Origin: Terrimonas sp.
GTDB lineage: Bacteria > Bacteroidota > Bacteroidia > Chitinophagales > Chitinophagaceae
Assembly (NCBI RefSeq): GCF_003075435.1
Contig: NZ_QCZJ01000015.1
Location: 1-64,000 of the forward strand
DNA: 64,000 nucleotides
Direction: 5' to 3'
Below, one piece after another: positions 1 to 64,000 of this stretch; position 1 is the stretch's first letter; each line of letters starts with the position of its first letter. Made by a program: the position numbers and the translations under genes. The notes beneath the pieces were generated by a model. That model was given only the letters and a program-made list of their open reading frames with translations, was not told the origin of the DNA and did no database searches.

Positions 1-81
1 GAAAAAAATCTCTCAACTCTTAATACTCATCCGTATTTTTATCACCTCATTTAGCTCTTACTCATAGTATCGCAACCGGAG

Positions 82-113
82 TGGGTCAACATGCAAGAAC
101 AATGGGTCAACAT
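82..113. mobile_element. Paired direct repeats resembling an IS21-family end
   Basis: The 11-mer TGGGTCAACAT occurs at 82-92 and again at 103-113, a period of 21 bp, just left of the CRISPR array. IS21-family elements of Bacteroidetes often carry short TGTTGACCC-type repeats in their ends (family knowledge from memory), and the reverse complement here reads ATGTTGACCCA twice. No transposase reading frame fits in the 81 bases to the left, so only an end or a remnant could be present. It could also be unrelated to any IS. No anti-repeat matching the CRISPR repeat was found in 1-148, so no tracrRNA is visible on this side. Confidence 0.35.
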
Positions 114-148
114 CTCAGGAATTTACATCAGAGTATCTGATCGTGACA

Positions 149-3039
149 GTTGTAAAAGAACTAAGCTACTTAATAATTTGAAAGCAATTCACAACTCGAA
201 TGCGGTAACTAATATACGACCAGATGTTGTAAAAGAACTAAGCTACTTAATAATTTGAAAGCAATTCACAACCCGCACATTAGATCTTACTGAACGGCAG
301 GAGTTGTAAAAGAACTAAGCTACTTAATAATTTGAAAGCAATTCACAACAAAAAGGTGGATGAAAAACAATGCAGACAGGTTGTAAAAGAACTAAGCTAC
401 TTAATAATTTGAAAGCAATTCACAACAACCGTAAATGATGGGATACGTGCTTTTGGGTTGTAAAAGAACTAAGCTACTTAATAATTTGAAAGCAATTCAC
501 AACCGTTGCGGAAGGAGGTGAAACGTCTGTAAGTTGTAAAAGAACTAAGCTACTTAATAATTTGAAAGCAATTCACAACCACTTACCGCTACAGGAACAT
601 AAAAATACCGTTGTAAAAGAACTAAGCTACTTAATAATTTGAAAGCAATTCACAACTGTAACGGGGCTGGAAATAATCCCTATAATGTTGTAAAAGAACT
701 AAGCTACTTAATAATTTGAAAGCAATTCACAACTCCGTAACTTAGATTATGAACCAGGAAGAAGTTGTAAAAGAACTAAGCTACTTAATAATTTGAAAGC
801 AATTCACAACTACGCGCCTGATGCTATTTACCACCCTTCAGTTGTAAAAGAACTAAGCTACTTAATAATTTGAAAGCAATTCACAACCAGGCGGATATGA
901 ACAAGTTTTGACAATTCGTTGTAAAAGAACTAAGCTACTTAATAATTTGAAAGCAATTCACAACACGTTAGGATGTATGATGGCGCAGGAGGTCGTTGTA
1001 AAAGAACTAAGCTACTTAATAATTTGAAAGCAATTCACAACCTGACAAGTACGGATTTAAAGCTTTTAAAAGTTGTAAAAGAACTAAGCTACTTAATAAT
1101 TTGAAAGCAATTCACAACTCCGGCGATGATATATTCTTTAAAGGCGTCGTTGTAAAAGAACTAAGCTACTTAATAATTTGAAAGCAATTCACAACGCATC
1201 GGCGCACGTTTTAAGGTCGAGTATCGTTGTAAAAGAACTAAGCTACTTAATAATTTGAAAGCAATTCACAACTTTCAGTTGGAGTGTAAACTATTCCGGG
1301 GCGTTGTAAAAGAACTAAGCTACTTAATAATTTGAAAGCAATTCACAACAGGAAGCAATCAGAAGATCCTTGACATGGGTTGTAAAAGAACTAAGCTACT
1401 TAATAATTTGAAAGCAATTCACAACTATTGGAGGTGTGACTACGTTAGCGGGAACGTTGTAAAAGAACTAAGCTACTTAATAATTTGAAAGCAATTCACA
1501 ACATACGGAATAGTAACATCTAAAGTACTCAAGTTGTAAAAGAACTAAGCTACTTAATAATTTGAAAGCAATTCACAACTACGGCTAATCAGGTTAAAGC
1601 TATTGAGGGTTGTAAAAGAACTAAGCTACTTAATAATTTGAAAGCAATTCACAACGGTTGGATTGGGCGCCTTTAGTTGGAGCGTGTTGTAAAAGAACTA
1701 AGCTACTTAATAATTTGAAAGCAATTCACAACCACACACTTACTTATACCGCAGGATACACAGTTGTAAAAGAACTAAGCTACTTAATAATTTGAAAGCA
1801 ATTCACAACGTTGTGAAGTTGTTCTGCTGAATTAGCACAGTTGTAAAAGAACTAAGCTACTTAATAATTTGAAAGCAATTCACAACATACCGCCACTGAT
1901 TCAAGCAACACAAAATGTTGTAAAAGAACTAAGCTACTTAATAATTTGAAAGCAATTCACAACTTTCAATGCGTAAACCTTCCGACTTAGGTTGTTGTAA
2001 AAGAACTAAGCTACTTAATAATTTGAAAGCAATTCACAACCAGCACAAACGATAACAACTGTTACCGTGTGTTGTAAAAGAACTAAGCTACTTAATAATT
2101 TGAAAGCAATTCACAACTTAAAAGCCAAAACATAGTTATATGCTGTAGTTGTAAAAGAACTAAGCTACTTAATAATTTGAAAGCAATTCACAACCATAAA
2201 CCTGCAATGCTTTTTCAGTCAGACGTTGTAAAAGAACTAAGCTACTTAATAATTTGAAAGCAATTCACAACATAGCTGCCGGCAGGCTTAGGGATTCACA
2301 AGTTGTAAAAGAACTAAGCTACTTAATAATTTGAAAGCAATTCACAACACCTCACCTTGTACAATTACTGATCCGCTGGTTGTAAAAGAACTAAGCTACT
2401 TAATAATTTGAAAGCAATTCACAACGGCATTTGAGAACACCCGCTAAATGGGGGAGTTGTAAAAGAACTAAGCTACTTAATAATTTGAAAGCAATTCACA
2501 ACGCTGTTGTGAAGTCAATGGTTAACTGCATGTTGTAAAAGAACTAAGCTACTTAATAATTTGAAAGCAATTCACAACTGGTTGGCGTTGGGTTGTAGTA
2601 GCTAAGCAGTTGTAAAAGAACTAAGCTACTTAATAATTTGAAAGCAATTCACAACAGAAAACAAATTGCGAACTACGGGTAAAAGTTGTAAAAGAACTAA
2701 GCTACTTAATAATTTGAAAGCAATTCACAACTCTTCTGTGCCGTGCATGTAATAGCCTATCGTTGTAAAAGAACTAAGCTACTTAATAATTTGAAAGCAA
2801 TTCACAACTAAATGTAGCGGCTTCATACAAATGACAACGTTGTAAAAGAACTAAGCTACTTAATAATTTGAAAGCAATTCACAACAGTGGTAGCTCGGAG
2901 GGCAACATTGACTAAGTTGTAAAAGAACTAAGCTACTTAATAATTTGAAAGCAATTCACAACTGTGGGATTTTGTGCAGTATTGTAGGGATGGTTGTAAA
3001 AGAACTAAGCTACTTAATAATTTGAAAGCAATTCACAAA
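149..3039. CRISPR. CRISPR array, 38 repeats of 47 bp and 37 spacers
   Basis: Repeats start with GTTGTAAAAGAACTAAGC, end with GAAAGCAATTCACAAC and are 47 bp long. The first is 149-195 and the last 2993-3039. Spacers are 30 bp, except five of 29 bp (504-532, 1350-1378, 1580-1608, 2503-2531, 2656-2684). By eye all repeats are identical except the last, whose final base is A instead of C (3039). A 47-bp repeat with 30-bp spacers, reading GTTGTGAATTGC... on the minus strand, is typical of subtype II-C Cas9 systems in Bacteroidetes (family knowledge). No cas gene or tracrRNA is visible in the window. Direction is uncertain. The minus-strand repeat holds TAGCTTAG, one mismatch from TAnnTTTG, which would fit promoters inside repeats. 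The plus strand holds TTG and TAATTTG 21 bp apart. The decayed repeat at the right places the older end there, so spacers were probably added on the left. Confidence 0.98.
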
Positions 3040-3069
3040 ACTACTTGAATTACTGTCGGCTATTTCCCA

Positions 3070-3083
3070 GTTGTAAGAAAAAC
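3070..3083. repeat. Decayed 39th CRISPR repeat start
   Basis: After the last full repeat there are exactly 30 bases (3040-3069). Then comes GTTGTAAGAAAAAC, which matches the repeat start GTTGTAAAAGAAC with one small indel or substitution before similarity ends at the terminator of typA. The spacing equals one spacer, so this is best read as the remnant of a terminal repeat marking the ancestral end of the array. A chance match is possible because only about 13 bases are involved. Confidence 0.55.
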
Positions 3084-3084
3084 A

Positions 3085-3114
3085 TAAAGGCTGATCTTTC
3101 GGAATCAGCCTTTA
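3085..3114 (-). terminator. Rho-independent terminator of typA
   Basis: A perfect 11-bp stem, TAAAGGCTGAT (3085-3095) with ATCAGCCTTTA (3104-3114), closes an 8-base loop. On the minus strand it is followed by a T-rich run (TGTTTTTC). It lies 32 bases past the typA stop codon. It also separates typA transcription from the CRISPR array. Confidence 0.8.
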
Positions 3115-3146
3115 TTCAATTCAATTCAATATACTGCTTGGCATAA

Positions 3147-4958
3147 TTATGCTTCCTGGGCGCTCATTTGTTTGGATTGTTTTTTGCGCTCTTCCTCATT
3201 CAGTATCAGTTTACGCATACGAATAAAATTAGGTGTTACCTCAATACATTCGTCAAACTGAATATATTCCATGCACTCTTCAAGCGTCATCAATGTTTTT
3301 GGTGCAATGCGTGTTGCATCATCGCTACCACTGGCGCGGTGGTTGGTTAATTTTTTCCCTTCCGTAGCATTTACTACCAGGTCGCCTGGTTTAATATGCT
3401 CTGCAATAATTTGACCGGCATATACTTCTTCTCCCGGATCTACAAAAAAGGTTCCGCGATCCTGCAATTTATCTATGGAGTAACCTGTAGTTTTTTCCTG
3501 GTTCTTTGAAAGCAATACCCCATTATTTCTGCCGGGAATCGGGCCTTTCCATGGCTTATACTCATTAAAGCGGTGAGCCATTACAGCTTCGCCGGTTGTT
3601 GCAGTAAGCATTTGTGTACGCAACCCGATCAACCCACGGGAAGGAATATCAAATTCCAGGTGCTGCATACTACCCTTGGTTTCCATCACCAGCATTTCAC
3701 CTTTACGGCGCGATACCAGGTCGATAACCTTACTTGCAAATTCTTCAGGCACATCAACAACCAGTGTTTCGTAGGGTTCGCACTTTTTACCATCTATCGT
3801 TTTTACAATTACCTGCGGCTGGCCTACAGTTAACTCATATCCTTCCCTGCGCATGGTTTCAATCAATATACCCAGGTGTAAAATACCGCGGCCATACACC
3901 ATAAAGCTATCCCCGTTATCAGTATCAAATACCCTCAATGCCAGGTTTTTTTCTGTTTCCTTCATCAACCTGTCGCGCAGGTGACGGCTGGTAACAAATT
4001 TTCCGTCTCTGCCATAAAAAGGAGAATTGTTGATGCTGAACAACATATTCATTGTAGGCTCATCCACGCTTATTACAGGCAATGCCTCCGGAACCTCTGC
4101 ATCAGCAATAGTATCGCCGATATTAAAATCTTCCAATCCCACTACCGCGCAAATATCACCGGCTATAACCTCCGTAACTTTTTTCTTGCCCAGCGATTCA
4201 AAAATATATAATTCTTTTACCCTTGATTTTTTTATAGTACCGTCTGCCTGAACCAAAGCAATTGGTTGGTTTTCTTTGATGCTGCCACGGGTTACTTTAC
4301 CCACGGCTATACGCCCAAGAAAGGAAGAGTAATCCAGTGAAGTGATCTGCATTTGCAGCGGGCCCTCATTTACTTTTGGCTCGGGTACATATTTAAGAAT
4401 ACCATCAAGTAATGGTGTAATATCTTCACTGGGCGTAAGCGAATCATTGAACCAGCCGTTTTTACCAGAACCGTAGAACGTTGGAAAATCGAGCTGCTCT
4501 TCTGTAGCATCCAGGTTAAAAAACAGTTCAAACACGGCGTCATGCACTTCATCCGGGCGGCAGTTAGGCTTATCAACCTTATTAATAATTACAATAGGTT
4601 TCAGGTTCAGTTGCAAAGCTTTCTGCAACACAAAACGGGTTTGCGGCATCGGACCTTCAAAAGCATCTACCAGCAATAGCACTCCATCGGCCATTTTCAA
4701 TACCCTTTCTACCTCTCCGCCAAAATCGGCGTGCCCCGGTGTATCAATCACATTAATTTTCACATCCTTAAATACAACAGATGCGTTTTTACTGAAGATT
4801 GTTATCCCCCTTTCCCGCTCAAGGTCATTGCTGTCCATGATCAGTTCACCGCTTTCCTGATTGGCGCGGAATACATTGGTTTGATGTAAGATCTTGTCAA
4901 CCAATGTGGTTTTACCGTGGTCAACGTGTGCAATAATGGCGATATTTCTAATCTGCAT
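3147..4958 (-). CDS. typA: Ribosome-associated GTPase TypA/BipA
   Basis: A 603-residue translational GTPase of the EF-G-like family that binds the 70S ribosome and acts in ribosome assembly and stress or cold adaptation. The product starts MQIRNIAIIAHVDHGKTT, with the P-loop at residues 10-17. The switch I segment RERGIT, DTPGHADFGGEVER (G3) and NKVDKP (G4) follow, then the EF-G-like domains and the TypA C-terminal domain. Length equals the usual family length of about 600. The frame stays open for 37 more codons upstream. I chose the internal ATG at 4958 because it gives the family N-terminus and because the -7 box at 5039-5046 lies inside the longer version. It is transcribed towards the CRISPR array and ends at a strong terminator. 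Nothing unusual was seen in the catalytic motifs. Confidence 0.97.
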   Translation of the reverse strand: MQIRNIAIIAHVDHGKTTLVDKILHQTNVFRANQESGELIMDSNDLERERGITIFSKNASVVFKDVKINVIDTPGHADFGGEVERVLKMADGVLLLVDAFEGPMPQTRFVLQKALQLNLKPIVIINKVDKPNCRPDEVHDAVFELFFNLDATEEQLDFPTFYGSGKNGWFNDSLTPSEDITPLLDGILKYVPEPKVNEGPLQMQITSLDYSSFLGRIAVGKVTRGSIKENQPIALVQADGTIKKSRVKELYIFESLGKKKVTEVIAGDICAVVGLEDFNIGDTIADAEVPEALPVISVDEPTMNMLFSINNSPFYGRDGKFVTSRHLRDRLMKETEKNLALRVFDTDNGDSFMVYGRGILHLGILIETMRREGYELTVGQPQVIVKTIDGKKCEPYETLVVDVPEEFASKVIDLVSRRKGEMLVMETKGSMQHLEFDIPSRGLIGLRTQMLTATTGEAVMAHRFNEYKPWKGPIPGRNNGVLLSKNQEKTTGYSIDKLQDRGTFFVDPGEEVYAGQIIAEHIKPGDLVVNATEGKKLTNHRASGSDDATRIAPKTLMTLEECMEYIQFDECIEVTPNFIRMRKLILNEEERKKQSKQMSAQEA

Positions 4959-5038
4959 TGTTATTTCTTTAACTTCAATTTTAGTGCGGCAGCAATGCTT
5001 TTGGATGAATATGGGCAATTTGCCCAAATTTAAGCGTG

Positions 5039-5069
5039 CAAAGGTAATACAAATATGCCAGCGAAGCAA
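5039..5069 (-). promoter_or_regulatory. typA promoter (Bacteroidetes type)
   Basis: On the minus strand TACCTTTG (5046-5039) matches TAnnTTTG exactly. A TTG at 5069-5067 lies 20 bases upstream, the usual -33 spacing. This predicts a leader of about 75 nt before the ATG at 4958 and rules out the longer start. Confidence 0.65.
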
Positions 5070-5234
5070 CCGTTTGAGAAACTTAATTATTTTATGATAT
5101 TGATGGAAGTTTCCGCATCATATAGCAGCATTTAAACCCTATGAGCCTTTACCCTGAAAACTTAGCCGCTCATAAGTTAAATGTGTTGTTATTTTTAACA
5201 TTAGTAGCCAAACAATGCTTAATTTTAGCTTGTT

Positions 5235-5789
5235 ATGTGTAACCTGAAACGAACTACTATAGTTATCGCAATATTATTCTCCGCTTTATACCTGGAAGCG
5301 CAAACGTATGTGCCTGCAGGTATCGGTTACCGCAGTCCGTACGCTGTTGCCAACAATGTGCTCAATGCTGAGGTGAATCCCTCCAAAAAATGGTTTGTGA
5401 GCAGGTATAGCATGGTATCGGCAGGATATAGTTTTTTCAGGGGCGGCAGCTTTAATTATATATCTGCTCCTATTGGTTTACAACTTAACAGGAAACTGAA
5501 TAATAATGTATATGCTTTTGCAGGTATATCGGTTAATCCTACATACATAAATTTTAATCAACCCTTGCCACTTACCGGAACCAGCAATGGCCTTTACGGC
5601 AACAGTACGTATGGCTCAAATAGCTTTGGTATATACCCAAGGGCTGAATTGGGACTTATGTATGTGAATGATGAAAAAACATTTTCTATATCAGGCAGCA
5701 TAAGCGTTCAAAGAGGAGGCTACACGGTTTTTCCTCATCAGCAGTTTAATACACAACAACACAATACTGTTATCAGACCTAATAATTAA
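5235..5789 (+). CDS. Secreted outer-membrane-like protein of unknown function
   Basis: 184 residues. The start MCNLKRTTIVIAILFSALYL followed by EAQ is a classical signal peptide with cleavage after AQ. The mature part is rich in Tyr, Ser, Asn and Gly. It has alternating hydrophobic stretches (YSMVSAGYSFF, YAFAGISVNPTYINF, AELGLMYVN, FSISGSISVQ) that look like beta-hairpins of a small barrel or porin-like protein. The C-terminus (QQFNTQQHNTVIRPNN) is polar and does not end in the aromatic residue usual for outer-membrane barrels. I do not recognise a named family. It is transcribed divergently from typA and has no obvious partner. The downstream stretch up to 6247 contains only gene debris. 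Confidence 0.7.
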   Translation: MCNLKRTTIVIAILFSALYLEAQTYVPAGIGYRSPYAVANNVLNAEVNPSKKWFVSRYSMVSAGYSFFRGGSFNYISAPIGLQLNRKLNNNVYAFAGISVNPTYINFNQPLPLTGTSNGLYGNSTYGSNSFGIYPRAELGLMYVNDEKTFSISGSISVQRGGYTVFPHQQFNTQQHNTVIRPNN

Positions 5790-6035
5790 TCCCGGTCACC
5801 ATTTATTTCAACCGGTTTTTCATGGCACTCCATATTTTTTATAAAGCCGGACCCATATCCCTGGTTGGGTATTCCCTGTTCACTCCGGGTTGTATTGTGC
5901 ATCGCACTTTTCATCCGCACCGCCCATGCAGTATTTCAAACAAATACTGTATTTTGAAAATAAACCACAAACGTTATACTATGGATCTCTTTAAAAAAAA
6001 CGACAGGAGTACAATGCTTACTTACCTGTAATACT

Positions 6036-6245
6036 ATTCTCCATGCCCGGCATAAATACAAGCTAGTTTGGAGTGATGAATTCAATAAGGATAGCGTACA
6101 GGATGCTTCCAAATGGAATTATGAGAAAAGTTTTGTGCGTAATGAAGAGCACCAATGGTATCAACCAGAAAATGCTTTTGTAAAAAAGGGTTATTGCAAG
6201 AAGGGAACAAAATATATAATGTATCTTGTTTTCATTAAGAATTAA
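6036..6245 (+). pseudogene. Remnant of a glycoside hydrolase family 16 gene
   Basis: One reading frame gives KYKLVWSDEFN, SKWNYEKSFVRNEEHQWYQ and PENAFVKKG. These are the first conserved blocks of GH16 beta-glucanases and laminarinases (LVWSDEFNxxG, WNYExGxVRNEExQWY, ENA). Similarity stops near 6195 and the frame ends at 6243-6245, before the catalytic ExDxxE segment, so the enzyme core is missing. Upstream, 5790-6035 shows no recognisable coding signal. An ATG at 5981 opens a short frame that stops at once. This is a truncated N-terminal fragment left after deletion, directly before the signal-peptidase-like gene. Confidence 0.7.
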
Positions 6246-6247
6246 TA

Positions 6248-6928
6248 ATGAATTCCGGCAAAAAAATACTCATCGGCTTTTGTATAATTATTTTGCTTTT
6301 ATGGATAGCCGGACGACTAACTAATGCCATCCAGTTCTTTGCTTTATCTGCTTCATCCAATGAACCAACTTTAAAAAGAGGGAGCTATATTTTTTCTTCA
6401 AATCTCGCGAAGCCAAAACTCCTGGATTTTATCTGTTTTCATTATAATACTCAGGAGTTGGGAAATCAAATATGGATATTCCGTTTATGTGGAACAGAAG
6501 GAGACAACATTGAAATTAAAAATGGTGTGTTATTTTTAAATGGAAAAAATGTAGATGCAGGTCTAACTTTGAATCACACTTTTATTATGAGTAATAAAGA
6601 TTTTAATGTTTTACAAGATAAATTCAATCCTGACCCTGAGCAATATTATCAAATAGCTGCAGATAGCTTCTACTTTTTTACAAATGAAAAGTTTTTAAAG
6701 GAACTTAATATAACCGGAAGAAAACTCATTGATAAAAAAGGGACTGAAAATGCTGATGTAGAAAATATCTGGCAAAAAAAATGGAATAAAGACAATTTTG
6801 GTCCTGTTACTGTTCCTCCCGGCAAATATTTTGTACTTGGAGATAATAGAGATAATGCCCAGGATTCACGTTATATTGGATTCATTAACAAAGATGATTT
6901 TGCAGGCACGGTATTAGGGAAGAAATAA
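6248..6928 (+). CDS. Signal peptidase I-like protein with altered active site
   Basis: 226 residues, with an N-terminal membrane anchor at about residues 6-22. The S26 pattern is present in order: SSNEPTLKRG around Ser37 (box B, usually SMxPTL), FRLCGTEGDNIEIKNG at 78-93 (box D), and GDNRDNAQDSRYIG near 198-211 (box E). In active LepB the box D sequence is KRxxGxPGD, with the Lys acting as general base. Here that position is Phe78 and the Pro is Glu84. The nucleophile Ser37 is kept. The protein may therefore be inactive, use another base, or belong to a divergent Bacteroidetes subfamily. The coding sequence is visibly more AT-rich than neighbours and follows a truncated GH16 gene, which suggests a rearranged locus. 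Confidence 0.75.
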   Translation: MNSGKKILIGFCIIILLLWIAGRLTNAIQFFALSASSNEPTLKRGSYIFSSNLAKPKLLDFICFHYNTQELGNQIWIFRLCGTEGDNIEIKNGVLFLNGKNVDAGLTLNHTFIMSNKDFNVLQDKFNPDPEQYYQIAADSFYFFTNEKFLKELNITGRKLIDKKGTENADVENIWQKKWNKDNFGPVTVPPGKYFVLGDNRDNAQDSRYIGFINKDDFAGTVLGKK

Positions 6929-7016
6929 CTGCTTGCTTTTTCTAATATTTTCATCTTCTTTACACTTCTGTCACTTATCTTTAAAGTTCCCTATTTTTAT
7001 TTTCAATCTACAAATT

Positions 7017-8144
7017 ATGATGAAAATTCTTTGCTCAACGATTTGCTTCAGCGTTATCATTTTTATATTCGGCTTTTCAGGTAAAAAACAAATGGCTGAT
7101 ATTGAAAGTACTCCTGCGATCGCTAAAGCAGATTCAGCAACATCTGTTAATGAAGATATTGATAAATATCGTGTTGTATACAAAGGAACATCCGGCGTTG
7201 GGCTGGGGAAAAATATTGTATTCATCGCCAGCGATCATGAATATCGCTCGGAAGAATCGCTGCCTGCCCTGGCAAGAATTCTTGCCAAACGTTATGGGTT
7301 TACCTGTACGGTAATATGGGCATTGGATGATAAGGGGTATATATTGCCGGGCAGTTCTAACCTGCGTGGGCTTGATGTGCTGGATAAAGCAGACCTGATG
7401 GTGATCTTTACCCGCTTTTCCGATTTCACAGATGAAGAAATGCAGCATATTGATAACTACCTGAAACGTGGCGGACCGGTAGTAGGATTCAGAACTGCTA
7501 CACATGCTTTCCATATTAAAAATCATCCCAATTGGGCACACTATGATTTTGCATATAACGGACCTGTGAAAGAATGGAACAAAGGCTTTGGCAAAATTGT
7601 ATTGGGAGAAACCTGGGTTGACCATTATGGAACCAATCACAAACAGGCAACCAAATTAGTGATTGATGATGCGCAGAAAGAACACCCTGTAATGCGTGGT
7701 GTAAAAAATCCCTGGGCTCAGAGCGGCGCCTATCTGGTTCATCCTGAAAAGATGAATGCAACAGTACTTGCCCGTTGTGAAGTATTAAATGGCATGACAC
7801 CTGATTCTCCTGTTGATACTACTAAAAAGCCATTGGCTGCAGCGTGGGTGCGTACCTACCAGCTACCTGGAGGGAAAAGCGGGCGTGCATTTGCCACTGT
7901 ACATGGCGCATCAGAAGATTTGTTGAGCAAGGATTTTCGCCGTATGACAATCAACGCTATTTTTTGGGCAGCAGGGATGGAAGACAAAATAAAAGCGAAT
8001 AGTAATATTGATTTTGTTGGTCCATATAAACCAACCACTTTTAATTTTGACGGCTACAAAGCCAATGTAAAACCATCAGACCTTGCAGGCTGGAACTCGT
8101 TGATTATGCCTGGAGAAATGGTGAAAATAAAGAAAGATAAATAG
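7017..8144 (+). CDS. ThuA-like domain protein, secreted
   Basis: About 375 residues. I start at the ATG of MMKILCSTICFSVIIFIFGF, a hydrophobic signal sequence, rather than 84 bases further upstream. A -7-like box TATCTTTA at 6976-6983 supports this. The core has ThuA (class I glutamine-amidotransferase-like) features. These are IVFIASDHEYRSEESLPALARIL, an ADLMVIFTRFSDFTDEEM segment, GGPVVGFRTATHAF, the GFGKIVLGETWVDHYG stretch and HPVMRGV. The family is named after trehalose utilisation proteins and is common in Bacteroidetes and Planctomycetes next to sugar-degradation genes. The exact reaction is unknown. No sugar-utilisation operon surrounds it here. Confidence 0.85.
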   Translation: MMKILCSTICFSVIIFIFGFSGKKQMADIESTPAIAKADSATSVNEDIDKYRVVYKGTSGVGLGKNIVFIASDHEYRSEESLPALARILAKRYGFTCTVIWALDDKGYILPGSSNLRGLDVLDKADLMVIFTRFSDFTDEEMQHIDNYLKRGGPVVGFRTATHAFHIKNHPNWAHYDFAYNGPVKEWNKGFGKIVLGETWVDHYGTNHKQATKLVIDDAQKEHPVMRGVKNPWAQSGAYLVHPEKMNATVLARCEVLNGMTPDSPVDTTKKPLAAAWVRTYQLPGGKSGRAFATVHGASEDLLSKDFRRMTINAIFWAAGMEDKIKANSNIDFVGPYKPTTFNFDGYKANVKPSDLAGWNSLIMPGEMVKIKKDK

Positions 8145-8208
8145 TGAATGATTGAGTTGTATAACGGTCATATACAGATGTCCGCATCAGGAAAATTATT
8201 TTCATTTA

Positions 8209-8216
8209 TACCTTTG
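8209..8216 (+). promoter_or_regulatory. -7 box TACCTTTG
   Basis: An exact TAnnTTTG match on the plus strand in the gap between the ThuA-like and VOC genes. It lies 145 bases before the VOC start, so the leader would contain the palindromic element at 8260-8322. No clear TTG at -33 was identified. Confidence 0.4.
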
Positions 8217-8259
8217 CCACTCTATATCTTATCCGGGAATACTATTAGCTCTTATAATT

Positions 8260-8322
8260 AACCATTAAGACATTAAGAAAATTAAGTAAAAAGCCTTAAT
8301 GACCCTTAACTTCTTAATGGTT
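8260..8322. repeat. Palindromic intergenic element, copy 1
   Basis: Arms AACCATTAAGA (8260-8270) and TCTTAATGGTT (8312-8322) pair perfectly. Inside them CATTAAG (8271-8277) pairs with CTTAATG (8295-8301). An 18-base stretch, CATTAAGAAGTTAAGGGT on the minus strand, recurs at 33107-33124 on the plus strand. This looks like a dispersed repetitive palindrome family. Confidence 0.65.
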
Positions 8323-8361
8323 TTCAAAACACATATTGGTTTCTGCTAATAAATACCTTTC

Positions 8362-8763
8362 ATGTCTTTATTAAGATCTATCCATCACATCGCAATCATC
8401 TGCTCGGATTATGAGCGTTCCAAACATTTTTATACAAAAATACTTGAACTGAAAATTGTAAGAGAAGTATTTCGGGAAGAAAGACGATCCTATAAACTTG
8501 ATCTTGCCTTGAATGATCAATATATTGTTGAACTTTTTTCTTTTCCAGAACCACCACCGCGTCCATCAAAACCGGAAAGCTGCGGATTGAGACACCTTGC
8601 ATTCCAGGTAGGAAGTGTGGAAGACACAAAAAAGATACTGGAACAAAAGGGCATAACCGTAGAACCTATACGAATTGATGCATTCACCGGCAAAAAGTTC
8701 ACTTTTTTCGCCGATCCTGATGGATTGCCATTGGAAATATATGAAGCGGAAGTTATCGGCTAA
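8362..8763 (+). CDS. VOC-family metalloprotein, YaeR/GloA2-like
   Basis: 133 residues, one complete vicinal-oxygen-chelate module pair. It resembles E. coli YaeR closely: HHIAIICSDYERSKHFY, LDLALNDQYIVELFSFPEPP, RPSKPESCGLRHLAFQV and FFADPDGLPLEIYE. Likely metal ligands are His8 or His9, Glu57, His78 and Glu125. YaeR is glyoxalase I-like, but its substrate is not settled, so I name only the family. It stands alone between the palindrome at 8260 and convergent fabF. The 60-base gap after it is filled by a short-word repeat tract (see 8764-8824). Confidence 0.88.
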   Translation: MSLLRSIHHIAIICSDYERSKHFYTKILELKIVREVFREERRSYKLDLALNDQYIVELFSFPEPPPRPSKPESCGLRHLAFQVGSVEDTKKILEQKGITVEPIRIDAFTGKKFTFFADPDGLPLEIYEAEVIG

Positions 8764-8824
8764 CAGGTATCAGCAGCCAGCCAATACCTGACCGCTGATA
8801 CCTGATGGCTAACGGCTGACCGTT
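8764..8824. repeat. Intergenic short-word tract (CTGATACCTGATGGCTAACGG type)
   Basis: The gap between the convergent VOC and fabF genes consists of imperfect repeats of words such as GCTGATACCTGATGGCTAAC and CAGCCAGCCAATACCTGACC. Similar tracts occur after several other genes (12024-12068, 42990-43103, 48370-48447, 62452-62486). No coding signal. Confidence 0.5.
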
Positions 8825-10069
8825 CTACACCTTTTTAAACACAGATGTTGCCGTATGCCCGCCGAAACCGAATGTATTGTTTACAACATAGTTTACCGGC
8901 TTTTGCACAGATTCATCAATAACAATATTCATACCCTCAGGTATTTTTTCATCAAGCTCGGTTGTGTTAATTGTTGCAGGAATAATATTGTTTTTAATAG
9001 ATAAAACGCTGATGATACTTTCAATGGCACCTGCGCCACCCAGTAAATGCCCTGTCATTGATTTGGTAGCACTAACGGCAACGGGTAGTTGTCCGAAAAC
9101 TTTTTTTATGCCCTGGAGCTCACCGATATCTCCGAGGCCTGTTGAAGTAGCATGCGCATTGATATAATCAATTTTATCAGGAGTAATTTTTGCATCTGCC
9201 AGGGCTTTGCTTATGCCCAATGAAGCGCCAAGTCCATCCGGAGGGGTGCCGGTTAAATGATAGGCATCTGCCGCCATGCCGCCGCCAATCAATTCCGCGT
9301 AAATATTTGCACCTCTTTTTACGGCATGTTCCCATTCTTCCAGTATAAGCGCAGCGCCACCCTCACCAATAACAAAACCATCGCGGGTTTTATCAAAAGG
9401 ACGTGAGGCCGTAAGATAATGTTCATTGTTTTTTGATAATGCCTGTGCTGCTCCGAAACCACCTACTGAAGCAGGCGTAATACCGGCCTCGGAACCACCT
9501 GCAACCATAATGGTTGCCTTACCCAAACGTATAGTATCAAATGCACTGATGATGCCGGTATTGGAAGATGCGCAGGCAGATACAGTACAATAATTCGGGC
9601 CGTGCAGCTTATGCCGTATTGATATCACTCCTGCCGCTATATCCACAATCATTTTTGGAATGAAAAAAGGATTGAATCTCGGCGTGCCATCACCCATATA
9701 ATATTCTTTTACCTGCTCTTCAAAAGTAGCCATACCCCCATTGCCAGACGCCCAGATAACCCCAACCTCGTAACGTTCACTTTCAGGCATATTTACAAAA
9801 TCCAATCCTGAATCTTTTATTGCCTGGTCGCTTGCAGCAATGGCGTATTGCGTAAACAAGTCATATTTCTTAAGCTCTTTTTTATCTATATATGCTTCTG
9901 CATTAAAATCTTTTACCTCGCAGGCAAAACGTGTTTTAAATTTTGAAGCATCAAACTTTGTGATGGGACCGGCGCCGCTTTTTCCTGAAATTATATTTTG
10001 CCAGAAACTATTTACTGAATTTCCCAGCGGGCTTATAACTCCAAGTCCTGTAATAGCTACTCTTTTCAT
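8825..10069 (-). CDS. fabF: 3-oxoacyl-ACP synthase II (KAS II)
   Basis: 414 residues starting MKRVAITGLGVISPLGNSV. It condenses malonyl-ACP with acyl-ACP in fatty-acid elongation in the cytoplasm. The Cys-His-His triad is visible: Cys166 in TVSACASSNTG, His in NAHATSTGLGD, and His in KSMTGHLLGGAGA. GFGGHTATSVF near the end is also canonical. The open frame extends 25 codons upstream, but the internal ATG at 10069 gives the family N-terminus. No acpP gene is adjacent, so this is a stand-alone copy, possibly one of several in the genome. It is transcribed divergently from the gene at 10186. Confidence 0.96.
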   Translation of the reverse strand: MKRVAITGLGVISPLGNSVNSFWQNIISGKSGAGPITKFDASKFKTRFACEVKDFNAEAYIDKKELKKYDLFTQYAIAASDQAIKDSGLDFVNMPESERYEVGVIWASGNGGMATFEEQVKEYYMGDGTPRFNPFFIPKMIVDIAAGVISIRHKLHGPNYCTVSACASSNTGIISAFDTIRLGKATIMVAGGSEAGITPASVGGFGAAQALSKNNEHYLTASRPFDKTRDGFVIGEGGAALILEEWEHAVKRGANIYAELIGGGMAADAYHLTGTPPDGLGASLGISKALADAKITPDKIDYINAHATSTGLGDIGELQGIKKVFGQLPVAVSATKSMTGHLLGGAGAIESIISVLSIKNNIIPATINTTELDEKIPEGMNIVIDESVQKPVNYVVNNTFGFGGHTATSVFKKV

Positions 10070-10185
10070 TGATATGTTTTTATACGGCTGCAATAATATT
10101 CCTAAATAATGTATCCACCAATTTATGCTGGCCGCCGGTATCAAAAAAAATTCTATCTTGACCTCTTCATTGAAATATAATTGTT

Positions 10186-10731
10186 ATGGAACAAACGGTA
10201 TTAGGTATAGGAACAAGACTGCAGCACACGCAATTTGGCCCCGGCGTAATAGTGGGAGTTAAATATGCAACCTATATAATTTCGTTTATACACCACGGTA
10301 TAAAAGAGATTGATAAAACAGACCAGCAGCTTGATGAAATAATTGCCGAAAATGTAAGCGCCGAGATAGAAACGGTTTCGGATACGGAAAAATCTTTGCT
10401 GAAAATTTTGCGTTTATGGGGAGGCATTACGGAAAATGTTCCTTTAGGCGACAGGTGGATAGGCGGCGCAATGGTATTGCAGCCTTCTGATCCCTCATTA
10501 AAACCCAAAGAAGTGCCGATTGATGTTTTCTTTCACAAAATAGTAATGCTGCGCGACAGGATAAGGGTGCTTGAACAACAAATTAATGCCCACAAAAAAT
10601 TGACTGATGAAGACAAGGTGAACCTGCAGCAGTATATTACAAGGATATATGGTTCGCTTACTACATTTAATGTGTTGTTCAAAAATAAGGAGCAATGGTT
10701 TATTGGTGAGAAAGGAAGTAAAGAAGATTAA
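10186..10731 (+). CDS. Conserved protein with UvrD-tail-like N-terminus
   Basis: 181 residues, no signal peptide. The first 45 residues (GTRLQHTQFGPGVIVGVKY, then ISFIHHGIKEID) resemble the Tudor-like module at the C-terminus of UvrD/PcrA helicases (HxxFGxGxV...F...GxKxL), which binds RNA polymerase in that family. The rest is helical and charged, with LEQQINAHKKLTDEDKVNLQQYITRIYGSL probably forming a coiled coil. I know of no defined function. The resemblance is a motif-level inference. A role in contacting transcription or nucleic-acid machinery is possible. It is transcribed divergently from fabF, with 116 bases between the starts. Confidence 0.75.
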   Translation: MEQTVLGIGTRLQHTQFGPGVIVGVKYATYIISFIHHGIKEIDKTDQQLDEIIAENVSAEIETVSDTEKSLLKILRLWGGITENVPLGDRWIGGAMVLQPSDPSLKPKEVPIDVFFHKIVMLRDRIRVLEQQINAHKKLTDEDKVNLQQYITRIYGSLTTFNVLFKNKEQWFIGEKGSKED

Positions 10732-10840
10732 TAATATAATCGTGAGAGGTAAAACGAGAAAGGTGAAATGAGCTTTCACATTTCACGACTGTCCTCTCTC
10801 TTCTCACATAACCCCTATTGATTAAAATAATGCTGTAATT

Positions 10841-12025
10841 ATGAGACTGTATATCTGTATCGCTGTTTGTTGTATTACACTATTTGCAAAGGCACAAAAC
10901 TATAAAACTGTGCATAAGCAGGCCATAGTGGTAGATACACATAACGATATCCTTTCTACTTCAGTTGAAAAAAAGCTGAAGATTGATGGAAACCTGCTTG
11001 GAAGAACGCATTCGGATATAGAGAGGTTTAAAAAAGGAGGGATTGATGTTCAGGTATTTTCCATTTTCTGTGATGAAACTTTTGGCAAAGGCACGGCTTT
11101 TAGGTTTGCCAACCGGGAAATAGATTCATTATATACTATTGCAGCAAGAAATCCCGGCAGAGTGATGATGGTTTCTACACCTGCAGAATTGGAGCAGGCT
11201 GTTGAACAAGAAAAACTGGCTTGCATGATTGGCGTGGAAGGCGGGCATATGATAGAAGACCGGCTGGATTATCTTGACAGCTTATTTAAAAGGGGAGCAA
11301 GATATCTTACACTCACCTGGAATAATTCTACTGACTGGGCAACTTCTGCAAAAGATGAAAGCGCAGCACAGAAAGCAGGCAAACCATTGCCGCATGCAGG
11401 ACTGAATGATTTTGGCAAAACTGTTGTGAAAAAAATGAATGATTTAGGAATGATGGTTGATCTCTCCCATGTAGGCGTTCAAACATTTTGGGATGCTATA
11501 CAAACCACCTCAAAGCCGGTTATTCTTTCTCACAGTAGTGTATACAAATTATGCCCCGTACCAAGAAATGTAACAGATGAACAAATAAAAGCTGTTGCTA
11601 AAAACGGCGGTGTAATACAGGTGAATTTTTATTCAGGATTTTTAGACAGTAATTATCTTAACAGGCGAAAAGCGCTTTTTGCGAGTCACCGTGCTGAAAT
11701 GGATTCTTTAAAGAACCTGAATAAAGGAGAGTATGAAATAGGCGACTGGCTTGCGCAGAAGTACAGAAAAGATATGGAAAAGATCCGTCCTCCGTTTTCT
11801 TCCATTATTGATCATATAGATTATATAGTAAAGCTGGTTGGGGTTGATTATGTAGGCATTGGTGCAGATATGGATGGCGTTGAATCATTACCCAAAGACA
11901 TAAATGGCATTCAGGATTTTCCGAAGATCACGAAGGCATTGCTTGCAAAAGGATATTCGGTAGATGACGTTAATAAGATTATGGGAGGAAATTTCATCCG
12001 GGTGTTTAAGGCGAACAGTAAATAG
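10841..12025 (+). CDS. Membrane dipeptidase, peptidase family M19
   Basis: 394 residues with a signal peptide (MRLYICIAVCCITLFAKAQ). Renal-dipeptidase-type zinc hydrolase that cleaves dipeptides. Metal-site motifs in order are DTHND (32-36), EGGHMIE (about 133-139), MVDLSHVG and ILSHSSV. RNVTDEQIKAVAKNGGVIQVNF follows, then VGIGADMDGV near the end. All expected ligands seem present, so it should be active in the periplasm. It is longer than minimal M19 enzymes because of an insertion (FLDSNYLNRRKALFASH) seen in many Bacteroidetes versions. It is a single gene, preceded by a 110-base gap of short-word repeats and followed by another such tract. Confidence 0.93.
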   Translation: MRLYICIAVCCITLFAKAQNYKTVHKQAIVVDTHNDILSTSVEKKLKIDGNLLGRTHSDIERFKKGGIDVQVFSIFCDETFGKGTAFRFANREIDSLYTIAARNPGRVMMVSTPAELEQAVEQEKLACMIGVEGGHMIEDRLDYLDSLFKRGARYLTLTWNNSTDWATSAKDESAAQKAGKPLPHAGLNDFGKTVVKKMNDLGMMVDLSHVGVQTFWDAIQTTSKPVILSHSSVYKLCPVPRNVTDEQIKAVAKNGGVIQVNFYSGFLDSNYLNRRKALFASHRAEMDSLKNLNKGEYEIGDWLAQKYRKDMEKIRPPFSSIIDHIDYIVKLVGVDYVGIGADMDGVESLPKDINGIQDFPKITKALLAKGYSVDDVNKIMGGNFIRVFKANSK

Positions 12026-12068
12026 CTGATAGCTTTCAGTCGTCAGCAATGGGCAGCAAGGGCATACT
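12024..12068. repeat. Intergenic short-word tract
   Basis: AGCTGATAGCTTTCAGTCG and CAGCAATGGGCAGCAAGG follow the M19 stop codon and run to the convergent YciO gene. They are of the same type as the tract at 8764-8824. No gene. Confidence 0.4.
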
Positions 12069-12070
12069 TA

Positions 12071-12691
12071 TCACTTGCTACTTTCATCTTCCCATTCTCC
12101 CAATCCTTTTCTGGTAAGTATTGGCTCATCCCCGGTACAATCAATGATGGTTGAAGGAGTCATTCCGCCTATACCGCCATCAATAACAATATCTACCAGC
12201 TTATTAAAATTCGCTTCCATCAATTCGGGGTCAGTATATTCCTCAACCATTTCACCTGGTAAAGTTGTACTTAATATCGGGTGTCCTAATTCTTTCACAA
12301 TTGTTCTTGCAATAGTGTTATCAGGCACTCTTATACCAACTGTATTTTTTTTGCTTTTTAAAATTTTAGGAACTTCTTTGCTGGAAGGCAGGATAAAAGT
12401 ATAAGGGCCTGGCAAATGATTTTTCAATAACCGATATAAAGAGGTTGATATACTTTTTGTGTATGTACTTAAATCACTGAGGTCGTAGCACACAAAAGAA
12501 AAGTTAGCCTTATCCGGATTGATATTTTTTATTCGTGCAATACGTTCAATGGCTTTGTGCTGGAAGATATCACAACCCAAACCATATAGGGTATCGGTAG
12601 GATAAATGATTATGCCACCCGATTGCAAACATTCAACAATCGTTTTTATTTGCCTGGGTTGCGGATCAACAGGATGTAGGTGTAAAAGCAT
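12071..12691 (-). CDS. Sua5/YciO/YrdC-type threonylcarbamoyl-AMP synthase family protein
   Basis: 206 residues. I start at MLLHLHPVDPQPRQIKTIVE because this matches the E. coli YciO N-terminus (IHPDNPQxR). The YrdC fold motifs are GGIIIYPTDTLYGLGCDIF, RIARIKNIN (the usual KRP replaced by NIN), LPGPYTFILPSSK, TVGIRVPDN, PILSTTLPG and STIIDCTG. YrdC/Sua5 make threonylcarbamoyl-AMP for tRNA t6A. YciO is a paralogue with weak activity. The KxR-K-R region is changed, which favours YciO over TsaC. It lies 69 bases after the radical SAM gene and is probably cotranscribed with it. Confidence 0.85.
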   Translation of the reverse strand: MLLHLHPVDPQPRQIKTIVECLQSGGIIIYPTDTLYGLGCDIFQHKAIERIARIKNINPDKANFSFVCYDLSDLSTYTKSISTSLYRLLKNHLPGPYTFILPSSKEVPKILKSKKNTVGIRVPDNTIARTIVKELGHPILSTTLPGEMVEEYTDPELMEANFNKLVDIVIDGGIGGMTPSTIIDCTGDEPILTRKGLGEWEDESSK

Positions 12692-12760
12692 GCATTGTTT
12701 TTGTGAATGAGTGAACAGGCAATAATCATTAGTGAATTGGTTTTCCGCCAAGCTTGATCT

Positions 12761-13792
12761 TTAGTCATTCCACACCTTTGTGCCTTCACTGCAATTGGCG
12801 CAGATATCGATGTTTTTTCTGCTTTCCATTAGCTCACGGCGGAATTGTTTATAATTATCGTTATGCCATATTTCTTTAAAAGATTGCATTTTCAGGTTAC
12901 CGAGCCTGTGCATCGCATCTTTATCAAAGCAACAGGGCACTACCATCCCATCCCATGTAATTACATTTGCGTGCCAAAGTTTCCAGCAATGATTATTTAA
13001 TTTATTTTTTACAGCATATTCACCCGTACTGTTTTTCCGGTAGCGGCTGTATTTATCAATAGTAGGAATAAGATTATTCGGGTCATTCTCATAATCATAC
13101 ACCTGCGCGGTTTTAAACCATACATCATCCACACCTATTTCCTTTGCCAGTTGCTTTACTTCTTCCACCTGGTGCTCATTAGGTTTTACCACTAAAAACT
13201 GAAATATGATAAACGGTGTTTTACTCCTAAGCGCTTTTTTCCATTTTACAATTTTCGTTGCCCCTTCCAGCACTTTGTCGAGCCTCCCACCTCTCCTGTA
13301 TTGCTGGTACACCTCCTGTGTTGTGCCGTCAATAGAAATGATCAGCCTGTCGAGCCCGCTTTCCACTGTTTTTTTTGCATTAATATCATTCAGGTAATGT
13401 GCGTTGGTTGATGTAGCCGTATATATTTTTTTATCCGCGGCATAGCGTACCATATCTAAAAAATCCGGGTTCAGGTATGGCTCCCCCTGGAAATAGAAAA
13501 TAAGATATAGCAACTCTTTATGTATATCATCAATAGTTTGCCGGAAAAAATCTTTCTTCAGCATACCGGTAGGCCGTGAAAAGCTCCTTAACCCACTCGG
13601 GCATTCGGGGCAGCGCAGGTTACAGGATGTTGTTGGCTCAAATGAAATAGAAACAGGATAACCCCATTGCACCGGTTTATTTCGCCAACGGCTGATATGG
13701 TAGCTGCCAAAAACTTTTGCCGCATTCCACGCACGACGCACAGTAAACTTGGATAATAAATTCAGACTATCAGTATAATTGAACCGGGGCAT
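12761..13792 (-). CDS. Radical SAM/SPASM domain protein
   Basis: 343 residues, cytoplasmic. The SAM-cluster motif CNLRCPEC has Cys57, Cys61 and Cys64. A TIM-barrel core follows (YFQGEPYLNPDF, STNAHYLND, DRLIISIDGTTQEVYQQYRRGG). The SPASM region has NNHCWKLW, ITWDGMVVPCCFDKD and a final ICANCSEGTKVW for auxiliary Fe-S binding. Such enzymes modify peptides or act in cofactor and cell-envelope pathways. No precursor peptide gene is adjacent, so the substrate is unknown. A box TATCTTTA on the minus strand (plus 13797-13804) could be the -7 element. Probably cotranscribed with the YciO gene downstream. Confidence 0.9.
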   Translation of the reverse strand: MPRFNYTDSLNLLSKFTVRRAWNAAKVFGSYHISRWRNKPVQWGYPVSISFEPTTSCNLRCPECPSGLRSFSRPTGMLKKDFFRQTIDDIHKELLYLIFYFQGEPYLNPDFLDMVRYAADKKIYTATSTNAHYLNDINAKKTVESGLDRLIISIDGTTQEVYQQYRRGGRLDKVLEGATKIVKWKKALRSKTPFIIFQFLVVKPNEHQVEEVKQLAKEIGVDDVWFKTAQVYDYENDPNNLIPTIDKYSRYRKNSTGEYAVKNKLNNHCWKLWHANVITWDGMVVPCCFDKDAMHRLGNLKMQSFKEIWHNDNYKQFRRELMESRKNIDICANCSEGTKVWND

Positions 13793-13929
13793 ACTGTAAA
13801 GATAGCCCTAATCTGAAAAGATGATAAGGAAATATAAACACAGAGAGAAACAGCACTTTCAAAATTACAGTTTGGGAAAGCAAAGGCAATCAATAAATTT
13901 AGTATCCGGATATCTGCAAGAACAGGCAG

Positions 13930-14955
13930 TTAAAAGGAAGCATGCAGGTTAACTCCTACACCTGAGAAGGATATAGAGGGAATAATACTATACTCAATCC
14001 TGGGTTTCTTTTTGGAACTCAACCGTTGTATTTTTTCTGACCGCCTTTTTTCCAGGCGTCTTGTGCCCATTACCACACCATGCCCGATAACCGTACCCAG
14101 TAATCCACCGGCCACCATGTCGCTTACCCAATGCTGGTGAGCTCTGAGGCTCGAAAGAAAAACAATGGTTACAGCACTATAAGGTATCCAGTAATTATTA
14201 AACTCCATTGCTAACACCTTCGCAACAGCATAATAAGCAGTAGCATGAAAAGAAGGGAAAGATGTTGCATATCCTCCACCTTCGAAACGTATCGGTCGAA
14301 AATTAAAAAAATCATATGGATTTCTGCTGAATTCTTCTCCAAGGGGGTCATTGGGATTACTCAAAGTCAGATCAGGTCTTTGCCGGGCAAATATTGATTT
14401 TGCAACTATTTGGGTAATGATGTAAGAATAGGCCATCGCCTTAAAGGAATTAAGTGAAGCACGTTGACCTGTTTTATAATTAGCTGCCAGAGAACCGGCA
14501 TATAATGCACCCAAAGGATATGCCAAATACAAGTCAATGCCATATAACAAATTAACTCCTTTGATAAGTTTTACACTCGGCAGACTTGGAAGTTTATAGT
14601 CAATATACTTCTCTACAACATCCTGATGAAAGCGGGTAACCGGCTTGTCTGCCAGAATTAAAAGCCCTACACCAGCAGTATAGGCGACAGATCTTTTCCA
14701 ATGAACTGATACTTCTTTACCCATTTCCGAAAAATCGCCTGGCACACTTAACGCCAAATCTCTGAATACCTTTCCGGCTGTTTTAAAATGATTATCTTTT
14801 ACAGTTACATTATCCGGCACCGGTTTAACAATGCCTGAATCGGATATAGCTGCAGAAACTGTATCCGTAATTTGAGCAAACCCAACCTGATATACACATA
14901 AAAAACAACCGGTCAACGCCATAGCTTTGAAAATTCTCAAAATCATAATAAACAT
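13930..14955 (-). CDS. PAP2-family phosphatase with signal peptide
   Basis: 341 residues (338 if the second ATG is used). An N-terminal hydrophobic leader is followed by AQ. The membrane phosphatidic-acid-phosphatase signature is complete: KSIFARQRP (KxxxxxxRP), SFPSFHA (PSGH with Gly replaced by Phe), and SLRAHQHWVSD (SRxxxxxHxxxD with Leu between Ser and Arg). Substrates are typically lipid phosphates such as undecaprenyl pyrophosphate or PGP. After the domain, a basic stretch (RRLEKRRSEKIQRLSSKKK) leads to a beta-like tail ending in VGVNLHASF, which looks like an outer-membrane strand. It stands alone. The 151-base gap upstream shows no gene. Confidence 0.87.
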   Translation of the reverse strand: MFIMILRIFKAMALTGCFLCVYQVGFAQITDTVSAAISDSGIVKPVPDNVTVKDNHFKTAGKVFRDLALSVPGDFSEMGKEVSVHWKRSVAYTAGVGLLILADKPVTRFHQDVVEKYIDYKLPSLPSVKLIKGVNLLYGIDLYLAYPLGALYAGSLAANYKTGQRASLNSFKAMAYSYIITQIVAKSIFARQRPDLTLSNPNDPLGEEFSRNPYDFFNFRPIRFEGGGYATSFPSFHATAYYAVAKVLAMEFNNYWIPYSAVTIVFLSSLRAHQHWVSDMVAGGLLGTVIGHGVVMGTRRLEKRRSEKIQRLSSKKKPRIEYSIIPSISFSGVGVNLHASF

Positions 14956-15106
14956 TTTAATAAAAACCTTTTTTGAGCAAGGGAATGGGATATAGCTTTA
15001 CAGCAACCGGATATTCATACAACAAATTAGAGGCAACAATCTGAATTTTAGTATGTTCTGTTTTACTAAGATACAATAAAAACCACTGAAAAAACTTTCT
15101 TCATAA

Positions 15107-17620
15107 TCAAAGATTAAGCAATCCTTCAATTGTAACCAATGCGTATTTTTTTCTTTTAAGATAACTGATCAGTTCCGGCAGCCTGTAATACATCTTATCC
15201 GTTCTTTTACTATCTGTGCCTATATGAAGTAATAATATAAATCCATTCAACCCTGAGACATGTGTTTGTTCGTACCGGAGAATAGACTGAAAAATGGTGT
15301 CTGATGAGCGATAGTTTTTCATCTCAGGTGTTGTATAATCCGCGTTGCTTAATGTACCGGTCGTAAAGTTGATGAGCTGACTGCCAAAGTGATTTGTCCA
15401 CACGGCTATACTGTCGTTATACCATTCATACGGGGGCATAAAATAATATGCATCTGTTGGTTTAATACCAAAAGAAGACATCGCTTCATAATTCTGCCCC
15501 AGGTCATTTGCAAAAATTTCTTGGGTCACCAGCAGGCTGTCTCTCTTTGTCCAGTCGCAATACAGTATATGTTTATCTGAATGAGGTCCTAAATAATGCC
15601 CGTTGGATTTTAATGTACGGATCATATTTTTAAATGCAGGGTTACGGTAAAAATTCCCTGTTAAGAAAAATGACGCGCTGACATTTTCCTGCTTCAATAC
15701 ATCTGCAATGTAAAAGCCGCCATCTGCAAACTCGTCGCCTGTAAAAACCAACGCTATTTTCTTTTGAGTGCTGTCGCCTTTTATCACCGCGCCATGATCA
15801 TAAGTAAATGCATTGGCAACAACCGGGGGTTTGGCATTTACTGGTTTAGTGGCGACTTTTTTTTTACTTCCTTCTGCCTCCTTTGCCGCCAGCAGGTATA
15901 TTAATGTTGCCGTGCCGTCCATGGTTGGTTCGTTGGTACTGAAATCGCCGGCATCATCATGATATACTGCAAGGTCGCTTTGAAATTCCGCGTATTCATC
16001 GGCATCATACAAAGTAATACCTATTAAATTATTGAAGATGCTTCCTTTTACAGGACCATCCACCAATCCACCATCTGTTGGGTACTTACCAATTTTCAAC
16101 AAAGAAGCATGAGGGTCAACAGGCGTATCGCCCCGGGATGGTAACCCATATACCATGCTTGTGCCCCAGGGATTACAACCAAACAGCCAATCAAAGTTTG
16201 CCTGTTCAAGAGACGCATAGGTATCATCGCCACTCATTTGCCTGTACCAGTAACATTGTATAGCAAATGCTGTAGTAAAATTATTGCTGCACCATATAAA
16301 AGGGATTCCCCGGTAAAAAGCATTTTGTTCTGCTCTTTTCCAAATGATCTCAATACCTTGTTTGTAGAAGTTTATCAATGCCTGTTTCTCTTTGCCACTT
16401 ATTTTTTTTGAAAGCTCATAATGCCCCGCATTAATAAAAGGATACCATTGGTAATGTGCCGCTGTATCATCAATAAACCATTGTGTAACAGGTTCCTTTT
16501 GTGCCAGTTCAAAGGCATAATTGAGTTTGCTGTTGTCTTTAAGCATTGCCCCTGCCAGCTCCATATCATCCATCCAGTTTTCTTCACCATATATATAAGG
16601 CGCTTTTACAGAAGCGGTTTGTGTGTAGCCCGGCTTTTTTAAACCATAGGCAAATGCCGTAATGGCTTTTTGTGAAAGTAAAGAGGCAAATGACGCATCC
16701 TGCCGCCCATAGATTTCAGCGCCGAGTGAAAATGCACTGCTGAATTTTCCGGCAGTAGAAGATGTGCCTTTGGTAGTATTCATATATTTTCCCCTGATCT
16801 GCGGTTCGCCGCTTACAAAATATACAGGCCGTTCATAACCGCGGCCATATAATCGTTCATTTTGCGGCAAACGGAACCCAACATGATCCCTGTCGTCGCC
16901 AACCTGGTTAAACATCCAGTCGTCTTTGGGATGCATTTTCAACAGCCAGTCCAGGCCCCAGCGTACTTCATCCAATATATCAGGAATTTTATTTGCACCT
17001 TCGAGTCCGTTAGCAGCATACCCATCATTAAAAACACCGGGAAAATCGCGGTAAGCTGCCAGCATTTGATAAGTAGCATTAGCGGATGTGGTAACATATT
17101 GCAGGTAATCAGTTGCATCGTGCCAGCCACCTGCAACATTAATAAAGCTGCTGTCGGGCATTGGCCCGTACAGCGTGTAGCCATCACTGGTATGACAACT
17201 GTCTTTAATCGTTGGATTATACTTGCTGCGCTGCTGTCGCATATAGCGCAAACAAAAATCCGCGGAGCCTTTATAAACATCTTCGCCAATTTCAAACACA
17301 GGAGATTTTGCCTTACCTGCTTTTAAATAATATTTGCCGGGCTTTATGAAAGAAGAAAAATTTAACCGCACAGTTTCTGAAAACGGACCGTAAGTGCCGG
17401 ATGATTTGCCTGTGGTTGCACTATATACCGCTTTACCGGATTGATCATCAATAAGCTGCCATTTTTTATTATCCAGCTTTTCACTTTTGGTGCACCATAC
17501 CGCCACTTTAATGCCATTGGGTTTATAGCCAAGTTGATTGATGCGTATCCAGCTATCCTGGGCAAAGGCTGTATTCAATAGCAAAAGAAATATAAAGAAC
17601 AGGTAAGATTGTTTATGCAT
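15107..17620 (-). CDS. Glycoside hydrolase family 9 enzyme fused to a deacetylase-like domain
   Basis: 837 residues, secreted (signal MHKQSYLFFIFLLLLNTAFA). Residues 22-112 form the CelD_N Ig-like domain (IRINQLGYKPNGIKVAVW). Residues 115-580 are GH9, with GGWHDATDY (Asp168 and Asp171, catalytic base region), AGHYELS, and HDDAGDFSTNEPTMDG with probable acid Glu564. A linker rich in Lys, Pro and Ala (584-600) leads to a NodB/CE4-like fold at about 605-835. There the metal motif HSDKH (680-684) is recognisable, but the catalytic TFDDG block has become VFTGDEFADGG and RPPY is MPPY. GH9 enzymes cut beta-1,4-glucans or act on exo-glucosamine-type substrates. The fusion suggests processing of an acetylated beta-glycan. 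Whether the second domain is active is unclear. Confidence 0.9.
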   Translation of the reverse strand: MHKQSYLFFIFLLLLNTAFAQDSWIRINQLGYKPNGIKVAVWCTKSEKLDNKKWQLIDDQSGKAVYSATTGKSSGTYGPFSETVRLNFSSFIKPGKYYLKAGKAKSPVFEIGEDVYKGSADFCLRYMRQQRSKYNPTIKDSCHTSDGYTLYGPMPDSSFINVAGGWHDATDYLQYVTTSANATYQMLAAYRDFPGVFNDGYAANGLEGANKIPDILDEVRWGLDWLLKMHPKDDWMFNQVGDDRDHVGFRLPQNERLYGRGYERPVYFVSGEPQIRGKYMNTTKGTSSTAGKFSSAFSLGAEIYGRQDASFASLLSQKAITAFAYGLKKPGYTQTASVKAPYIYGEENWMDDMELAGAMLKDNSKLNYAFELAQKEPVTQWFIDDTAAHYQWYPFINAGHYELSKKISGKEKQALINFYKQGIEIIWKRAEQNAFYRGIPFIWCSNNFTTAFAIQCYWYRQMSGDDTYASLEQANFDWLFGCNPWGTSMVYGLPSRGDTPVDPHASLLKIGKYPTDGGLVDGPVKGSIFNNLIGITLYDADEYAEFQSDLAVYHDDAGDFSTNEPTMDGTATLIYLLAAKEAEGSKKKVATKPVNAKPPVVANAFTYDHGAVIKGDSTQKKIALVFTGDEFADGGFYIADVLKQENVSASFFLTGNFYRNPAFKNMIRTLKSNGHYLGPHSDKHILYCDWTKRDSLLVTQEIFANDLGQNYEAMSSFGIKPTDAYYFMPPYEWYNDSIAVWTNHFGSQLINFTTGTLSNADYTTPEMKNYRSSDTIFQSILRYEQTHVSGLNGFILLLHIGTDSKRTDKMYYRLPELISYLKRKKYALVTIEGLLNL

Positions 17621-17649
17621 TAATTGATTTGTTTAACTGGATATCTGAA

Positions 17650-18897
17650 TTATTTATACCTCATTACAAATGCATCGGGCTTTGGCTTGTATTTTCTCTC
17701 CCTTTTCAATTCATAATCGTATATAATATTTCCCACTTCTTTAAAAAAGGGATAACCGGTTTCTTCATACTCATATTTATCATCATTCAGCACTCCATCG
17801 CTGTTTACATAAATATTCCCGGTGAGCATAAATTCTATATTGTTTTTAAAATCTACTATATAAGCTATATCCGTCAAAAAGCCATAGCTCCAACCTGTTT
17901 TATTAAATACTCTTATATATTCCGGTATTTTTTGTTTGCCTGCCCTGAACCAGAAAAACTTTGTATAGCTGTCAAAAAATTCTGTGGTATCATACTTAGG
18001 ATACGCACTCTCAAAAGGCAGTTCAGACATATACTGAAACAAAAAAGCATAATCATCTTCGGTTAGCCCAAACCGTTGTTTTGCCGGTGTGTATTGATGA
18101 AACAAAACGGATTGCATGATCTGCTGCAGATCTTCCAACGGCGCATTATTGTGCGTGGTAAAATCCATAGGTGCGGCAATAAAATTTTCATCCCTGTCGT
18201 AATGCGCATTGCCAACCAATACTTTTTTACTGAAGTCAAAGTTCACATCACTGTATGCACCAGGCTGCCGGTAAATCAAATTGCCTTTATCATCCAGGAA
18301 GCGTACAGGATTGGTATGCCTGTTTTCTTCAGGTGTGGCTCTCACAAAGCGGCGTGTAAGCCTGAAGTCCTTATAGCCCATTTGCCATAGTCTTTCATTA
18401 ACAGTTTTTTGTCCCACAAATTCATACAGCCTGTTATAAGCATCATTATCACTTACCAAAAATATTTTCCGGATGTATTGCGCTACTGAAGGCATTCCAT
18501 TTTCCGAGCTGCTGTCGGCAGTAACGGTAGTCTGCCCGTTATACGCACTGTCGGCAAGCATGGTAGTGAATTTATTTATACCGGCTTTGTTCATGGTATT
18601 CAGCTTTTCGAGCGCTAGAAAAGCAACCGGCATTTTAACCGTGGATGCCGGGTTGAAATATTGATCCCTGTTCACATTCAGGTAATAATGTTTAAAAGAG
18701 GGCTTATTGTTTTTATCCCGGTTTATTTGTGTATATATCAGCTGGTAATGAAAGGTATCCGGGTTATTTAAGATATCATCGAGCAGTGGAGACGCTTTTT
18801 CACGCAGAAGCCTTTCGAGCCATATATCATTTTTAACCTGTGCATTCATCATGGAACTGTATAATAATACCGAAATAAGAAATAACGATTTAACCAT
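17650..18897 (-). CDS. Class A beta-lactamase-like serine hydrolase
   Basis: 415 residues with a signal peptide (ending MMNAQ). The active-site triad of the penicillin-binding/beta-lactamase fold is present: PASTVKMP with Ser85 and Lys88 (SxxK), VSDNDAYN with SDN at 149-151, and FNKTGWSYG with KTG at 332-334. The protein is longer than true class A lactamases (about 290 residues) and lacks an obvious ExxxN omega loop. I call it a beta-lactamase2-family hydrolase, perhaps a peptidoglycan or esterase-type enzyme, and not a resistance gene. It lies 29 bases before the GH9 fusion gene on the same strand, so the two are probably one operon. A -7-like box TATCTTTT is on the minus strand (plus 18902-18909). 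Confidence 0.88.
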   Translation of the reverse strand: MVKSLFLISVLLYSSMMNAQVKNDIWLERLLREKASPLLDDILNNPDTFHYQLIYTQINRDKNNKPSFKHYYLNVNRDQYFNPASTVKMPVAFLALEKLNTMNKAGINKFTTMLADSAYNGQTTVTADSSSENGMPSVAQYIRKIFLVSDNDAYNRLYEFVGQKTVNERLWQMGYKDFRLTRRFVRATPEENRHTNPVRFLDDKGNLIYRQPGAYSDVNFDFSKKVLVGNAHYDRDENFIAAPMDFTTHNNAPLEDLQQIMQSVLFHQYTPAKQRFGLTEDDYAFLFQYMSELPFESAYPKYDTTEFFDSYTKFFWFRAGKQKIPEYIRVFNKTGWSYGFLTDIAYIVDFKNNIEFMLTGNIYVNSDGVLNDDKYEYEETGYPFFKEVGNIIYDYELKRERKYKPKPDAFVMRYK

Positions 18898-18978
18898 GAT
18901 GAAAAGATACGAAGCATTTTATAATTTACTCAAAGCCGCTCCTCCCCCACTGCTGTTATGCCTGGTATGAAAAGATGA

Positions 18979-19818
18979 CTATTTCACCGTTTTAAGAAAA
19001 GCTAAACTTTGTGGCACCTGTTCCATTGAACGGGATGATTCATCTTCAATAAAATAATGTTTTACTCCAAGCTTTTTTGCAACTCTCATTATTTCAGCAA
19101 TACCAACATCACCCGCGCCGAGCACAACGTTTGTTTCTACATCCGCATGCCCTTTCTGATTGCCTTCTGTTCCCGGCAATCTGTCTTTTAAATGCATAAG
19201 TGGAAACCGGTTCGGATATTTTTTTAGCAAGGCCACAGGATCATACCCGGGATGTTTTACCCAAAACACATCCATTTCAAAATTGGCGTATGCAGGGTTC
19301 ATATGCTTTGCCATATAATCAAAAATAGTCCCGTTTTCATAGGGAAGGAATTCATAACCATGTGCATGATAACAAAGACTGATGCCATTCTCTTTTAAAA
19401 TTCTGCCTGCCTTGTTAAATACTTCCACCGCGTTTTTAGCATCCTCAATCGTAAAACTTTCACCATGAGGTATCCACGCAACCATTACATATTTTGCACC
19501 ATATGTTTTAGCTGTTTCAACTGCTTTATCCGGATTTTCACTCAACTGCCTAAAATCCGCGCCAACGCTTACAACTTTAAGATCATGCTTTTTTAATAAC
19601 GCTTTAAAATCAGCCACGGGCATACCATAGCTGTCTCCTCCTTCTACTTCTTTAATACCCATAGCCGCTATCTTTTCCAGTGTTCCGGGTACATCTGTTT
19701 TAAACTGGTTTCTGAAACTATATAGCTGAACGCCGATGGTTTGCGCAAGTGCAGGAATGGTCAATACAATTAATGAGAGGAATAATATGGCGCGTTTTTT
19801 AAAGATATTATATGACAT
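18979..19818 (-). CDS. Sugar phosphate isomerase/epimerase-like TIM-barrel protein, exported
   Basis: 279 residues from the ATG at 19818. The longer frame would hide the signal peptide MSYNIFKKRAILFLSLIVL...ALAQ. The mature part has the xylose-isomerase-like fold: IGVQLYSFRNQFKTD, VEGGDSYGMP, LCYHAHGYEFLP, ANFEMDVFWVKHPG, PLMHLKDRLPG and HYFIEDESS. Metal-binding Glu, Asp and His residues sit at these expected points (E, H, D and final E). Proteins of this type act on unknown polyols or keto-sugars in the periplasm of Bacteroidetes. It is a stand-alone gene on the same strand as the hydrolase below it. Confidence 0.88.
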   Translation of the reverse strand: MSYNIFKKRAILFLSLIVLTIPALAQTIGVQLYSFRNQFKTDVPGTLEKIAAMGIKEVEGGDSYGMPVADFKALLKKHDLKVVSVGADFRQLSENPDKAVETAKTYGAKYVMVAWIPHGESFTIEDAKNAVEVFNKAGRILKENGISLCYHAHGYEFLPYENGTIFDYMAKHMNPAYANFEMDVFWVKHPGYDPVALLKKYPNRFPLMHLKDRLPGTEGNQKGHADVETNVVLGAGDVGIAEIMRVAKKLGVKHYFIEDESSRSMEQVPQSLAFLKTVK

Positions 19819-19932
19819 ATCGTGCGTATTGTGGTGGTGAGTTAATAATATTGAAGATAAAATATTTTGCGGAACAAATGGTTTAAAGGTGTTTGCAGGC
19901 AACCAAAGAACGTAACAACCACAGAAGAAAAA

Positions 19933-20439
19933 TCAATTATTTACTACGTGCGCCAGGTATACGATTCCATAGCTGAAAATGCAAACAAAACTCCTTGCTG
20001 TATAAGGTTGTAAGATATTTTGCCTTATCTGTACATGCTTTACCCGGTATTTCGCAATTGACCAGAACAAAAAAGAAACGCCTATATCCCAAAAATCGAA
20101 TCTTCCATTTGTAAAATGGAAAAGCTGCATAAATTCCAAACCAATACAATATATCAGTGGGATAAACACTAAATCTATCTCCCGTTTACCAAGCCTGATA
20201 AATAAAAATTTTGATGTAAGTGTAATACAGAAAACCCAAAGGCCTTCAGGCAAAGAATAAATAATGTATTTGTTTAATGGTATAGCGCCGGATATCTTTT
20301 CTTTTAATGCGTGGTATTTACCGGCAGATAACAGTGATATAAATATCTCGTTAACCACAGTTCTTTGGGTTCTGTAAAACAGGTATATAAACAGGCTGAT
20401 CAACAGGGACAAAAGAATAAAAGCATAATTCCTTTTCAT
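19933..20439 (-). CDS. Small integral membrane protein, VanZ-like
   Basis: 168 residues with about four membrane segments: residues 7-22, 65-82, 89-103 and 118-131. The piece LEFMQLFHFTNGRFDFWDIGVSFLFW resembles the VanZ pattern (E..Q......R..D..D). VanZ-like proteins have no settled biochemical role. The start codon overlaps the stop of the methyltransferase gene (20436-20439, ATGA), so the two genes are translationally coupled. That coupling suggests a shared membrane or lipid substrate (inference). A second frame in the same place, ending at 19937, is a shadow. Confidence 0.65.
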   Translation of the reverse strand: MKRNYAFILLSLLISLFIYLFYRTQRTVVNEIFISLLSAGKYHALKEKISGAIPLNKYIIYSLPEGLWVFCITLTSKFLFIRLGKREIDLVFIPLIYCIGLEFMQLFHFTNGRFDFWDIGVSFLFWSIAKYRVKHVQIRQNILQPYTARSFVCIFSYGIVYLAHVVNN

Positions 20440-21044
20440 GCCTTCCGATAGATTAAAAGCTTAAAATATGATAAAGCGCTAACGCGAGTCTCACTCAGGA
20501 GTATAAACTTTTTCAACGTTTCCAGCCTGTGTAAATAAAACAATGACCTGAAGCGGAAAGCTTTTGATACCGGTTGAAAAGAGTAATCTAAATATTTTAA
20601 CCAATTATCAGGCGTAAAATGGTTTAATATGAAAATCCTTCCCCCGGGTTTGAGAACCCTGTAAGCTTCTTCCAGTATACTTTCCGGGTTTCCGGCAACA
20701 GCTAATACATGGGATAGAACAACATAGTCGAAAGAATGATCTTGAAAACCAAGCAATTCACCGTTCATCAGCAAAAGAACTGCTTTTTCGCCTGCAATTT
20801 TTTTTGCGGCATCAAGCATCTTTTGAGAAGTATCTATTCCCGTAATATCATGTTTCTTATAATAACTCAAATTACTCCCGTTGCCCACACCTATCTCCAA
20901 TACATTTCCGTAAGGAAGCTTGTTTATTTCATTAAATAATATCCGCTTTTGGGGCCTTAGAAATACGTCAATAAGCGGATAGAAGAATGAAAATTTGTTA
21001 TAGAAGGATGTGGTATGCTTATTAGCTTTTGAATAATCAGACAT
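20436..21044 (-). CDS. Class I SAM-dependent methyltransferase
   Basis: 202 residues with the Rossmann SAM fold. Motif I is NVLEIGVGNGSNL (about 47-59). TGIDTSQKMLDAAKK (motif II), DHSFDYVVLSHVLAV, and the late LKPGGRIFILNHF follow. The N-terminus (TSFYNKFSFFYPLIDVFLRPQKR) and overall length resemble phospholipid N-methyltransferases and UbiE-like enzymes, so the substrate may be a lipid. It overlaps the downstream membrane protein by 4 bases. Confidence in the fold is high, and in the substrate low. Confidence 0.87.
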   Translation of the reverse strand: MSDYSKANKHTTSFYNKFSFFYPLIDVFLRPQKRILFNEINKLPYGNVLEIGVGNGSNLSYYKKHDITGIDTSQKMLDAAKKIAGEKAVLLLMNGELLGFQDHSFDYVVLSHVLAVAGNPESILEEAYRVLKPGGRIFILNHFTPDNWLKYLDYSFQPVSKAFRFRSLFYLHRLETLKKFILLSETRVSALSYFKLLIYRKA

Positions 21045-21111
21045 TTTTAAGGACTTACATTAAATAAGCCGAACAATAAATATACATCAATCAATTCTCC
21101 TGCTATATAAA

Positions 21112-21119
21112 TATATTTG
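21112..21119 (+). promoter_or_regulatory. -7 box TATATTTG upstream of ridA-like gene
   Basis: An exact TAnnTTTG match, 17 bases before the ATG at 21137, giving a very short leader. No clear TTG at -33. Confidence 0.55.
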
Positions 21120-21136
21120 CCCAACAATCAAATGCT

Positions 21137-21607
21137 ATGTTGGAACTAACTCCTGAACAACGATTAAAAGAATTGGGGCTGGTACTCCCTCCAGCACCCA
21201 AGCCAATGGGCGTATATAAACCCTGCCTTATTGATGGAACACATTTATACCTTTCCGGTCATGGGCCGGTTCTGGAAGATAAATCTTTAATGAAAGGACG
21301 TATAGGAAAAGATATTGACCAGGAGCAGGGAAAACTTGCCGCCCGGCAGGTAGGTTTAACCATGCTGGCAACCATCCGTTCCAATATTGGCAGCCTCGAT
21401 AATATTAAAAGAGTGATCAAAGTGCTGGGCATGGTAAACTCAACGCTGGAATTTGAAAATCATCCTTATGTAATTAATGGCTGCAGCGAATTATTTGCAG
21501 CTATATGGGGTGAAGAAAACGGCATTGGCGTGCGCAGCGCTGTGGGCTTTGGTTCCCTGCCCGGCAATATACCAGTGGAAATTGAAGCATTGTTTGAACT
21601 GGTGTAA
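21137..21607 (+). CDS. RidA/YjgF-family protein
   Basis: 156 residues. RidA-family enamine/imine deaminases hydrolyse reactive 2-aminoacrylate released by PLP enzymes. Family blocks seen are LYLSGHGPV, ARQVGLTMLATIRSNIGSLDNIKRVIKVLGMV, FENHPYVINGCSELFAAIWGEENGIGVRSAVGF and PVEIEALFEL. The critical Arg of RidA is probably that in GVRSAVGFGSLPGNIPVEIE. This is the longer RidA subgroup (150-160 residues, with an extra N-terminal helix ELTPEQRLKELGL). It lies 124 bases upstream of a PLP-dependent aldolase-like gene, which suggests a damage-control partnership. Confidence 0.9.
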   Translation: MLELTPEQRLKELGLVLPPAPKPMGVYKPCLIDGTHLYLSGHGPVLEDKSLMKGRIGKDIDQEQGKLAARQVGLTMLATIRSNIGSLDNIKRVIKVLGMVNSTLEFENHPYVINGCSELFAAIWGEENGIGVRSAVGFGSLPGNIPVEIEALFELV

Positions 21608-21731
21608 TTGATAATTGATGGAGATTTGCTGATTAACTGAAGTGTGAGATTTTCTTATTACACAAAGCGCTTTGGTACCTCAGTTCTCATGTTTCACTAT
21701 AACACTGTTTATACTTTAAATATCAAGCATC

Positions 21732-22850
21732 ATGTCTAACAATCAGCCGGTCAGCTGGTACATAGTAAGCAATATAAATAGCATCGACTCTCCTGCTTTG
21801 GTAGTATACGAAGAGCGGGTAAAACAAAATATCCGCTTCCTGCAAAATATAGTAACAGATAATGCAAGACTTCGCCCTCATGTAAAAACCAACAAAATGG
21901 CTGAAGTATGCCAACTCCTGATGGATGCCGGTATCAGCAAATTTAAATGTGCTACTATTGCCGAAGCAGAGATGCTGGCAATGCTGAATGCGAAAGATGT
22001 ATTGCTGGCTTATCAGCCTGTTGGACCAAAGGTTTCAAGATTAATCAATCTTATAAAAGCTTATCCAGCCACACAGTTTGCCTGCCTTACAGATAATGAA
22101 CAATCTGCCGGCTTTTTAAATGAAATGGCAGCCGCTCATCAAATTGTATTACCGGTTTTTATTGATCTGAATATTGGCATGAACAGAACAGGCATTAAGC
22201 CCGGCGATGCAAAAGCATTGGCAGATCATATACTTTCTCTCTCCAATCTTAAGCTGGCAGGGTTACATGCATACGATGGTCATATACGCGATGCGGATAT
22301 TAATACAAGAAAACAAAATGTCGATAAATCATTTGCGGGAGTAGCTGAGCTGTATACCTATCTCACCGGCAAAACCGGTAAAGATTATACGATTGTTGCC
22401 GGGGGCACACCAACATTTCCTGTACATGCAGCAAGGAAAAATGTAGAATGCAGCCCGGGCACATTTGTTTTTACAGACTGGGGGTATAAACACGGGCTGC
22501 CTGATGAACCGTTTGAATACGCAGCGCTTGTTATTACAAGGGTTATCTCCATTGTAGACAATCAAACCATTTGCACCGATCTCGGGCATAAATCAGTTGC
22601 CGCGGAAAATCCATTACCAAGGGTACACTTTTTAAATGCACCCGAGGCACAACCGGTTGGTCAAAGCGAAGAACACCTGGTATTAAAAGTAGCGGATACG
22701 GCACAATACAAGGTTGGCGATATTTTATATGGTATTCCGGTGCATATATGCCCTACCGTTGCGCTATATGAAAAAGCGTTTATAGTGAACAAGGGTATTG
22801 TTGATAAAGAATGGAAAGTGGTCGCCAGAAACAGGTATGTAAATTTTTAA
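21732..22850 (+). CDS. D-threonine aldolase/D-serine dehydratase-like PLP enzyme
   Basis: 372 residues, alanine-racemase fold type III. The PLP-lysine motif RPHVKTNKM lies at about residue 48. IDLNIGMNRTGI, LHAYDGHIRD, TIVAGGTPTFP, ECSPGTFVFTDWGY and the metal-site pattern GIPVHICPTVALY near the C-terminus follow. The family uses PLP and a divalent metal (Zn or Mn) to cleave D-threonine or dehydrate D-serine. The two activities cannot be told apart here. D-serine dehydration makes 2-aminoacrylate, the RidA substrate, which fits its neighbour upstream. Confidence 0.9.
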   Translation: MSNNQPVSWYIVSNINSIDSPALVVYEERVKQNIRFLQNIVTDNARLRPHVKTNKMAEVCQLLMDAGISKFKCATIAEAEMLAMLNAKDVLLAYQPVGPKVSRLINLIKAYPATQFACLTDNEQSAGFLNEMAAAHQIVLPVFIDLNIGMNRTGIKPGDAKALADHILSLSNLKLAGLHAYDGHIRDADINTRKQNVDKSFAGVAELYTYLTGKTGKDYTIVAGGTPTFPVHAARKNVECSPGTFVFTDWGYKHGLPDEPFEYAALVITRVISIVDNQTICTDLGHKSVAAENPLPRVHFLNAPEAQPVGQSEEHLVLKVADTAQYKVGDILYGIPVHICPTVALYEKAFIVNKGIVDKEWKVVARNRYVNF

Positions 22851-23027
22851 AAGCTTCTCCCAAATCTATACTCTTAACTCCGATAGCTGCAGCGCAGCGG
22901 TATCTTTAGTAATATACAGGTTTAGTATTTGCACCGCGATAGTAAATACAAAACAAATGAGGCAGATTAATCTTGCGTCGCGCTGCGGCTTGTTCGCTGT
23001 AATTTTTCAATACTATACTGCAGCGTT

Positions 23028-23465
23028 CTACACCACACTTATTACCGGCTTCTTCCATTGCAATTTTATATTGGACCGGTATGGTACTATCTCCGGGTGC
23101 AGGAAAATAATAGCAATGATCACAAACATGATCGTGCTATAAATCGTTGCATCAAGCCATAAGCTCATAAACCCGTTTATACTTGCATTGTGCGGATCGG
23201 ATGGCTGATATAATACAGGAACAACTGCATTCTCTTCCCATATTTCACCATCTGCGCTATTAAAAAAAACAGTATCGTTGCCGGTACTGGAAAACATCAC
23301 AACAGAATAAGAACGCGGTAGCTGTGCTGATATATCCTTTCCTATAAAAGCGATCTTACCTTTAGTTTCTTTCGCGGATAAAATCCAGCATAATCGCGTT
23401 GCGATGTAAGGAGCAATAACAAGCAGTAAAAGCAATATAAAAAACACATACCGTTTTACAATCAT
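23028..23465 (-). CDS. DUF3592-like membrane protein
   Basis: 145 residues from the internal ATG at 23465 (MIVKRYVFFILLLLLVIAPY). Two membrane segments, near the N-terminus and at about residues 108-128, flank a soluble stretch. That stretch contains VVPVLYQPSDPHNASINGFMSLW, the hallmark of DUF3592-type proteins (VxYxPxxPxxA). Function is unknown. It is transcribed opposite to both neighbours. The gap 22851-23027 contains no gene that I can support. Confidence 0.65.
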   Translation of the reverse strand: MIVKRYVFFILLLLLVIAPYIATRLCWILSAKETKGKIAFIGKDISAQLPRSYSVVMFSSTGNDTVFFNSADGEIWEENAVVPVLYQPSDPHNASINGFMSLWLDATIYSTIMFVIIAIIFLHPEIVPYRSNIKLQWKKPVISVV

Positions 23466-23603
23466 AAATACGAGGCTTAAAGATGGTAATAGAAAAGAAG
23501 ACGAATACAAAATAATCAAGCTTTATATCTGTTGCAAGACATGCGGCTTTTGATATAGTTAATATTATTACAAAAAGCAAAAAAGCATATTACATTCGCT
23601 GTT

Positions 23604-24740
23604 ATGGAAAAAGCAATTGCGATTATTGGCGCCGGCATTGGAGGATTAACAACAGCCATGTTGCTGAAACAAAAAGGATTTGAACCAACTGTTTATGAGA
23701 GTGCGCCTTCTATACAGCCGGTTGGAGCCGGAATTGTAATGGCAAATAACGCCATGCAGGTTTATAAAAAAGCTGGCATTCAACATACAATTGAACAGGC
23801 AGGCAATAAAATTACCGTAATGAAAATTACAGATGAACGATTGAAACCAATTTCTGTAATGGAATTATCTAAATATGAATCAGTATATGGTGTATATAAT
23901 GTAGCCATTCACCGTGCCGCATTGCAGCGCATCCTGGCCGAAGAAACAGGCTTTGAAAATATTATATTATCAAAGCGGTTATTACGAATTGAGCAAAACG
24001 AAAACTATCAACTCAGTTTTGAAGACGGGACAGTTGCGCATACTGATGTAGTGATTGGAGCAGACGGCATTAAATCGGTTGTAAGAAAGCAATTGTTTAA
24101 TACAGGTGAAATAAGAGATGCCCAACAGGTATGCTGGAGAGGTATTTGTGAAATGAATCTGTCAGAAAAATATCAACACGAAGCCAATGAACTATGGGGA
24201 AAGGGCAAAAGATTTGGTTTTGTAAAGATCAGCGACAGTAAAGTATACTGGTATGCTGTTGCCAGTAAATGGCTGGTAAAGGAGAACAGTCAATCCCTTA
24301 CTGAATTGCTGAATGAATTTCATCCGGAAGTTTTAGCTATGATTAATGCAACACCACAGGAAAATATTTTTATCAGCGATATTACAGACCTGGAGCCTAT
24401 TTCAACATGGGCGAAAGATAAAGCCTGCCTGCTAGGTGATGCGGCACATGCTACTACTCCTAATATGGGACAGGGCGCCTGCCAGGCTGTTGAAGATGCA
24501 TATACAATCGCTCAGTTACTGGGCGCAGGAAAAGAGATTAAGGATGCATTCGCATCCTATGAAAAACGAAGAATAAAAAAAGCGCATGATATTGTAAAAA
24601 GAAGCTGGTCTGTCGGTAAAATTTCTCATATAGAAAATGGGGCGCTCATCTGGCTGAGAAATATCGCAATGAAATCATTACCAGGTTCTGCAAACAATAA
24701 ATTGTTAGACAAAATTTTTGATATCAGCAATCTCGGCTGA
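23604..24740 (+). CDS. FAD-dependent monooxygenase
   Basis: 378 residues, flavoprotein hydroxylase of the PHBH/UbiH group. The dinucleotide-binding start is IAIIGAGIGGLTTAMLL (GxGxxG at 9-14). DVVIGADGIKSVVRKQL (the DG motif) and CLLGDAAHATTPNMGQGACQAVEDA (FAD ribityl site) follow. The C-terminus SYEKRRIKKAHDIVKRSWSVGK matches salicylate-hydroxylase-like and TetX-like enzymes. The substrate cannot be inferred. It is a single gene without nearby catabolic partners, convergent with the M1 peptidase gene 17 bases away. Confidence 0.9.
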   Translation: MEKAIAIIGAGIGGLTTAMLLKQKGFEPTVYESAPSIQPVGAGIVMANNAMQVYKKAGIQHTIEQAGNKITVMKITDERLKPISVMELSKYESVYGVYNVAIHRAALQRILAEETGFENIILSKRLLRIEQNENYQLSFEDGTVAHTDVVIGADGIKSVVRKQLFNTGEIRDAQQVCWRGICEMNLSEKYQHEANELWGKGKRFGFVKISDSKVYWYAVASKWLVKENSQSLTELLNEFHPEVLAMINATPQENIFISDITDLEPISTWAKDKACLLGDAAHATTPNMGQGACQAVEDAYTIAQLLGAGKEIKDAFASYEKRRIKKAHDIVKRSWSVGKISHIENGALIWLRNIAMKSLPGSANNKLLDKIFDISNLG

Positions 24741-24757
24741 AAAATCTTATTTAAAAA

Positions 24758-26923
24758 TTACTGCTCCTTAAAAGAAACAGTTTTGTATAAATTATTACCC
24801 GGGTCTATTACCGGTATCGTTTTGCTGGTAATTTTAAATGGCTTTTCTATATCAGTTGTAAGCATACGGGTAATGCCAGCGTCTGTTTGTATATCTACCG
24901 GCAAGCCAAAAGGATTGTTGCTGAGGTAAACAGTATAGCTATCTTCTGAAGTTTTATTTATTTTAAAGTCAAGTTTATTGGTGGTATACAGGTAAAAGTG
25001 GAAGAGCGGCTTTAAATCTCTGCCGGATTCTTTACTAAAAAAACGTTCAATATCCTCTGTTGTAAAAAACCGCGAGTAGGGATGTTTTACGTCGGAAATA
25101 AATTTTTTCAATGCAGGAAAAAATACGGTATCTCCCAATGTATACCGCAATGTGTGCATAAAAAAAGCGCCCTTAAAATATACATTATTATCGAAATCAT
25201 TAAAAGCCTGGCGCATGGTTAATCCTTCGCCCTGCACAACCGGCACATGGTCGGTAATTGACTCACGTATATACTGGATTATGGAATCGTATCCTTTCTC
25301 GCCTTCTACTTCCCTGAAAAACAGCGCTTCACCATAAGTGGCAATACCTTCCTGTATCCAGACATGCGCCCAGTCTTTATTGCTTATTTTATTAGCCCAC
25401 CATTCATGTATGTACTCATGCAAAAAAACCTGGTTGTGATACACATCTTGAAGTGGCGTCATTTCTTCCAGGGGTTCGCCATGCGTAATCATGGTTTGAT
25501 GCTCCATACCTGTGGCAGGTGTTTGCGCTATACCTATCTTTTCTTTTATCCACGGATATTCACCAAAATATTTTTCAAGTACACGAGTCTGAAATTTCCG
25601 GGTTTTAATCACGCGATCTGCATACATACTATCATAGGGTGATACATAAAATTCTATCGGCGCCTTATTGCCGTTCACCGTTATATATTCATCTCTTACA
25701 ACAGTATATTTTCCAACATTAAAAACTATGCAGTAATTGCTTATGGTATAATTGGTTTTCCAGTGCCAGGTAGCCTTACCATTGTTATGCTTTTTTACCT
25801 GCTGTAATAATCCCGGTCCTGCCACGCTTAATGAATCCGGTATAGTAATAAACATATCTACGCCTTCATCAGCCTCGTCGCTCGGGTGATCTTTGCAGGG
25901 GAAATAAATTTTGCCGCCTTCTTCCTGGCAATTTATAATTGCCCAGTTATCCCATTTACCGCCTTTATACCAACTGAAGCCTCCTATCCACGGGGGCAAT
26001 GCAGCTACCGGAGGATGACCACTGTATTCGATTTTCACTTCGTACATTCCTTTTATAGCCTTTCCGGCGATAAATATTTTATCATCTTTCTGCTCAAATG
26101 CAACCGGCTTATTGTTCAATGTAACCTTGCTGACTTTCATCAGCCGTACAAGATCAAGCATTACGGTATCTGCATTTTCAAGGAAATTTATCTTTACAAT
26201 AGCATTTCCTGCAATGCGTTTACCAGGTATATCTACGTCAAGAGATAAAGTATAATGACGGATATCCATTTTTTCCTGGAGTGGGTTAAGCTTTCCGCCG
26301 GATGTTAAGCCTGGCAGTATATGATGCCTGCTTTCATATACTGATATAACAGGCTCAGTAAGCGCGTTGGTTGCCTTCCCTGTTTTTTCATTTATATAAT
26401 ACAACAGCAATTTCAGCGCTCCATCAACGGTGAGGCTGTCTGAATTTTCAACGGGCATTTTAGGCGATGTAATTTGCCTGATAACGCGTACAGCCATTTG
26501 AGCCTGCTCCGGGAGGTCTTCATATATCTTCTTTAACATCTTTGTATAGGAAACATCAAATGTTTCAACCGGCGCGTGAAGCAATTTTGTTTTGGCATAA
26601 GCCTCTAACTGAATATTATAAGCTTTGAATAAAATTTCATAATAAGGAGGAACAGCTTTACGATAAATATTAAGCGCCTGAATGGTGGTTTGATAATCGC
26701 CTTTTATAAAACCGTTTGCCATTTGAAAAGGAGTATACATCCAGGGATTGGCCGTATCAACCAGCGGTTTGACCTGTTCAAGTAATACCGGAATATTTTT
26801 TTCGAAGTCCGCACTGTCTTTATAAAAGGAAAGAGGAAAATAAATTTTTCTGTTTGTTTGACTGACGGCGTTAAAACAAATAAAGCAAAAGATCGCAGTT
26901 AATATTTTTCCTCTTATAATCAT
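24758..26923 (-). CDS. Secreted M1-family metallo-aminopeptidase
   Basis: 721 residues with a signal peptide (MIIRGKILTAIFCFICFNAVSQ). The zinc site HEYIHEWW has His502, Glu503 and His506. The third ligand is Glu525 in WIQEGIATY, 18 residues later as in all M1 enzymes. The substrate-recognition motif GxMEN appears as GMEH (472-475), so the Asn is His. An N-terminal helical region (residues 30-200) precedes the usual beta-sandwich start IRHYTLSLDVDIPGKRIAGN. It probably trims peptides in the periplasm. The gene stands alone with about 57 bases to the gene at 26981. Confidence 0.92.
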   Translation of the reverse strand: MIIRGKILTAIFCFICFNAVSQTNRKIYFPLSFYKDSADFEKNIPVLLEQVKPLVDTANPWMYTPFQMANGFIKGDYQTTIQALNIYRKAVPPYYEILFKAYNIQLEAYAKTKLLHAPVETFDVSYTKMLKKIYEDLPEQAQMAVRVIRQITSPKMPVENSDSLTVDGALKLLLYYINEKTGKATNALTEPVISVYESRHHILPGLTSGGKLNPLQEKMDIRHYTLSLDVDIPGKRIAGNAIVKINFLENADTVMLDLVRLMKVSKVTLNNKPVAFEQKDDKIFIAGKAIKGMYEVKIEYSGHPPVAALPPWIGGFSWYKGGKWDNWAIINCQEEGGKIYFPCKDHPSDEADEGVDMFITIPDSLSVAGPGLLQQVKKHNNGKATWHWKTNYTISNYCIVFNVGKYTVVRDEYITVNGNKAPIEFYVSPYDSMYADRVIKTRKFQTRVLEKYFGEYPWIKEKIGIAQTPATGMEHQTMITHGEPLEEMTPLQDVYHNQVFLHEYIHEWWANKISNKDWAHVWIQEGIATYGEALFFREVEGEKGYDSIIQYIRESITDHVPVVQGEGLTMRQAFNDFDNNVYFKGAFFMHTLRYTLGDTVFFPALKKFISDVKHPYSRFFTTEDIERFFSKESGRDLKPLFHFYLYTTNKLDFKINKTSEDSYTVYLSNNPFGLPVDIQTDAGITRMLTTDIEKPFKITSKTIPVIDPGNNLYKTVSFKEQ

Positions 26924-26980
26924 AATAAATAGTTTAATTTCTTTTGTACATATTGAGAGACAAGCGCTTTAATATATCTT

Positions 26981-27490
26981 TTACTCAACCCAGGCTTTGG
27001 AATCAGGCATACTGAAAGGCCTTAAAAAATCATTCATGATAGAAAGAAACCGTTCCTGTTGCTCCCATGCTCCGCCATGTCTTGCACCGGGCAAAATACA
27101 TAATTGTGAATTTGGAAGATGCTGAAACAATTTTACCAGGTGCTCAAGCCTGATCATATCCGTGTCGCCTTCCATAATAAGACAGGGCGTTTGTATTTTT
27201 TCAAGATCTGCAATTGGTACGTCAGGATAATCCCGCATCATTTCATTCAGCTTTTTTTCCTGCAAACTTTTTGCTGCTTGTATATCACGGTTAATCCAGT
27301 TTACAACCCAGCCATGCAGGGCGGCCCTATCCTCAACAATATCAGCCTGGAGCTTAAATTTTTTGCCATGCAGATTTGTTGCATCTATTGATGTAAAAAA
27401 AGAGCCCCATTGTTCCTGGGCGTTTACACTTATACAACTGAAAAAAGCAAATACATAAAAAACCTGAACCAGAATTCTTGAAAAGATCAT
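26981..27490 (-). pseudogene. Chimeric remnant: secreted leader joined to an alpha/beta-hydrolase C-terminus
   Basis: The frame is open (169 codons, ATG to stop), but the protein is a mosaic. Residues 1-25 are a signal peptide. Residues 35-55 (IDATNLHGKKFKLQADIVED) look like the beta-sandwich module found in secreted Bacteroidetes hydrolases. Residues 75-160 (MMRDYPDVPIADLEKIQTPCLIMEGDTDMIRLEHL, then ILPGARHGGAWEQQERFLSIMNDFL) are the C-terminal third of an alpha/beta hydrolase, with the acid Asp and His. The region with the GxSxG nucleophile elbow is missing, so hydrolase activity is not expected. It was probably formed by an in-frame deletion between two genes. Confidence 0.6.
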
Positions 27491-27579
27491 ATCCCTGGTA
27501 TTTAAATGAATAATTACAGGAGGTATTCAGGCAGGCAGGCACAATGCTAAATGGAAATTAAGCAAATTTGATTGAATAA

Positions 27580-28092
27580 TCAGCTACTATGAGTTAATCC
27601 ATGATTCCCGGGATAATCAAAAAACCAGAACTCTTTTTCAGCTTTTTCAAAGTCTTTCCAGCTAATGGCATTGCTTTTAATGCCGAATATACCGCAGGTA
27701 GGTATATTATCTACCCTTACCTGGCTGGTAAGTGAGTTTACAAAATGGGTAATACCCGGGTTGTGAGAGAATATAGCAAGATGGGCATACTTATCTGAAG
27801 CCGTCTCAATTGCATGAGAAAACGCTACTTCATCCGGCAGGTAGAGTTGAGATTTCAGCTGTATTGCATTTTCATCAATACCAAATGCTTTTGCAAATAA
27901 TGCAGCGGTTTTTCTCGCACGTTTTGCAGGGCTGGAAATAAAGGAGTCTATTTGTATCTTTTTCTCCAAAAGATACTTCGCCATCTGTGGGGCATCTTTT
28001 TTGCCCCTGTCATTTAAAGGCCGGTCAAAGTCATTCATTAATGGGTCATCCCAACTACTTTTAGCATGACGAATGAACAAGACAGACCTCAT
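27580..28092 (-). CDS. sixA: SixA-like histidine phosphatase
   Basis: 170 residues. The histidine-phosphatase signature RHAKSSW starts at residue 8, with catalytic His9. The phosphate-pocket pieces DFDRPLNDRGKKDAPQMAKYL, SPAKRARKTAALFA and IFSHNPGITHFVN carry the second His. SixA removes phosphate from histidine phosphotransfer domains (E. coli ArcB, PtsN-type NPr). In Bacteroidetes the target is not known. It stands alone. The 173-base gap up to 28265 shows no gene. Confidence 0.9.
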   Translation of the reverse strand: MRSVLFIRHAKSSWDDPLMNDFDRPLNDRGKKDAPQMAKYLLEKKIQIDSFISSPAKRARKTAALFAKAFGIDENAIQLKSQLYLPDEVAFSHAIETASDKYAHLAIFSHNPGITHFVNSLTSQVRVDNIPTCGIFGIKSNAISWKDFEKAEKEFWFFDYPGNHGLTHSS

Positions 28093-28265
28093 TAGGATTT
28101 AGTTAGAGTATATAACTCCTACTTTTTAATATTGTGGTGCCGGAAGCATCGTAAATGAGATTCTATAGGATAGTGATTATCATTTACTTAATAATAACAC
28201 ATAGGAAACGCAGGATCTAAAAACGGGTGCAATACGAATTGTCAACAAAAATCAAGCCAATAAGC

Positions 28266-30113
28266 TTAGTAGCCCCGGATATTTTTGCCTTCCATGTAAT
28301 TTATAAAAGCCTTATTCACAACCTTATTACCTCCCGGTGTAGGATAATTACCCGTAAAATACCAATCTCCCGTGTTGGTAGGACATGAAGCATGCAGGTT
28401 TTCTATAGTCTGGTATATCACATCAATAGGAATAGTAATATCAGGAGGAGTGATCAGCTCAGCTATTTTTTTTGAAACTTCCTCTGCTGTAAAGGGTTTA
28501 TATAAGTTTCTAACTACGTTTTCTGTATGAAGCTGACCATTTCTTTCCAATTCCCTGCATGTATCATATATATCCTGCAGGACATTTTCCATTTTCCGCT
28601 CCTTGATCAATGCTATTGCAGCCTGAAAAGCAATAAAATCCCCCATTTTACTCATGTCTATACCATAGCAATCCGGGTAGCGGATCTGCGGAGCAGAGGA
28701 AACAATAATAATTCTCCTGGGTTGCAGCCTTGAGATCATCCGCACGATACTTTCCCGCAGGGTTGTTCCCCTTACTATAGAATCATCTATTACTACCACC
28801 GTATCCTCATGCCGCTTTATGGAGCCATATGTAATATCATATACGTGCTGCACCAGTTCATTCCTGCTTACATCCTCAGTAATAAAGGTGCGCATCTTCA
28901 CGTCTTTGTTCGCAATCTTCTCTACCCTTATGGTACGCCCTATCATTTCGGAGAGTTTTTCCTCATCAAAATCTTTTCCCCAGGATAAAATACGCTGCAC
29001 TTTTATTTTATTCAGGTAATCCTCCATTCCCTTTAATAACCCGTAAAATGCTACTTCAGCAGTGTTGGGAATAAACGAAAAAACCGTATTCTTCAGATCA
29101 TAATTGATAGCCTTCAGTACAGGATCACTTAAATGAAATCCAAGCGCATTTCTTTCCTTATATATCTTTTCATCATTTCCTCTCGAGAAATAGATACGCT
29201 CAAAACTGCATGCTTTCCTTTCTTTAGGCTCCAGTATCTGTTCAATCTGGTACGATCCGTCTGCCCGAACGATTAATGCCTGGCCAGGCAACAGCTCATG
29301 CACTTCTTTTTCGCTCACGTTAAATGTAGTTCTTATAGCTGCCCTTTCAGAAGCCGCCACAATAATCTCATCATTAATATAATAGTAAGATGGGCGTATG
29401 CCATGTGCGTCACGCATTACAAAACTGTCGCCATTGCCGATAAGCCCGCCTACATGATAGCCCCCGTCAAATAACCGGGAAGATTTCTTCAGTACATTCA
29501 CAATATCCAGGCAATCAGGGTGCAGTTCATCTTCTTTAACCAAAAAATGATGGACTACTTCCATCATTGCTGCCAGGTCACTCTGCTTTTGGAAAACGCC
29601 AGGCTCAATATTTACCAGAGAAAATAATTCTTCAGTATTTACAAGATTAAAGTTACCTGCCAAAGCAAGGTTCAGGGCAGGAATGGTATGACATTTAATA
29701 AACGGATGGCAAAACTCCACATTATTCCTTCCCTGTGTGCCATACCTTAAATGTCCCAGCAAAAGCTCTCCCAAAAAGCGCACATTACCCTTCATCAAAC
29801 CGGGATGTTTTTTTATATCCGGCTGATACTTTTCCAGTTCAGCTATTTCATCACCAATCTGCTTAAACAGGTCGGCTATCGCCATGGTTTGAATGCTGCG
29901 GATACGATGAAGGAAAGGATACCCGGGCTCGGTATTTAATTTTACAGCAGCGATGCCTGCGCCATCCTGTCCGCGGTTATGCTGCTTTTCCATTAAAAGG
30001 TACAGCTTGTTAAGCCCATACATTACCGTACCATATTCCTTCAAATAGTGTGTAAATGGTTTTCTCAACCGTATAAATGCGAGTCCGCATTCATGTTTTA
30101 TGGGGTCGCTCAT
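28266..30113 (-). CDS. PurF-like glutamine amidophosphoribosyltransferase
   Basis: 615 residues, about 130 longer than classical PurF. The N-terminal glutaminase begins MSDPIKHECGLAFI. Cys9 would be the nucleophile after removal of a short propeptide. NRGQDGAGIA, GHLRYGTQG and LAGNFNLVNTEEL (usual NGNLxN) are the Ntn-hydrolase blocks. The C-terminal PRPP-binding loop VVVIDDSIVRGTTL is intact. The enzyme would transfer glutamine-derived ammonia to PRPP to make phosphoribosylamine. The extra 110 C-terminal residues (after IYDTCREL) are typical of a divergent Bacteroidetes group. No other pur gene is near. It may be a second copy or a specialised version, and I cannot tell. Confidence 0.85.
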   Translation of the reverse strand: MSDPIKHECGLAFIRLRKPFTHYLKEYGTVMYGLNKLYLLMEKQHNRGQDGAGIAAVKLNTEPGYPFLHRIRSIQTMAIADLFKQIGDEIAELEKYQPDIKKHPGLMKGNVRFLGELLLGHLRYGTQGRNNVEFCHPFIKCHTIPALNLALAGNFNLVNTEELFSLVNIEPGVFQKQSDLAAMMEVVHHFLVKEDELHPDCLDIVNVLKKSSRLFDGGYHVGGLIGNGDSFVMRDAHGIRPSYYYINDEIIVAASERAAIRTTFNVSEKEVHELLPGQALIVRADGSYQIEQILEPKERKACSFERIYFSRGNDEKIYKERNALGFHLSDPVLKAINYDLKNTVFSFIPNTAEVAFYGLLKGMEDYLNKIKVQRILSWGKDFDEEKLSEMIGRTIRVEKIANKDVKMRTFITEDVSRNELVQHVYDITYGSIKRHEDTVVVIDDSIVRGTTLRESIVRMISRLQPRRIIIVSSAPQIRYPDCYGIDMSKMGDFIAFQAAIALIKERKMENVLQDIYDTCRELERNGQLHTENVVRNLYKPFTAEEVSKKIAELITPPDITIPIDVIYQTIENLHASCPTNTGDWYFTGNYPTPGGNKVVNKAFINYMEGKNIRGY

Positions 30114-30135
30114 GTAGAGTTTTAAAAAGAAGCGG

Positions 30136-30168
30136 CAAAGTTACGATGTTTAATGGTAGAAATTGCAA
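30136..30168 (-). promoter_or_regulatory. Promoter of the purF-like gene
   Basis: The minus-strand TAACTTTG (30143-30136) is an exact -7 box. A TTG at 30168-30166 lies 22 bases upstream. The leader would be under 20 nt. Confidence 0.55.
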
Positions 30169-30234
30169 GTAAATAAAAGCGATACTGTTAAAGCTTAAAA
30201 ACAAACGATTACTTCCAGGCAAATAAGCATAAGA

Positions 30235-30256
30235 AAGGCTGCCCGGAGACAGCCTT
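30235..30256 (-). terminator. Probable terminator of the 30293-30931 gene
   Basis: AAGGCTG (30235-30241) pairs with CAGCCTT (30250-30256) around an 8-base loop. On the minus strand it is followed by TCTTA. It lies 37 bases past the stop of the coiled-coil gene. Confidence 0.5.
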
Positions 30257-30292
30257 CTTCAAGAATTTTTCATAGATCAGTGCGCAAATGAA

Positions 30293-30931
30293 TTAGCTGT
30301 TGCGCTTTGCTTTCAATTCTGTTAAAACTTTTCGTTGATTCTCAACATCCTGGGTTTGCGTTTGTTGCTTTTGCTTATTTTGCTCAAGCTCATCCTGCAG
30401 ATTTTTTATCTTCTTTTCAAGAGAAGCCTGATCTTTTATAAGGTCATCGTATTTTTTTTCAGATTTTTTTACCGCTTCTTCCTGCGCTTTTATATCCCTT
30501 TCCAGTTTTTCAGCGTTGGCCTGAGATGTAATATGCCCATGGAACCCTTCCGCAACAAGCATTCCGCCCGCTAAGGCAGTAGGTGTAGCATGATCGTTGG
30601 GTTTACTTGCAAAAAAATAAACAATGCTGCTTTCCTTTTCTTTCCTGCTTTTTCTTTCAACTTTTACGTGAAGGTCACATACCTCATCGCTAAACTCAGG
30701 ATCATTTACGTTTTTAAATATCAGCCAGCCCTTGCTTTCCGTAGGCTTGTATCCATGCTTCAGCATTTTGGCTTTCACTGCCTGTTCAACTATGTCTGGC
30801 TCCTGGCCTACTTCTATAGTCTTAACGGTGCGCTTTATTTTATTGAATTCTATTTCTCCTTCTGATACCTGGGCGGTAACATATATTGTAAAAAATGATT
30901 GAAGAAGAACGAGTAAAAATAACCTTCTCAT
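30293..30931 (-). CDS. Secreted coiled-coil protein of unknown function
   Basis: 212 residues with a signal peptide ending YVTAQ. The first half (EIEFNKIKRTVKTIEVGQEP, VEQAVKAKMLKHGYKPTESKGWLIFKNV) is a compact domain. The phrase EFSDEVCDLHVKVERKSRKEKESSIVYFFASKP looks like a beta-rich fold. The second half, about 130-212, is a long heptad-like coiled coil very rich in Lys, Glu and Gln. It includes EKLERDIKAQEEAVKKSEKK and DQASLEKKIKNLQDELEQN. I do not recognise a named family. A periplasmic structural or scaffold role is a guess from shape only. Divergent from the flippase gene. Confidence 0.75.
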   Translation of the reverse strand: MRRLFLLVLLQSFFTIYVTAQVSEGEIEFNKIKRTVKTIEVGQEPDIVEQAVKAKMLKHGYKPTESKGWLIFKNVNDPEFSDEVCDLHVKVERKSRKEKESSIVYFFASKPNDHATPTALAGGMLVAEGFHGHITSQANAEKLERDIKAQEEAVKKSEKKYDDLIKDQASLEKKIKNLQDELEQNKQKQQTQTQDVENQRKVLTELKAKRNS

Positions 30932-31034
30932 AGCGATATATATTTTATACAGATTGTAATTTATTAAAGAATGGTTGCATGTGCTATAAAAAAAATTGAT
31001 TTATACTGTTAACAGACATTCTTTTATGAACCCT

Positions 31035-31042
31035 TACATTTG
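31035..31042 (+). promoter_or_regulatory. -7 box TACATTTG that decides the flippase start
   Basis: An exact TAnnTTTG match. Its last three bases are the first TTG of the longest reading frame, so that codon cannot be in the transcript. Translation must begin further down, most simply at TTG 31061. Confidence 0.5.
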
Positions 31043-31060
31043 TTGTTTAAACTCCCGTTT

Positions 31061-32545
31061 TTGGCAGGTATTAAACAATTAGCAGGACAAACCATCTGGT
31101 ATGGAGGAAGTACAATAGTATCCAGGCTTCTCAACTATTTATTAACGCCATACCTTACCCTCAAACTCACCGGTGACGACTATGGGGATAACACACTGGT
31201 ATATTCACTCATTCCTTTCCTGAATATTATTTTTACCTACGGCCTGGAAACAGGCTTTTTCAGGTTTAGCCAGAAAAAGGAACAGGCTGATGACTTAAAT
31301 AATGTGGCCAGCATAAGTATCATTGCAAGCACACTTACATTTACTGTTGTATTATTTTTGCTGGCCGGGCCAATAGCGTCACTTATCAGTATCGGCAAAC
31401 ATCCGGAATATATAAAGCTCGCCGCAATTATTATTGCTTTTGACAGCCTGTCAACCATCCCTTTTGCCAAGCTCCGGCAGGAAGGCCGACCAATAAAATT
31501 CGCCATTATCAGGGTGAGTGCTGTGTTGGTGAACCTGTTTGTTCTGTACTTTCTGTTATCCTTATCGCCCCAATTGGCCAAACAGAACCCCAATAGTGTA
31601 TTTACTATTTTAAGTAACAAAAGCATGAGTGTTACTTATGTGCTGATCGCCAATGTGATAATGTCGGGTTTTACATTTATGATGCTATGGAAGGAATTTA
31701 AAAGTTTTGAATGGAAGTTTAACGTTGCACTTTGGAAAGAGGTTATGGCTTATTCCATGCCAATGCTGATAGTAGGCTTGGGTGGCATGGTAAATGAAAC
31801 ACTCGACCGGCTGATGCTGGGCTGGTTCAGGATTCCCAAATTTGATATAGGTACCTATGGAGCATGTTATAAGTTATCCATACTTATTACCATTTTCATT
31901 CAGGCATTCCGGTTAGGAGCTGAGCCTTTCTTTTTTAAGCAGGCAGCTGGCGAAAACCCGCAACGCACATACGCAAGGGTAATGAAATTCTTTGTGATTG
32001 TACTCTGCACAATGTTTTTGTTTGTGGCATTATATATAGATATATGGAAGCATTTTATTCAAAATCCGGCTATGTGGGCAGGACTGAAAATAGTACCTGT
32101 ATTGCTTTTAGCAAATATGTTCCTGGGTATTTATTATAACCTTGCCGTTTGGTACAAGGTAACCAACAACACAAAAAGCGGGGCTATTATAACTATCGGC
32201 GGAGCCATTATAACTATTGCCGTAAACTTTATTTTTATACCGAAATACAGCTATACAGCCAGCGCGTGGGCAACATTTATATGCTATGGCAGCATGATGG
32301 TAGCCTGTTATATCTGGGGACAGAAAGTGTACCCCGTGCCCTATGCATGGAAAAAGCTGGTTGCTTATATTATTATTGCAGTATTACTATTCTTTATTCA
32401 TACATGGCTAACCTATATTTGGAATAATAATATTTTTGGTCTTATAGTGGCTACAATTATCTTAATTGGCTATTTGCTGTTTATTATAAAAATTGAGAAA
32501 AGAGAATTTCAGAAGCTTCCGGTAATCGGTAAATATATCAGGTAA
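31061..32545 (+). CDS. Polysaccharide/oligosaccharide flippase (Wzx/MATE-like)
   Basis: About 494 residues with 12-14 hydrophobic segments along its length. The start MAGIKQLAGQTIWYGGSTIVSRLLNYLLTPYLTL is the usual opening of Bacteroidetes lipid-linked oligosaccharide flippases, which move glycan-lipid units across the inner membrane. No ATG is available. The frame opens with TTG codons at 31040, 31043 and 31061. The -7 box at 31035-31042 makes 31061 the likely start. It is followed by hemJ with overlap TAATG (32543-32547), so the two are cotranscribed. No glycosyltransferase cluster surrounds it, so its cargo is unknown. Confidence 0.88.
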   Translation: MAGIKQLAGQTIWYGGSTIVSRLLNYLLTPYLTLKLTGDDYGDNTLVYSLIPFLNIIFTYGLETGFFRFSQKKEQADDLNNVASISIIASTLTFTVVLFLLAGPIASLISIGKHPEYIKLAAIIIAFDSLSTIPFAKLRQEGRPIKFAIIRVSAVLVNLFVLYFLLSLSPQLAKQNPNSVFTILSNKSMSVTYVLIANVIMSGFTFMMLWKEFKSFEWKFNVALWKEVMAYSMPMLIVGLGGMVNETLDRLMLGWFRIPKFDIGTYGACYKLSILITIFIQAFRLGAEPFFFKQAAGENPQRTYARVMKFFVIVLCTMFLFVALYIDIWKHFIQNPAMWAGLKIVPVLLLANMFLGIYYNLAVWYKVTNNTKSGAIITIGGAIITIAVNFIFIPKYSYTASAWATFICYGSMMVACYIWGQKVYPVPYAWKKLVAYIIIAVLLFFIHTWLTYIWNNNIFGLIVATIILIGYLLFIIKIEKREFQKLPVIGKYIR

Positions 32546-33093
32546 TGTTATATCTGTATTTAAAGGCATTGCATATCATTTTTGTTGTAACCTGGTTTGC
32601 CGGGTTATTTTATATGCCCCGTTTGTTTATTTATAACACAGAAGCAAACAAAAAGCCTGAAATTGTAAGAAATGCACTGCAGGAGCAATTTACAATAATG
32701 ATGAAGCGGTTATGGTTTGGCATTACCTGGCCTTCCGCTTTACTTACCCTGGTACTTGGATTAACAGTGATGGTGCTGAGCGGGTATCATAAATTATTAC
32801 TGCAGCCTGAAGGCAGCTGGCTTTTAATAAAACTTATTTTTGTCTTATTTTTGTACATCTACTTTTTAATTGAACACAGGATTTTTCTTCAGCAGTCAAA
32901 AGGTATTTTCCGCTATACTTCCCAGCAATTACGTATATGGAATGAAATTGCCACTATATTTCTTGTAGCCATAGTAATGCTTGTGGTGGTTAAACAAAAC
33001 ATGAGCGCAGTATGGGGATTGGTTGGACTAATACTTTTTATAATTGTATTAATGAGCGCTATTAAAATTTATAAACTGCTCAGGAAATCCTGA
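32545..33093 (+). CDS. hemJ: Protoporphyrinogen IX oxidase HemJ
   Basis: 182 residues with four or five membrane helices. LYLYLKALHIIFVVTWFAGLFYMPRLFIY at the N-terminus is the HemJ signature, including the conserved His10. IEHRIFL in the third helix and the rest of the layout agree. HemJ oxidises protoporphyrinogen IX to protoporphyrin IX in haem synthesis. Its start overlaps the stop of the flippase gene by one base (TAATG). The stop codon lies inside the palindrome of a terminator. It is slightly longer than the usual 140-150 residues because of an extra C-terminal helix. Confidence 0.9.
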   Translation: MLYLYLKALHIIFVVTWFAGLFYMPRLFIYNTEANKKPEIVRNALQEQFTIMMKRLWFGITWPSALLTLVLGLTVMVLSGYHKLLLQPEGSWLLIKLIFVLFLYIYFLIEHRIFLQQSKGIFRYTSQQLRIWNEIATIFLVAIVMLVVVKQNMSAVWGLVGLILFIIVLMSAIKIYKLLRKS

Positions 33094-33104
33094 GAATTTT
33101 TTTG
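33079..33104 (+). terminator. Terminator overlapping the hemJ stop codon
   Basis: CTCAGGA-AA-TCCTGAG (33079-33094) followed by AATTTTTTT (33095-33103). The hemJ TGA is at 33091-33093 inside the right arm. The loop is short for an ideal hairpin, so the inner pair would open. Confidence 0.6.
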
Positions 33105-33106
33105 AT

Positions 33107-33142
33107 CATTAAGAAGTTAAGGGTAGTTAAGTTTTTCTTAAG
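33107..33142. repeat. Palindromic intergenic element, copy 2 (partial)
   Basis: CATTAAGAAGTTAAGGGT (33107-33124) is identical to the minus strand of the element at 8260-8322. It is then followed by AGTTAAG and TTTTTCTTAAG, so the second half is diverged and shorter. It sits directly after the hemJ terminator. Confidence 0.6.
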
Positions 33143-33173
33143 ATTCAGTATTCATACCATTTAAATTAAAAAC

Positions 33174-33761
33174 ATGCAGCAGGACACCACATATATAAAC
33201 GATCTTATCCGCAACAGGCGCTCTGTTTTTCCTGATCAGTTTGAGCAGGGAAAACATATACCTGACGAAATAATAAAAGAGATAATAATAAACGCAACAT
33301 GGGCGCCGAACCATGGACATAATGAACCCTGGCTTTTTACGGTTTTTACCGGGGAAGGTCTTAAAACACTGGCCGATTTCCAAAGCAGCCTTTACAGGTC
33401 TGAAGCCGGAGACAGCTTTAGCGAAGCAACCTACAAGAAACTACAGCAGCAACCACTCAAGGCATCTCATATCATTGCAATTGGCATGAAGCGTGGCGCA
33501 AATAAACGTATACCGGAACTTGAAGATATTGAAGCGGTGGCATGCGCCGTACAAAATATTTATCTCACTGTTTCAGCATATGGATTGGGCGGCTACTGGA
33601 CAACAGGCGGCATAACTTATAAAGAATCCGCAAAAGCATTTTTTGGCTTGGAGGAAGAAGATAAACTGCTTGGCTTTTTTTTCATTGGATATGTGGCTGT
33701 TCCCTCAGCAAAAAGCACAAGGGCAGGCGTTGAAGAAAAAGTAAAATGGGTAACACAGTAA
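33174..33761 (+). CDS. Nitroreductase-family protein
   Basis: 195 residues, FMN-binding nitroreductase fold. INDLIRNRRSVFPDQFEQGKHIPDEIIKEIIINATWAPNHGHNEPW is the family N-terminus, with an Arg-Arg-Ser FMN-phosphate motif. AVACAVQNIYLTVSAYGLGGYWTTGG supplies the second half. It resembles YdjA-type minimal nitroreductases. Electrons come from NAD(P)H. The natural substrate is unknown. It lies 23 bases upstream of the DUF4920 gene on the same strand, probably one unit. Confidence 0.88.
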   Translation: MQQDTTYINDLIRNRRSVFPDQFEQGKHIPDEIIKEIIINATWAPNHGHNEPWLFTVFTGEGLKTLADFQSSLYRSEAGDSFSEATYKKLQQQPLKASHIIAIGMKRGANKRIPELEDIEAVACAVQNIYLTVSAYGLGGYWTTGGITYKESAKAFFGLEEEDKLLGFFFIGYVAVPSAKSTRAGVEEKVKWVTQ

Positions 33762-33784
33762 TTGATCTCTTTAAAATATATACC

Positions 33785-34258
33785 ATGAAAAAAATATTTG
33801 TATTAGCGATGCTGGTTATAGCATCAAAATTTTCGTTAGCACAACCACCGGAAGGAAAAGCTTTACCCGGCGATAGCTACGGCGCCGGTGCTGATGCAAC
33901 AAAAGCAACAGATATTGCAACAGTACCTGCTGAACTAAAAAAAGAAAAACCCATACCCGTAATTATAAAAGCTAAAGTATTGGATGTTTGTCCTAAAAAA
34001 GGTTGCTGGTTAAAATTACAGGTAAACGACAGCACTACTGCTTTTGTAAAAATGAAGGATTATGGTTTTTTTCTTCCGTCTGCAATTAAAGGAAAAACAA
34101 TAGCGCTGGATGGCGAAGCTGAGTTGAAAATTACATCTGTAGATGAATTGCGCCACTACGCAAAAGATGCAAAAAAATCTAAAGAAGAAATTGAAGCAAT
34201 AACACAACCCACAGAAGAAATCAGGTTTACCGCAAAAGGAATTGCGGTAATAAAGTAA
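33785..34258 (+). CDS. DUF4920-containing secreted protein
   Basis: 157 residues from the ATG at 33785. The frame extends 13 codons upstream, but that part overlaps the nitroreductase tail and lacks a leader. A signal peptide (MKKIFVLAMLVIASKFSLAQ) is followed by the family block KVLDVCPKKGCWLKLQVND. The two Cys in CPKKGCW could bind metal or form a disulphide. TTAFVKMKDYGFFLP follows. Function is unknown. The last residues (EEIRFTAKGIAVIK) are normal for the family. Ends before a strong terminator at 34277. Confidence 0.85.
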   Translation: MKKIFVLAMLVIASKFSLAQPPEGKALPGDSYGAGADATKATDIATVPAELKKEKPIPVIIKAKVLDVCPKKGCWLKLQVNDSTTAFVKMKDYGFFLPSAIKGKTIALDGEAELKITSVDELRHYAKDAKKSKEEIEAITQPTEEIRFTAKGIAVIK

Positions 34259-34276
34259 TGATACTATTACTTTATT

Positions 34277-34327
34277 ATTGCCGCGAATGCAGGGATTGAA
34301 TTCATTGCTTTCGTGGCAATGTTTTTT
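34277..34327 (+). terminator. Terminator after the nitroreductase-DUF4920 unit
   Basis: ATTGCCGCGAATGCA (34277-34291) pairs with TGCTTTCGTGGCAAT (34306-34320) with one G-U pair and one mismatch, followed by GTTTTTTAAA. An unusually long stem of 15 positions. Confidence 0.75.
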
Positions 34328-34330
34328 AAA

Positions 34331-35101
34331 AAGAAGAAGGAGGTATGAATACCTCCCTCGATCCCTAATCCCTAAACCCTGGAAAATTTTTATAGTAAGT
34401 GCTTACTGTTTAATTAAGTGTTTTTGTATATCCGTAAAAAGTAAAAATCACTTTGCTACTTTTTACAAAGCACTTATTTTCAGAAACTGTGCCAAAAATC
34501 AATTTGTGGATAACTGATATTTTTTTACTGCAATCTTCATCAGCAATTAATTAGATAGCACAGCTTGTTTAATTTCTATTAACATTGTTAAGTAAGCAAT
34601 CGAATCACAATGCATTACCGTTGCAACACTGTTTATTGTGCTATTGTTGTTTTCTTTTTTCAGTTTTGTTTAAACACCACCGTAAATTTACGGTGAACCG
34701 TTTTTATATTTCAATGCACTATAAACGCCATTATACAGTTTAATTTTTTTGTTGGACATAATACGTTAAGGTAAAACCAGCAACTAATATACCCTAAAAC
34801 GGGTACATAATTATCGCAGCTCTGATGAGCAGCAGTAAAGACTGGCTTAACACTGATACAAAAGATATGATTTGCAAATTTACTGCCGAAGCAAAATACA
34901 CCTTGTGTAGCCGGATCAACCCACATTTCGCTTTTGCACAGTTCATCTCTCCTCCCTAAACACAACAGTACATAACGACGCGATATTGCGTGAAAATATT
35001 TTCATAACTATTTTGTCTGCATAGGCATACCATGTTACCTTTTTCTGCATATTACAGGCTTGAGTCAATGCAAAATCCGGAATATGCTCATGTGGTATTA
35101 G
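34331..35101. other. 770-base gap with several inverted repeats, no supported gene
   Basis: No convincing protein gene lies here. Visible structures are GGAGGTAT-GA-ATACCTCC (34339-34356) and GTAAAAAGTA/TACTTTTTAC (34434-34443 with 34457-34466). The latter is enclosed by TAAGTGCTT/AAGCACTTA (34395-34403 with 34468-34476). A perfect 18-bp palindrome CACCGTAAATTTACGGTG lies at 34678-34695. The nested stems at 34395-34476 could be part of a non-coding RNA. CCCTAATCCCTAAACCC (34363-34379) belongs to the short-word type. A minus-strand frame at 34711-34965 matches nothing I know. The ileS leader lies at the right end. Confidence 0.45.
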
Positions 35102-35127
35102 TTGCGCCTAATTCCCCTATATTTCTG

Positions 35128-35135
35128 TAACTTCG
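35128..35135 (+). promoter_or_regulatory. Probable ileS -7 box TAACTTCG
   Basis: One mismatch to TAnnTTTG, with TTG at 35102-35104, 23 bases upstream. The ATG at 35156 would be about 15 nt from the transcript start. It supports that ATG over the frame opening at 35102. No T-box-like leader is seen. Confidence 0.4.
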
Positions 35136-35155
35136 CCAACATTTTTTTCGACAAT

Positions 35156-38100
35156 ATGGCATTGAAGTATAAAGAATATACCGGGTTGAACTTACCTGCG
35201 GTTGAACAGGAAATATTAAAAAAGTGGGCTGACGAAAACGCATTTGAAAAAAGCGTGGATATAAGAGAAGGCTCTACGCCTTTTGTATTTTATGAAGGCC
35301 CCCCGAGCGCTAATGGCATGCCGGGTATTCACCACGTTATTTCGCGTACACTTAAGGACCTGGTGTGCAGGTATAAAACCATGCAGGGCTTCCAGGTTAA
35401 ACGGAAGGCCGGTTGGGATACTCACGGTTTACCGGTGGAACTGGGTGTGGAAAAAATGCTGGGGATCACCAAAGAAGATATCGGGAAAAAAATATCTATT
35501 GAAGAATATAACGCCACCTGCCGCAAAGAGGTATTGAAATATAAAGACAAGTGGGATGAGCTTACCAATAAAATGGGTTATTGGGTTGATCTTTCAGATC
35601 CTTATATCACTTTCGAAAACAATTATATAGAAACGCTTTGGTGGTGTTTGAGTGAATTATACAAGAAAGGTTTATTGTATGAAAGCGTTAGCATTCAGCC
35701 ATATTCTCCTGCAGCCGGTACAGGTTTAAGTTCTCACGAACTGAACCAGCCGGGTACATATAAAATGGTAAAGGATACGAGTGCCGTGGCTATGTTTAAA
35801 GCGGTAAAAAATGAAAAAAGCGCTTTTTTATTTGATGCCGCCAAAAGCGATGAGGTATTTTTTCTTGCTTGGACCACCACACCGTGGACACTTCCTTCAA
35901 ATCTTGGATTAACGGTTGGCGCCAACATAGACTATGTGCTGGTACAAACATTTAACCCTTATACCCACCTGCCGGTAAATGTTGTGCTGGCAAAAGCATT
36001 ACTTGGCAAGTACTTTAAAGCAGAAGAAGAAAATGGTGATTTTGAAGGATACTCAGCCGCAACCAAAACGCTTCCCTGGAAAATATTAGCCTCATTTAAA
36101 GGAAAAGAACTGGAAGGTTTACAATACGAGCAGTTATTGGCGTTTGAAGCCAACTCACCTGCAGTTGTGGAATCTTTAACCCCTGGCGCAAAGCCATTCC
36201 GTATAATATTGGGTGATTTTGTAACCACAGAAGATGGTACAGGTATAGTGCATACTGCCCCTGCTTTTGGCGCTGATGACTTCAGGGTAGGTAAAAAATA
36301 CAATATCGGTATACTTACTATGGTTGATAAAACCGGTAAGTTCCTTGATGGGCTGGGTGAATTCAGCAACCGCTATGTAAAAAACTATAAGGACGAAAAA
36401 GATTATGTGGATGTGAATGTTGACATCTGCGTAAAGCTGAAAAAAGAAAACCGAGCCTTTAAGATTGAAAAATACGAGCATAATTATCCGCACTGCTGGC
36501 GCACAGATAAGCCGGTACTGTATTATCCGCTGGATGCCTGGTTTATTAAAACCACCGCATTAAAAGACAGGATGATCGAGCTTAACAAGACCATCAACTG
36601 GAAACCAAAATCAACCGGCGAAGGCCGCTTTGGTAACTGGCTGGAAAATATGGTTGACTGGAACCTGAGCCGCAGCCGCTATTGGGGAACACCTTTGCCC
36701 GTTTGGAGAACAGAAGATGGCGATGAGGAAACCTGCATTGGTTCAATAGCTGAGCTTAATGCTGAAATCAAAAAAGCCGGCGAGGTATTGGGAGGAGATG
36801 TAAATAAAAACTACCTGCATGAAGGTATTCTTGATCTTCATAAACCTTATGTAGATGAAGTGATATTGGTGAGCAAAACCGGCAAACCCATGAAACGCGT
36901 CCCGGATTTGGTGGATGTTTGGTTTGATAGTGGCGCCATGCCTTACGCGCAATGGCATTTCCCTTTTGAAAACAAGGAAATATTTGCCCAAAACTACCCG
37001 GCAGATTTTATAGCCGAGGGCGTTGACCAAACCCGTGGCTGGTTTTATACTTTACACGCTTTAGGCAGCCTGCTCAAAGAATCGGTGCAGGAAGAGCTGA
37101 AAAAGTCAGGTTTTGATGTGAACGACGAAAAATATCCCGGCTTAGCCTATAAAACCTGCGTTTCAAATGGGTTGGTGCTGGATAAGAATGGCAACAAAAT
37201 GAGTAAACGCCTCGGTAACGTGGTTGACCCGTTTGCCACCATTGAAAAATTTGGCGCTGATGCCACCCGCTGGTATTTAATCACCAATGCGTCTCCCTGG
37301 GATAGCTTAAAGTTTGATATTGAGGGCATTAAAGAAGTTCAGCGCAAGTTCTTCGGTACATTGTATAACACCTACCAGTTTTTTGCACTATATGCTAATG
37401 TGGATGGCTTTGCTTTTAAAGAAGCCTATATTCCATTGACGGAAAGACCTGAAATTGACCGCTGGATACTTTCTTCATTAAACAGTTTAAAGAAAAGGGT
37501 TGCCGGGTATATGGACGATTATGAACCTACTCACGCCGGCAGGGCCATAGAAGATTTTGTGGATGAGCACCTCAGTAACTGGTATGTGCGTTTATGCCGC
37601 CGCCGTTTCTGGAAAGGTGAGTATGAACATGACAAAATTTGTGCATACCAAACTTTATTTGAGTGTCTTGAAACGGTTTTACAGCTCATGTCGCCTATTT
37701 CACCTTTTTTTGCAGATGCTGTATTTTCTAACCTAAATGCGGTTTCCGGGCGTCAAAAAGTAGCATCCGTTCATCATACACGCTTTCCCAAAGCAGATCT
37801 TGCTGCTATTGATGAATCACTGGAAGAAAGAATGCAACTGGCGCAGGATATCTCTTCCCTGATCCTTTCCTTAAGAAAAAAAGTTAATATAAAGGTTCGC
37901 CAGCCGCTCCAAAAAGTACTCATCCCGGTTACAAATACTAATATTATAGCACAAATTGATAAAGTAAGCGACCTGATAAAAAGCGAAGTAAATATTAAAG
38001 AGATTGAATATTTAACCGAAGGAAATGGCTTTATCAACAAAAAGATCAAGCCCAACTTTGTAGCGCTTGGTAAAAAGCTTGGCGCCAAAATGAAACCGGT

Positions 38101-38560
38101 AAGTGCTGCTTTAGCTGCTTTTACACAGGATGATATAGCCACTATTGAAAAGGAAGGCGTTTATATATTTACTATTGATGGAGAACAGATACCTGTACAA
38201 CTGTCTGAAGTTGAGATACAAAGCGAAGATGTGCCGGGATGGATTGTTGCCAACAAGGGACAGCTAACCGTAGCCCTTGATGTAACGCTTACCCCTGCAC
38301 TTGAAAACGAGGGAAATGCCCGTGAGATCGTAAACCGCATACAAAAGATAAGGAAAGACAGCGGCTATGAACTTACCGACCGCATTTTAGTGAAACTATC
38401 TGAAAATAGTACGCTTAAACCATCTATCACTGAATTTAATACATATATTTGCGCCGAAATTTTGGCAGATAAATTAGAATGGCTACCAGATATTACGGAT
38501 GGAGTTGAAATTGAAGTAAATGACATACCTTTAAAAATCTTAGTTACCAAAAAAGCATAA
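35156..38560 (+). CDS. ileS: Isoleucyl-tRNA synthetase
   Basis: 1134 residues, class Ia synthetase charging tRNA-Ile. The HIGH motif appears as GMPGIHH (residues 54-60). The CP1 editing insertion runs from about residue 190 (TTPWTLPSNLGL, GTGIVHTAPAFGADD). KMSKR is at 681-685 (GNKMSKRLGN). An anticodon-binding tail (SPISPFFADAVF, RLCRRRFWKGE) and a C-terminal domain up to 1134 complete it. The length matches the eukaryotic-like IleRS type common in Bacteroidetes, which lacks the Zn-finger tail of E. coli IleS. I chose the ATG at 35156, where MALKYKEYTGLNLPAVEQEIL begins. It is followed after 4 bases by the DksA-like gene. Confidence 0.96.
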   Translation: MALKYKEYTGLNLPAVEQEILKKWADENAFEKSVDIREGSTPFVFYEGPPSANGMPGIHHVISRTLKDLVCRYKTMQGFQVKRKAGWDTHGLPVELGVEKMLGITKEDIGKKISIEEYNATCRKEVLKYKDKWDELTNKMGYWVDLSDPYITFENNYIETLWWCLSELYKKGLLYESVSIQPYSPAAGTGLSSHELNQPGTYKMVKDTSAVAMFKAVKNEKSAFLFDAAKSDEVFFLAWTTTPWTLPSNLGLTVGANIDYVLVQTFNPYTHLPVNVVLAKALLGKYFKAEEENGDFEGYSAATKTLPWKILASFKGKELEGLQYEQLLAFEANSPAVVESLTPGAKPFRIILGDFVTTEDGTGIVHTAPAFGADDFRVGKKYNIGILTMVDKTGKFLDGLGEFSNRYVKNYKDEKDYVDVNVDICVKLKKENRAFKIEKYEHNYPHCWRTDKPVLYYPLDAWFIKTTALKDRMIELNKTINWKPKSTGEGRFGNWLENMVDWNLSRSRYWGTPLPVWRTEDGDEETCIGSIAELNAEIKKAGEVLGGDVNKNYLHEGILDLHKPYVDEVILVSKTGKPMKRVPDLVDVWFDSGAMPYAQWHFPFENKEIFAQNYPADFIAEGVDQTRGWFYTLHALGSLLKESVQEELKKSGFDVNDEKYPGLAYKTCVSNGLVLDKNGNKMSKRLGNVVDPFATIEKFGADATRWYLITNASPWDSLKFDIEGIKEVQRKFFGTLYNTYQFFALYANVDGFAFKEAYIPLTERPEIDRWILSSLNSLKKRVAGYMDDYEPTHAGRAIEDFVDEHLSNWYVRLCRRRFWKGEYEHDKICAYQTLFECLETVLQLMSPISPFFADAVFSNLNAVSGRQKVASVHHTRFPKADLAAIDESLEERMQLAQDISSLILSLRKKVNIKVRQPLQKVLIPVTNTNIIAQIDKVSDLIKSEVNIKEIEYLTEGNGFINKKIKPNFVALGKKLGAKMKPVSAALAAFTQDDIATIEKEGVYIFTIDGEQIPVQLSEVEIQSEDVPGWIVANKGQLTVALDVTLTPALENEGNAREIVNRIQKIRKDSGYELTDRILVKLSENSTLKPSITEFNTYICAEILADKLEWLPDITDGVEIEVNDIPLKILVTKKA

Positions 38561-38564
38561 ATGC

Positions 38565-39437
38565 ATGCCAACCAACAAAAAGCCAGCAAAAAAAGCGGCT
38601 CCACAAAAAGCTAAGGCTGTAAAAGCTGCCCCTAAAAAAGCGGCTAAGCCTGCAAAGGTAGCTCCGAAAAAGGCGGCTAAGCCTGCTGCAAAACAGGTAA
38701 AACCTGCTAAGCCGCAAGCTAAAAAAGCGATTGCAAAGCCTGTTAAGAAAGCTGCTCCGGCAAAAAAAGCCCCGGTAAAACCTGTTGTTTCTGCAAAAAA
38801 GGCAGAACCAAAAGTTAAACCTGAAGCAGTTAAAAAAGCTGTAAATACAGCTCAGCCACAGGCTCAGGTAAAAACAACCCAGGTTGCAGAAATCAAGAAG
38901 CCTGCTGTTAAGGAGAAAGCGAAAGCGGAAGATGTAAAACCTTCAAAACCAGTTGTAATACCTAAGTTAAGCACCAATAACGCAAGGAAATACGAACCAG
39001 AATTTACACAATCCGTGCTTGATAGACCGGCAGCACAACAAAATGGACCAGTAATGAGATACAGTGATGCAGAGTTGACAGAATTTAAAGAATTGATACA
39101 GCGTAAATTAGATGCAGCTAAGAAAGAGCTTTCCTACCTGCAGGGTTTAATTACCCGCAAAGACGATATGGGTGGCGATGAAAGCGAAAACCGCTACATG
39201 ACGATGGAAGATGGCAGCATAAGCATGGAAAGAGAGCAATTGAGCCAGATGGCAAGCAGGCAGATACAATATATTGATCACCTGGAAAAAGCCATGATGC
39301 GCATAGAAAATAAAACTTATGGCATCTGCCGCGTAACAGGCAAGCTTATAGACAAAGCCCGCCTCCGCGCTGTTCCTCATGCTACATTAAGCATTGAAGC
39401 TAAAATGGGATACGCAAAGAATCCCAATATTCAGTAA
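38565..39437 (+). CDS. DksA/TraR-family regulator with histone-H1-like tail
   Basis: 290 residues, starting 4 bases after ileS, so cotranscribed with it. Residues 1-100 are almost only Lys, Ala, Pro and Val in KKAAPKKAAKPA-type repeats, like histone H1 or bacterial Hc1-type DNA-compacting tails. Residues 160-290 are a DksA/TraR domain: the coiled-coil ELTEFKELIQRKLDAAKKEL and IQYIDHLEKAMMRIENKTYGIC. In E. coli DksA the following Cys4 zinc finger is CxxC...CxxC. Here only one Cys (GICRVTGKLI) is kept. The block ARLRAVPHATLSIEAK is intact. DksA binds the RNA polymerase secondary channel and acts with ppGpp. The tail suggests additional DNA binding (inference). Confidence 0.9.
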   Translation: MPTNKKPAKKAAPQKAKAVKAAPKKAAKPAKVAPKKAAKPAAKQVKPAKPQAKKAIAKPVKKAAPAKKAPVKPVVSAKKAEPKVKPEAVKKAVNTAQPQAQVKTTQVAEIKKPAVKEKAKAEDVKPSKPVVIPKLSTNNARKYEPEFTQSVLDRPAAQQNGPVMRYSDAELTEFKELIQRKLDAAKKELSYLQGLITRKDDMGGDESENRYMTMEDGSISMEREQLSQMASRQIQYIDHLEKAMMRIENKTYGICRVTGKLIDKARLRAVPHATLSIEAKMGYAKNPNIQ

Positions 39438-39493
39438 GAATACGTTATACTGAGCTGTTATCCCCCGGGAAAAACAGCGAATAAATATTTATT

Positions 39494-39520
39494 ATGCGAA
39501 GCATCTGCTTCGCATTTTTT
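39494..39520 (+). terminator. Terminator of the ileS-dksA-like operon
   Basis: ATGCGAAGCA (39494-39503) and TGCTTCGCAT (39506-39515) form a perfect 10-bp stem, followed by TTTTTT. It lies 56 bases past the stop codon. Confidence 0.85.
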
Positions 39521-39538
39521 ACTGTATTACCCCCTTAA

Positions 39539-39572
39539 GCAAAGCATGGAATCTATAGATTCCATGCTTTGC
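39539..39572. repeat. Perfect 34-bp palindrome
   Basis: GCAAAGCATGGAATCTA (39539-39555) is followed directly by its exact reverse complement TAGATTCCATGCTTTGC (39556-39572). It sits between the ileS operon terminator and the convergent small gene at 39597. It could serve as terminator for the minus strand, although no long T-run follows, or bind a dimeric protein. Confidence 0.75.
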
Positions 39573-39596
39573 CATTATATGAAACATAAGTACGTA

Positions 39597-39800
39597 TTAC
39601 CAGCCTTGTTTTGCAGTGCCTGCCTGTATAGCAGCCAGTGCTTTTGCTTCACCCAAAAGAGTAGTTAATTTGTTTCCTTTACCGTCATGCCCCTGTGCCA
39701 TATAAGCACCTTTAGCGGTTTTGGTTATTACGGCATCCTGAATAGGAACATTCTTTTCTTTTGTTTTTACGTTGTATGCTGTTAATGTTGTGTCTGACAT
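39597..39800 (-). CDS. Small conserved protein, 67 residues
   Basis: Soluble protein with no signal peptide: MSDTTLTAYNVKTKEKNVPI, then AVITKTAKGAYMAQGHDGKGNKLT. A short motif TKTAKGAYMAQGHDGKGNKLTTLLGEAKA suggests a small beta-rich fold. I do not recognise a named family. Similar short proteins occur in Chitinophagaceae (memory, unverified). A -7-like box TATCTTCG on the minus strand (plus 39864-39871) supports a real gene. It is a single gene between the palindrome at 39539 and gyrB. Confidence 0.65.
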   Translation of the reverse strand: MSDTTLTAYNVKTKEKNVPIQDAVITKTAKGAYMAQGHDGKGNKLTTLLGEAKALAAIQAGTAKQGW

Positions 39801-39863
39801 TTTAATGAGTTTTTATTGTGAATAATCGTTTTATTAAATCTTTTGCGAATATGTATTCAGGTT

Positions 39864-39871
39864 CGAAGATA
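39864..39871 (-). promoter_or_regulatory. -7-like box TATCTTCG of the small gene
   Basis: Minus-strand TATCTTCG, one mismatch to TAnnTTTG, 64 bases before the ATG at 39800. No -33 element identified. Confidence 0.35.
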
Positions 39872-39904
39872 ATAAAATATCATTTCCGTAAATGCTAAAA
39901 TTAT

Positions 39905-41902
<1,998 letters not shown>

Positions 41903-41933
41903 TCAACTGTTTTCTTACTAAAAAAATATCATG

Positions 41934-41941
41934 CAAAGGTA
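41934..41941 (-). promoter_or_regulatory. gyrB -7 box TACCTTTG
   Basis: An exact TAnnTTTG match on the minus strand, 47 bases before the ATG. No clear TTG at -33. Confidence 0.55.
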
Positions 41942-42237
41942 CAAAAATTAAGCCGGGGAGAGGTGATTTGGAAGGCTTTTTTTAGGGTATTTACACGCAT
42001 TGTTTCCACATGTATTTGCGTAGAAATTACAGTAAAATCACAGCTCGCTTACTTTACCATGTATTTTAGCAACATATTCTTTATTGTGTCTCCTGGTTGT
42101 ATTTGCAATCTGCCCTGTTAAATGAAAAAGTTGTCAAATTTGCCAGCTTTTCCTGCCGTGGCCAGGTGGCGTCTTTTGTGATTCATAAGACACACACTAC
42201 GGCGACAATCGCCTAAGTTTTTGCGGTATAAACAATC
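41942..42237. other. 296-base gap without a recognised gene
   Basis: The region upstream of gyrB and downstream of the DUF2461 gene contains no reading frame or hairpin that I can support. CACTACGGCGACAATCGCC at 42194 and GGCCAGGTGGCGTC at 42161 are GC-rich patches without clear pairing. Confidence 0.4.
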
Positions 42238-42912
42238 TTATTCTTTATCCCCTATAGCCCTGTTCAAAAATTCAATCAGCGGTTGTAATGCTACAAATGC
42301 TTCCACACTCTTTTTCACCAGGTCTTTTGATGCGAGCTCCGCATCTGTAAAAGGCTGCATGGCAATCCAGCTCTTGTATTTCAGGTAATCTGCCGCAGGA
42401 TTATCTTTTGTATATCCTTTAGGGACATTGGCTAAGCGAAGCGCTGCATCCTGGTCGAGCGTTTTATATACAGCCGTAAACTTTTTCGCCGTGATGATCT
42501 TTTTAAACTCATCAAAGCAATAATCAATCTCCTGCCGTATTTTTTGTGTTTCTGCGGGCATTGGCATCCAGATACCGCCGCCGATAAAACTATTACCAGG
42601 TTCAAGGTGAAAATAATAACCCGCGAAGATGGATTTTTTGCCACCCCTGTTAATGCTCGCTGCAAAATTCTTTTTATAGGGTGTTTTATCTTTACTGAAG
42701 CGTATATCGCGATTGATGCGGAACATACATTCCTTTGCCGCAAGAGATGCAACAGAAGCATCTTTTTTTCCATAGGCATCAATCAGCTCCTGTATAAAGT
42801 TTTCAAAATCTTTTTTTGCTGTTTCGTATTTCGGACGATTTGTATCAAACCAGGGCTTGTTATTATTTTTTGTGAGTGATTTTAAAAATTGAATAGTGGA
42901 TTGCTGCAGCAT
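42238..42912 (-). CDS. DUF2461-family protein
   Basis: 224 residues. The TIGR02453-type block is clear: TIQFLKSLTKNNNKPWFDTNRPKYETAKKDFENFIQELI. FRINRDIRFSKDKTPYKKNFAASI, FAGYYFHLEPGNSFIGGGIWMP and PKGYTKDNPAADYLKYKSWIA follow. The family is widespread in bacteria and some plants and fungi, with no agreed function. No signal peptide. The gene stands alone, and its upstream gap is a short-word repeat tract. Confidence 0.9.
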   Translation of the reverse strand: MLQQSTIQFLKSLTKNNNKPWFDTNRPKYETAKKDFENFIQELIDAYGKKDASVASLAAKECMFRINRDIRFSKDKTPYKKNFAASINRGGKKSIFAGYYFHLEPGNSFIGGGIWMPMPAETQKIRQEIDYCFDEFKKIITAKKFTAVYKTLDQDAALRLANVPKGYTKDNPAADYLKYKSWIAMQPFTDAELASKDLVKKSVEAFVALQPLIEFLNRAIGDKE

Positions 42913-42989
42913 AACAAATATAATTTTGCTTAGGCAGGCAATTTACAGGTTGTTGTGAAAAAGCAGGTTGTTTTTTTGAGAAGTAAAAG

Positions 42990-43103
42990 GATATGAGGAG
43001 TTAGCGGTTAGCTATCAGCGTTCAGCTGTGGGCTGTGGGCAGTCAGTACGCATCAGCCATCAACCATTAACCCTAAACTATAAACCACAAACCTCCAGCT
43101 TTC
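42990..43103. repeat. Intergenic short-word tract (longest copy)
   Basis: Imperfect runs of AGTTAGCGGTTAGCTATCAG, TTCAGCTGTGGGCTGTGGG, CATCAGCCATCAACCATTAAC and CCTAAACTATAAACCACAAACC fill most of the 231-base gap. Each word is 6-10 bases and varies slightly. No coding signal. Confidence 0.55.
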
Positions 43104-43143
43104 AGGAATTTCAATCATTCTCCTTCCTACGCCTTTCTCCTCT

Positions 43144-43707
43144 CTATTTCACCCTGGCCCAGTTCTCTCCACTTTTAATTCTGTATAAAGTCATTTCACT
43201 TACCTTGTATTTTTCAGCAAGCTGTTTATAGGTAAGTTTACGCTTTGGATCAGTGATCGCTTTTTTGATGATGCTTACCTGCGAGGCTTTGAGTTTTAAG
43301 CCAGAAGAACGGTTAGCCTGTACTTTTTTATACGCAATCTTAGCCGGGCTTTTCTGCTGGTGGCTGCTTACTTCGCCCAGTGTTGCCCATTTAAGATTGG
43401 AGGCCTTATTATCCGTTTTATTGTAGTTGATATGAATAACGTACTGATGTTTGGGAGAAGGTTTTTTACAAAAAATACGGGCTATCTCTCTGTGAATATA
43501 TATAGTGCCTTTATTGTTGGGGCGATGAAGATTAAGACTGCGATATCCTGTGGTTAAGGAACCGCTAAGGAGTTGACCGTCTTCGTAAATATCATTGGTA
43601 AAACTTGCAACTCTTCCCTGGTTAGAAACGGTGTATTTCTTTCTTAATGCTGCCCAGCCAGGGAACTGTAGAGGTTTCCAGGTTTCGCCTGCAACTTTCT
43701 TAATCAT
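43144..43707 (-). CDS. NUMOD4/HNH homing-type endonuclease, free-standing
   Basis: 187 residues. The NUMOD4-like start GETWKPLQFPGWAALRKKYTVSNQGRVAS is followed by GYRSLNLHRPNNKGTIYIHREIARIFC and an HNH-like core YVIHINYNKTDNKASNLKWAT. In the usual core (VNHIDGNKxNNxxxNLEWVT) the first Asn is Ile here. The C-terminus LTYKQLAEKYKVSEMTLYRIKSGENW is a helix-turn-helix for DNA recognition. Such proteins cut DNA at specific sites and often move with phages or introns. This copy lies between two unrelated chromosomal genes and shows no intron around it. It may be domesticated or mobile by itself. Confidence 0.87.
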   Translation of the reverse strand: MIKKVAGETWKPLQFPGWAALRKKYTVSNQGRVASFTNDIYEDGQLLSGSLTTGYRSLNLHRPNNKGTIYIHREIARIFCKKPSPKHQYVIHINYNKTDNKASNLKWATLGEVSSHQQKSPAKIAYKKVQANRSSGLKLKASQVSIIKKAITDPKRKLTYKQLAEKYKVSEMTLYRIKSGENWARVK

Positions 43708-43850
43708 ATATGATGTTTTTAGGTTGTATAAATGTAATACAATCTCATGGTATAGCTTATTTTTTGTTTATCCTTCTTTTCGTAAATAGCTTGAGGTTGC
43801 ATTAATGACCGGATGAAGATATTAGTATGTATACAACCTGCTAAAAGCAC

Positions 43851-43883
43851 AAAAGCCCCGATGTAGAAACATCGGGACTTTTG
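43851..43883 (-). terminator. Terminator of the M3 oligoendopeptidase gene
   Basis: AAAAGCCCCGATGT (43851-43864), loop AGAA, then ACATCGGGACTTTT (43869-43882). One G-U pair. The minus strand is followed by TTTTGTGC. It lies 38 bases past the stop codon at 43921. Confidence 0.75.
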
Positions 43884-43920
43884 GTTAAGGCTCTGATTAG
43901 TAGCTATTTTAAAAATTTGC

Positions 43921-45639
43921 TTATGCCGGCATTTCGGTATCAACAAATTCCATTAATTCTTTTATGTATGCTGGTGAAAAATTAAACTGCAAACCTGCTG
44001 TCTTATATAATTCCGGCAATGTTCTCGTTCCCCCCAAACTTAAAGCATTCATATAATTATCCAAAGCTTTTTCTTTATTTTCTTTGAATTGTTTCCACAT
44101 GCCGATAGCACCAAGCTGCGCTATACCATACTCAATGTAGTAAAAAGGAACCTCATACAGGTGTAACTGGCGCTGCCAAGCGTTTTCACGATAATCGTCT
44201 AACCCTGTGAAATCTATTTCGTTAGATGAAAATTCATTTAAAATCTCCATCCATCTTGTTTTTCTTTCTTCAACAGTATGAAACGGGTGTTCGTATATCC
44301 AATGCTGGAGTTTATCGATAGTAGCTATCCATGGCATTACGGTAATTACTCTTTCCAGCTGATGTTCTTTCGCTCTTGCAAGATCATCAGCAGCGTTAAA
44401 GAACGTATCCCAGTAATCCATCGTAAATAATTCCATCGACATACTGGCTACTTCTGCCATTTCAATGGGGTATTCTTTAAATGCGCTCAGCTCCAGCGGA
44501 TGCGATAAAAAAGAATGAATAGCATGGCCGCCTTCATGTACCATTGTAGTTACATCGTGCATTTGCCCGGCAGCGTTCATAAAAATAAAGGGCGCACCGC
44601 TTTCAGCCAACGGCATATTATATCCGCCGGGAGCCTTGCCTTTCCTGCTGTCAAGATCAAGATGTTTTAGTTCATCCATTTTACGAAGACAGTCGGCAAA
44701 AAATGGACGCAACCTGTTAAAGCATTGAATAGATTTCTCCAAAAGCTCTTTCCCGTTTTTAAACGGACGTAAAGGCGCTGTGCCCTCAGCTTCTGCTTCA
44801 GTATCCCAGGGGCGGAGTATACCAAGCCCTAATTTCTTTTTTTTCTTCTTGTTGATCTTATCTACCAATGGCATTACATATTGCTTCACGCCTTTGTGAA
44901 AATCAAAGCAGTCTTGTTTGGTATAATCAAACCTTCCTTTTTCAACAAAAATATAATCGCGGTAATTGCTGAATCCTGCATTTAATGCCACCTGGTGGCG
45001 CTTATGAATAAGCACAGTGAAAAGATCATTCAACACATCTTTATCCTGCAGTCTTCGCTCATTGATTTTTCGATAAACCAATTCACGACGTGCCCTGTCG
45101 TGACTTTCTAAAAATTTGGAAGCCTGTTGCAGTGTGTATTCTTTTCCTTCCACTTCAACAGTCATTTTTCCAACAACTGCACCGTACTGTTGTTGCTCTA
45201 CACTCAATTCAGAAAGTAGCGGAATATTCTCTTCACGAAAAAGATCAATATTCTTTTTAACTGAACGCAGGTAAGTAAAATACTTATCGTGGTCAAGCGC
45301 TTCGGTATAAGGATTATCCATCAGCTTTTTATTGATGGCATCACTATACGGCTGAATATGAGGAGAAATATTTGTATAAAAGAAATTGAATGCATCTCTT
45401 AATGCGGCATTCTCCGTATCGCAGGTCATGCGAACCTGCCGCCAGCAGGCATCTTCAGATACCACTGCCTCCAGTTCACTTACATCTTCAAGCCATTGCT
45501 CCAGTTCTTTTTTGGAATTTATTTTACGATCAACCAACGCTTTGAAATAAGGCTCCAGCGCTTCCCAGGTTGTAACCTCAAAATCTCCGGGTAAAAAGTG
45601 TCTTTCTTTCTTGTGTATATCAGCGGTTGCCTTAATCAT
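43921..45639 (-). CDS. M3-family oligoendopeptidase (PepF-like)
   Basis: 572 residues, cytoplasmic zinc peptidase that trims oligopeptides. The metal site is MVHEGGHAIHSF (HExxH), with the third ligand Glu in EYPIEMAEVASMSMELF. The substrate block GGYNMPLAESGAPFIFMN precedes it. YYIEYGIAQLGAIGMWKQ near the C-terminus is the family signature. KKKKKKLGLGILRPWDTEAEAEG is a long basic/acidic loop. The start MIKATADIHKKERHFLPGDFEVTTWE is usual. The DUF5606 gene upstream is separated by only 42 bases and shares the strand, so the two may be cotranscribed. Confidence 0.92.
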   Translation of the reverse strand: MIKATADIHKKERHFLPGDFEVTTWEALEPYFKALVDRKINSKKELEQWLEDVSELEAVVSEDACWRQVRMTCDTENAALRDAFNFFYTNISPHIQPYSDAINKKLMDNPYTEALDHDKYFTYLRSVKKNIDLFREENIPLLSELSVEQQQYGAVVGKMTVEVEGKEYTLQQASKFLESHDRARRELVYRKINERRLQDKDVLNDLFTVLIHKRHQVALNAGFSNYRDYIFVEKGRFDYTKQDCFDFHKGVKQYVMPLVDKINKKKKKKLGLGILRPWDTEAEAEGTAPLRPFKNGKELLEKSIQCFNRLRPFFADCLRKMDELKHLDLDSRKGKAPGGYNMPLAESGAPFIFMNAAGQMHDVTTMVHEGGHAIHSFLSHPLELSAFKEYPIEMAEVASMSMELFTMDYWDTFFNAADDLARAKEHQLERVITVMPWIATIDKLQHWIYEHPFHTVEERKTRWMEILNEFSSNEIDFTGLDDYRENAWQRQLHLYEVPFYYIEYGIAQLGAIGMWKQFKENKEKALDNYMNALSLGGTRTLPELYKTAGLQFNFSPAYIKELMEFVDTEMPA

Positions 45640-45681
45640 AATCGTAATCAGGAAAAGAGATAAGCAAAAAGAGCCGTTATA

Positions 45682-46335
45682 TTATTTCTTTTTAGGAGCA
45701 GCTTTCTTCTTTGGCTTTTCTTCTGTGTCAGTCTTCTCCTCATTTTTAGCTGCAGCCTTCTTTTTGGGCGCTGCTTCCTTTTTCTTTGCTGTTTCTTTTG
45801 CAGCTTCTTCTTCGGCTGGTGATTCTTTTTTCTTTGCTGCTTTTTTAGGTTTCTCCTCAGGTTCTACTGCTGCTTCCTCTTTCTTCTTAGCCGTTTTCTT
45901 TTCTTCTTTCACTTCGGGTTCAGCTGCTACTTCTTCTTCCTCTTCAACCACTTCCGGCACTTTTATATCAATATTATTTGCAGTGAGAATTTCAAGCCAT
46001 TTTACAATCTTCTTCATATCGCTTGTATACACCCGCTCAAAATCCATATCAGGGTATACTGCTTCAAAATATTTTTTTACTGCTGCGTTGTCTTTAGCAT
46101 CCGGCAGATCTGCATTGTTTTCCTTCATTACAAGAAAAACTTCCGCGAGATTTACATTTTCACGAACAGTAAATATTTCAATGCTCTCCAGGTGAGAGAA
46201 ATTGTGACTGCGGGAAGAAACGAAACGGCTGCTTTTATCATCCAGCGAACGAACAATAGCTCCATCACCTTTAGAGCTTAACAGCTCATACAAACCTGGT
46301 AAACCTGTAACAGATATAATTTTACTGTATTCCAT
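45682..46335 (-). CDS. DUF5606 protein with Lys/Glu/Ala-rich tail
   Basis: 217 residues. The N-terminal 125 residues are the DUF5606 domain: YSKIISVTGLPGLYELLSSKGDGAIVRSLDD, SHNFSHLESIEIFTVRENVNL and LEILTANNIDIKVPE. This is a Bacteroidetes-specific small domain of unknown function. The last 90 residues are Lys, Ala and Glu repeats (KKAAKKK, EEAAKETAKKKEAAPKKKAAA). They resemble the tail of the DksA-like protein at 38565 but are more acidic. The tail could bind nucleic acid or be a flexible spacer. The opposite strand shows a long Ser/Ala/Phe-rich open frame that is only a shadow. Confidence 0.85.
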   Translation of the reverse strand: MEYSKIISVTGLPGLYELLSSKGDGAIVRSLDDKSSRFVSSRSHNFSHLESIEIFTVRENVNLAEVFLVMKENNADLPDAKDNAAVKKYFEAVYPDMDFERVYTSDMKKIVKWLEILTANNIDIKVPEVVEEEEEVAAEPEVKEEKKTAKKKEEAAVEPEEKPKKAAKKKESPAEEEAAKETAKKKEAAPKKKAAAKNEEKTDTEEKPKKKAAPKKK

Positions 46336-46386
46336 AATCGGTCAAATCATTTTAAGGAGGTGCAATATAATGGGAAATTAGATAAG

Positions 46387-47469
46387 TTAGTCAGGGAAAA
46401 GTGTTTTATCAATATCAGGGATAATACGTAAAGCGTTTTTATAGTATATTTTCTTCAAAATAGTGTCTGGCAGGGCCATGCCATACATGCGCCAGAATGC
46501 ATGATATTTTTTGTGATACGGGAAATATTCATCAGCTGTTTCCAGTACCCTGAAATAAGTATTGTATTCTTCCGGCACCCAGCTATCTTTCCCGAATAAT
46601 ATCCTGTCCTGGTATTTTTCAAAGAATTGTCTTGCTGCCCGTGGCTGCCTGCCTAATTCAGCAATCACCGCGCCAAATTCTACTACCACATTAGGCATTT
46701 CATCCAAAAGCGAACCCAGTTTACCCAGATCGTTGGGATACCAGCCAAAATGCGCAGCTATAAAAGTTGTTTTAGGATGCTTTTTGAACATACGGTGTTG
46801 TTCATCTATTAATTGCTCCCAGGGTTCAGGATCATCAGGTCCTCTTTTTCTATTGGGATGTGTTTTTAACTCGAGCCAGCGCTCATTATGTTCATCCATT
46901 TCATCCCAAAAAGGTTTGGGATCAGCCGTGTGAATAAGCACCGGAATCTTAAGCTCACCGCATTTATCCCAAACGGCATCCAGGCGCGGATCATCTATCG
47001 CAACTCTTTTACCGTCCTTATCTTTTACGGAGAAGCCCAGGTTTTTGAATATCTTCAAACCATTCGCACCATGCTGCACATCTGCCTGTAATTGTTTAAC
47101 CGCGTTTGCAGTCCAGTCTTTTTCGCCCACACCATTAAAATCAATATTAGCGAAAACGATAAATCTTTTTGCCGCAACCTTCTTAATGCTTTCCACCATA
47201 CCCTGCAACTTACTACCATTACCGCCGCTCAGGTTTACCATTACCGTCATATTCATTTTGTCCATATCTCTAAGTAAACCGGGTATTGCCTGCTCTGATA
47301 AATTCCACTGATGATTGTGCACATCAATAAAAGGAAATTTAGCTTTGGTAACAATATGTTCAGGCACAACAAGTGTGGATACAGGATCATATTTTTCAAA
47401 ATCCATTGACCTTTGTGCTTGTGTACCTGCAAATACCATGCAGGCAAAAACAACTAATGATTTCTTCAT
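46387..47469 (-). CDS. Secreted amidohydrolase of the 2,3-dihydroxybenzoate decarboxylase/ACMSD-like superfamily
   Basis: 360 residues from the second ATG, which begins a signal peptide (MKKSLVVFACMVFAGTQAQ). Metal-site pieces are FIDVHNHQW, LKIFKNLGF (carboxylated-Lys-like position), PVLIHTADP, TFIAAHFGWYPNDLGKL and LFGKDSW. This is a TIM-barrel metal-dependent hydrolase. An alternative start 15 bases upstream (47484) is possible. No neighbour suggests a pathway. Confidence 0.85.
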   Translation of the reverse strand: MKKSLVVFACMVFAGTQAQRSMDFEKYDPVSTLVVPEHIVTKAKFPFIDVHNHQWNLSEQAIPGLLRDMDKMNMTVMVNLSGGNGSKLQGMVESIKKVAAKRFIVFANIDFNGVGEKDWTANAVKQLQADVQHGANGLKIFKNLGFSVKDKDGKRVAIDDPRLDAVWDKCGELKIPVLIHTADPKPFWDEMDEHNERWLELKTHPNRKRGPDDPEPWEQLIDEQHRMFKKHPKTTFIAAHFGWYPNDLGKLGSLLDEMPNVVVEFGAVIAELGRQPRAARQFFEKYQDRILFGKDSWVPEEYNTYFRVLETADEYFPYHKKYHAFWRMYGMALPDTILKKIYYKNALRIIPDIDKTLFPD

Positions 47470-47604
47470 AGTCAATACTTTCATATTTATTAAAGGCATT
47501 TGGAAAGATAAGATTATTTGAATAAGTGAGGGATAGAACATGGATTCAATCCAGTTATTAACGCAAAGTTTATAGTAGCTTTTGTAGTTGTTGATGATAA
47601 TGAA

Positions 47605-48324
47605 TTACCCGTATAATTCCTGGTGAATAGCCTTCTTATCATATCCCATTGCTACAATTCTATGTTTGGCTTCGTCAATCATATTTTTCCAGCCGCAAAG
47701 AAAGAAATAAGCAGGAGGTTTGTGCTTTGTAAGCTCCTCGTATACCGCATGTACATAACCTTTTTTGCCTTCCCATTCCTCCCGCGATAATGTGGGGATA
47801 TAATGAAACATGGGCACATTTTCTGTAAGATGCCGCAATTCATCATAATACAGGATATTGCATTTTTCGCGACAGCCAAAAATGAGATAAATATTCTGAT
47901 GCACGATATTGTGCATGTCAATATAATGCATCATGCTGCGGAAAGGTGCTACGCCTGTGCCCGTGCAGATAAGGAACAGATCTTTATCAAGCTGATCCGG
48001 CAATGTAAATACGCCCAACGCTCCCCGGAACGTAAATACTGAACCTTCTTTTATTTCATTAAAAATATAGGTGGTGCCTGCACCGCCTTCCAGCAATACA
48101 ATTACCAGCTCAAATATATTTGTGCCATCCGGCCAGGAAGCGATGGAATAACTGCGCCAGCGTCTTGCCGGCTTTTCATCAATCGGTAAATCGAGTGTAA
48201 CAAATTGTCCTGGCTTGAAATCGAAGTTATCTGTATCCGTTACCTTTATCCAATACCTGCGCGTAAGCGGAGCTTCTTCTTTAATGCGAATGACTATACC
48301 TTCACGCCATGGTAATGAAGACAT
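47605..48324 (-). CDS. Ferredoxin-NADP reductase-like oxidoreductase
   Basis: 239 residues. The FAD motif RSYSIAS (RxYS) at about residue 57 and the NAD(P) motif CTGTGVAPFRSMMHYI define the FNR/phthalate-reductase superfamily. FFLCGWKNMIDEAKHRI is the C-terminal NAD(P) block. No 2Fe-2S ferredoxin domain is attached, so it needs a separate electron partner. A -7-like box TAACTTTA on the minus strand lies just upstream. The partner cannot be named from the neighbourhood. Confidence 0.88.
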   Translation of the reverse strand: MSSLPWREGIVIRIKEEAPLTRRYWIKVTDTDNFDFKPGQFVTLDLPIDEKPARRWRSYSIASWPDGTNIFELVIVLLEGGAGTTYIFNEIKEGSVFTFRGALGVFTLPDQLDKDLFLICTGTGVAPFRSMMHYIDMHNIVHQNIYLIFGCREKCNILYYDELRHLTENVPMFHYIPTLSREEWEGKKGYVHAVYEELTKHKPPAYFFLCGWKNMIDEAKHRIVAMGYDKKAIHQELYG

Positions 48325-48369
48325 ATAAAAAGTTTCAATCGTTAGTGGATGTATATAAAGTTAAGGAAT

Positions 48370-48447
48370 TTGAGATTTGAAATCTGAGATTTGAGATTTG
48401 GCGTGTGGGAGGCGAAGTGGTTGAGTAGTTGGTGGTTTGTGGTTTAT
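48370..48447. repeat. Intergenic short-word tract
   Basis: GATTTGAAATCTGAGATTTG, AGATTTGGCGTGTGGG, TAGTTGGTGGTTTGTGGTTT. Same type as the tracts at 42990 and 62452, including the word GTGGTTTGTGGTTTA shared with 62452-62486 in slightly altered form. Confidence 0.5.
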
Positions 48448-48489
48448 AATGGATTGTATTACTTTAATGCAGGAGGGAAGGCTTAAAAA

Positions 48490-48517
48490 AAGAGGCTGCC
48501 AGTTAAAGCAGCCTCTT
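48490..48517 (-). terminator. obgE terminator
   Basis: AAGAGGCTGC (48490-48499) pairs perfectly with GCAGCCTCTT (48508-48517). The minus strand continues with seven T residues after the stem. It lies 100 bases past the obgE stop codon. Confidence 0.8.
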
Positions 48518-48617
48518 ATCGCCAAAAAATGGCAGGCAATCGAGAGGTCATAATTAGAAATCAATAAATTGCTCTATTGATTTAGGCGGTAATATTACAG
48601 CATTTATTACAATAATG

Positions 48618-49625
48618 CTATTTATTGACGATCTTTTTATTTAAAACCTCCCATAATTTATCTTTTAAAGCCGGCAAACCCTTTTGTGTAACGGACGAAA
48701 TAAAGAGATGAGGTATATCGGGAGGTAATTCTTTTGATATAGCAGCTTTCAGTTCCTCATCCAGCATATCACTCTTGGTGATTGCAATCAAAAAGGATTT
48801 ATGTAATAGCTCAGGGTTATATTGCTCTAATTCATTTACCAGCACATCAAACTCTTTGCGGTGATCGGCGCTATCCGCCGGAATCATAAAAAGCAGCACA
48901 GGATTGCGTTCTATATGCCTTAAAAAGCGATGACCAAGCCCTTTTCCTTCTGCAGCGCCTTCAATTATACCGGGCAGATCTGCTATACAAAAACTCTTCC
49001 CATCGCGGTAGGGAACTATACCCAGGTTTGGATTGATGGTAGTAAAGGCATAATCAGCAATTTTGGGTTTAGCCGCAGTAATTACAGATAATAAAGTTGA
49101 TTTTCCTGCATTTGGAAATCCTACCAGCCCCACATCTGCCAACACTTTTAACTCAAGCACTTTCCATGCTTCCTGGCCCGGCTCACCGGGTTGTGCATAT
49201 TCAGGAACCTGGTTGGTTGCTGTGGCAAAATTGGCATTGCCTAATCCGCCTCTTCCACCTTTAATCCATATTATTTCCTGTCCATCTTCCAATATCTCTG
49301 CTTCCTCTTTGCCGGTTTCTTCATCAATAGCAATAGTGCCGAGCGGCACATCAATAATAATATCTTTACCGCTCCTGCCGGTGCAATTATTTCCACTTCC
49401 GCTTTCTCCATTTTCTGCCAGTACATTTTTAAAATACCGGAGGTGCAGCAATGTCCATAAATTTTTATTGCCCTTCAGTATAATATGACCGCCACGACCG
49501 CCATCGCCCCCATCGGGACCCGCCGTTGCATTGTATTTGGTACGCATAAAATGCCTGCTGCCTGCGCCACCATGTCCGCTTCTGCAGAATATCCTTATCT
49601 GGTCAACAAAATTTGATTTTTCCAT
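48618..49625 (-). CDS. obgE: Obg-family GTPase
   Basis: 335 residues, large-subunit ribosome-assembly GTPase. Residues 1-158 are the glycine-rich Obg fold ([38 protein letters not shown]). The G domain has [12 protein letters not shown] (G1), [25 protein letters not shown] (G3) and TKSD (G4). The C-terminal OCT domain of many Obg proteins is absent, as is usual for Bacteroidetes. The start at 49625 is confirmed by the -7 box 14 bases upstream. The upstream acyl-CoA synthetase gene is on the same strand 65 bases away. Confidence 0.96.
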
Positions 49626-49638
49626 TATACCCTTTGGG

Positions 49639-49646
49639 CAAAGATA
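49639..49646 (-). promoter_or_regulatory. obgE -7 box TATCTTTG
   Basis: An exact TAnnTTTG match on the minus strand, giving a leader of about 7-8 nt. No -33 element seen. Confidence 0.55.
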
Positions 49647-49690
49647 TAACCCTGAATGTAAATACCGGAAAGCTGATTTGGATAATAGTG

Positions 49691-51478
49691 CTATGAATAA
49701 ATACGGGCAATCGCATCCTTATGCTTTTCCATAATCACTTTACGCTTCAAGCTCATTTTAGGAGTTATCTCTCCGGAGTCAATCGTCCATTCGCGGGGCA
49801 ATAATTCAAAGCGTTTCACCTGTTCCACATGGTTAAAGAACTGGTTCATACCCTCTACAATTTCTTTGTAATGGGCAAGTACTTTTGGATCTTTTACTGC
49901 CGCTTCATTGGAACTGTAAGGAATATTATTTTTCCCGCACCAGTCTTTAAGATTGGCAAATGACGGAACAATCAGTGCGCCAACAAACTTTTCACCTGCG
50001 CCTACTACAAGCACCTGTTCAATAAACCGGGATTCTTTCAGTTTATTTTCTATAGCAGACGGAGCAACGTATTTACCACCACTGGTTTTAAACAATTCTT
50101 TTTTACGGTCTGTTATGCGTAAAAAAGTATTGTCTTCAAAAACACCTATATCGCCGGTATGCAACCAGCCGTCAATGATGGCTTCGGCAGTAAGATCAGG
50201 ACGCTTATAATAGCCAACCATCACAGATGGGCCTTTCACGCATATTTCTCCGTCTTCCATCAACTTTACTTCAACGCCTTTTATTGGGGGACCAACCGTT
50301 CCGAATTTCATTCTGCCTTTGCCGCGGCTGTTTACTGAAATTACCGGGGAGTTTTCTGTAGGCCCATATCCTTCATACAATGGTATTTTGGCCGCGTTAA
50401 AAATGCGTATTAATCTTTCCTGGCAAGCAGCACCACCGGTAATAATGTATTTAATATTTCCGCCCAGTGCTTCACGCCATTTGCTGAATATAAGTTTATT
50501 GGCAATGGATAGTTTCAGGTTATATAAAAAGCCACCATCAACAAGATTGTCATACTTTTTACCAAGCTCTACTGCCCAGAAAAAAAGGCTTTTTTTTATA
50601 CCGGTAAGCTCAGCCCCTTTACCCATTATGCGCTCATATACTTTTTCAAGCAGGCGCGGCACGGTTGTAAATACATCTGGTTTTACTTCCTGCAGATTAG
50701 CGCCAATGGTTTCAAGGCTTTCGGCATAATAAATACCTATGCCGCTGAACATGTAGATATAGCTTACGGTTTTTTCGAAAATGTGATTAAGCGGCAAAAA
50801 ACTTAATGCTTTATATGCCGGCTGATCATCAAAAGGAAAACTTTCTTTAGAGAAAAAAGTATTTTGTACAATATTGTTGTGGCTGAGCATTACGCCTTTT
50901 GGTGTGCCCGTTGTACCTGATGTGTATATGATAGTAGCTAAATCTTTAGCCTCAATTTTATTTTTTATTTCATTCACAGCAGCCAAACCTTCGTTTGTTG
51001 AAAGTTTCAGTACTTCGCTCCAATGATCTGCACCTTCTATATTATTAAATGTATAAATGCCTTTCAGGCTGGGTATCTTAGGTTGAATGGCTTTTATCTT
51101 TTCCAGCAATTCTGCGCTGCTTACAAAAACATATTTTACTTCCGCATCATTAAAAATAAATTCTATTTCGAGGGGATTGGTAGTTGGATAAATGGGTACA
51201 AGAATCGCCCCTGCCTGTTGTACAGCCAGATCAGTAATCAGCCATTCAGGTCGGTTGTTTGAAATAATAGCAACCTTATCTCTTCCTTCGGTGGTCATAT
51301 CATTACCTGATATACCAAGCGCGGAAAGCCCGGCAGCCAGTTGCAGTGAAGTATCTTTTACTTTTTGTGTACTGTATTTGCGCCACTCGCCATTTTCTTT
51401 GGCAACGAGCATGTCTTCCTTAGGAAATTTTTCCAGTTGATAATCCAGGCAATCAAATAATCTTTTGGGTTGAGTCAT
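49691..51478 (-). CDS. Long-chain acyl-CoA synthetase (AMP-forming)
   Basis: 595 residues. The AMP-binding motif is [32 protein letters not shown] (A5), GWLHTGDIG (A7) and [17 protein letters not shown] (A8) follow. The C-terminal Lys lies in [12 protein letters not shown]. It activates fatty acids to acyl-CoA for degradation or lipid synthesis and resembles FadD15-type enzymes. I choose the ATG at 51478 ([19 protein letters not shown]). The ATG at 51505 adds nine residues that are not typical. TPR gene upstream. Confidence 0.92.
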
Positions 51479-51529
51479 GGCGTAATCGTTTTCTTCAAAA
51501 TTCAAGATAATGAATTATGAAGGAATAAC

Positions 51530-52543
51530 CTATTTGCGTCTATAATATTGGTCTTTTGGTAATTTAAAAACCCGCCCTCTCTGAAAGTTGCTGAAAGCAT
51601 CATATTCAGCTTTATGCTGCTGCATCCAGTTTTGGTATTGATCGGCGCTGATAGCTGCCCCGAATATCCATTGGTTATATGCTTCAAACATATTCAGTTT
51701 TATCAACTGCTGCTGGTACTCAAACAAACGGTATGGAAATTTTTGAGCATTTGCTTCAATCCAGCTTTGTATAAATCCCTTTCTTATTTCAATCAGTTTT
51801 TCCGGGTTTATTCCTGTAGCCGCTTTGGGAGATTGTGTATTCATTGAAGTAAGAAAAGCCACTTCAAAATCATTTTTATTTTTAACTTTATAATTTTTGA
51901 GCAGGTCAGCATCTGCAAAAAGTTTTTTATATCCGTCATACAGAAGCGTTTTAATTTCCGCGGTGCGGATGGTATAACTTTCCATATTCACAAAAATTTC
52001 ACCGTACAGCAAACTCCATATTTTATCTGTGGTGAAATAATAATACCGTGCGGCATTATAATAATTACCTGCGTGATTGGGATCAACTTTAATGCCTGTT
52101 TCCCATTGGTTTATTGCGTTATAATCTTTTTTCTGCCACAGCAGCTCCCCATATTCGCTGTGTAAAACACCGCTTAATGGGAATTTCTTCAATCCCTTTT
52201 CGTATACTTTTGTGCCTTCTTTCAGTTCTTCGATGGCGCGGTATATTGTGCCTGCGATCTGGAAACTACGCACATCCGCATTGTCATTTTCTATTACAGG
52301 TTTTATGATTTCAAGCGCTTTTGTAAAATCTCTTTGCAAAAAATAAGTGTAGGCAATATCGTTCTGGATATCTGCATCGCCGGGTTTTAACTGCAGGGCG
52401 CGGTTAAAAACCATGATAGCGTTTCCCCAGTCGCCCTTGCGCATATAATTGCGGCCGGTTTGCTGCAGGGTATCTGCATTTTGCTGAGCAAAGCCAGTTA
52501 TTGTAAGTATTGTGAATAATAGTAAAAAGCTTAGCTGTTTCAT
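51530..52543 (-). CDS. Secreted TPR-repeat protein
   Basis: 337 residues from the ATG at 52543, which opens a signal peptide (MKQLSFLLLFTILTITGFAQ). The longer frame lacks one. Tetratricopeptide repeats run from about residue 25 to 190: GRNYMRKGDWGNAIMVFNRALQLKPGDADIQNDIAYTYFLQRDFTKALEII is a good pair. The C-terminal half (LLKNYKVKNKNDFEVAFLTSM, IRKGFIQSWIEAN) is unassigned. Probably a scaffold in the periplasm. A box TATCTTTA lies upstream on the minus strand (plus 52550-52557). Confidence 0.85.
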   Translation of the reverse strand: MKQLSFLLLFTILTITGFAQQNADTLQQTGRNYMRKGDWGNAIMVFNRALQLKPGDADIQNDIAYTYFLQRDFTKALEIIKPVIENDNADVRSFQIAGTIYRAIEELKEGTKVYEKGLKKFPLSGVLHSEYGELLWQKKDYNAINQWETGIKVDPNHAGNYYNAARYYYFTTDKIWSLLYGEIFVNMESYTIRTAEIKTLLYDGYKKLFADADLLKNYKVKNKNDFEVAFLTSMNTQSPKAATGINPEKLIEIRKGFIQSWIEANAQKFPYRLFEYQQQLIKLNMFEAYNQWIFGAAISADQYQNWMQQHKAEYDAFSNFQRGRVFKLPKDQYYRRK

Positions 52544-52658
52544 GAGGGTAAAGATAGGATGTGTAAGATAAATTAATTGTGAAAGGTTGGTTCGAAACAA
52601 TACTTTTTTGCTGCTTTAAAAAAGCACATTTAGCAGGAAGTAATTAAATGCCTCACCT

Positions 52659-52778
52659 TTAGCTTTCCTTCTTTTTCTCTTTATAATCAAGATACATATT
52701 AGCCAGACTGTCAAAATTAAGGATAAGGAAGAGCGTTAAAAGTACAAAAGGCAATAATTGAAAAAAAGGAGTTGACAT
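52659..52778 (-). CDS. Single-span membrane microprotein, 39 residues
   Basis: Starts MSTPFFQLLPFVLLTLFLIL and ends YLDYKEKKKES, so one hydrophobic helix at residues 5-25 plus a basic tail, inside-tail topology likely. The sequence is too regular for random DNA, but it is short. It resembles no family I can name. It lies in the 623-base gap between the TPR gene and the DUF1015 gene. Confidence 0.45.
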   Translation of the reverse strand: MSTPFFQLLPFVLLTLFLILNFDSLANMYLDYKEKKKES

Positions 52779-52886
52779 TTTGAGATTACCTAATTTGAGC
52801 CAGTATGATTTTGTTATTAAGAATGGTGTTAATGTTAATAAATTACCCGTGCATAATGAAAAGAAAATTATTATACCTGCAATACC

Positions 52887-53057
52887 TCATTTTATATTTT
52901 TTATAAAAAGAAAAACAAGAATAATGAAAGCTGTCAATGATAAGTAATGACGCCAGCCAACGGTAACATTTTCAATAAAAATAATCGCCCAGGTATAACT
53001 TATAAAACAAGCAATTATTAGCAAAAAAACAAATAGTATGAGCTTTTGTTTGTGCAA
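52887..53057 (-). CDS. Possible small two-helix membrane protein, TTG start
   Basis: With a TTG start at 53057 the product is 56 residues: MHKQKLILFVFLLIIACFIS, YTWAIIFIENVTVGWRHYL, then SLTAFIILVFLFIKNIK. Two clear transmembrane helices. The same frame is open for 30 more codons upstream without any ATG (PTIFFAQAIINIL and others). The true start may therefore lie further back, or the gene may be a degraded fragment of a larger membrane protein. Confidence 0.35.
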   Translation of the reverse strand: MHKQKLILFVFLLIIACFISYTWAIIFIENVTVGWRHYLSLTAFIILVFLFIKNIK

Positions 53058-53166
53058 AATATTAATAATTGCCTGAGCAAAGAAAATTGTCGGAAATATA
53101 CGGATTAATGCTTCTAATAAATCATTTGTGCATTCCCGGCTTCCTTAATTCATCTTACGGACACGC

Positions 53167-54396
53167 TCACTTAATCAAGTGCGTCAGCAAACCATCCCTC
53201 AGCTTTGGTTCAAACCAGGTACTTTTGGGGGGCATTACATTCCCGCTATCCGCAATATCAAATAATTGCTGAATACTCACGGGATATAAGCTGAATGCCA
53301 CTTTCATTTCTCCGCTGTTCACCCTTTTTTCAAGTTCCTGCAAACCTCTTATGCCGCCAACAAAATCAATGCGCTTATCGGTGCGTTGATCCTTGATGCC
53401 TAATATTTTATCGAGAAGGTTGTTTTGCAAAATGGTTACATCAAGCACACCAATCGGGTCTGTTGTGTATGTGCCTGGTTTTGCGGTAAGGGTATACCAT
53501 TCGCCACCGGTATACATTCCAAAATCATGTAATTGTTTAGGAGAAACCGCTTCTGTGCCATTAGGCTTTACCTCAAAGTTTTCCTTTATTTTTTCTATAA
53601 AATCGTTTTGCAATAAGCCATTCAAATCCTTTATCACACGATTGTAATCCATAATATACAATTGTGAAGCAGGAAATAAAGTAGTAAGAAACCAGGAAGC
53701 GCCGTCTGAATCGCCGGCAGCAGATAACCTCACCTTGGCAGCGCTTGCAGCACGGTGATGCCCGTCCGCTATATAGGTTGCTTCAACCTTTTCATTGAAT
53801 ATTTTAGTGATGTTATCTATTACCTTATCATCAGTAACAATCCATATGGTATGACTGACATTATCATCTGCAACAAAATCGTATACAGGTGATTTTTCAT
53901 TTTCCCATTTGGCTATCAACACGTCTAATGCTTCAACATTCTTGTACGCAAGAAAAACATTGCCGGTTTGTGCACCTGTAGTTGAAATATGATTAATTCG
54001 ATCCTGTTCTTTTTCAGGACGCGTAAATTCATGTTTTTTGATAACATCATTTTCATAATCATCAACAGATGACACGCAAACCAACCCGGTTTGACTTTTC
54101 CCGTTCATTGTCAGCCGGTAAATATAATAGCATGGCTTATTTTCTGTAAACAATACTTCGCGTTGCACAAAAGCCTGCAGATTGTCTTTGGCTTTTTCAT
54201 ATACTTCGCCGGTGTGTACGTCTGTTCCTTCCGGAAGGTCAATCTCAGATTTTGTAATATGCAAAAAAGAATAAGGATTGCCTATTGCTTCTTTTTTTGC
54301 TTCGCTACTGTTCAACACATCATATGGGGGAGATGCAACCTGCCTGGCAAACTGAGCCTGCGGGCGAAGTGCTTTAAATGGAGCTATAGTGGCCAT
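53167..54396 (-). CDS. DUF1015 protein next to serC
   Basis: 409 residues, cytoplasmic. The DUF1015 blocks are ATIAPFKALRPQAQFARQVASPPYDVLNSSEA, YIYRLTMNGKSQTGLVCVSSVDDY, KKHEFTRPEKEQDRI and the conserved YIADGHHRAASAAKVR. That last piece resembles the GHHRxxA motif of ParB/sulfiredoxin-like proteins, among which a free-serine kinase (SerK/SbnI) is known. Together with its place 23 bases after serC, this suggests a role in serine or phosphoserine metabolism. That part is inference. Confidence 0.87.
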   Translation of the reverse strand: MATIAPFKALRPQAQFARQVASPPYDVLNSSEAKKEAIGNPYSFLHITKSEIDLPEGTDVHTGEVYEKAKDNLQAFVQREVLFTENKPCYYIYRLTMNGKSQTGLVCVSSVDDYENDVIKKHEFTRPEKEQDRINHISTTGAQTGNVFLAYKNVEALDVLIAKWENEKSPVYDFVADDNVSHTIWIVTDDKVIDNITKIFNEKVEATYIADGHHRAASAAKVRLSAAGDSDGASWFLTTLFPASQLYIMDYNRVIKDLNGLLQNDFIEKIKENFEVKPNGTEAVSPKQLHDFGMYTGGEWYTLTAKPGTYTTDPIGVLDVTILQNNLLDKILGIKDQRTDKRIDFVGGIRGLQELEKRVNSGEMKVAFSLYPVSIQQLFDIADSGNVMPPKSTWFEPKLRDGLLTHLIK

Positions 54397-54419
54397 AAAA
54401 TTTTTAGATAATTGCTTTG

Positions 54420-55487
54420 TTATGCATGTTTCAATGCAAAATGATTCATCAGTTCTGTAAGGGCCTGTACGCTGCTTAACGGCAATGCATTGTATAATGA
54501 TACTCTGAATCCGCCAACGCTACGATGTCCCTTTACGCCAACCATTCCTTCTTTTTTACACAATTCAAGGAAAGCTTTTTCCTGCCCGGGATCATCCATT
54601 ACAAATACCACATTCATTTTACTGCGGTCTTCCTTATTAACGGTAGGCTTAAACACAGGCAAGCTGTCAAGCGTTTTATATAGAAGTTCTGCTTTCTGAT
54701 CATTGATCTTTTCAATAGCAGGTACCCCTCCCTGCTCTTTCAGCCATCTTAATGTAAGCATACACACATAAATAGCAAATACAGGTGGTGTATTCAGCAT
54801 TGAGCCGTTTTCAATATGCTTGCGGTAATCCATCATTGAAGGCATCTGGCGTTTAACCTTTCCAAGCCTATTTTTATTTACCACAACCATATTCACTCCC
54901 GCAGCACCAATGTTTTTTTGAGCACCGGCATAAATAAGCGCAAAGCGATTAAAATCCATTACATGACTTAGCACATCGCTGCTCATATCAGCTACCAGCG
55001 GCACATTTGTTTCAGGCACAAAATGCATTTGTGTGCCTTCTATGGTATTATTAGTGGTATAATGAAAATACGAAGCGTTTGATGGAATAGTAAATTCCTT
55101 AGGGATATACGTATAATTCTTGTCTTTGGAAGAAGCCACTACCTCTACGTTACCAAAAAGCTTTGCTTCTTTAATAGGTTTGCTTCCCCACACACCACAA
55201 TCCAGGTAAGCTGCTGTTGCTCCATCATCCAGCAGGTTCATCGGCACCTGGAAAAACTGGGTAGTGGCACCACCATGCAAAAACAACACTTCGTGATCAC
55301 TATCCAACTGCATTAATTCCTTAACCAGCGAAATAGCTTCATCAAGCACCGGTTGAAATAATGTGGTGCGGTGTCCTATTTCCAGTATAGATAATCCGGT
55401 ATTATTAAAATTCAGGATTGCCTGGCTCGCCTGTTCAAAAACTTCTTTAGGCAAAATGCTTGGTCCTGCATTAAAATTGTGAGTCAT
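54420..55487 (-). CDS. serC: Phosphoserine aminotransferase
   Basis: 355 residues, PLP enzyme converting 3-phosphohydroxypyruvate to phosphoserine. HNFNAGPSILPKEVFEQA opens it. The substrate blocks are LFLHGGATTQFFQVPMNLL and VPLVADMSSDVLS. The PLP-lysine motif is YAGAQKNIGAAGVN (K in AQKN). GGFRVSLYNALP closes it. It is the second enzyme of serine synthesis. serA is not next to it in this window, although it usually is in Bacteroidetes. The promoter -7 box is at 55551-55558. DUF1015 follows in the same operon. Confidence 0.95.
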   Translation of the reverse strand: MTHNFNAGPSILPKEVFEQASQAILNFNNTGLSILEIGHRTTLFQPVLDEAISLVKELMQLDSDHEVLFLHGGATTQFFQVPMNLLDDGATAAYLDCGVWGSKPIKEAKLFGNVEVVASSKDKNYTYIPKEFTIPSNASYFHYTTNNTIEGTQMHFVPETNVPLVADMSSDVLSHVMDFNRFALIYAGAQKNIGAAGVNMVVVNKNRLGKVKRQMPSMMDYRKHIENGSMLNTPPVFAIYVCMLTLRWLKEQGGVPAIEKINDQKAELLYKTLDSLPVFKPTVNKEDRSKMNVVFVMDDPGQEKAFLELCKKEGMVGVKGHRSVGGFRVSLYNALPLSSVQALTELMNHFALKHA

Positions 55488-55550
55488 TATTATTGATTAA
55501 TAGATTGATCAATCCAAATTCATCCGGATCAGTCAAATCGTTGAGGGTGG

Positions 55551-55558
55551 CAAATATA
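55551..55558 (-). promoter_or_regulatory. serC -7 box TATATTTG
   Basis: An exact TAnnTTTG match on the minus strand, 64 bases upstream of the serC start. No -33 TTG at the expected spacing. Confidence 0.55.
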
Positions 55559-55560
55559 CA

Positions 55561-56532
55561 TTAATTTTCACAAGTCCTTCCCCCTGATTTACCGCTTTGC
55601 CAGCCGGCATCGAGAAGCTTAAATGCAGTTGAATCTGAAGCGGTAAACTGAATATTGGCATTTGCTTCCAGTTGAGGCTGCCCTGCATTTACCCAGGCGG
55701 TGTACCATAACGACGCCACCGCAAATATGGATTGGCGCATGCGACGCTGAACCATATCATTAAGTAAATCATTATAAGTAATGGCAAAAGAAGATGAATA
55801 TTGTTTTACGATCATGCCGTTTCTTTCTTCGAAAGCATATTTTTGATCAGGCAGATATTGATCGCTCAATCTCTTTTCAAACAACAAAACAGAATCCGCA
55901 GCTGAAGCGCTTTGTAATACAATTTTCCATGCAAAATCCAAAGGGTCTTTTATATATGTTGCTTTGCCAATAAAATAATCAAAACTTTTTTCAGCAAGCA
56001 GTTCAGGTATACGGCTTTCCCAAAAACCATGAATGCCCTGCTGACCTGTGAGCTGACCGTTATAATTATTATGTGTATGCAAGGGCACATGAGCATCACC
56101 GATATAATGTGCCAGCTCCGCGGATAATTTCAATATGGCAGGATAATTTTTTTGCTGAAACGCGTTGGTTAGTCTTTGTTGCATACTGTTTATCCACCAT
56201 GGCACAATCCCATGACTGTAAAGTGAATCTTCTCCAAATTTATCAACTGCATCTTTCCACCTGCGCGGCACATTTGTAAATGGATAAACACCGTAAGTAT
56301 TGAGATCAATAAAATGCCTTGGTCCTTCCTGTGTTACGATGTACCTTCTTTTATCAGGGTCAACCGCATGCTCCGTTATAAAATCAATCTTGGGTTTATA
56401 AAAACCCATCATGGAAGGCGGCAGTAAAAAAACAGCCTGGTGGTTGATTACTTTATGCGCATAAAACCCCCAGCAGAATATTTGCTGGTGTATAAAAGTG
56501 AAGGTGATTAAAAACAAAAGCTTGCGGTGCAT
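55561..56532 (-). CDS. Zinc-dependent S1/P1 nuclease or phospholipase C-like secreted enzyme
   Basis: 323 residues, signal peptide MHRKLLFLITFTFIHQQIFC. The mature protein begins with Trp (WGFYAHKVINHQAV), as in S1/P1 nucleases and bacterial phospholipase C, where the N-terminal Trp binds zinc. The His/Asp zinc cluster block is LSAELAHYIGDAHVPLHTHNNYNGQLTGQQGIHGFWESRIPEL. Substrate (single-stranded nucleic acid or phospholipid) cannot be decided. The stop is at the serC promoter, only 3 bases from the -7 box. The gene has no -7 box that I can identify. Confidence 0.85.
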   Translation of the reverse strand: MHRKLLFLITFTFIHQQIFCWGFYAHKVINHQAVFLLPPSMMGFYKPKIDFITEHAVDPDKRRYIVTQEGPRHFIDLNTYGVYPFTNVPRRWKDAVDKFGEDSLYSHGIVPWWINSMQQRLTNAFQQKNYPAILKLSAELAHYIGDAHVPLHTHNNYNGQLTGQQGIHGFWESRIPELLAEKSFDYFIGKATYIKDPLDFAWKIVLQSASAADSVLLFEKRLSDQYLPDQKYAFEERNGMIVKQYSSSFAITYNDLLNDMVQRRMRQSIFAVASLWYTAWVNAGQPQLEANANIQFTASDSTAFKLLDAGWQSGKSGGRTCEN

Positions 56533-56694
56533 AGGTTAGTTAGTGATTATTAGCTCAAAAAAACATTACTCTTTCAAATAACTGCCAGATCATTCATATG
56601 TTAATACTGGCCGATCACGATTATATATTGCTTAAATTTAGGAATATTTTCATGCGTTTTAAAGACATCGTATTTAACCAATAAATAATTTTTT

Positions 56695-56958
56695 ATGGAT
56701 AAGAAAAATAAAACCCAAAAAGATTTACCCGGGTATCCAAAGTATCCGGCATCTGAAGATATTTATGAAAACGGCTCCAAGCTGCGTAATGATTTTGATG
56801 ATGAAAACGAATCTATGGAAATGGGATTAGATGTTCCGGGTGCAGACCTGGATGATGAAGATGAAAAAATTGGCTCCGAAGATGAAGAAAATAATTATTA
56901 TAGTCTTGGAGGTGATAATCATGAGGACCTGGAAGAAAGCAATCCTGATGATGTTTAA
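56695..56958 (+). CDS. Small acidic protein, 87 residues
   Basis: MDKKNKTQKDLPGYPKYPASEDIYENGSKLR followed by a stretch of Asp and Glu (DDEDEKIGSEDEEN). The Pro-Gly-Tyr-Pro start (DLPGYPKYPASEDI) recurs in short Bacteroidetes proteins as I remember it. Highly acidic and probably unfolded. No signal peptide or motif. Its reading frame is supported by a terminator right after the stop. Function unknown. Confidence 0.75.
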   Translation: MDKKNKTQKDLPGYPKYPASEDIYENGSKLRNDFDDENESMEMGLDVPGADLDDEDEKIGSEDEENNYYSLGGDNHEDLEESNPDDV

Positions 56959-56965
56959 GTTTTTT

Positions 56966-57003
56966 AAAGCGGGGACATAAGTTTATATGTCCCTGCTTTT
57001 AAT
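56966..57003 (+). terminator. Terminator of the small acidic protein gene
   Basis: AAAGCGGGGACATA (56966-56979) pairs with TATGTCCCTGCTTT (56986-56999) with a G-U wobble, followed by TT. It may also serve the convergent DUF3857 gene. Confidence 0.7.
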
Positions 57004-57025
57004 ATTTTCAGTTTCAAAATTTTTA

Positions 57026-60000
57026 TCACTTACTCTTAAACGCTATATACCTCGCCTCAGCTTTCACTATCTTGTTTAAAAAGTCTTTCATTGCCGCATA
57101 GCCTTCCACAGGAATGGTAGTTTTTTTAATTGATGCCTTTCTCGTTACCACCAGCTTGTTTTCGCCTTTAAGCTGATACTGCAAACTATATATTCCGTTC
57201 ACAAAACTTAATTTTTCGTCTTTCGGTATCTCATAAAACTTTGTTCCTGCGGGAGCAGTTATTTCAACAACCGTTTCATATTCATCCACATCTTCATACC
57301 TCCAGTATTCCACCGGGAATTTTCTTTCGCTGAGGGAAAAATTATCTACTGTAGCCACCGCATCTCCAAAAGGAATTTTTACCATTTTAATATCGCCCAA
57401 CTCAGCAACCTCATTTTGAACATTATACTCGCAGGCATATCTTATCGAATCAGATTGTTCATTCAATCCCTTGAAAGAAATAGCAGTTACTTTTACCGGG
57501 TTTTTGAAACTGCCACTTATATTACCTTCCATTTCTTCCATCTGCTTCTGGTTAGAAAGCGTGGCAAACTGATTCCTTAGCGAAGAGGTTAAAGCGCCGG
57601 TTTTAACAATGTCTGTTTTTACTTTTAAATCGTTGTCATCTATAACAGAGAGGTAAATCTTACGGCTTGTCTTTTCCTTTGTTCTGTTAACTGCGTTAAT
57701 AAATTCAATTTTTGATGATACAGTGTCTTTTGCATTTGCCGGTATTACAAGAGATGCCGCCTCATATAAGCTTGTTGGCAGGCTTCCAAAAGGAAGGTTA
57801 TTGTCTGTAAGCTCAATATAATAGGGTTTACCATCAAGCAAGGCTTTTACAATGCAGTGATTAAATTCCACAGATGGTAATACCATACTGTTCTGGCCAT
57901 AATCTCTTGTATTTACCAATACCAGGTTGGCTTTAATATTTGCCAGCTTTGCCAGCGAAACGAACAGCGCAGACAGGTCTTTACAATCACCCAGACTTGT
58001 ATTTATTGTTACTGAAGGCTTTTGGGGCACATAAGCACTTTGCCTGAAAGCAACAGAGCTGTATCGGATATTTTTTTCTATATAATTATAAATGGCTATC
58101 GCTATATTTTTTTGAGATAATGAAGCAGTTCCTTTAGGAAAGAGCTCATTGAATACTCTTCTTACTTCAAAATCATCGTCTGTTTTAACGGCAGAAAGAT
58201 CGCTGTACCATGTAGCAATATCATTCCAGGAATTGATGGTTGATACACTTATTGAAGCGCCAACATCCTGCAACGATGGCATATAGGGTTCGCCCTTGAA
58301 CGCATCAAGGTTTTCTTTTTGCCAGGTATACAGCTTAAAATCATCGTAGCTGCTTACTTTAGGTTCAAGCTTCATATTCAAAGCAGCATGATTGAATTTT
58401 ACGTTATTGGCTACAAGCAGGTTAAATCTTGCCAGTTTTTCAGGAACAAAAGCATTGAATATAAATTTGTTCCAGTATTCTTTTCCAAGCCTTCCCTGCG
58501 CATAATTCTGTATTTTATATTTGATCACTATTGCGTCGCCTGCATCAAGTCCGGTAAACACTAATTGATTCCCATTCTTCTCAGCAGGTGTTTTAACACC
58601 GTTCTTTTTTACTGTTTCCGCTTTTTCTATAAAAAGGTCAGATGAATTTGAGTTATACGATATACTAGTTTCCTTCCAGTTGTCAATACCTTTTTGCGTA
58701 ACCACCTGGATGGCCAGAGTGTAATATTCTTCGGATGCACCTTCAGGATAAATAACCGCAGACTTTTCATCGAGCAGGTAATAATAATCATAATCTACTA
58801 TGCTGTTATCGGCCTTTTTTACCAGCTCATATACATCTGTTTCAGGAAATGCTTTCCACACCGAGGACTTCTTTTGTAATTCTCTTAGCCTTTCTCTTGC
58901 TGAGTATTTGTTAGCTTCATAATAGATTGCTTTCTTGTATGCATCTATCGCTTCCTGCTGAATATCCTGGTGTTGCAGTTCGGTTCCCAGATTTTCCCAA
59001 TAAGTGGCAACATAGGGTGCCAGGGTTAAAGCCTGCCGTCCGAATTCAGTTGCTTTTTTATAATTCTGCTGGTCAAAATAAAAGCTTGAAACATCTGTGA
59101 TCAAATCCGGATCGTACGGAAAATTATCTGAGAGAGATTTAAGTATCTGCAATTCCTTATCTGCCTTGCCCTGCTTATTATATGCCTTTGCCAATGCTTT
59201 AAGCACCTGGAAATTGAAGTTTGATTTCAGGTATTTTTCATAAATGCCCAACGCGCCGGGAACATCTTTATACGCCTGCATCTTTACATTAAACATCATC
59301 TCCAGCACACCTGTATTCTCAGGATTTGCTTTATACGCGTCTTCAATTGTCTTTATCAGCACATCCATTTTATTCTGGGCACCATATAGCTTGATCTTTG
59401 TATCAAACATATCGTCATCATTGCCAAACAGGGTGGCATACTTTGTTAAGGCCTCCTCAGTTTCATCATACTTTTCAGTTTCCAGTAATTTTTGAATATT
59501 AAGCTTGTATACTATCGGGCATTCGGGATCTTTTTCCTTCATCCGTTCGGTTTCCTGCAGTAATAATGTTCTGTTATTATCTTTAATATGGCAAAGCATA
59601 AGCTCTACCCGTAAAAGAGAATTATCAGGGAATTTTTCAAGAATATCTTCAATCAAAGCTCTTGCTTCCGCTGTTTTCTTATCCCGTAAATAAGTTTCCG
59701 CTAATAATATATAGTTGACAATATTATCCGGTTGCTGCTTTATTTTTTGTTCAAAATAAATTTCTGCAAAATGCCTTAACGAAGGCTCAGCCTGTTTTTG
59801 AGTATTGCCCTTAGTATATTGCTGTAAAGCGGGAGTATATGTTAACCCGGGTATAGAATTATAGTTATCATCAGTAAATCTTACAATAAAATTTGGAGAA
59901 GTGGTATTGCTGTAAGCAAGCTGAACCAAAATGCGGTTATATCCTTTTTTCAGCTGTACATGGTTTTTATAATAATCCAGCTCAGTAACAAGGTCTAGTT

Positions 60001-60790
60001 TTTCCGCAATGATCTGCTCATCATTTACCCATACCTTCATCGCACCTGCGCCGCCTGCATTCAATAGCACTTTCATATCAGCCGGTGCATTCACAAAATT
60101 TTGTGCATATACCACAGCGGTGTTATAACGAATATGCGCATGGGGGAAAGTCCAGCCATCCATATTCATTGCAGCAGGAGTAAACCAGGATATATCAGCT
60201 CCGCCAGCTGATTTAAAAACAGCATTGGCTTCCGGATGCTGTAATGGTCCAAAATCTTTATAATAACCACTTCCTGATAAATTGTCGAAGGGACCAGCTA
60301 ATTGCCAAAGCGGCCCGACAGAGCCCATTTTTTCAGTTTCTTTTCTTGCTTTTGCAATATTGTTTGAGGCCTGCAGATGCCATGAGTTTACATAGTATGC
60401 TGCCGACTTTAATGAACCGTTGCAATTCCTGTCGCTTAAAATCTTCTCCAGGAGGTCAAGCTGTATGGCATTTTTCTTTCCATAACCTCCCAATACAGGA
60501 TCATTAAACCAAAGTGCAAACAAATATGGATTAGGGTCTTTGAGCTTTTTGTAAACTTTTTCAATAAACTCATTTGGCGCGCTGCCCCTGCCCTCAAAGT
60601 TGGAAAGATAGATATAAGTGATATAAGCATCTACAGCGGTAGCCGGATCTTTAAATGCCTTCTCTAATAACGCAAGCGCAGTTTTCCTGTCATTTTTATG
60701 CAATGCTTTCCACGCTTCTTCATAATCGTTAGCGGTTGTGGCAATAGTAATGGTTATGCAAAAAAACAGTAAGAGTATCCTGGTTAACAT
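57026..60790 (-). CDS. Large DUF3857/transglutaminase protein with TPR region
   Basis: 1254 residues with a signal peptide (MLTRILLLFFCITITIATTA). Residues 20-330 have a helical and beta-sandwich part (PLWQLAGPFDNLSGSGYY, DMKVLLNAGGAGAMKVWVNDEQ). About 345-650 is TPR-like (PDNIVNYILLAETYLRDKKTAEARALIEDIL and more). DUF3857 follows from about 670. The transglutaminase-like core has Cys936 in LGDCKDLSALFVSLAKL, His in EFNHCIVKALLD and Asp in IELTDNN, so the triad looks intact. Function is unknown. Such proteins are typical of Bacteroidetes periplasm. It lies 28 bases downstream of the DUF502 gene and is probably cotranscribed with it. Confidence 0.9.
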   Translation of the reverse strand: MLTRILLLFFCITITIATTANDYEEAWKALHKNDRKTALALLEKAFKDPATAVDAYITYIYLSNFEGRGSAPNEFIEKVYKKLKDPNPYLFALWFNDPVLGGYGKKNAIQLDLLEKILSDRNCNGSLKSAAYYVNSWHLQASNNIAKARKETEKMGSVGPLWQLAGPFDNLSGSGYYKDFGPLQHPEANAVFKSAGGADISWFTPAAMNMDGWTFPHAHIRYNTAVVYAQNFVNAPADMKVLLNAGGAGAMKVWVNDEQIIAEKLDLVTELDYYKNHVQLKKGYNRILVQLAYSNTTSPNFIVRFTDDNYNSIPGLTYTPALQQYTKGNTQKQAEPSLRHFAEIYFEQKIKQQPDNIVNYILLAETYLRDKKTAEARALIEDILEKFPDNSLLRVELMLCHIKDNNRTLLLQETERMKEKDPECPIVYKLNIQKLLETEKYDETEEALTKYATLFGNDDDMFDTKIKLYGAQNKMDVLIKTIEDAYKANPENTGVLEMMFNVKMQAYKDVPGALGIYEKYLKSNFNFQVLKALAKAYNKQGKADKELQILKSLSDNFPYDPDLITDVSSFYFDQQNYKKATEFGRQALTLAPYVATYWENLGTELQHQDIQQEAIDAYKKAIYYEANKYSARERLRELQKKSSVWKAFPETDVYELVKKADNSIVDYDYYYLLDEKSAVIYPEGASEEYYTLAIQVVTQKGIDNWKETSISYNSNSSDLFIEKAETVKKNGVKTPAEKNGNQLVFTGLDAGDAIVIKYKIQNYAQGRLGKEYWNKFIFNAFVPEKLARFNLLVANNVKFNHAALNMKLEPKVSSYDDFKLYTWQKENLDAFKGEPYMPSLQDVGASISVSTINSWNDIATWYSDLSAVKTDDDFEVRRVFNELFPKGTASLSQKNIAIAIYNYIEKNIRYSSVAFRQSAYVPQKPSVTINTSLGDCKDLSALFVSLAKLANIKANLVLVNTRDYGQNSMVLPSVEFNHCIVKALLDGKPYYIELTDNNLPFGSLPTSLYEAASLVIPANAKDTVSSKIEFINAVNRTKEKTSRKIYLSVIDDNDLKVKTDIVKTGALTSSLRNQFATLSNQKQMEEMEGNISGSFKNPVKVTAISFKGLNEQSDSIRYACEYNVQNEVAELGDIKMVKIPFGDAVATVDNFSLSERKFPVEYWRYEDVDEYETVVEITAPAGTKFYEIPKDEKLSFVNGIYSLQYQLKGENKLVVTRKASIKKTTIPVEGYAAMKDFLNKIVKAEARYIAFKSK

Positions 60791-60818
60791 GGGTGTAAGG
60801 GTTTATTGTAAAATAGCT

Positions 60819-61442
60819 TTAATCGCCTTTTGTATGCGTATCTTCCTCTAAGTTGGTCACTCCACCTGATATGGCAAATTTCATAGCATCACCGGAACTT
60901 ATATCAGTTATCAACCTCACCCTTTCTTTCTTTACAAAATATAAATGCCCTGCAAAAGCATAGGATTGAGGTACGTATACAGATACATATTCATTCAATC
61001 CGAATTCAGCAACTTCTTCCTGTGTTACAAATCCAATTCGCCATATATCTGTTGATTCAATAGCAACAAGCACTGCCTTGTCAAACTTTCTTTTATTGCC
61101 CGCAAAAGCTTCAAAAAAATCTTTTACGGTGGTGTAAATTATTTTTATGCCCGGCGTTTTCTGCAAAATGCTGTCAAACAACTCCACTAATTTGCCTACC
61201 ACAAACGATGAAGACAAATAACCTACCAGCAAAATAATAAGGATCGCCACCACAAACCCCATTCCCCGCAGGTAATAAGCCGAGGTTTCGGGAAATATTT
61301 TCTCCACTATATCAGGCAATATCCTGTCAACAAAATTAAATAACGATGTTAATGCCCATATTGTTATAACAATCGGAGCCAGAATGATCAATCCCTGTAA
61401 AAAATACTGTAACAGGCTTTTAAGCCAGTTTTTTTGTGCCAT
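60819..61442 (-). CDS. DUF502 membrane protein
   Basis: 207 residues from the ATG at 61442 (MAQKNWLKSLLQYFLQGLIILAPIVITIWAL). The longer frame overlaps the promoter and is wrong. Two N-terminal membrane helices (about 13-35 and 57-80) are followed by the DUF502 soluble block: VVGKLVELFDSILQKTPGIKIIYTTVKDFFEAFAGNKRKFDKAVLV and EFGLNEYVSVYVPQSYAFAGHLYFV. The plant homologue LCV/COV1 affects vascular development. The bacterial role is unknown. Probable operon with the DUF3857 gene. Confidence 0.9.
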   Translation of the reverse strand: MAQKNWLKSLLQYFLQGLIILAPIVITIWALTSLFNFVDRILPDIVEKIFPETSAYYLRGMGFVVAILIILLVGYLSSSFVVGKLVELFDSILQKTPGIKIIYTTVKDFFEAFAGNKRKFDKAVLVAIESTDIWRIGFVTQEEVAEFGLNEYVSVYVPQSYAFAGHLYFVKKERVRLITDISSGDAMKFAISGGVTNLEEDTHTKGD

Positions 61443-61459
61443 ATTATAGCTTTGATACA

Positions 61460-61467
61460 CAAATGTA
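61460..61467 (-). promoter_or_regulatory. -7 box TACATTTG of the DUF502 gene
   Basis: An exact TAnnTTTG match on the minus strand, 18 bases before the ATG at 61442. It excludes the upstream start at 61622 and lies in the 125-base divergent region shared with the sigma-factor gene. Confidence 0.55.
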
Positions 61468-61567
61468 TAGACTGACAGGTAAATATCTTTAATATATACA
61501 AACAGATCATTTAAAGTAATTTGTGTTGTTATCCGTCTACCTGCATATACATACGGGTTTACACGTA

Positions 61568-62119
61568 ATGAGCAATACAAAGCAGCATACAATAGTATCG
61601 GTAGTAAGAGATTATGGCGCAAGGCTGTTTAATTTTATCCGCGGCAGGGTGAATACAGATGAAGATGCTGAAGATATACTCCAGGATGTTTGGTATCAAA
61701 TGAGCAATATGGTAAATATTGATGAGGTGGAAAGTATAAGCGGCTGGCTGTACCGGGTTGCACGGAACAGGCTTACAGATAAATACAGGAAAAAGAAAGA
61801 TCTTTTGCTGGAAGATGCTTTGCCGGACAACAGCGAAGACGACCTGCGGGTGATAGATATACTCACAACAGAAGATGACAGCCCGGAATTAAAACAATTC
61901 AAATCTTTTTTTTGGGAAGAGTTGATGGCGGCACTGGATGAGCTGCCTGAAAACCAGCGGCAGGTATTTGTATGGAACGAACTGGAAGATATGACCCTGC
62001 AGGAAATTGCCGATAAAACCGGTGAAAAGTTAAAAACCATTATCAGCAGAAAAGGGTATGCGGTAAAACATTTGCGCAACCGGCTGGCTGATTTATATAA
62101 TGAATTAAATATACTGTAA
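61568..62119 (+). CDS. ECF-type RNA polymerase sigma factor
   Basis: 183 residues from the internal ATG MSNTKQHTIVSVVRDYGARLF. Sigma region 2 (FNFIRGRVNTDEDAEDILQDVWYQMSNM, then SGWLYRVARNRLTDKYRKKK) is followed by an acidic linker (EDALPDNSEDDLRVIDILTTEDD). Region 4 (LDELPENQRQVFVWNELEDMTLQEIADKTGEKLKTIISRKGYAVKHLRNRL) completes it. It directs RNA polymerase to a stress- or signal-dependent promoter set. No FecR or zinc-anti-sigma gene follows. The next gene, 1 base away, is a small membrane protein that may play that role (inference). The start is divergent from DUF502. Confidence 0.93.
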   Translation: MSNTKQHTIVSVVRDYGARLFNFIRGRVNTDEDAEDILQDVWYQMSNMVNIDEVESISGWLYRVARNRLTDKYRKKKDLLLEDALPDNSEDDLRVIDILTTEDDSPELKQFKSFFWEELMAALDELPENQRQVFVWNELEDMTLQEIADKTGEKLKTIISRKGYAVKHLRNRLADLYNELNIL

Positions 62120-62120
62120 T

Positions 62121-62453
62121 ATGAGCAGCAATAACAGCGCATTCAGGAGAAGGCGCCCACCTTTTTTTCCTGTTATGATAATCGGGCTTTTTGCAATGTC
62201 GGGAGTGGTGATGTGGTTATGGAATGCCATATTACCCGACCTGGTACATGTAAATAATATTACTTACTGGAAGGCAATGGGCTTACTGGTATTATGCCGC
62301 ATACTTTTTGGCGGATTTAAATTTGGACCACCCCGCAATAATGTTCCATTTGGAGGGCCAGGCCGCTGGCGGGAAAAATGGATGAATATGAGCGAAGAAG
62401 AAAAAGCAAAATTTAAAGAACAGTGGCGGGAGCGGTGCGGAAGAAGAGGATAG
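62121..62453 (+). CDS. Small membrane protein in the sigma-factor operon
   Basis: 110 residues. A basic start (MSSNNSAFRRRRPPFFPVM) is followed by a membrane span (IIGLFAMSGVVMWLWNAIL), then a second weaker span (AMGLLVLCRILFGGF). The C-terminal helix is WREKWMNMSEEEKAKFKEQWRERCGRRG. It starts 1 base after the sigma factor stop, so translation is probably coupled. The tail motif NMSEEEKAKF reappears as NMSDEEYQAF in the protein at 62651. LxPEEKxKF patterns are seen in periplasmic metal/stress proteins of the CpxP/Spy type, but the similarity is weak. Confidence 0.8.
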   Translation: MSSNNSAFRRRRPPFFPVMIIGLFAMSGVVMWLWNAILPDLVHVNNITYWKAMGLLVLCRILFGGFKFGPPRNNVPFGGPGRWREKWMNMSEEEKAKFKEQWRERCGRRG

Positions 62454-62486
62454 TGTTTGTGGTTTGTAGTTTGTGGTTTAGCGTTA
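62452..62486. repeat. Intergenic short-word tract
   Basis: GTGTTTGTGGTTTGTAGTTT and GTGGTTTAGCGTTA follow the stop of the small membrane protein gene. Same word family as at 48370-48447. Confidence 0.45.
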
Positions 62487-62504
62487 TATGTTCCAGGTTT
62501 ATAG

Positions 62505-62524
62505 AGACAAGGCATGCCTTGTCT
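62505..62524 (+). terminator. Palindrome/terminator in the sigma operon
   Basis: AGACAAGGCATGCCTTGTCT is a perfect 20-bp palindrome followed by TTTATATT. It would end the sigma-factor/membrane-protein transcript, so the gene at 62651 may have its own promoter. Confidence 0.55.
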
Positions 62525-62650
62525 TTTATATTCTGCATCCTTTGTCTTTCTCCCTTTATCTTTCTTCCTCCTGCTTTCTTCTCTTTAAAGTAAAAATGAA
62601 AGTCATCCGTCTGCATAGTAAAGCATTTGCAAACAATAAAAATTTATACA

Positions 62651-62959
62651 ATGAACAGAAGTATTGTAAAACCAATAGTGGTTGGTGTATTAATTGGCAC
62701 GGCGCTGTTTTTTATTCCATTTTTTGTACTTAGGGTGATAGCATTCTTTCTTATTGCAGGCCTGGTTTTCCGCCTGTTTGCAGGAAGGCGAAGAAGGTTC
62801 GGCAGGAATTTCAGCGAAGAGCGTTTTGTGTTTGTTGACCACATCCGCAATATGAGCGATGAAGAATACCAGGCATTCAAATCAAATCCCCGTGGTGCAT
62901 TTGGATGTGGCGGATTTAACAGGAATCAACATTCATCAACCAATCAAAATCCTCAATAA
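62651..62959 (+). CDS. Small membrane protein with basic cluster
   Basis: 102 residues from the ATG at 62651 (MNRSIVKPIVVGVLIGTALFFIPFFVLRVIAFFLIAGLVF). Two or three membrane spans are followed by RLFAGRRRRFGRNFSEERFVF. The C-terminal segment is IRNMSDEEYQAFKSNPRGAFGCGG. NMSDEE(Y)QAF parallels NMSEEEKAKF of the gene at 62121, so the two proteins may be paralogues in function. Stop and next start share TAATG (62957-62961), so the next gene is coupled. Confidence 0.8.
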   Translation: MNRSIVKPIVVGVLIGTALFFIPFFVLRVIAFFLIAGLVFRLFAGRRRRFGRNFSEERFVFVDHIRNMSDEEYQAFKSNPRGAFGCGGFNRNQHSSTNQNPQ

Positions 62960-63135
62960 TGAGCTACAGGAACAGATTTTTAACAGGCCTGGCTGCTGCA
63001 GCCATTACGTTCGCAAGCCTGATGGCATTTGTGGGGCCAAAACGTTTTGCAGATTACAAAAAACATCGTCCTGGCTATGAAAGACATTGTGGCGAAAAAG
63101 AACAAATACGGGAAGAAATGAAAAGAAGTGAATAA
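62959..63135 (+). CDS. 58-residue membrane-anchored protein
   Basis: MSYRNRFLTGLAAAAITFAS followed by LMAFVGPKRF is a membrane anchor or signal sequence. The rest (ADYKKHRPGYERHCGEKEQIREEMKRSE) is charged, with one Cys. It begins in the stop codon of the previous gene (TAATG overlap), so the two are coupled. No recognised family. The arrangement suggests a small-subunit partner of the 62651 protein. Confidence 0.7.
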   Translation: MSYRNRFLTGLAAAAITFASLMAFVGPKRFADYKKHRPGYERHCGEKEQIREEMKRSE

Positions 63136-63172
63136 ACAAATATTTTATTATTAACAAAAACAGGAAAGTAAA

Positions 63173-63598
63173 ATGTATACAAACCAATTTACAGGTTTCG
63201 GTCCGCAATTGCGCAGACTGAAAAAGGAGTTCCATGGACATCACCCGTTTTTCAAAGAATTCCGCAGGCCAAAATATAATGTACCGATCAATATTATCGA
63301 AAACGAAAATGAGTTTGAAGTACATGTTTTTGCCAGTGGTTTTACCAGGGATGATATTAAGATCACGGTTGCCAATGACGTACTTCTCATCAGTGGGGCA
63401 AAAACGTTACCAGAGGATTATAAACCTAATTTCAGCAGGCAGGAATTTCCCATCAAAAGCTTTGAACGTTCACTAGCATTGAATAATAAAGTAGATGCAG
63501 CATCAATAGCGGCCAGGCATGAAAACGGCGTATTGATCATTACACTGCCTAAAAATGAAGAAGCAAAAACGCAGGAGAAAGTGATTGAGGTGATGTGA
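63173..63598 (+). CDS. Small heat-shock protein, Hsp20/alpha-crystallin
   Basis: 141 residues, ATP-independent chaperone that holds unfolded proteins. The alpha-crystallin domain runs from about residue 35 to 131: VPINIIENENEFEVHVFASGFTRDDIKITVANDVLLISG and FERSLALNNKVDAASIAARHENGVLIITLPKNEE (the GVLxxxLPK motif). The N-terminal arm is short (HGHHPFFKEFRRPKY). It follows the 62959 gene after 37 bases and may belong to the stress cluster with the sigma factor. It ends in a strong terminator. Confidence 0.93.
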   Translation: MYTNQFTGFGPQLRRLKKEFHGHHPFFKEFRRPKYNVPINIIENENEFEVHVFASGFTRDDIKITVANDVLLISGAKTLPEDYKPNFSRQEFPIKSFERSLALNNKVDAASIAARHENGVLIITLPKNEEAKTQEKVIEVM

Positions 63599-63610
63599 TG
63601 CCTTAGTAAT

Positions 63611-63641
63611 AATAAACACCAGTGTAAAGCTGGTGTTTATT
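63611..63641 (+). terminator. hsp20 terminator
   Basis: AATAAACACCA (63611-63621) pairs perfectly with TGGTGTTTATT (63631-63641) around a 9-base loop. 12 bases after the hsp20 stop. Confidence 0.8.
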
Positions 63642-63679
63642 TCATCAACAGCGTATATTAGTATTCACAAAGCAATACT

Positions 63680-64000
63680 ATGCCGGCCGGTTATTCAAAA
63701 ACTCCCCTTGCAAAAAAGCTGGGTATAAAAGAGGGAAATACCATACGTATCATCAATGCACCGGATTACTATGCTGCCTTATTTTCTGATTTTCCTGAAA
63801 AAGTAACCATCACAACAGATAAAAAAGGGAAAAAGGATTGTATTCATTTCTTCGCAAAGCGTGCAAAAGATTTACAGGAAAATATACTTCGGCTCCGCGG
63901 TGAAATTTTTCCTGATGGTATGATATGGGTTTCATGGCCTAAAAAAGCGTCAAAAGTTGAAACAGATATTACAGAAGATGTTATAAGAGCTTTAGCTCTG
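63680..64000 (+). CDS. DUF3052-family protein, cut by window end
   Basis: The frame is open to position 64000 (107 codons, no stop). The start is MPAGYSKTPLAKKLGIKEGNTIRIINAPDYYAALF. AGYSxTPLxKKLGIK with an NAPD continuation is the DUF3052 hallmark. RGEIFPDGMIWVSWPKKASKVETDITEDVIRALAL matches the second half (WVSWPKKASKV...D.TE). Only the final 20-40 residues are expected to be missing. The function is unknown, and the family is common in soil bacteria. Confidence 0.88.
   Translation, partial: MPAGYSKTPLAKKLGIKEGNTIRIINAPDYYAALFSDFPEKVTITTDKKGKKDCIHFFAKRAKDLQENILRLRGEIFPDGMIWVSWPKKASKVETDITEDVIRALAL

Follow-up and report, generated by a model that had tools for sequence, protein, structure and literature searches.

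The CRISPR array at the left edge of the window, the 64,000-nucleotide stretch of a Terrimonas genome (G000) that was analysed, is very probably the distal part of one II-C locus. This locus would consist of a tracrRNA gene on the minus strand, cas9, two small ORFs, cas1, cas2 and 64 repeats that run up to typA. It is split by an IS21-type element, and its cas9 and tracrRNA appear to have been replaced in place. A suspected orphan array is in this way settled as an assembly break at a transposon. The features discussed below are the following, in window coordinates except for the last, which is given in those of locus L002.

1–127, plus strand: right end of an IS21-type insertion sequence, at the contig edge; the same 127 bp starts contig C48 and ends contig C31
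128–148: rest of the interrupted spacer; 128–134 (TCAGAGT) is the target-site duplication
149–3039, minus strand (the crRNA strand): CRISPR array, distal and presumably older part of the II-C array, 38 repeats and 37 spacers
2993–3039, minus strand: presumed oldest ("extra") repeat, its first base mutated on the crRNA strand
3084–3115, minus strand: intrinsic terminator-like hairpin between typA and the array, with a 13-pair stem (4 G-C) and a T tail
3147–5069, minus strand: presumed typA, the chromosomal neighbour, an ORF of 640 aa
L002 about 2720–2650, minus strand: predicted tracrRNA gene, with anti-repeat, hairpin and terminator

The array and its insertion sequence

The repeat unit of the window array is 47 bp long. 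The first-pass annotation had described 38 such repeats with 37 spacers of 29–30 nt at 149–3039, and this is exact to the base. Its remark on the uniformity of the repeats was borne out by script: 37 of the 38 copies are identical, and the final one deviates at its last base only, which is A for C. The spacers are all different, 32 of them being 30 nt and five being 29 nt long, and the repeat pattern read backwards has no match anywhere in the genome. The right neighbour is, as had been proposed, an ORF on the minus strand that we take to be typA, a name that comes from a reading of the ORF and not from a family search. This gene has one match per genome in all 12 genus genomes, with 89–97% identity to that of G000 in the other 11. 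Likewise, cas genes had been described as absent from view, and none was seen among the ORFs listed for window positions 1–9000. The left flank does have only 148 bases, which is because the window starts at base 1 of contig C15 (one of the 82 contigs of G000), but it is not featureless, being made up of the IS end and the spacer rest.

With up to three mismatches allowed, the repeat occurs 64 times in the genome, 38 times on C15 and 26 times on C33, and on these contigs only. The C33 copies (C33:57626–59593) all lie on the same strand and are identical to the window repeat. Contig C33 stops 143 bases past its last repeat, and C15 starts 148 bases ahead of its first. The last 127 bp of C33 form the left IS end, which recurs, over 117 bp, at the ends of C16 and C35. 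The C33 and C15 flanks are paired by the 7-base duplication TCAGAGT, as determined by script, while the other flanks, read by eye, are paired by CCTGG (C16 and C31) and GCATGT (C35 and C48). IS21 family elements duplicate 4–8 bp of their target, and the duplications at the three insertions in G000 are 7, 5 and 6 bp (the last two by eye). When the 16-nt fragment that follows the last C33 repeat is joined to the window piece and one TCAGAGT is removed, a spacer of exactly 30 nt results. The duplication and the joined spacer therefore describe a single II-C array with 64 repeats, broken within one of its spacers; the whole locus has 63 spacers: 25 on C33, the interrupted one and 37 in the window. 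Read from the sequence, the IS21-type element sits inside spacer number 26, counted from the cas side, and broke the assembly there; the join of C33 to C15 rests on the IS ends, the duplication and the spacer length, not on a read.

The assembly leaves C15 and C33 unjoined, as would be the case if the window held a separate, second array, with C33 having its own and one system serving two loci. This is highly improbable, as each contig breaks off after 127 bp of the same IS, C33 in its left end and C15 in its right end, the spacer pieces that flank it share the duplication and add up to exactly the 30 nt given above, and the remaining two left IS ends pair with the remaining two right ends (by eye).

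The left IS end has matches in 19 of the 394 family genomes, G000 included. Two copies in relatives were opened in full (L107 and L109), and their ends, which are 74% and 82% similar, flank an IstA-like (rve/Mu-type) transposase and IstB. The IS interior is not in the G000 assembly, as far as searches with both IS ends show, and an IstB gene on C23 of G000 is not at any of the places with these ends. The II-C array of G214, from another genus (L089, cas9 sense, after 9637), ends in a related IS21-type end inside a repeat, as read by eye, and such insertions therefore recur.

The cas operon, predicted RNAs and polarity

The annotation had, as one of its options, placed cas9, cas1, cas2 and the tracrRNA beyond the left edge of the window, and a genome search located all three genes, together with an anti-repeat upstream of cas9, on C33. 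The order there is cas9, two small ORFs, cas1, cas2 and then the 26 repeats. The cas9 gene starts with the ATG at L002 2744 and encodes 1444 aa (by script). Its product matches TIGR01865 at 354 bits (cutoff 100), with HNH_4 and RuvC_III also above cutoff; Cas1 is of type II (TIGR03639) and Cas2 matches TIGR01573, both above cutoff. For csn2 and a stand-alone cas4, no match was obtained at E 0.001 in the five ORFs scanned from cas9 to cas2, and cas1 has a sub-cutoff match to a cas4-cas1 fusion model, in its Cas1 part. The locus thus has the gene content of the proposed subtype II-C: cas9, type II cas1, cas2 and a predicted tracrRNA, with no csn2 or stand-alone cas4 match. Between cas9 and cas1, a small ORF and a nucleotidyltransferase (DUF6036) occupy L002 7271–7950. 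This is perhaps an inserted toxin-antitoxin-like pair, which is a guess, and partial relatives of these ORFs occur in loci of G123, G107 and G199.

A second CRISPR system is located on C8 (locus L052, about 1–11715), where Cas3, Cas7 and a type I-B Cas1 (Cas1b) are above cutoff and a Cas4-like ORF is just below it, accompanied by an array of about 35 repeats. That the window array is orphaned, or read in trans by such another system of the cell, is the least probable reading of all, as the C8 system is accompanied by an array built on another repeat, CTTTTAATCGAACCAAGTGGAATTGAAAT, and so does not explain the window array, whose repeat is an exact match to that of the C33 array behind cas9. The orphan array considered in the annotation is instead the distal 38 of the 64 repeats of one IS-split array.

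The predicted tracrRNA of G000 lies upstream of cas9 on the minus strand and consists of AAAGACAATTCACAATAAGGCTATAAGCC followed by a hairpin and a T run. Its anti-repeat is predicted to form a duplex with nucleotides 1–16 of the repeat on the crRNA strand (−19.6 kcal/mol, compared to −6.9 for the reversed repeat), and this orientation agrees with the annotation, which had read the minus strand as the crRNA strand. Of the 30 loci of the Cas9 clade to which G000 belongs, 29 have the motif CACAA.AAGGCT no more than about 700 nt from cas9; the sole miss is G206, whose locus is truncated where its contig ends. To pair with the anti-repeat, the repeat must be taken in the direction opposite to cas9, so that the array would be read from typA towards cas2.

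For II-C arrays, the available part of PMC12080349 describes a promoter in every repeat, the entry of new spacers at the last-transcribed repeat and frequent mutation of the first repeat, which adjoins the oldest spacer; upstream terminators were no commoner than expected. The mutated last repeat of the window and the terminator-like hairpin at 3115–3084 fit this polarity, which would make the window array the old half. One such hairpin was found in 2900–3300, where shuffles predict 0.2. The mutation only slightly weakens pairing of the oldest repeat with the tracrRNA (−18.3 compared to −19.6 kcal/mol for a normal repeat). By analogy with other II-C systems (PMC12080349), we infer that the window holds the oldest 37 spacers, with new ones entering at the cas2 side. 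The recent activity suggested in the annotation is not supported for the window half, which by this polarity is the oldest end and has a mutated terminal repeat.

The Bacteroidetes-type promoter box has the consensus TAnnTTTG. Of 29 loci, 20 have an exact copy no more than 45 nt ahead of the anti-repeat (shuffled mean 2.3, maximum 7), and only this exact count is informative for the tracrRNA promoter, as with one mismatch the 27 of 29 observed are near chance (shuffled mean 19.9, maximum 26). Within the repeats, TTG-N17..24-TAnnTTTG with at most one mismatch occurs in 22 of 24 (shuffled mean 4.0, maximum 8), these repeats being related and not independent; the box in the repeat of G000 itself departs from the consensus at one position (TAGCTTAG), with a spacing of 23 nt. 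Probably, every repeat has a promoter of its own. If this is so, only one spacer was lost to the IS, and both array halves would still make crRNAs despite it. In the proposed working of the system, the tracrRNA would pair with nucleotides 1–16 of the repeat, and Cas9 would cleave DNA matching the spacers. Upstream of cas9 in G211 (L086) and G355 (L111), the sequence just before the tracrRNA starts with the repeat-like GTTGTGATTTG, as though a repeat had supplied the promoter of the tracrRNA gene.

The search of phage and plasmid databases proposed at first pass returned no protospacer or PAM, either for the window array (phages at E 10, plasmids at E 1) or for the C33 array (phages at E 10). 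What matched were repeat-like elements of Riemerella phages and two plasmids that probably have arrays, the rest being at E 0.2 or worse. Six of the 63 spacers, searched in viral contigs by their first 23 nt (exact), gave no match. Against its own genome, the window half matched the two array parts and gave 15 matches at E 1.28 or worse, which are too weak for self-targeting. The Riemerella phages (L050 about 1472–1720, L051 about 1472–1590) have between one and three CRISPR-like repeats in intergenic DNA. These end in TGAAAGCAATTCACAAC, which contains the host II-C anti-repeat, and are possibly a phage mini-array or an RNA-based anti-CRISPR. A RAP44-type spacer has a 90% match to the tape-measure gene of phage GDF21. 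The plasmids NZ_AP025303.1 (38612–39098, Persicobacter) and OY726067.1 (23130–23613, Phocaeicola) were matched by the array in many pieces and probably hold arrays with similar repeats.

Probable Cas9 exchange within the genus

A search by Cas9 identity alone, which recovered 28 of 394 genomes at E 1e-50, missed distant Cas9s that the array search found: the window array matches arrays of same-genus genomes in which the Cas9 search had found nothing. The II-C locus is present in six of the nine genus members of the 394-genome set (G000, G336, G279, G123, G310 and G239), a count that does not include the genus genomes G394–G396. G028 and G359 have no match to the array. A further genus member, G380, whose MutL is 96% identical, has a single CRISPR repeat behind a leader-like sequence (L143 about 9394–9441) with no cas match in the 14.6 kb examined, and is apparently a collapsed locus. 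The repeats of G336, G279 and G239 are near that of G000, that of G123 differs in the middle, and for G310 three partial copies only were resolved. All six Cas9s are above the TIGR01865 cutoff. The cas9 genes of G310 (L142 1611–7290) and G201 (L134 3118–6730) have overlapping ORFs or an early end and may be broken or misassembled.

One genus pairs a similar repeat, cas1 and cas2 with six unlike Cas9s. Pairwise identity among the six is 21–36% for Cas9 (15 pairs) and 84–93% for Cas1 (10 pairs from the five members with a whole Cas1, as cas1 of G239 is split across two contigs). The nearest Cas9 is found outside the genus for five of the six, and for G310 inside and outside tie at 31%. The trees conflict in the same way. 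The five genus members form one clade in the Cas1 tree (99/95, with the bootstrap not settled), and a Cas1 clade uniting G000 and its four Cas9 relatives is rejected (AU p 5e-6). The Cas9 tree comes from a quick search, and its long branches were flagged; here each of the six members is placed apart from the others and six label changes are needed, no fewer than with shuffled labels, while a clade of five genus members is rejected (p 6e-48). Across 32 loci (496 pairs), 48 pairs have a Cas1 identity of at least 80%, and in 44 of these 48 that of Cas9 is at most 40%, which is not a rate, as similarity of the array or of Cas9 was part of the reason for including loci from outside the genus.

Close cas1 with distant cas9, together with conflicting trees, is the mark of in-situ cas9 exchange. 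These comparisons indicate that cas9 was repeatedly replaced in place across the genus. For G000, we infer, with strong support from the trees, that the present cas9 and tracrRNA took the place of an earlier pair at a locus that kept its cas1, cas2 and array.

It is very unlikely that there was no exchange and that, at a locus passed on vertically, Cas9 instead changed very rapidly in each species. Such divergence would be in keeping with the similar repeats, Cas1 and Cas2 of these loci, and with G310, for whose Cas9 the nearest relative from outside the genus is no closer than that from within. It does not sit with the Cas9 of G000, which is 79% identical to that of G107 from another genus (Cas1 only 72%) and at most 36% identical to any within its own. 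The cross-genus pairs G336/G039 (68%) and G123/G369 (73%) behave like G000/G107, and the tracrRNA type mostly switches with the Cas9 clade, as detailed below.

With repeated exchange of cas9 as the preferred reading, the loci of sister species with unlike Cas9s raise the question of who reads old immune records, and a testable form of it: do old spacers still work once Cas9, and probably the PAM, change?

Probable exchange remnants and comparison with known systems

In the other Cas9 clade the tracrRNA is of a second type, which contains AAGGATTATTCCGTTGTGAAAAC. This type is found in the 1500 nt before the cas9 ORF (or less at contig edges) in six of ten loci of that clade; in G201, where cas9 is in pieces, it lies just beyond the 1500-nt limit, and in G369, G342 and G310 it was not found within it. 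The first type, that of the CACAA.AAGGCT clade, is found in none of these ten loci. The tracrRNA type therefore appears to go largely with the Cas9 clade. Both types are together in three first-clade loci (G107, G239 and G284), as expected if a new cas9 came with its own tracrRNA beside the old one.

Upstream of cas9 in G000, an element on the minus strand (L002 2443–2425) matches the repeat start at 15 of 16 positions, with a maximum of 13 in 30 shuffles, and has a terminator behind it. The 12 nt that immediately precede its repeat-like part have an exact match on the opposite strand in the cas9 upstream region, and a flush match of this length was equalled by 6 of 20,000 random guides. Among 27 other loci with enough upstream DNA, the best solo repeat is that of G355 (14/16, shuffle maximum 12), which sits in the apparent tracrRNA promoter, followed by UBA7668 (13/16); no terminator was seen directly behind either. 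A reading of the G000 element as a crRNA-like autorepressor was considered and then demoted to a remnant, as its terminator and flank align with the resident tracrRNA end and flank of G279 at 122 of 152 positions. The same stretch aligns with the G336 flank at 108 of 126. The element is therefore read as a decayed resident tracrRNA end. It is unlikely, but conceivable, that this leftover 3′ end makes a crRNA-like RNA (a 12-nt guide, GTTGTGAATTGCTTTT and the terminator) that would guide the newly acquired Cas9 to the promoter region of its own gene and so act as a self-made brake on a foreign enzyme.

Directly after the cas9 stop of G000 there is a decayed copy of the cas1 start (score 153, compared to at most 44 in 100 shuffles). 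This copy and the decayed tracrRNA end are likely two scars of the exchange. Use of the cas1 scar as a donor fingerprint was rejected, as it is nearer to cas1 of the same genus than to that of the Cas9 relatives; it thus names no outside donor, and neither does the tracrRNA end. Its decay suggests an old event, and the spacers may well all be younger than the exchange. Remnants of tracrRNAs as exchange scars were not found in a search of the literature on extra tracrRNAs, nor in the available parts of PMC12669027, PMC6452270 and PMC3936727.

The II-C system of Riemerella anatipestifer, as far as given in PMC5006608, likewise has cas9, cas1, cas2, a 47-bp repeat and a 16-nt anti-repeat, TGAAAGCAATTCACAA, upstream of cas9, whereas in G000 two small ORFs separate cas9 from cas1 and the array is split by the IS. 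Compared to the II-C arrays in the part of PMC12080349 used here, the window array is alike in its mutated first-transcribed repeat and in its terminator upstream of the array, and there is otherwise no notable difference. The II-C locus of Neisseria meningitidis has an extra short RNA, scaRNA (PMC13431127, in part). A comparable short RNA-like element beside the locus is conceivable in G000, but here the element, known from sequence alone, is better read as a decayed resident tracrRNA end.

Exchange of effectors at fixed adaptation modules has been reviewed (PMC6452270, available part). According to the accessible text of PMC3936727, the trees of Cas9 and Cas1 are largely congruent, and dual RNAs are exchangeable between closely related Cas9s only; to this, the genus looks like a sharp exception on the repeat side, as judged from the loci compared. 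In-situ shuffling of cas9, with closely related cas1 beside distant cas9, has been shown for II-C loci of Flavobacteriales (PMC12669027, Extended Data Fig. 9, with the rest seen in part). The present genus belongs to another lineage of Bacteroidota, and its tracrRNA type appears to move largely with cas9 and to leave remnants behind, which the available part of that paper does not mention for its loci. The exchange of cas9 described here is a new case of a known process.
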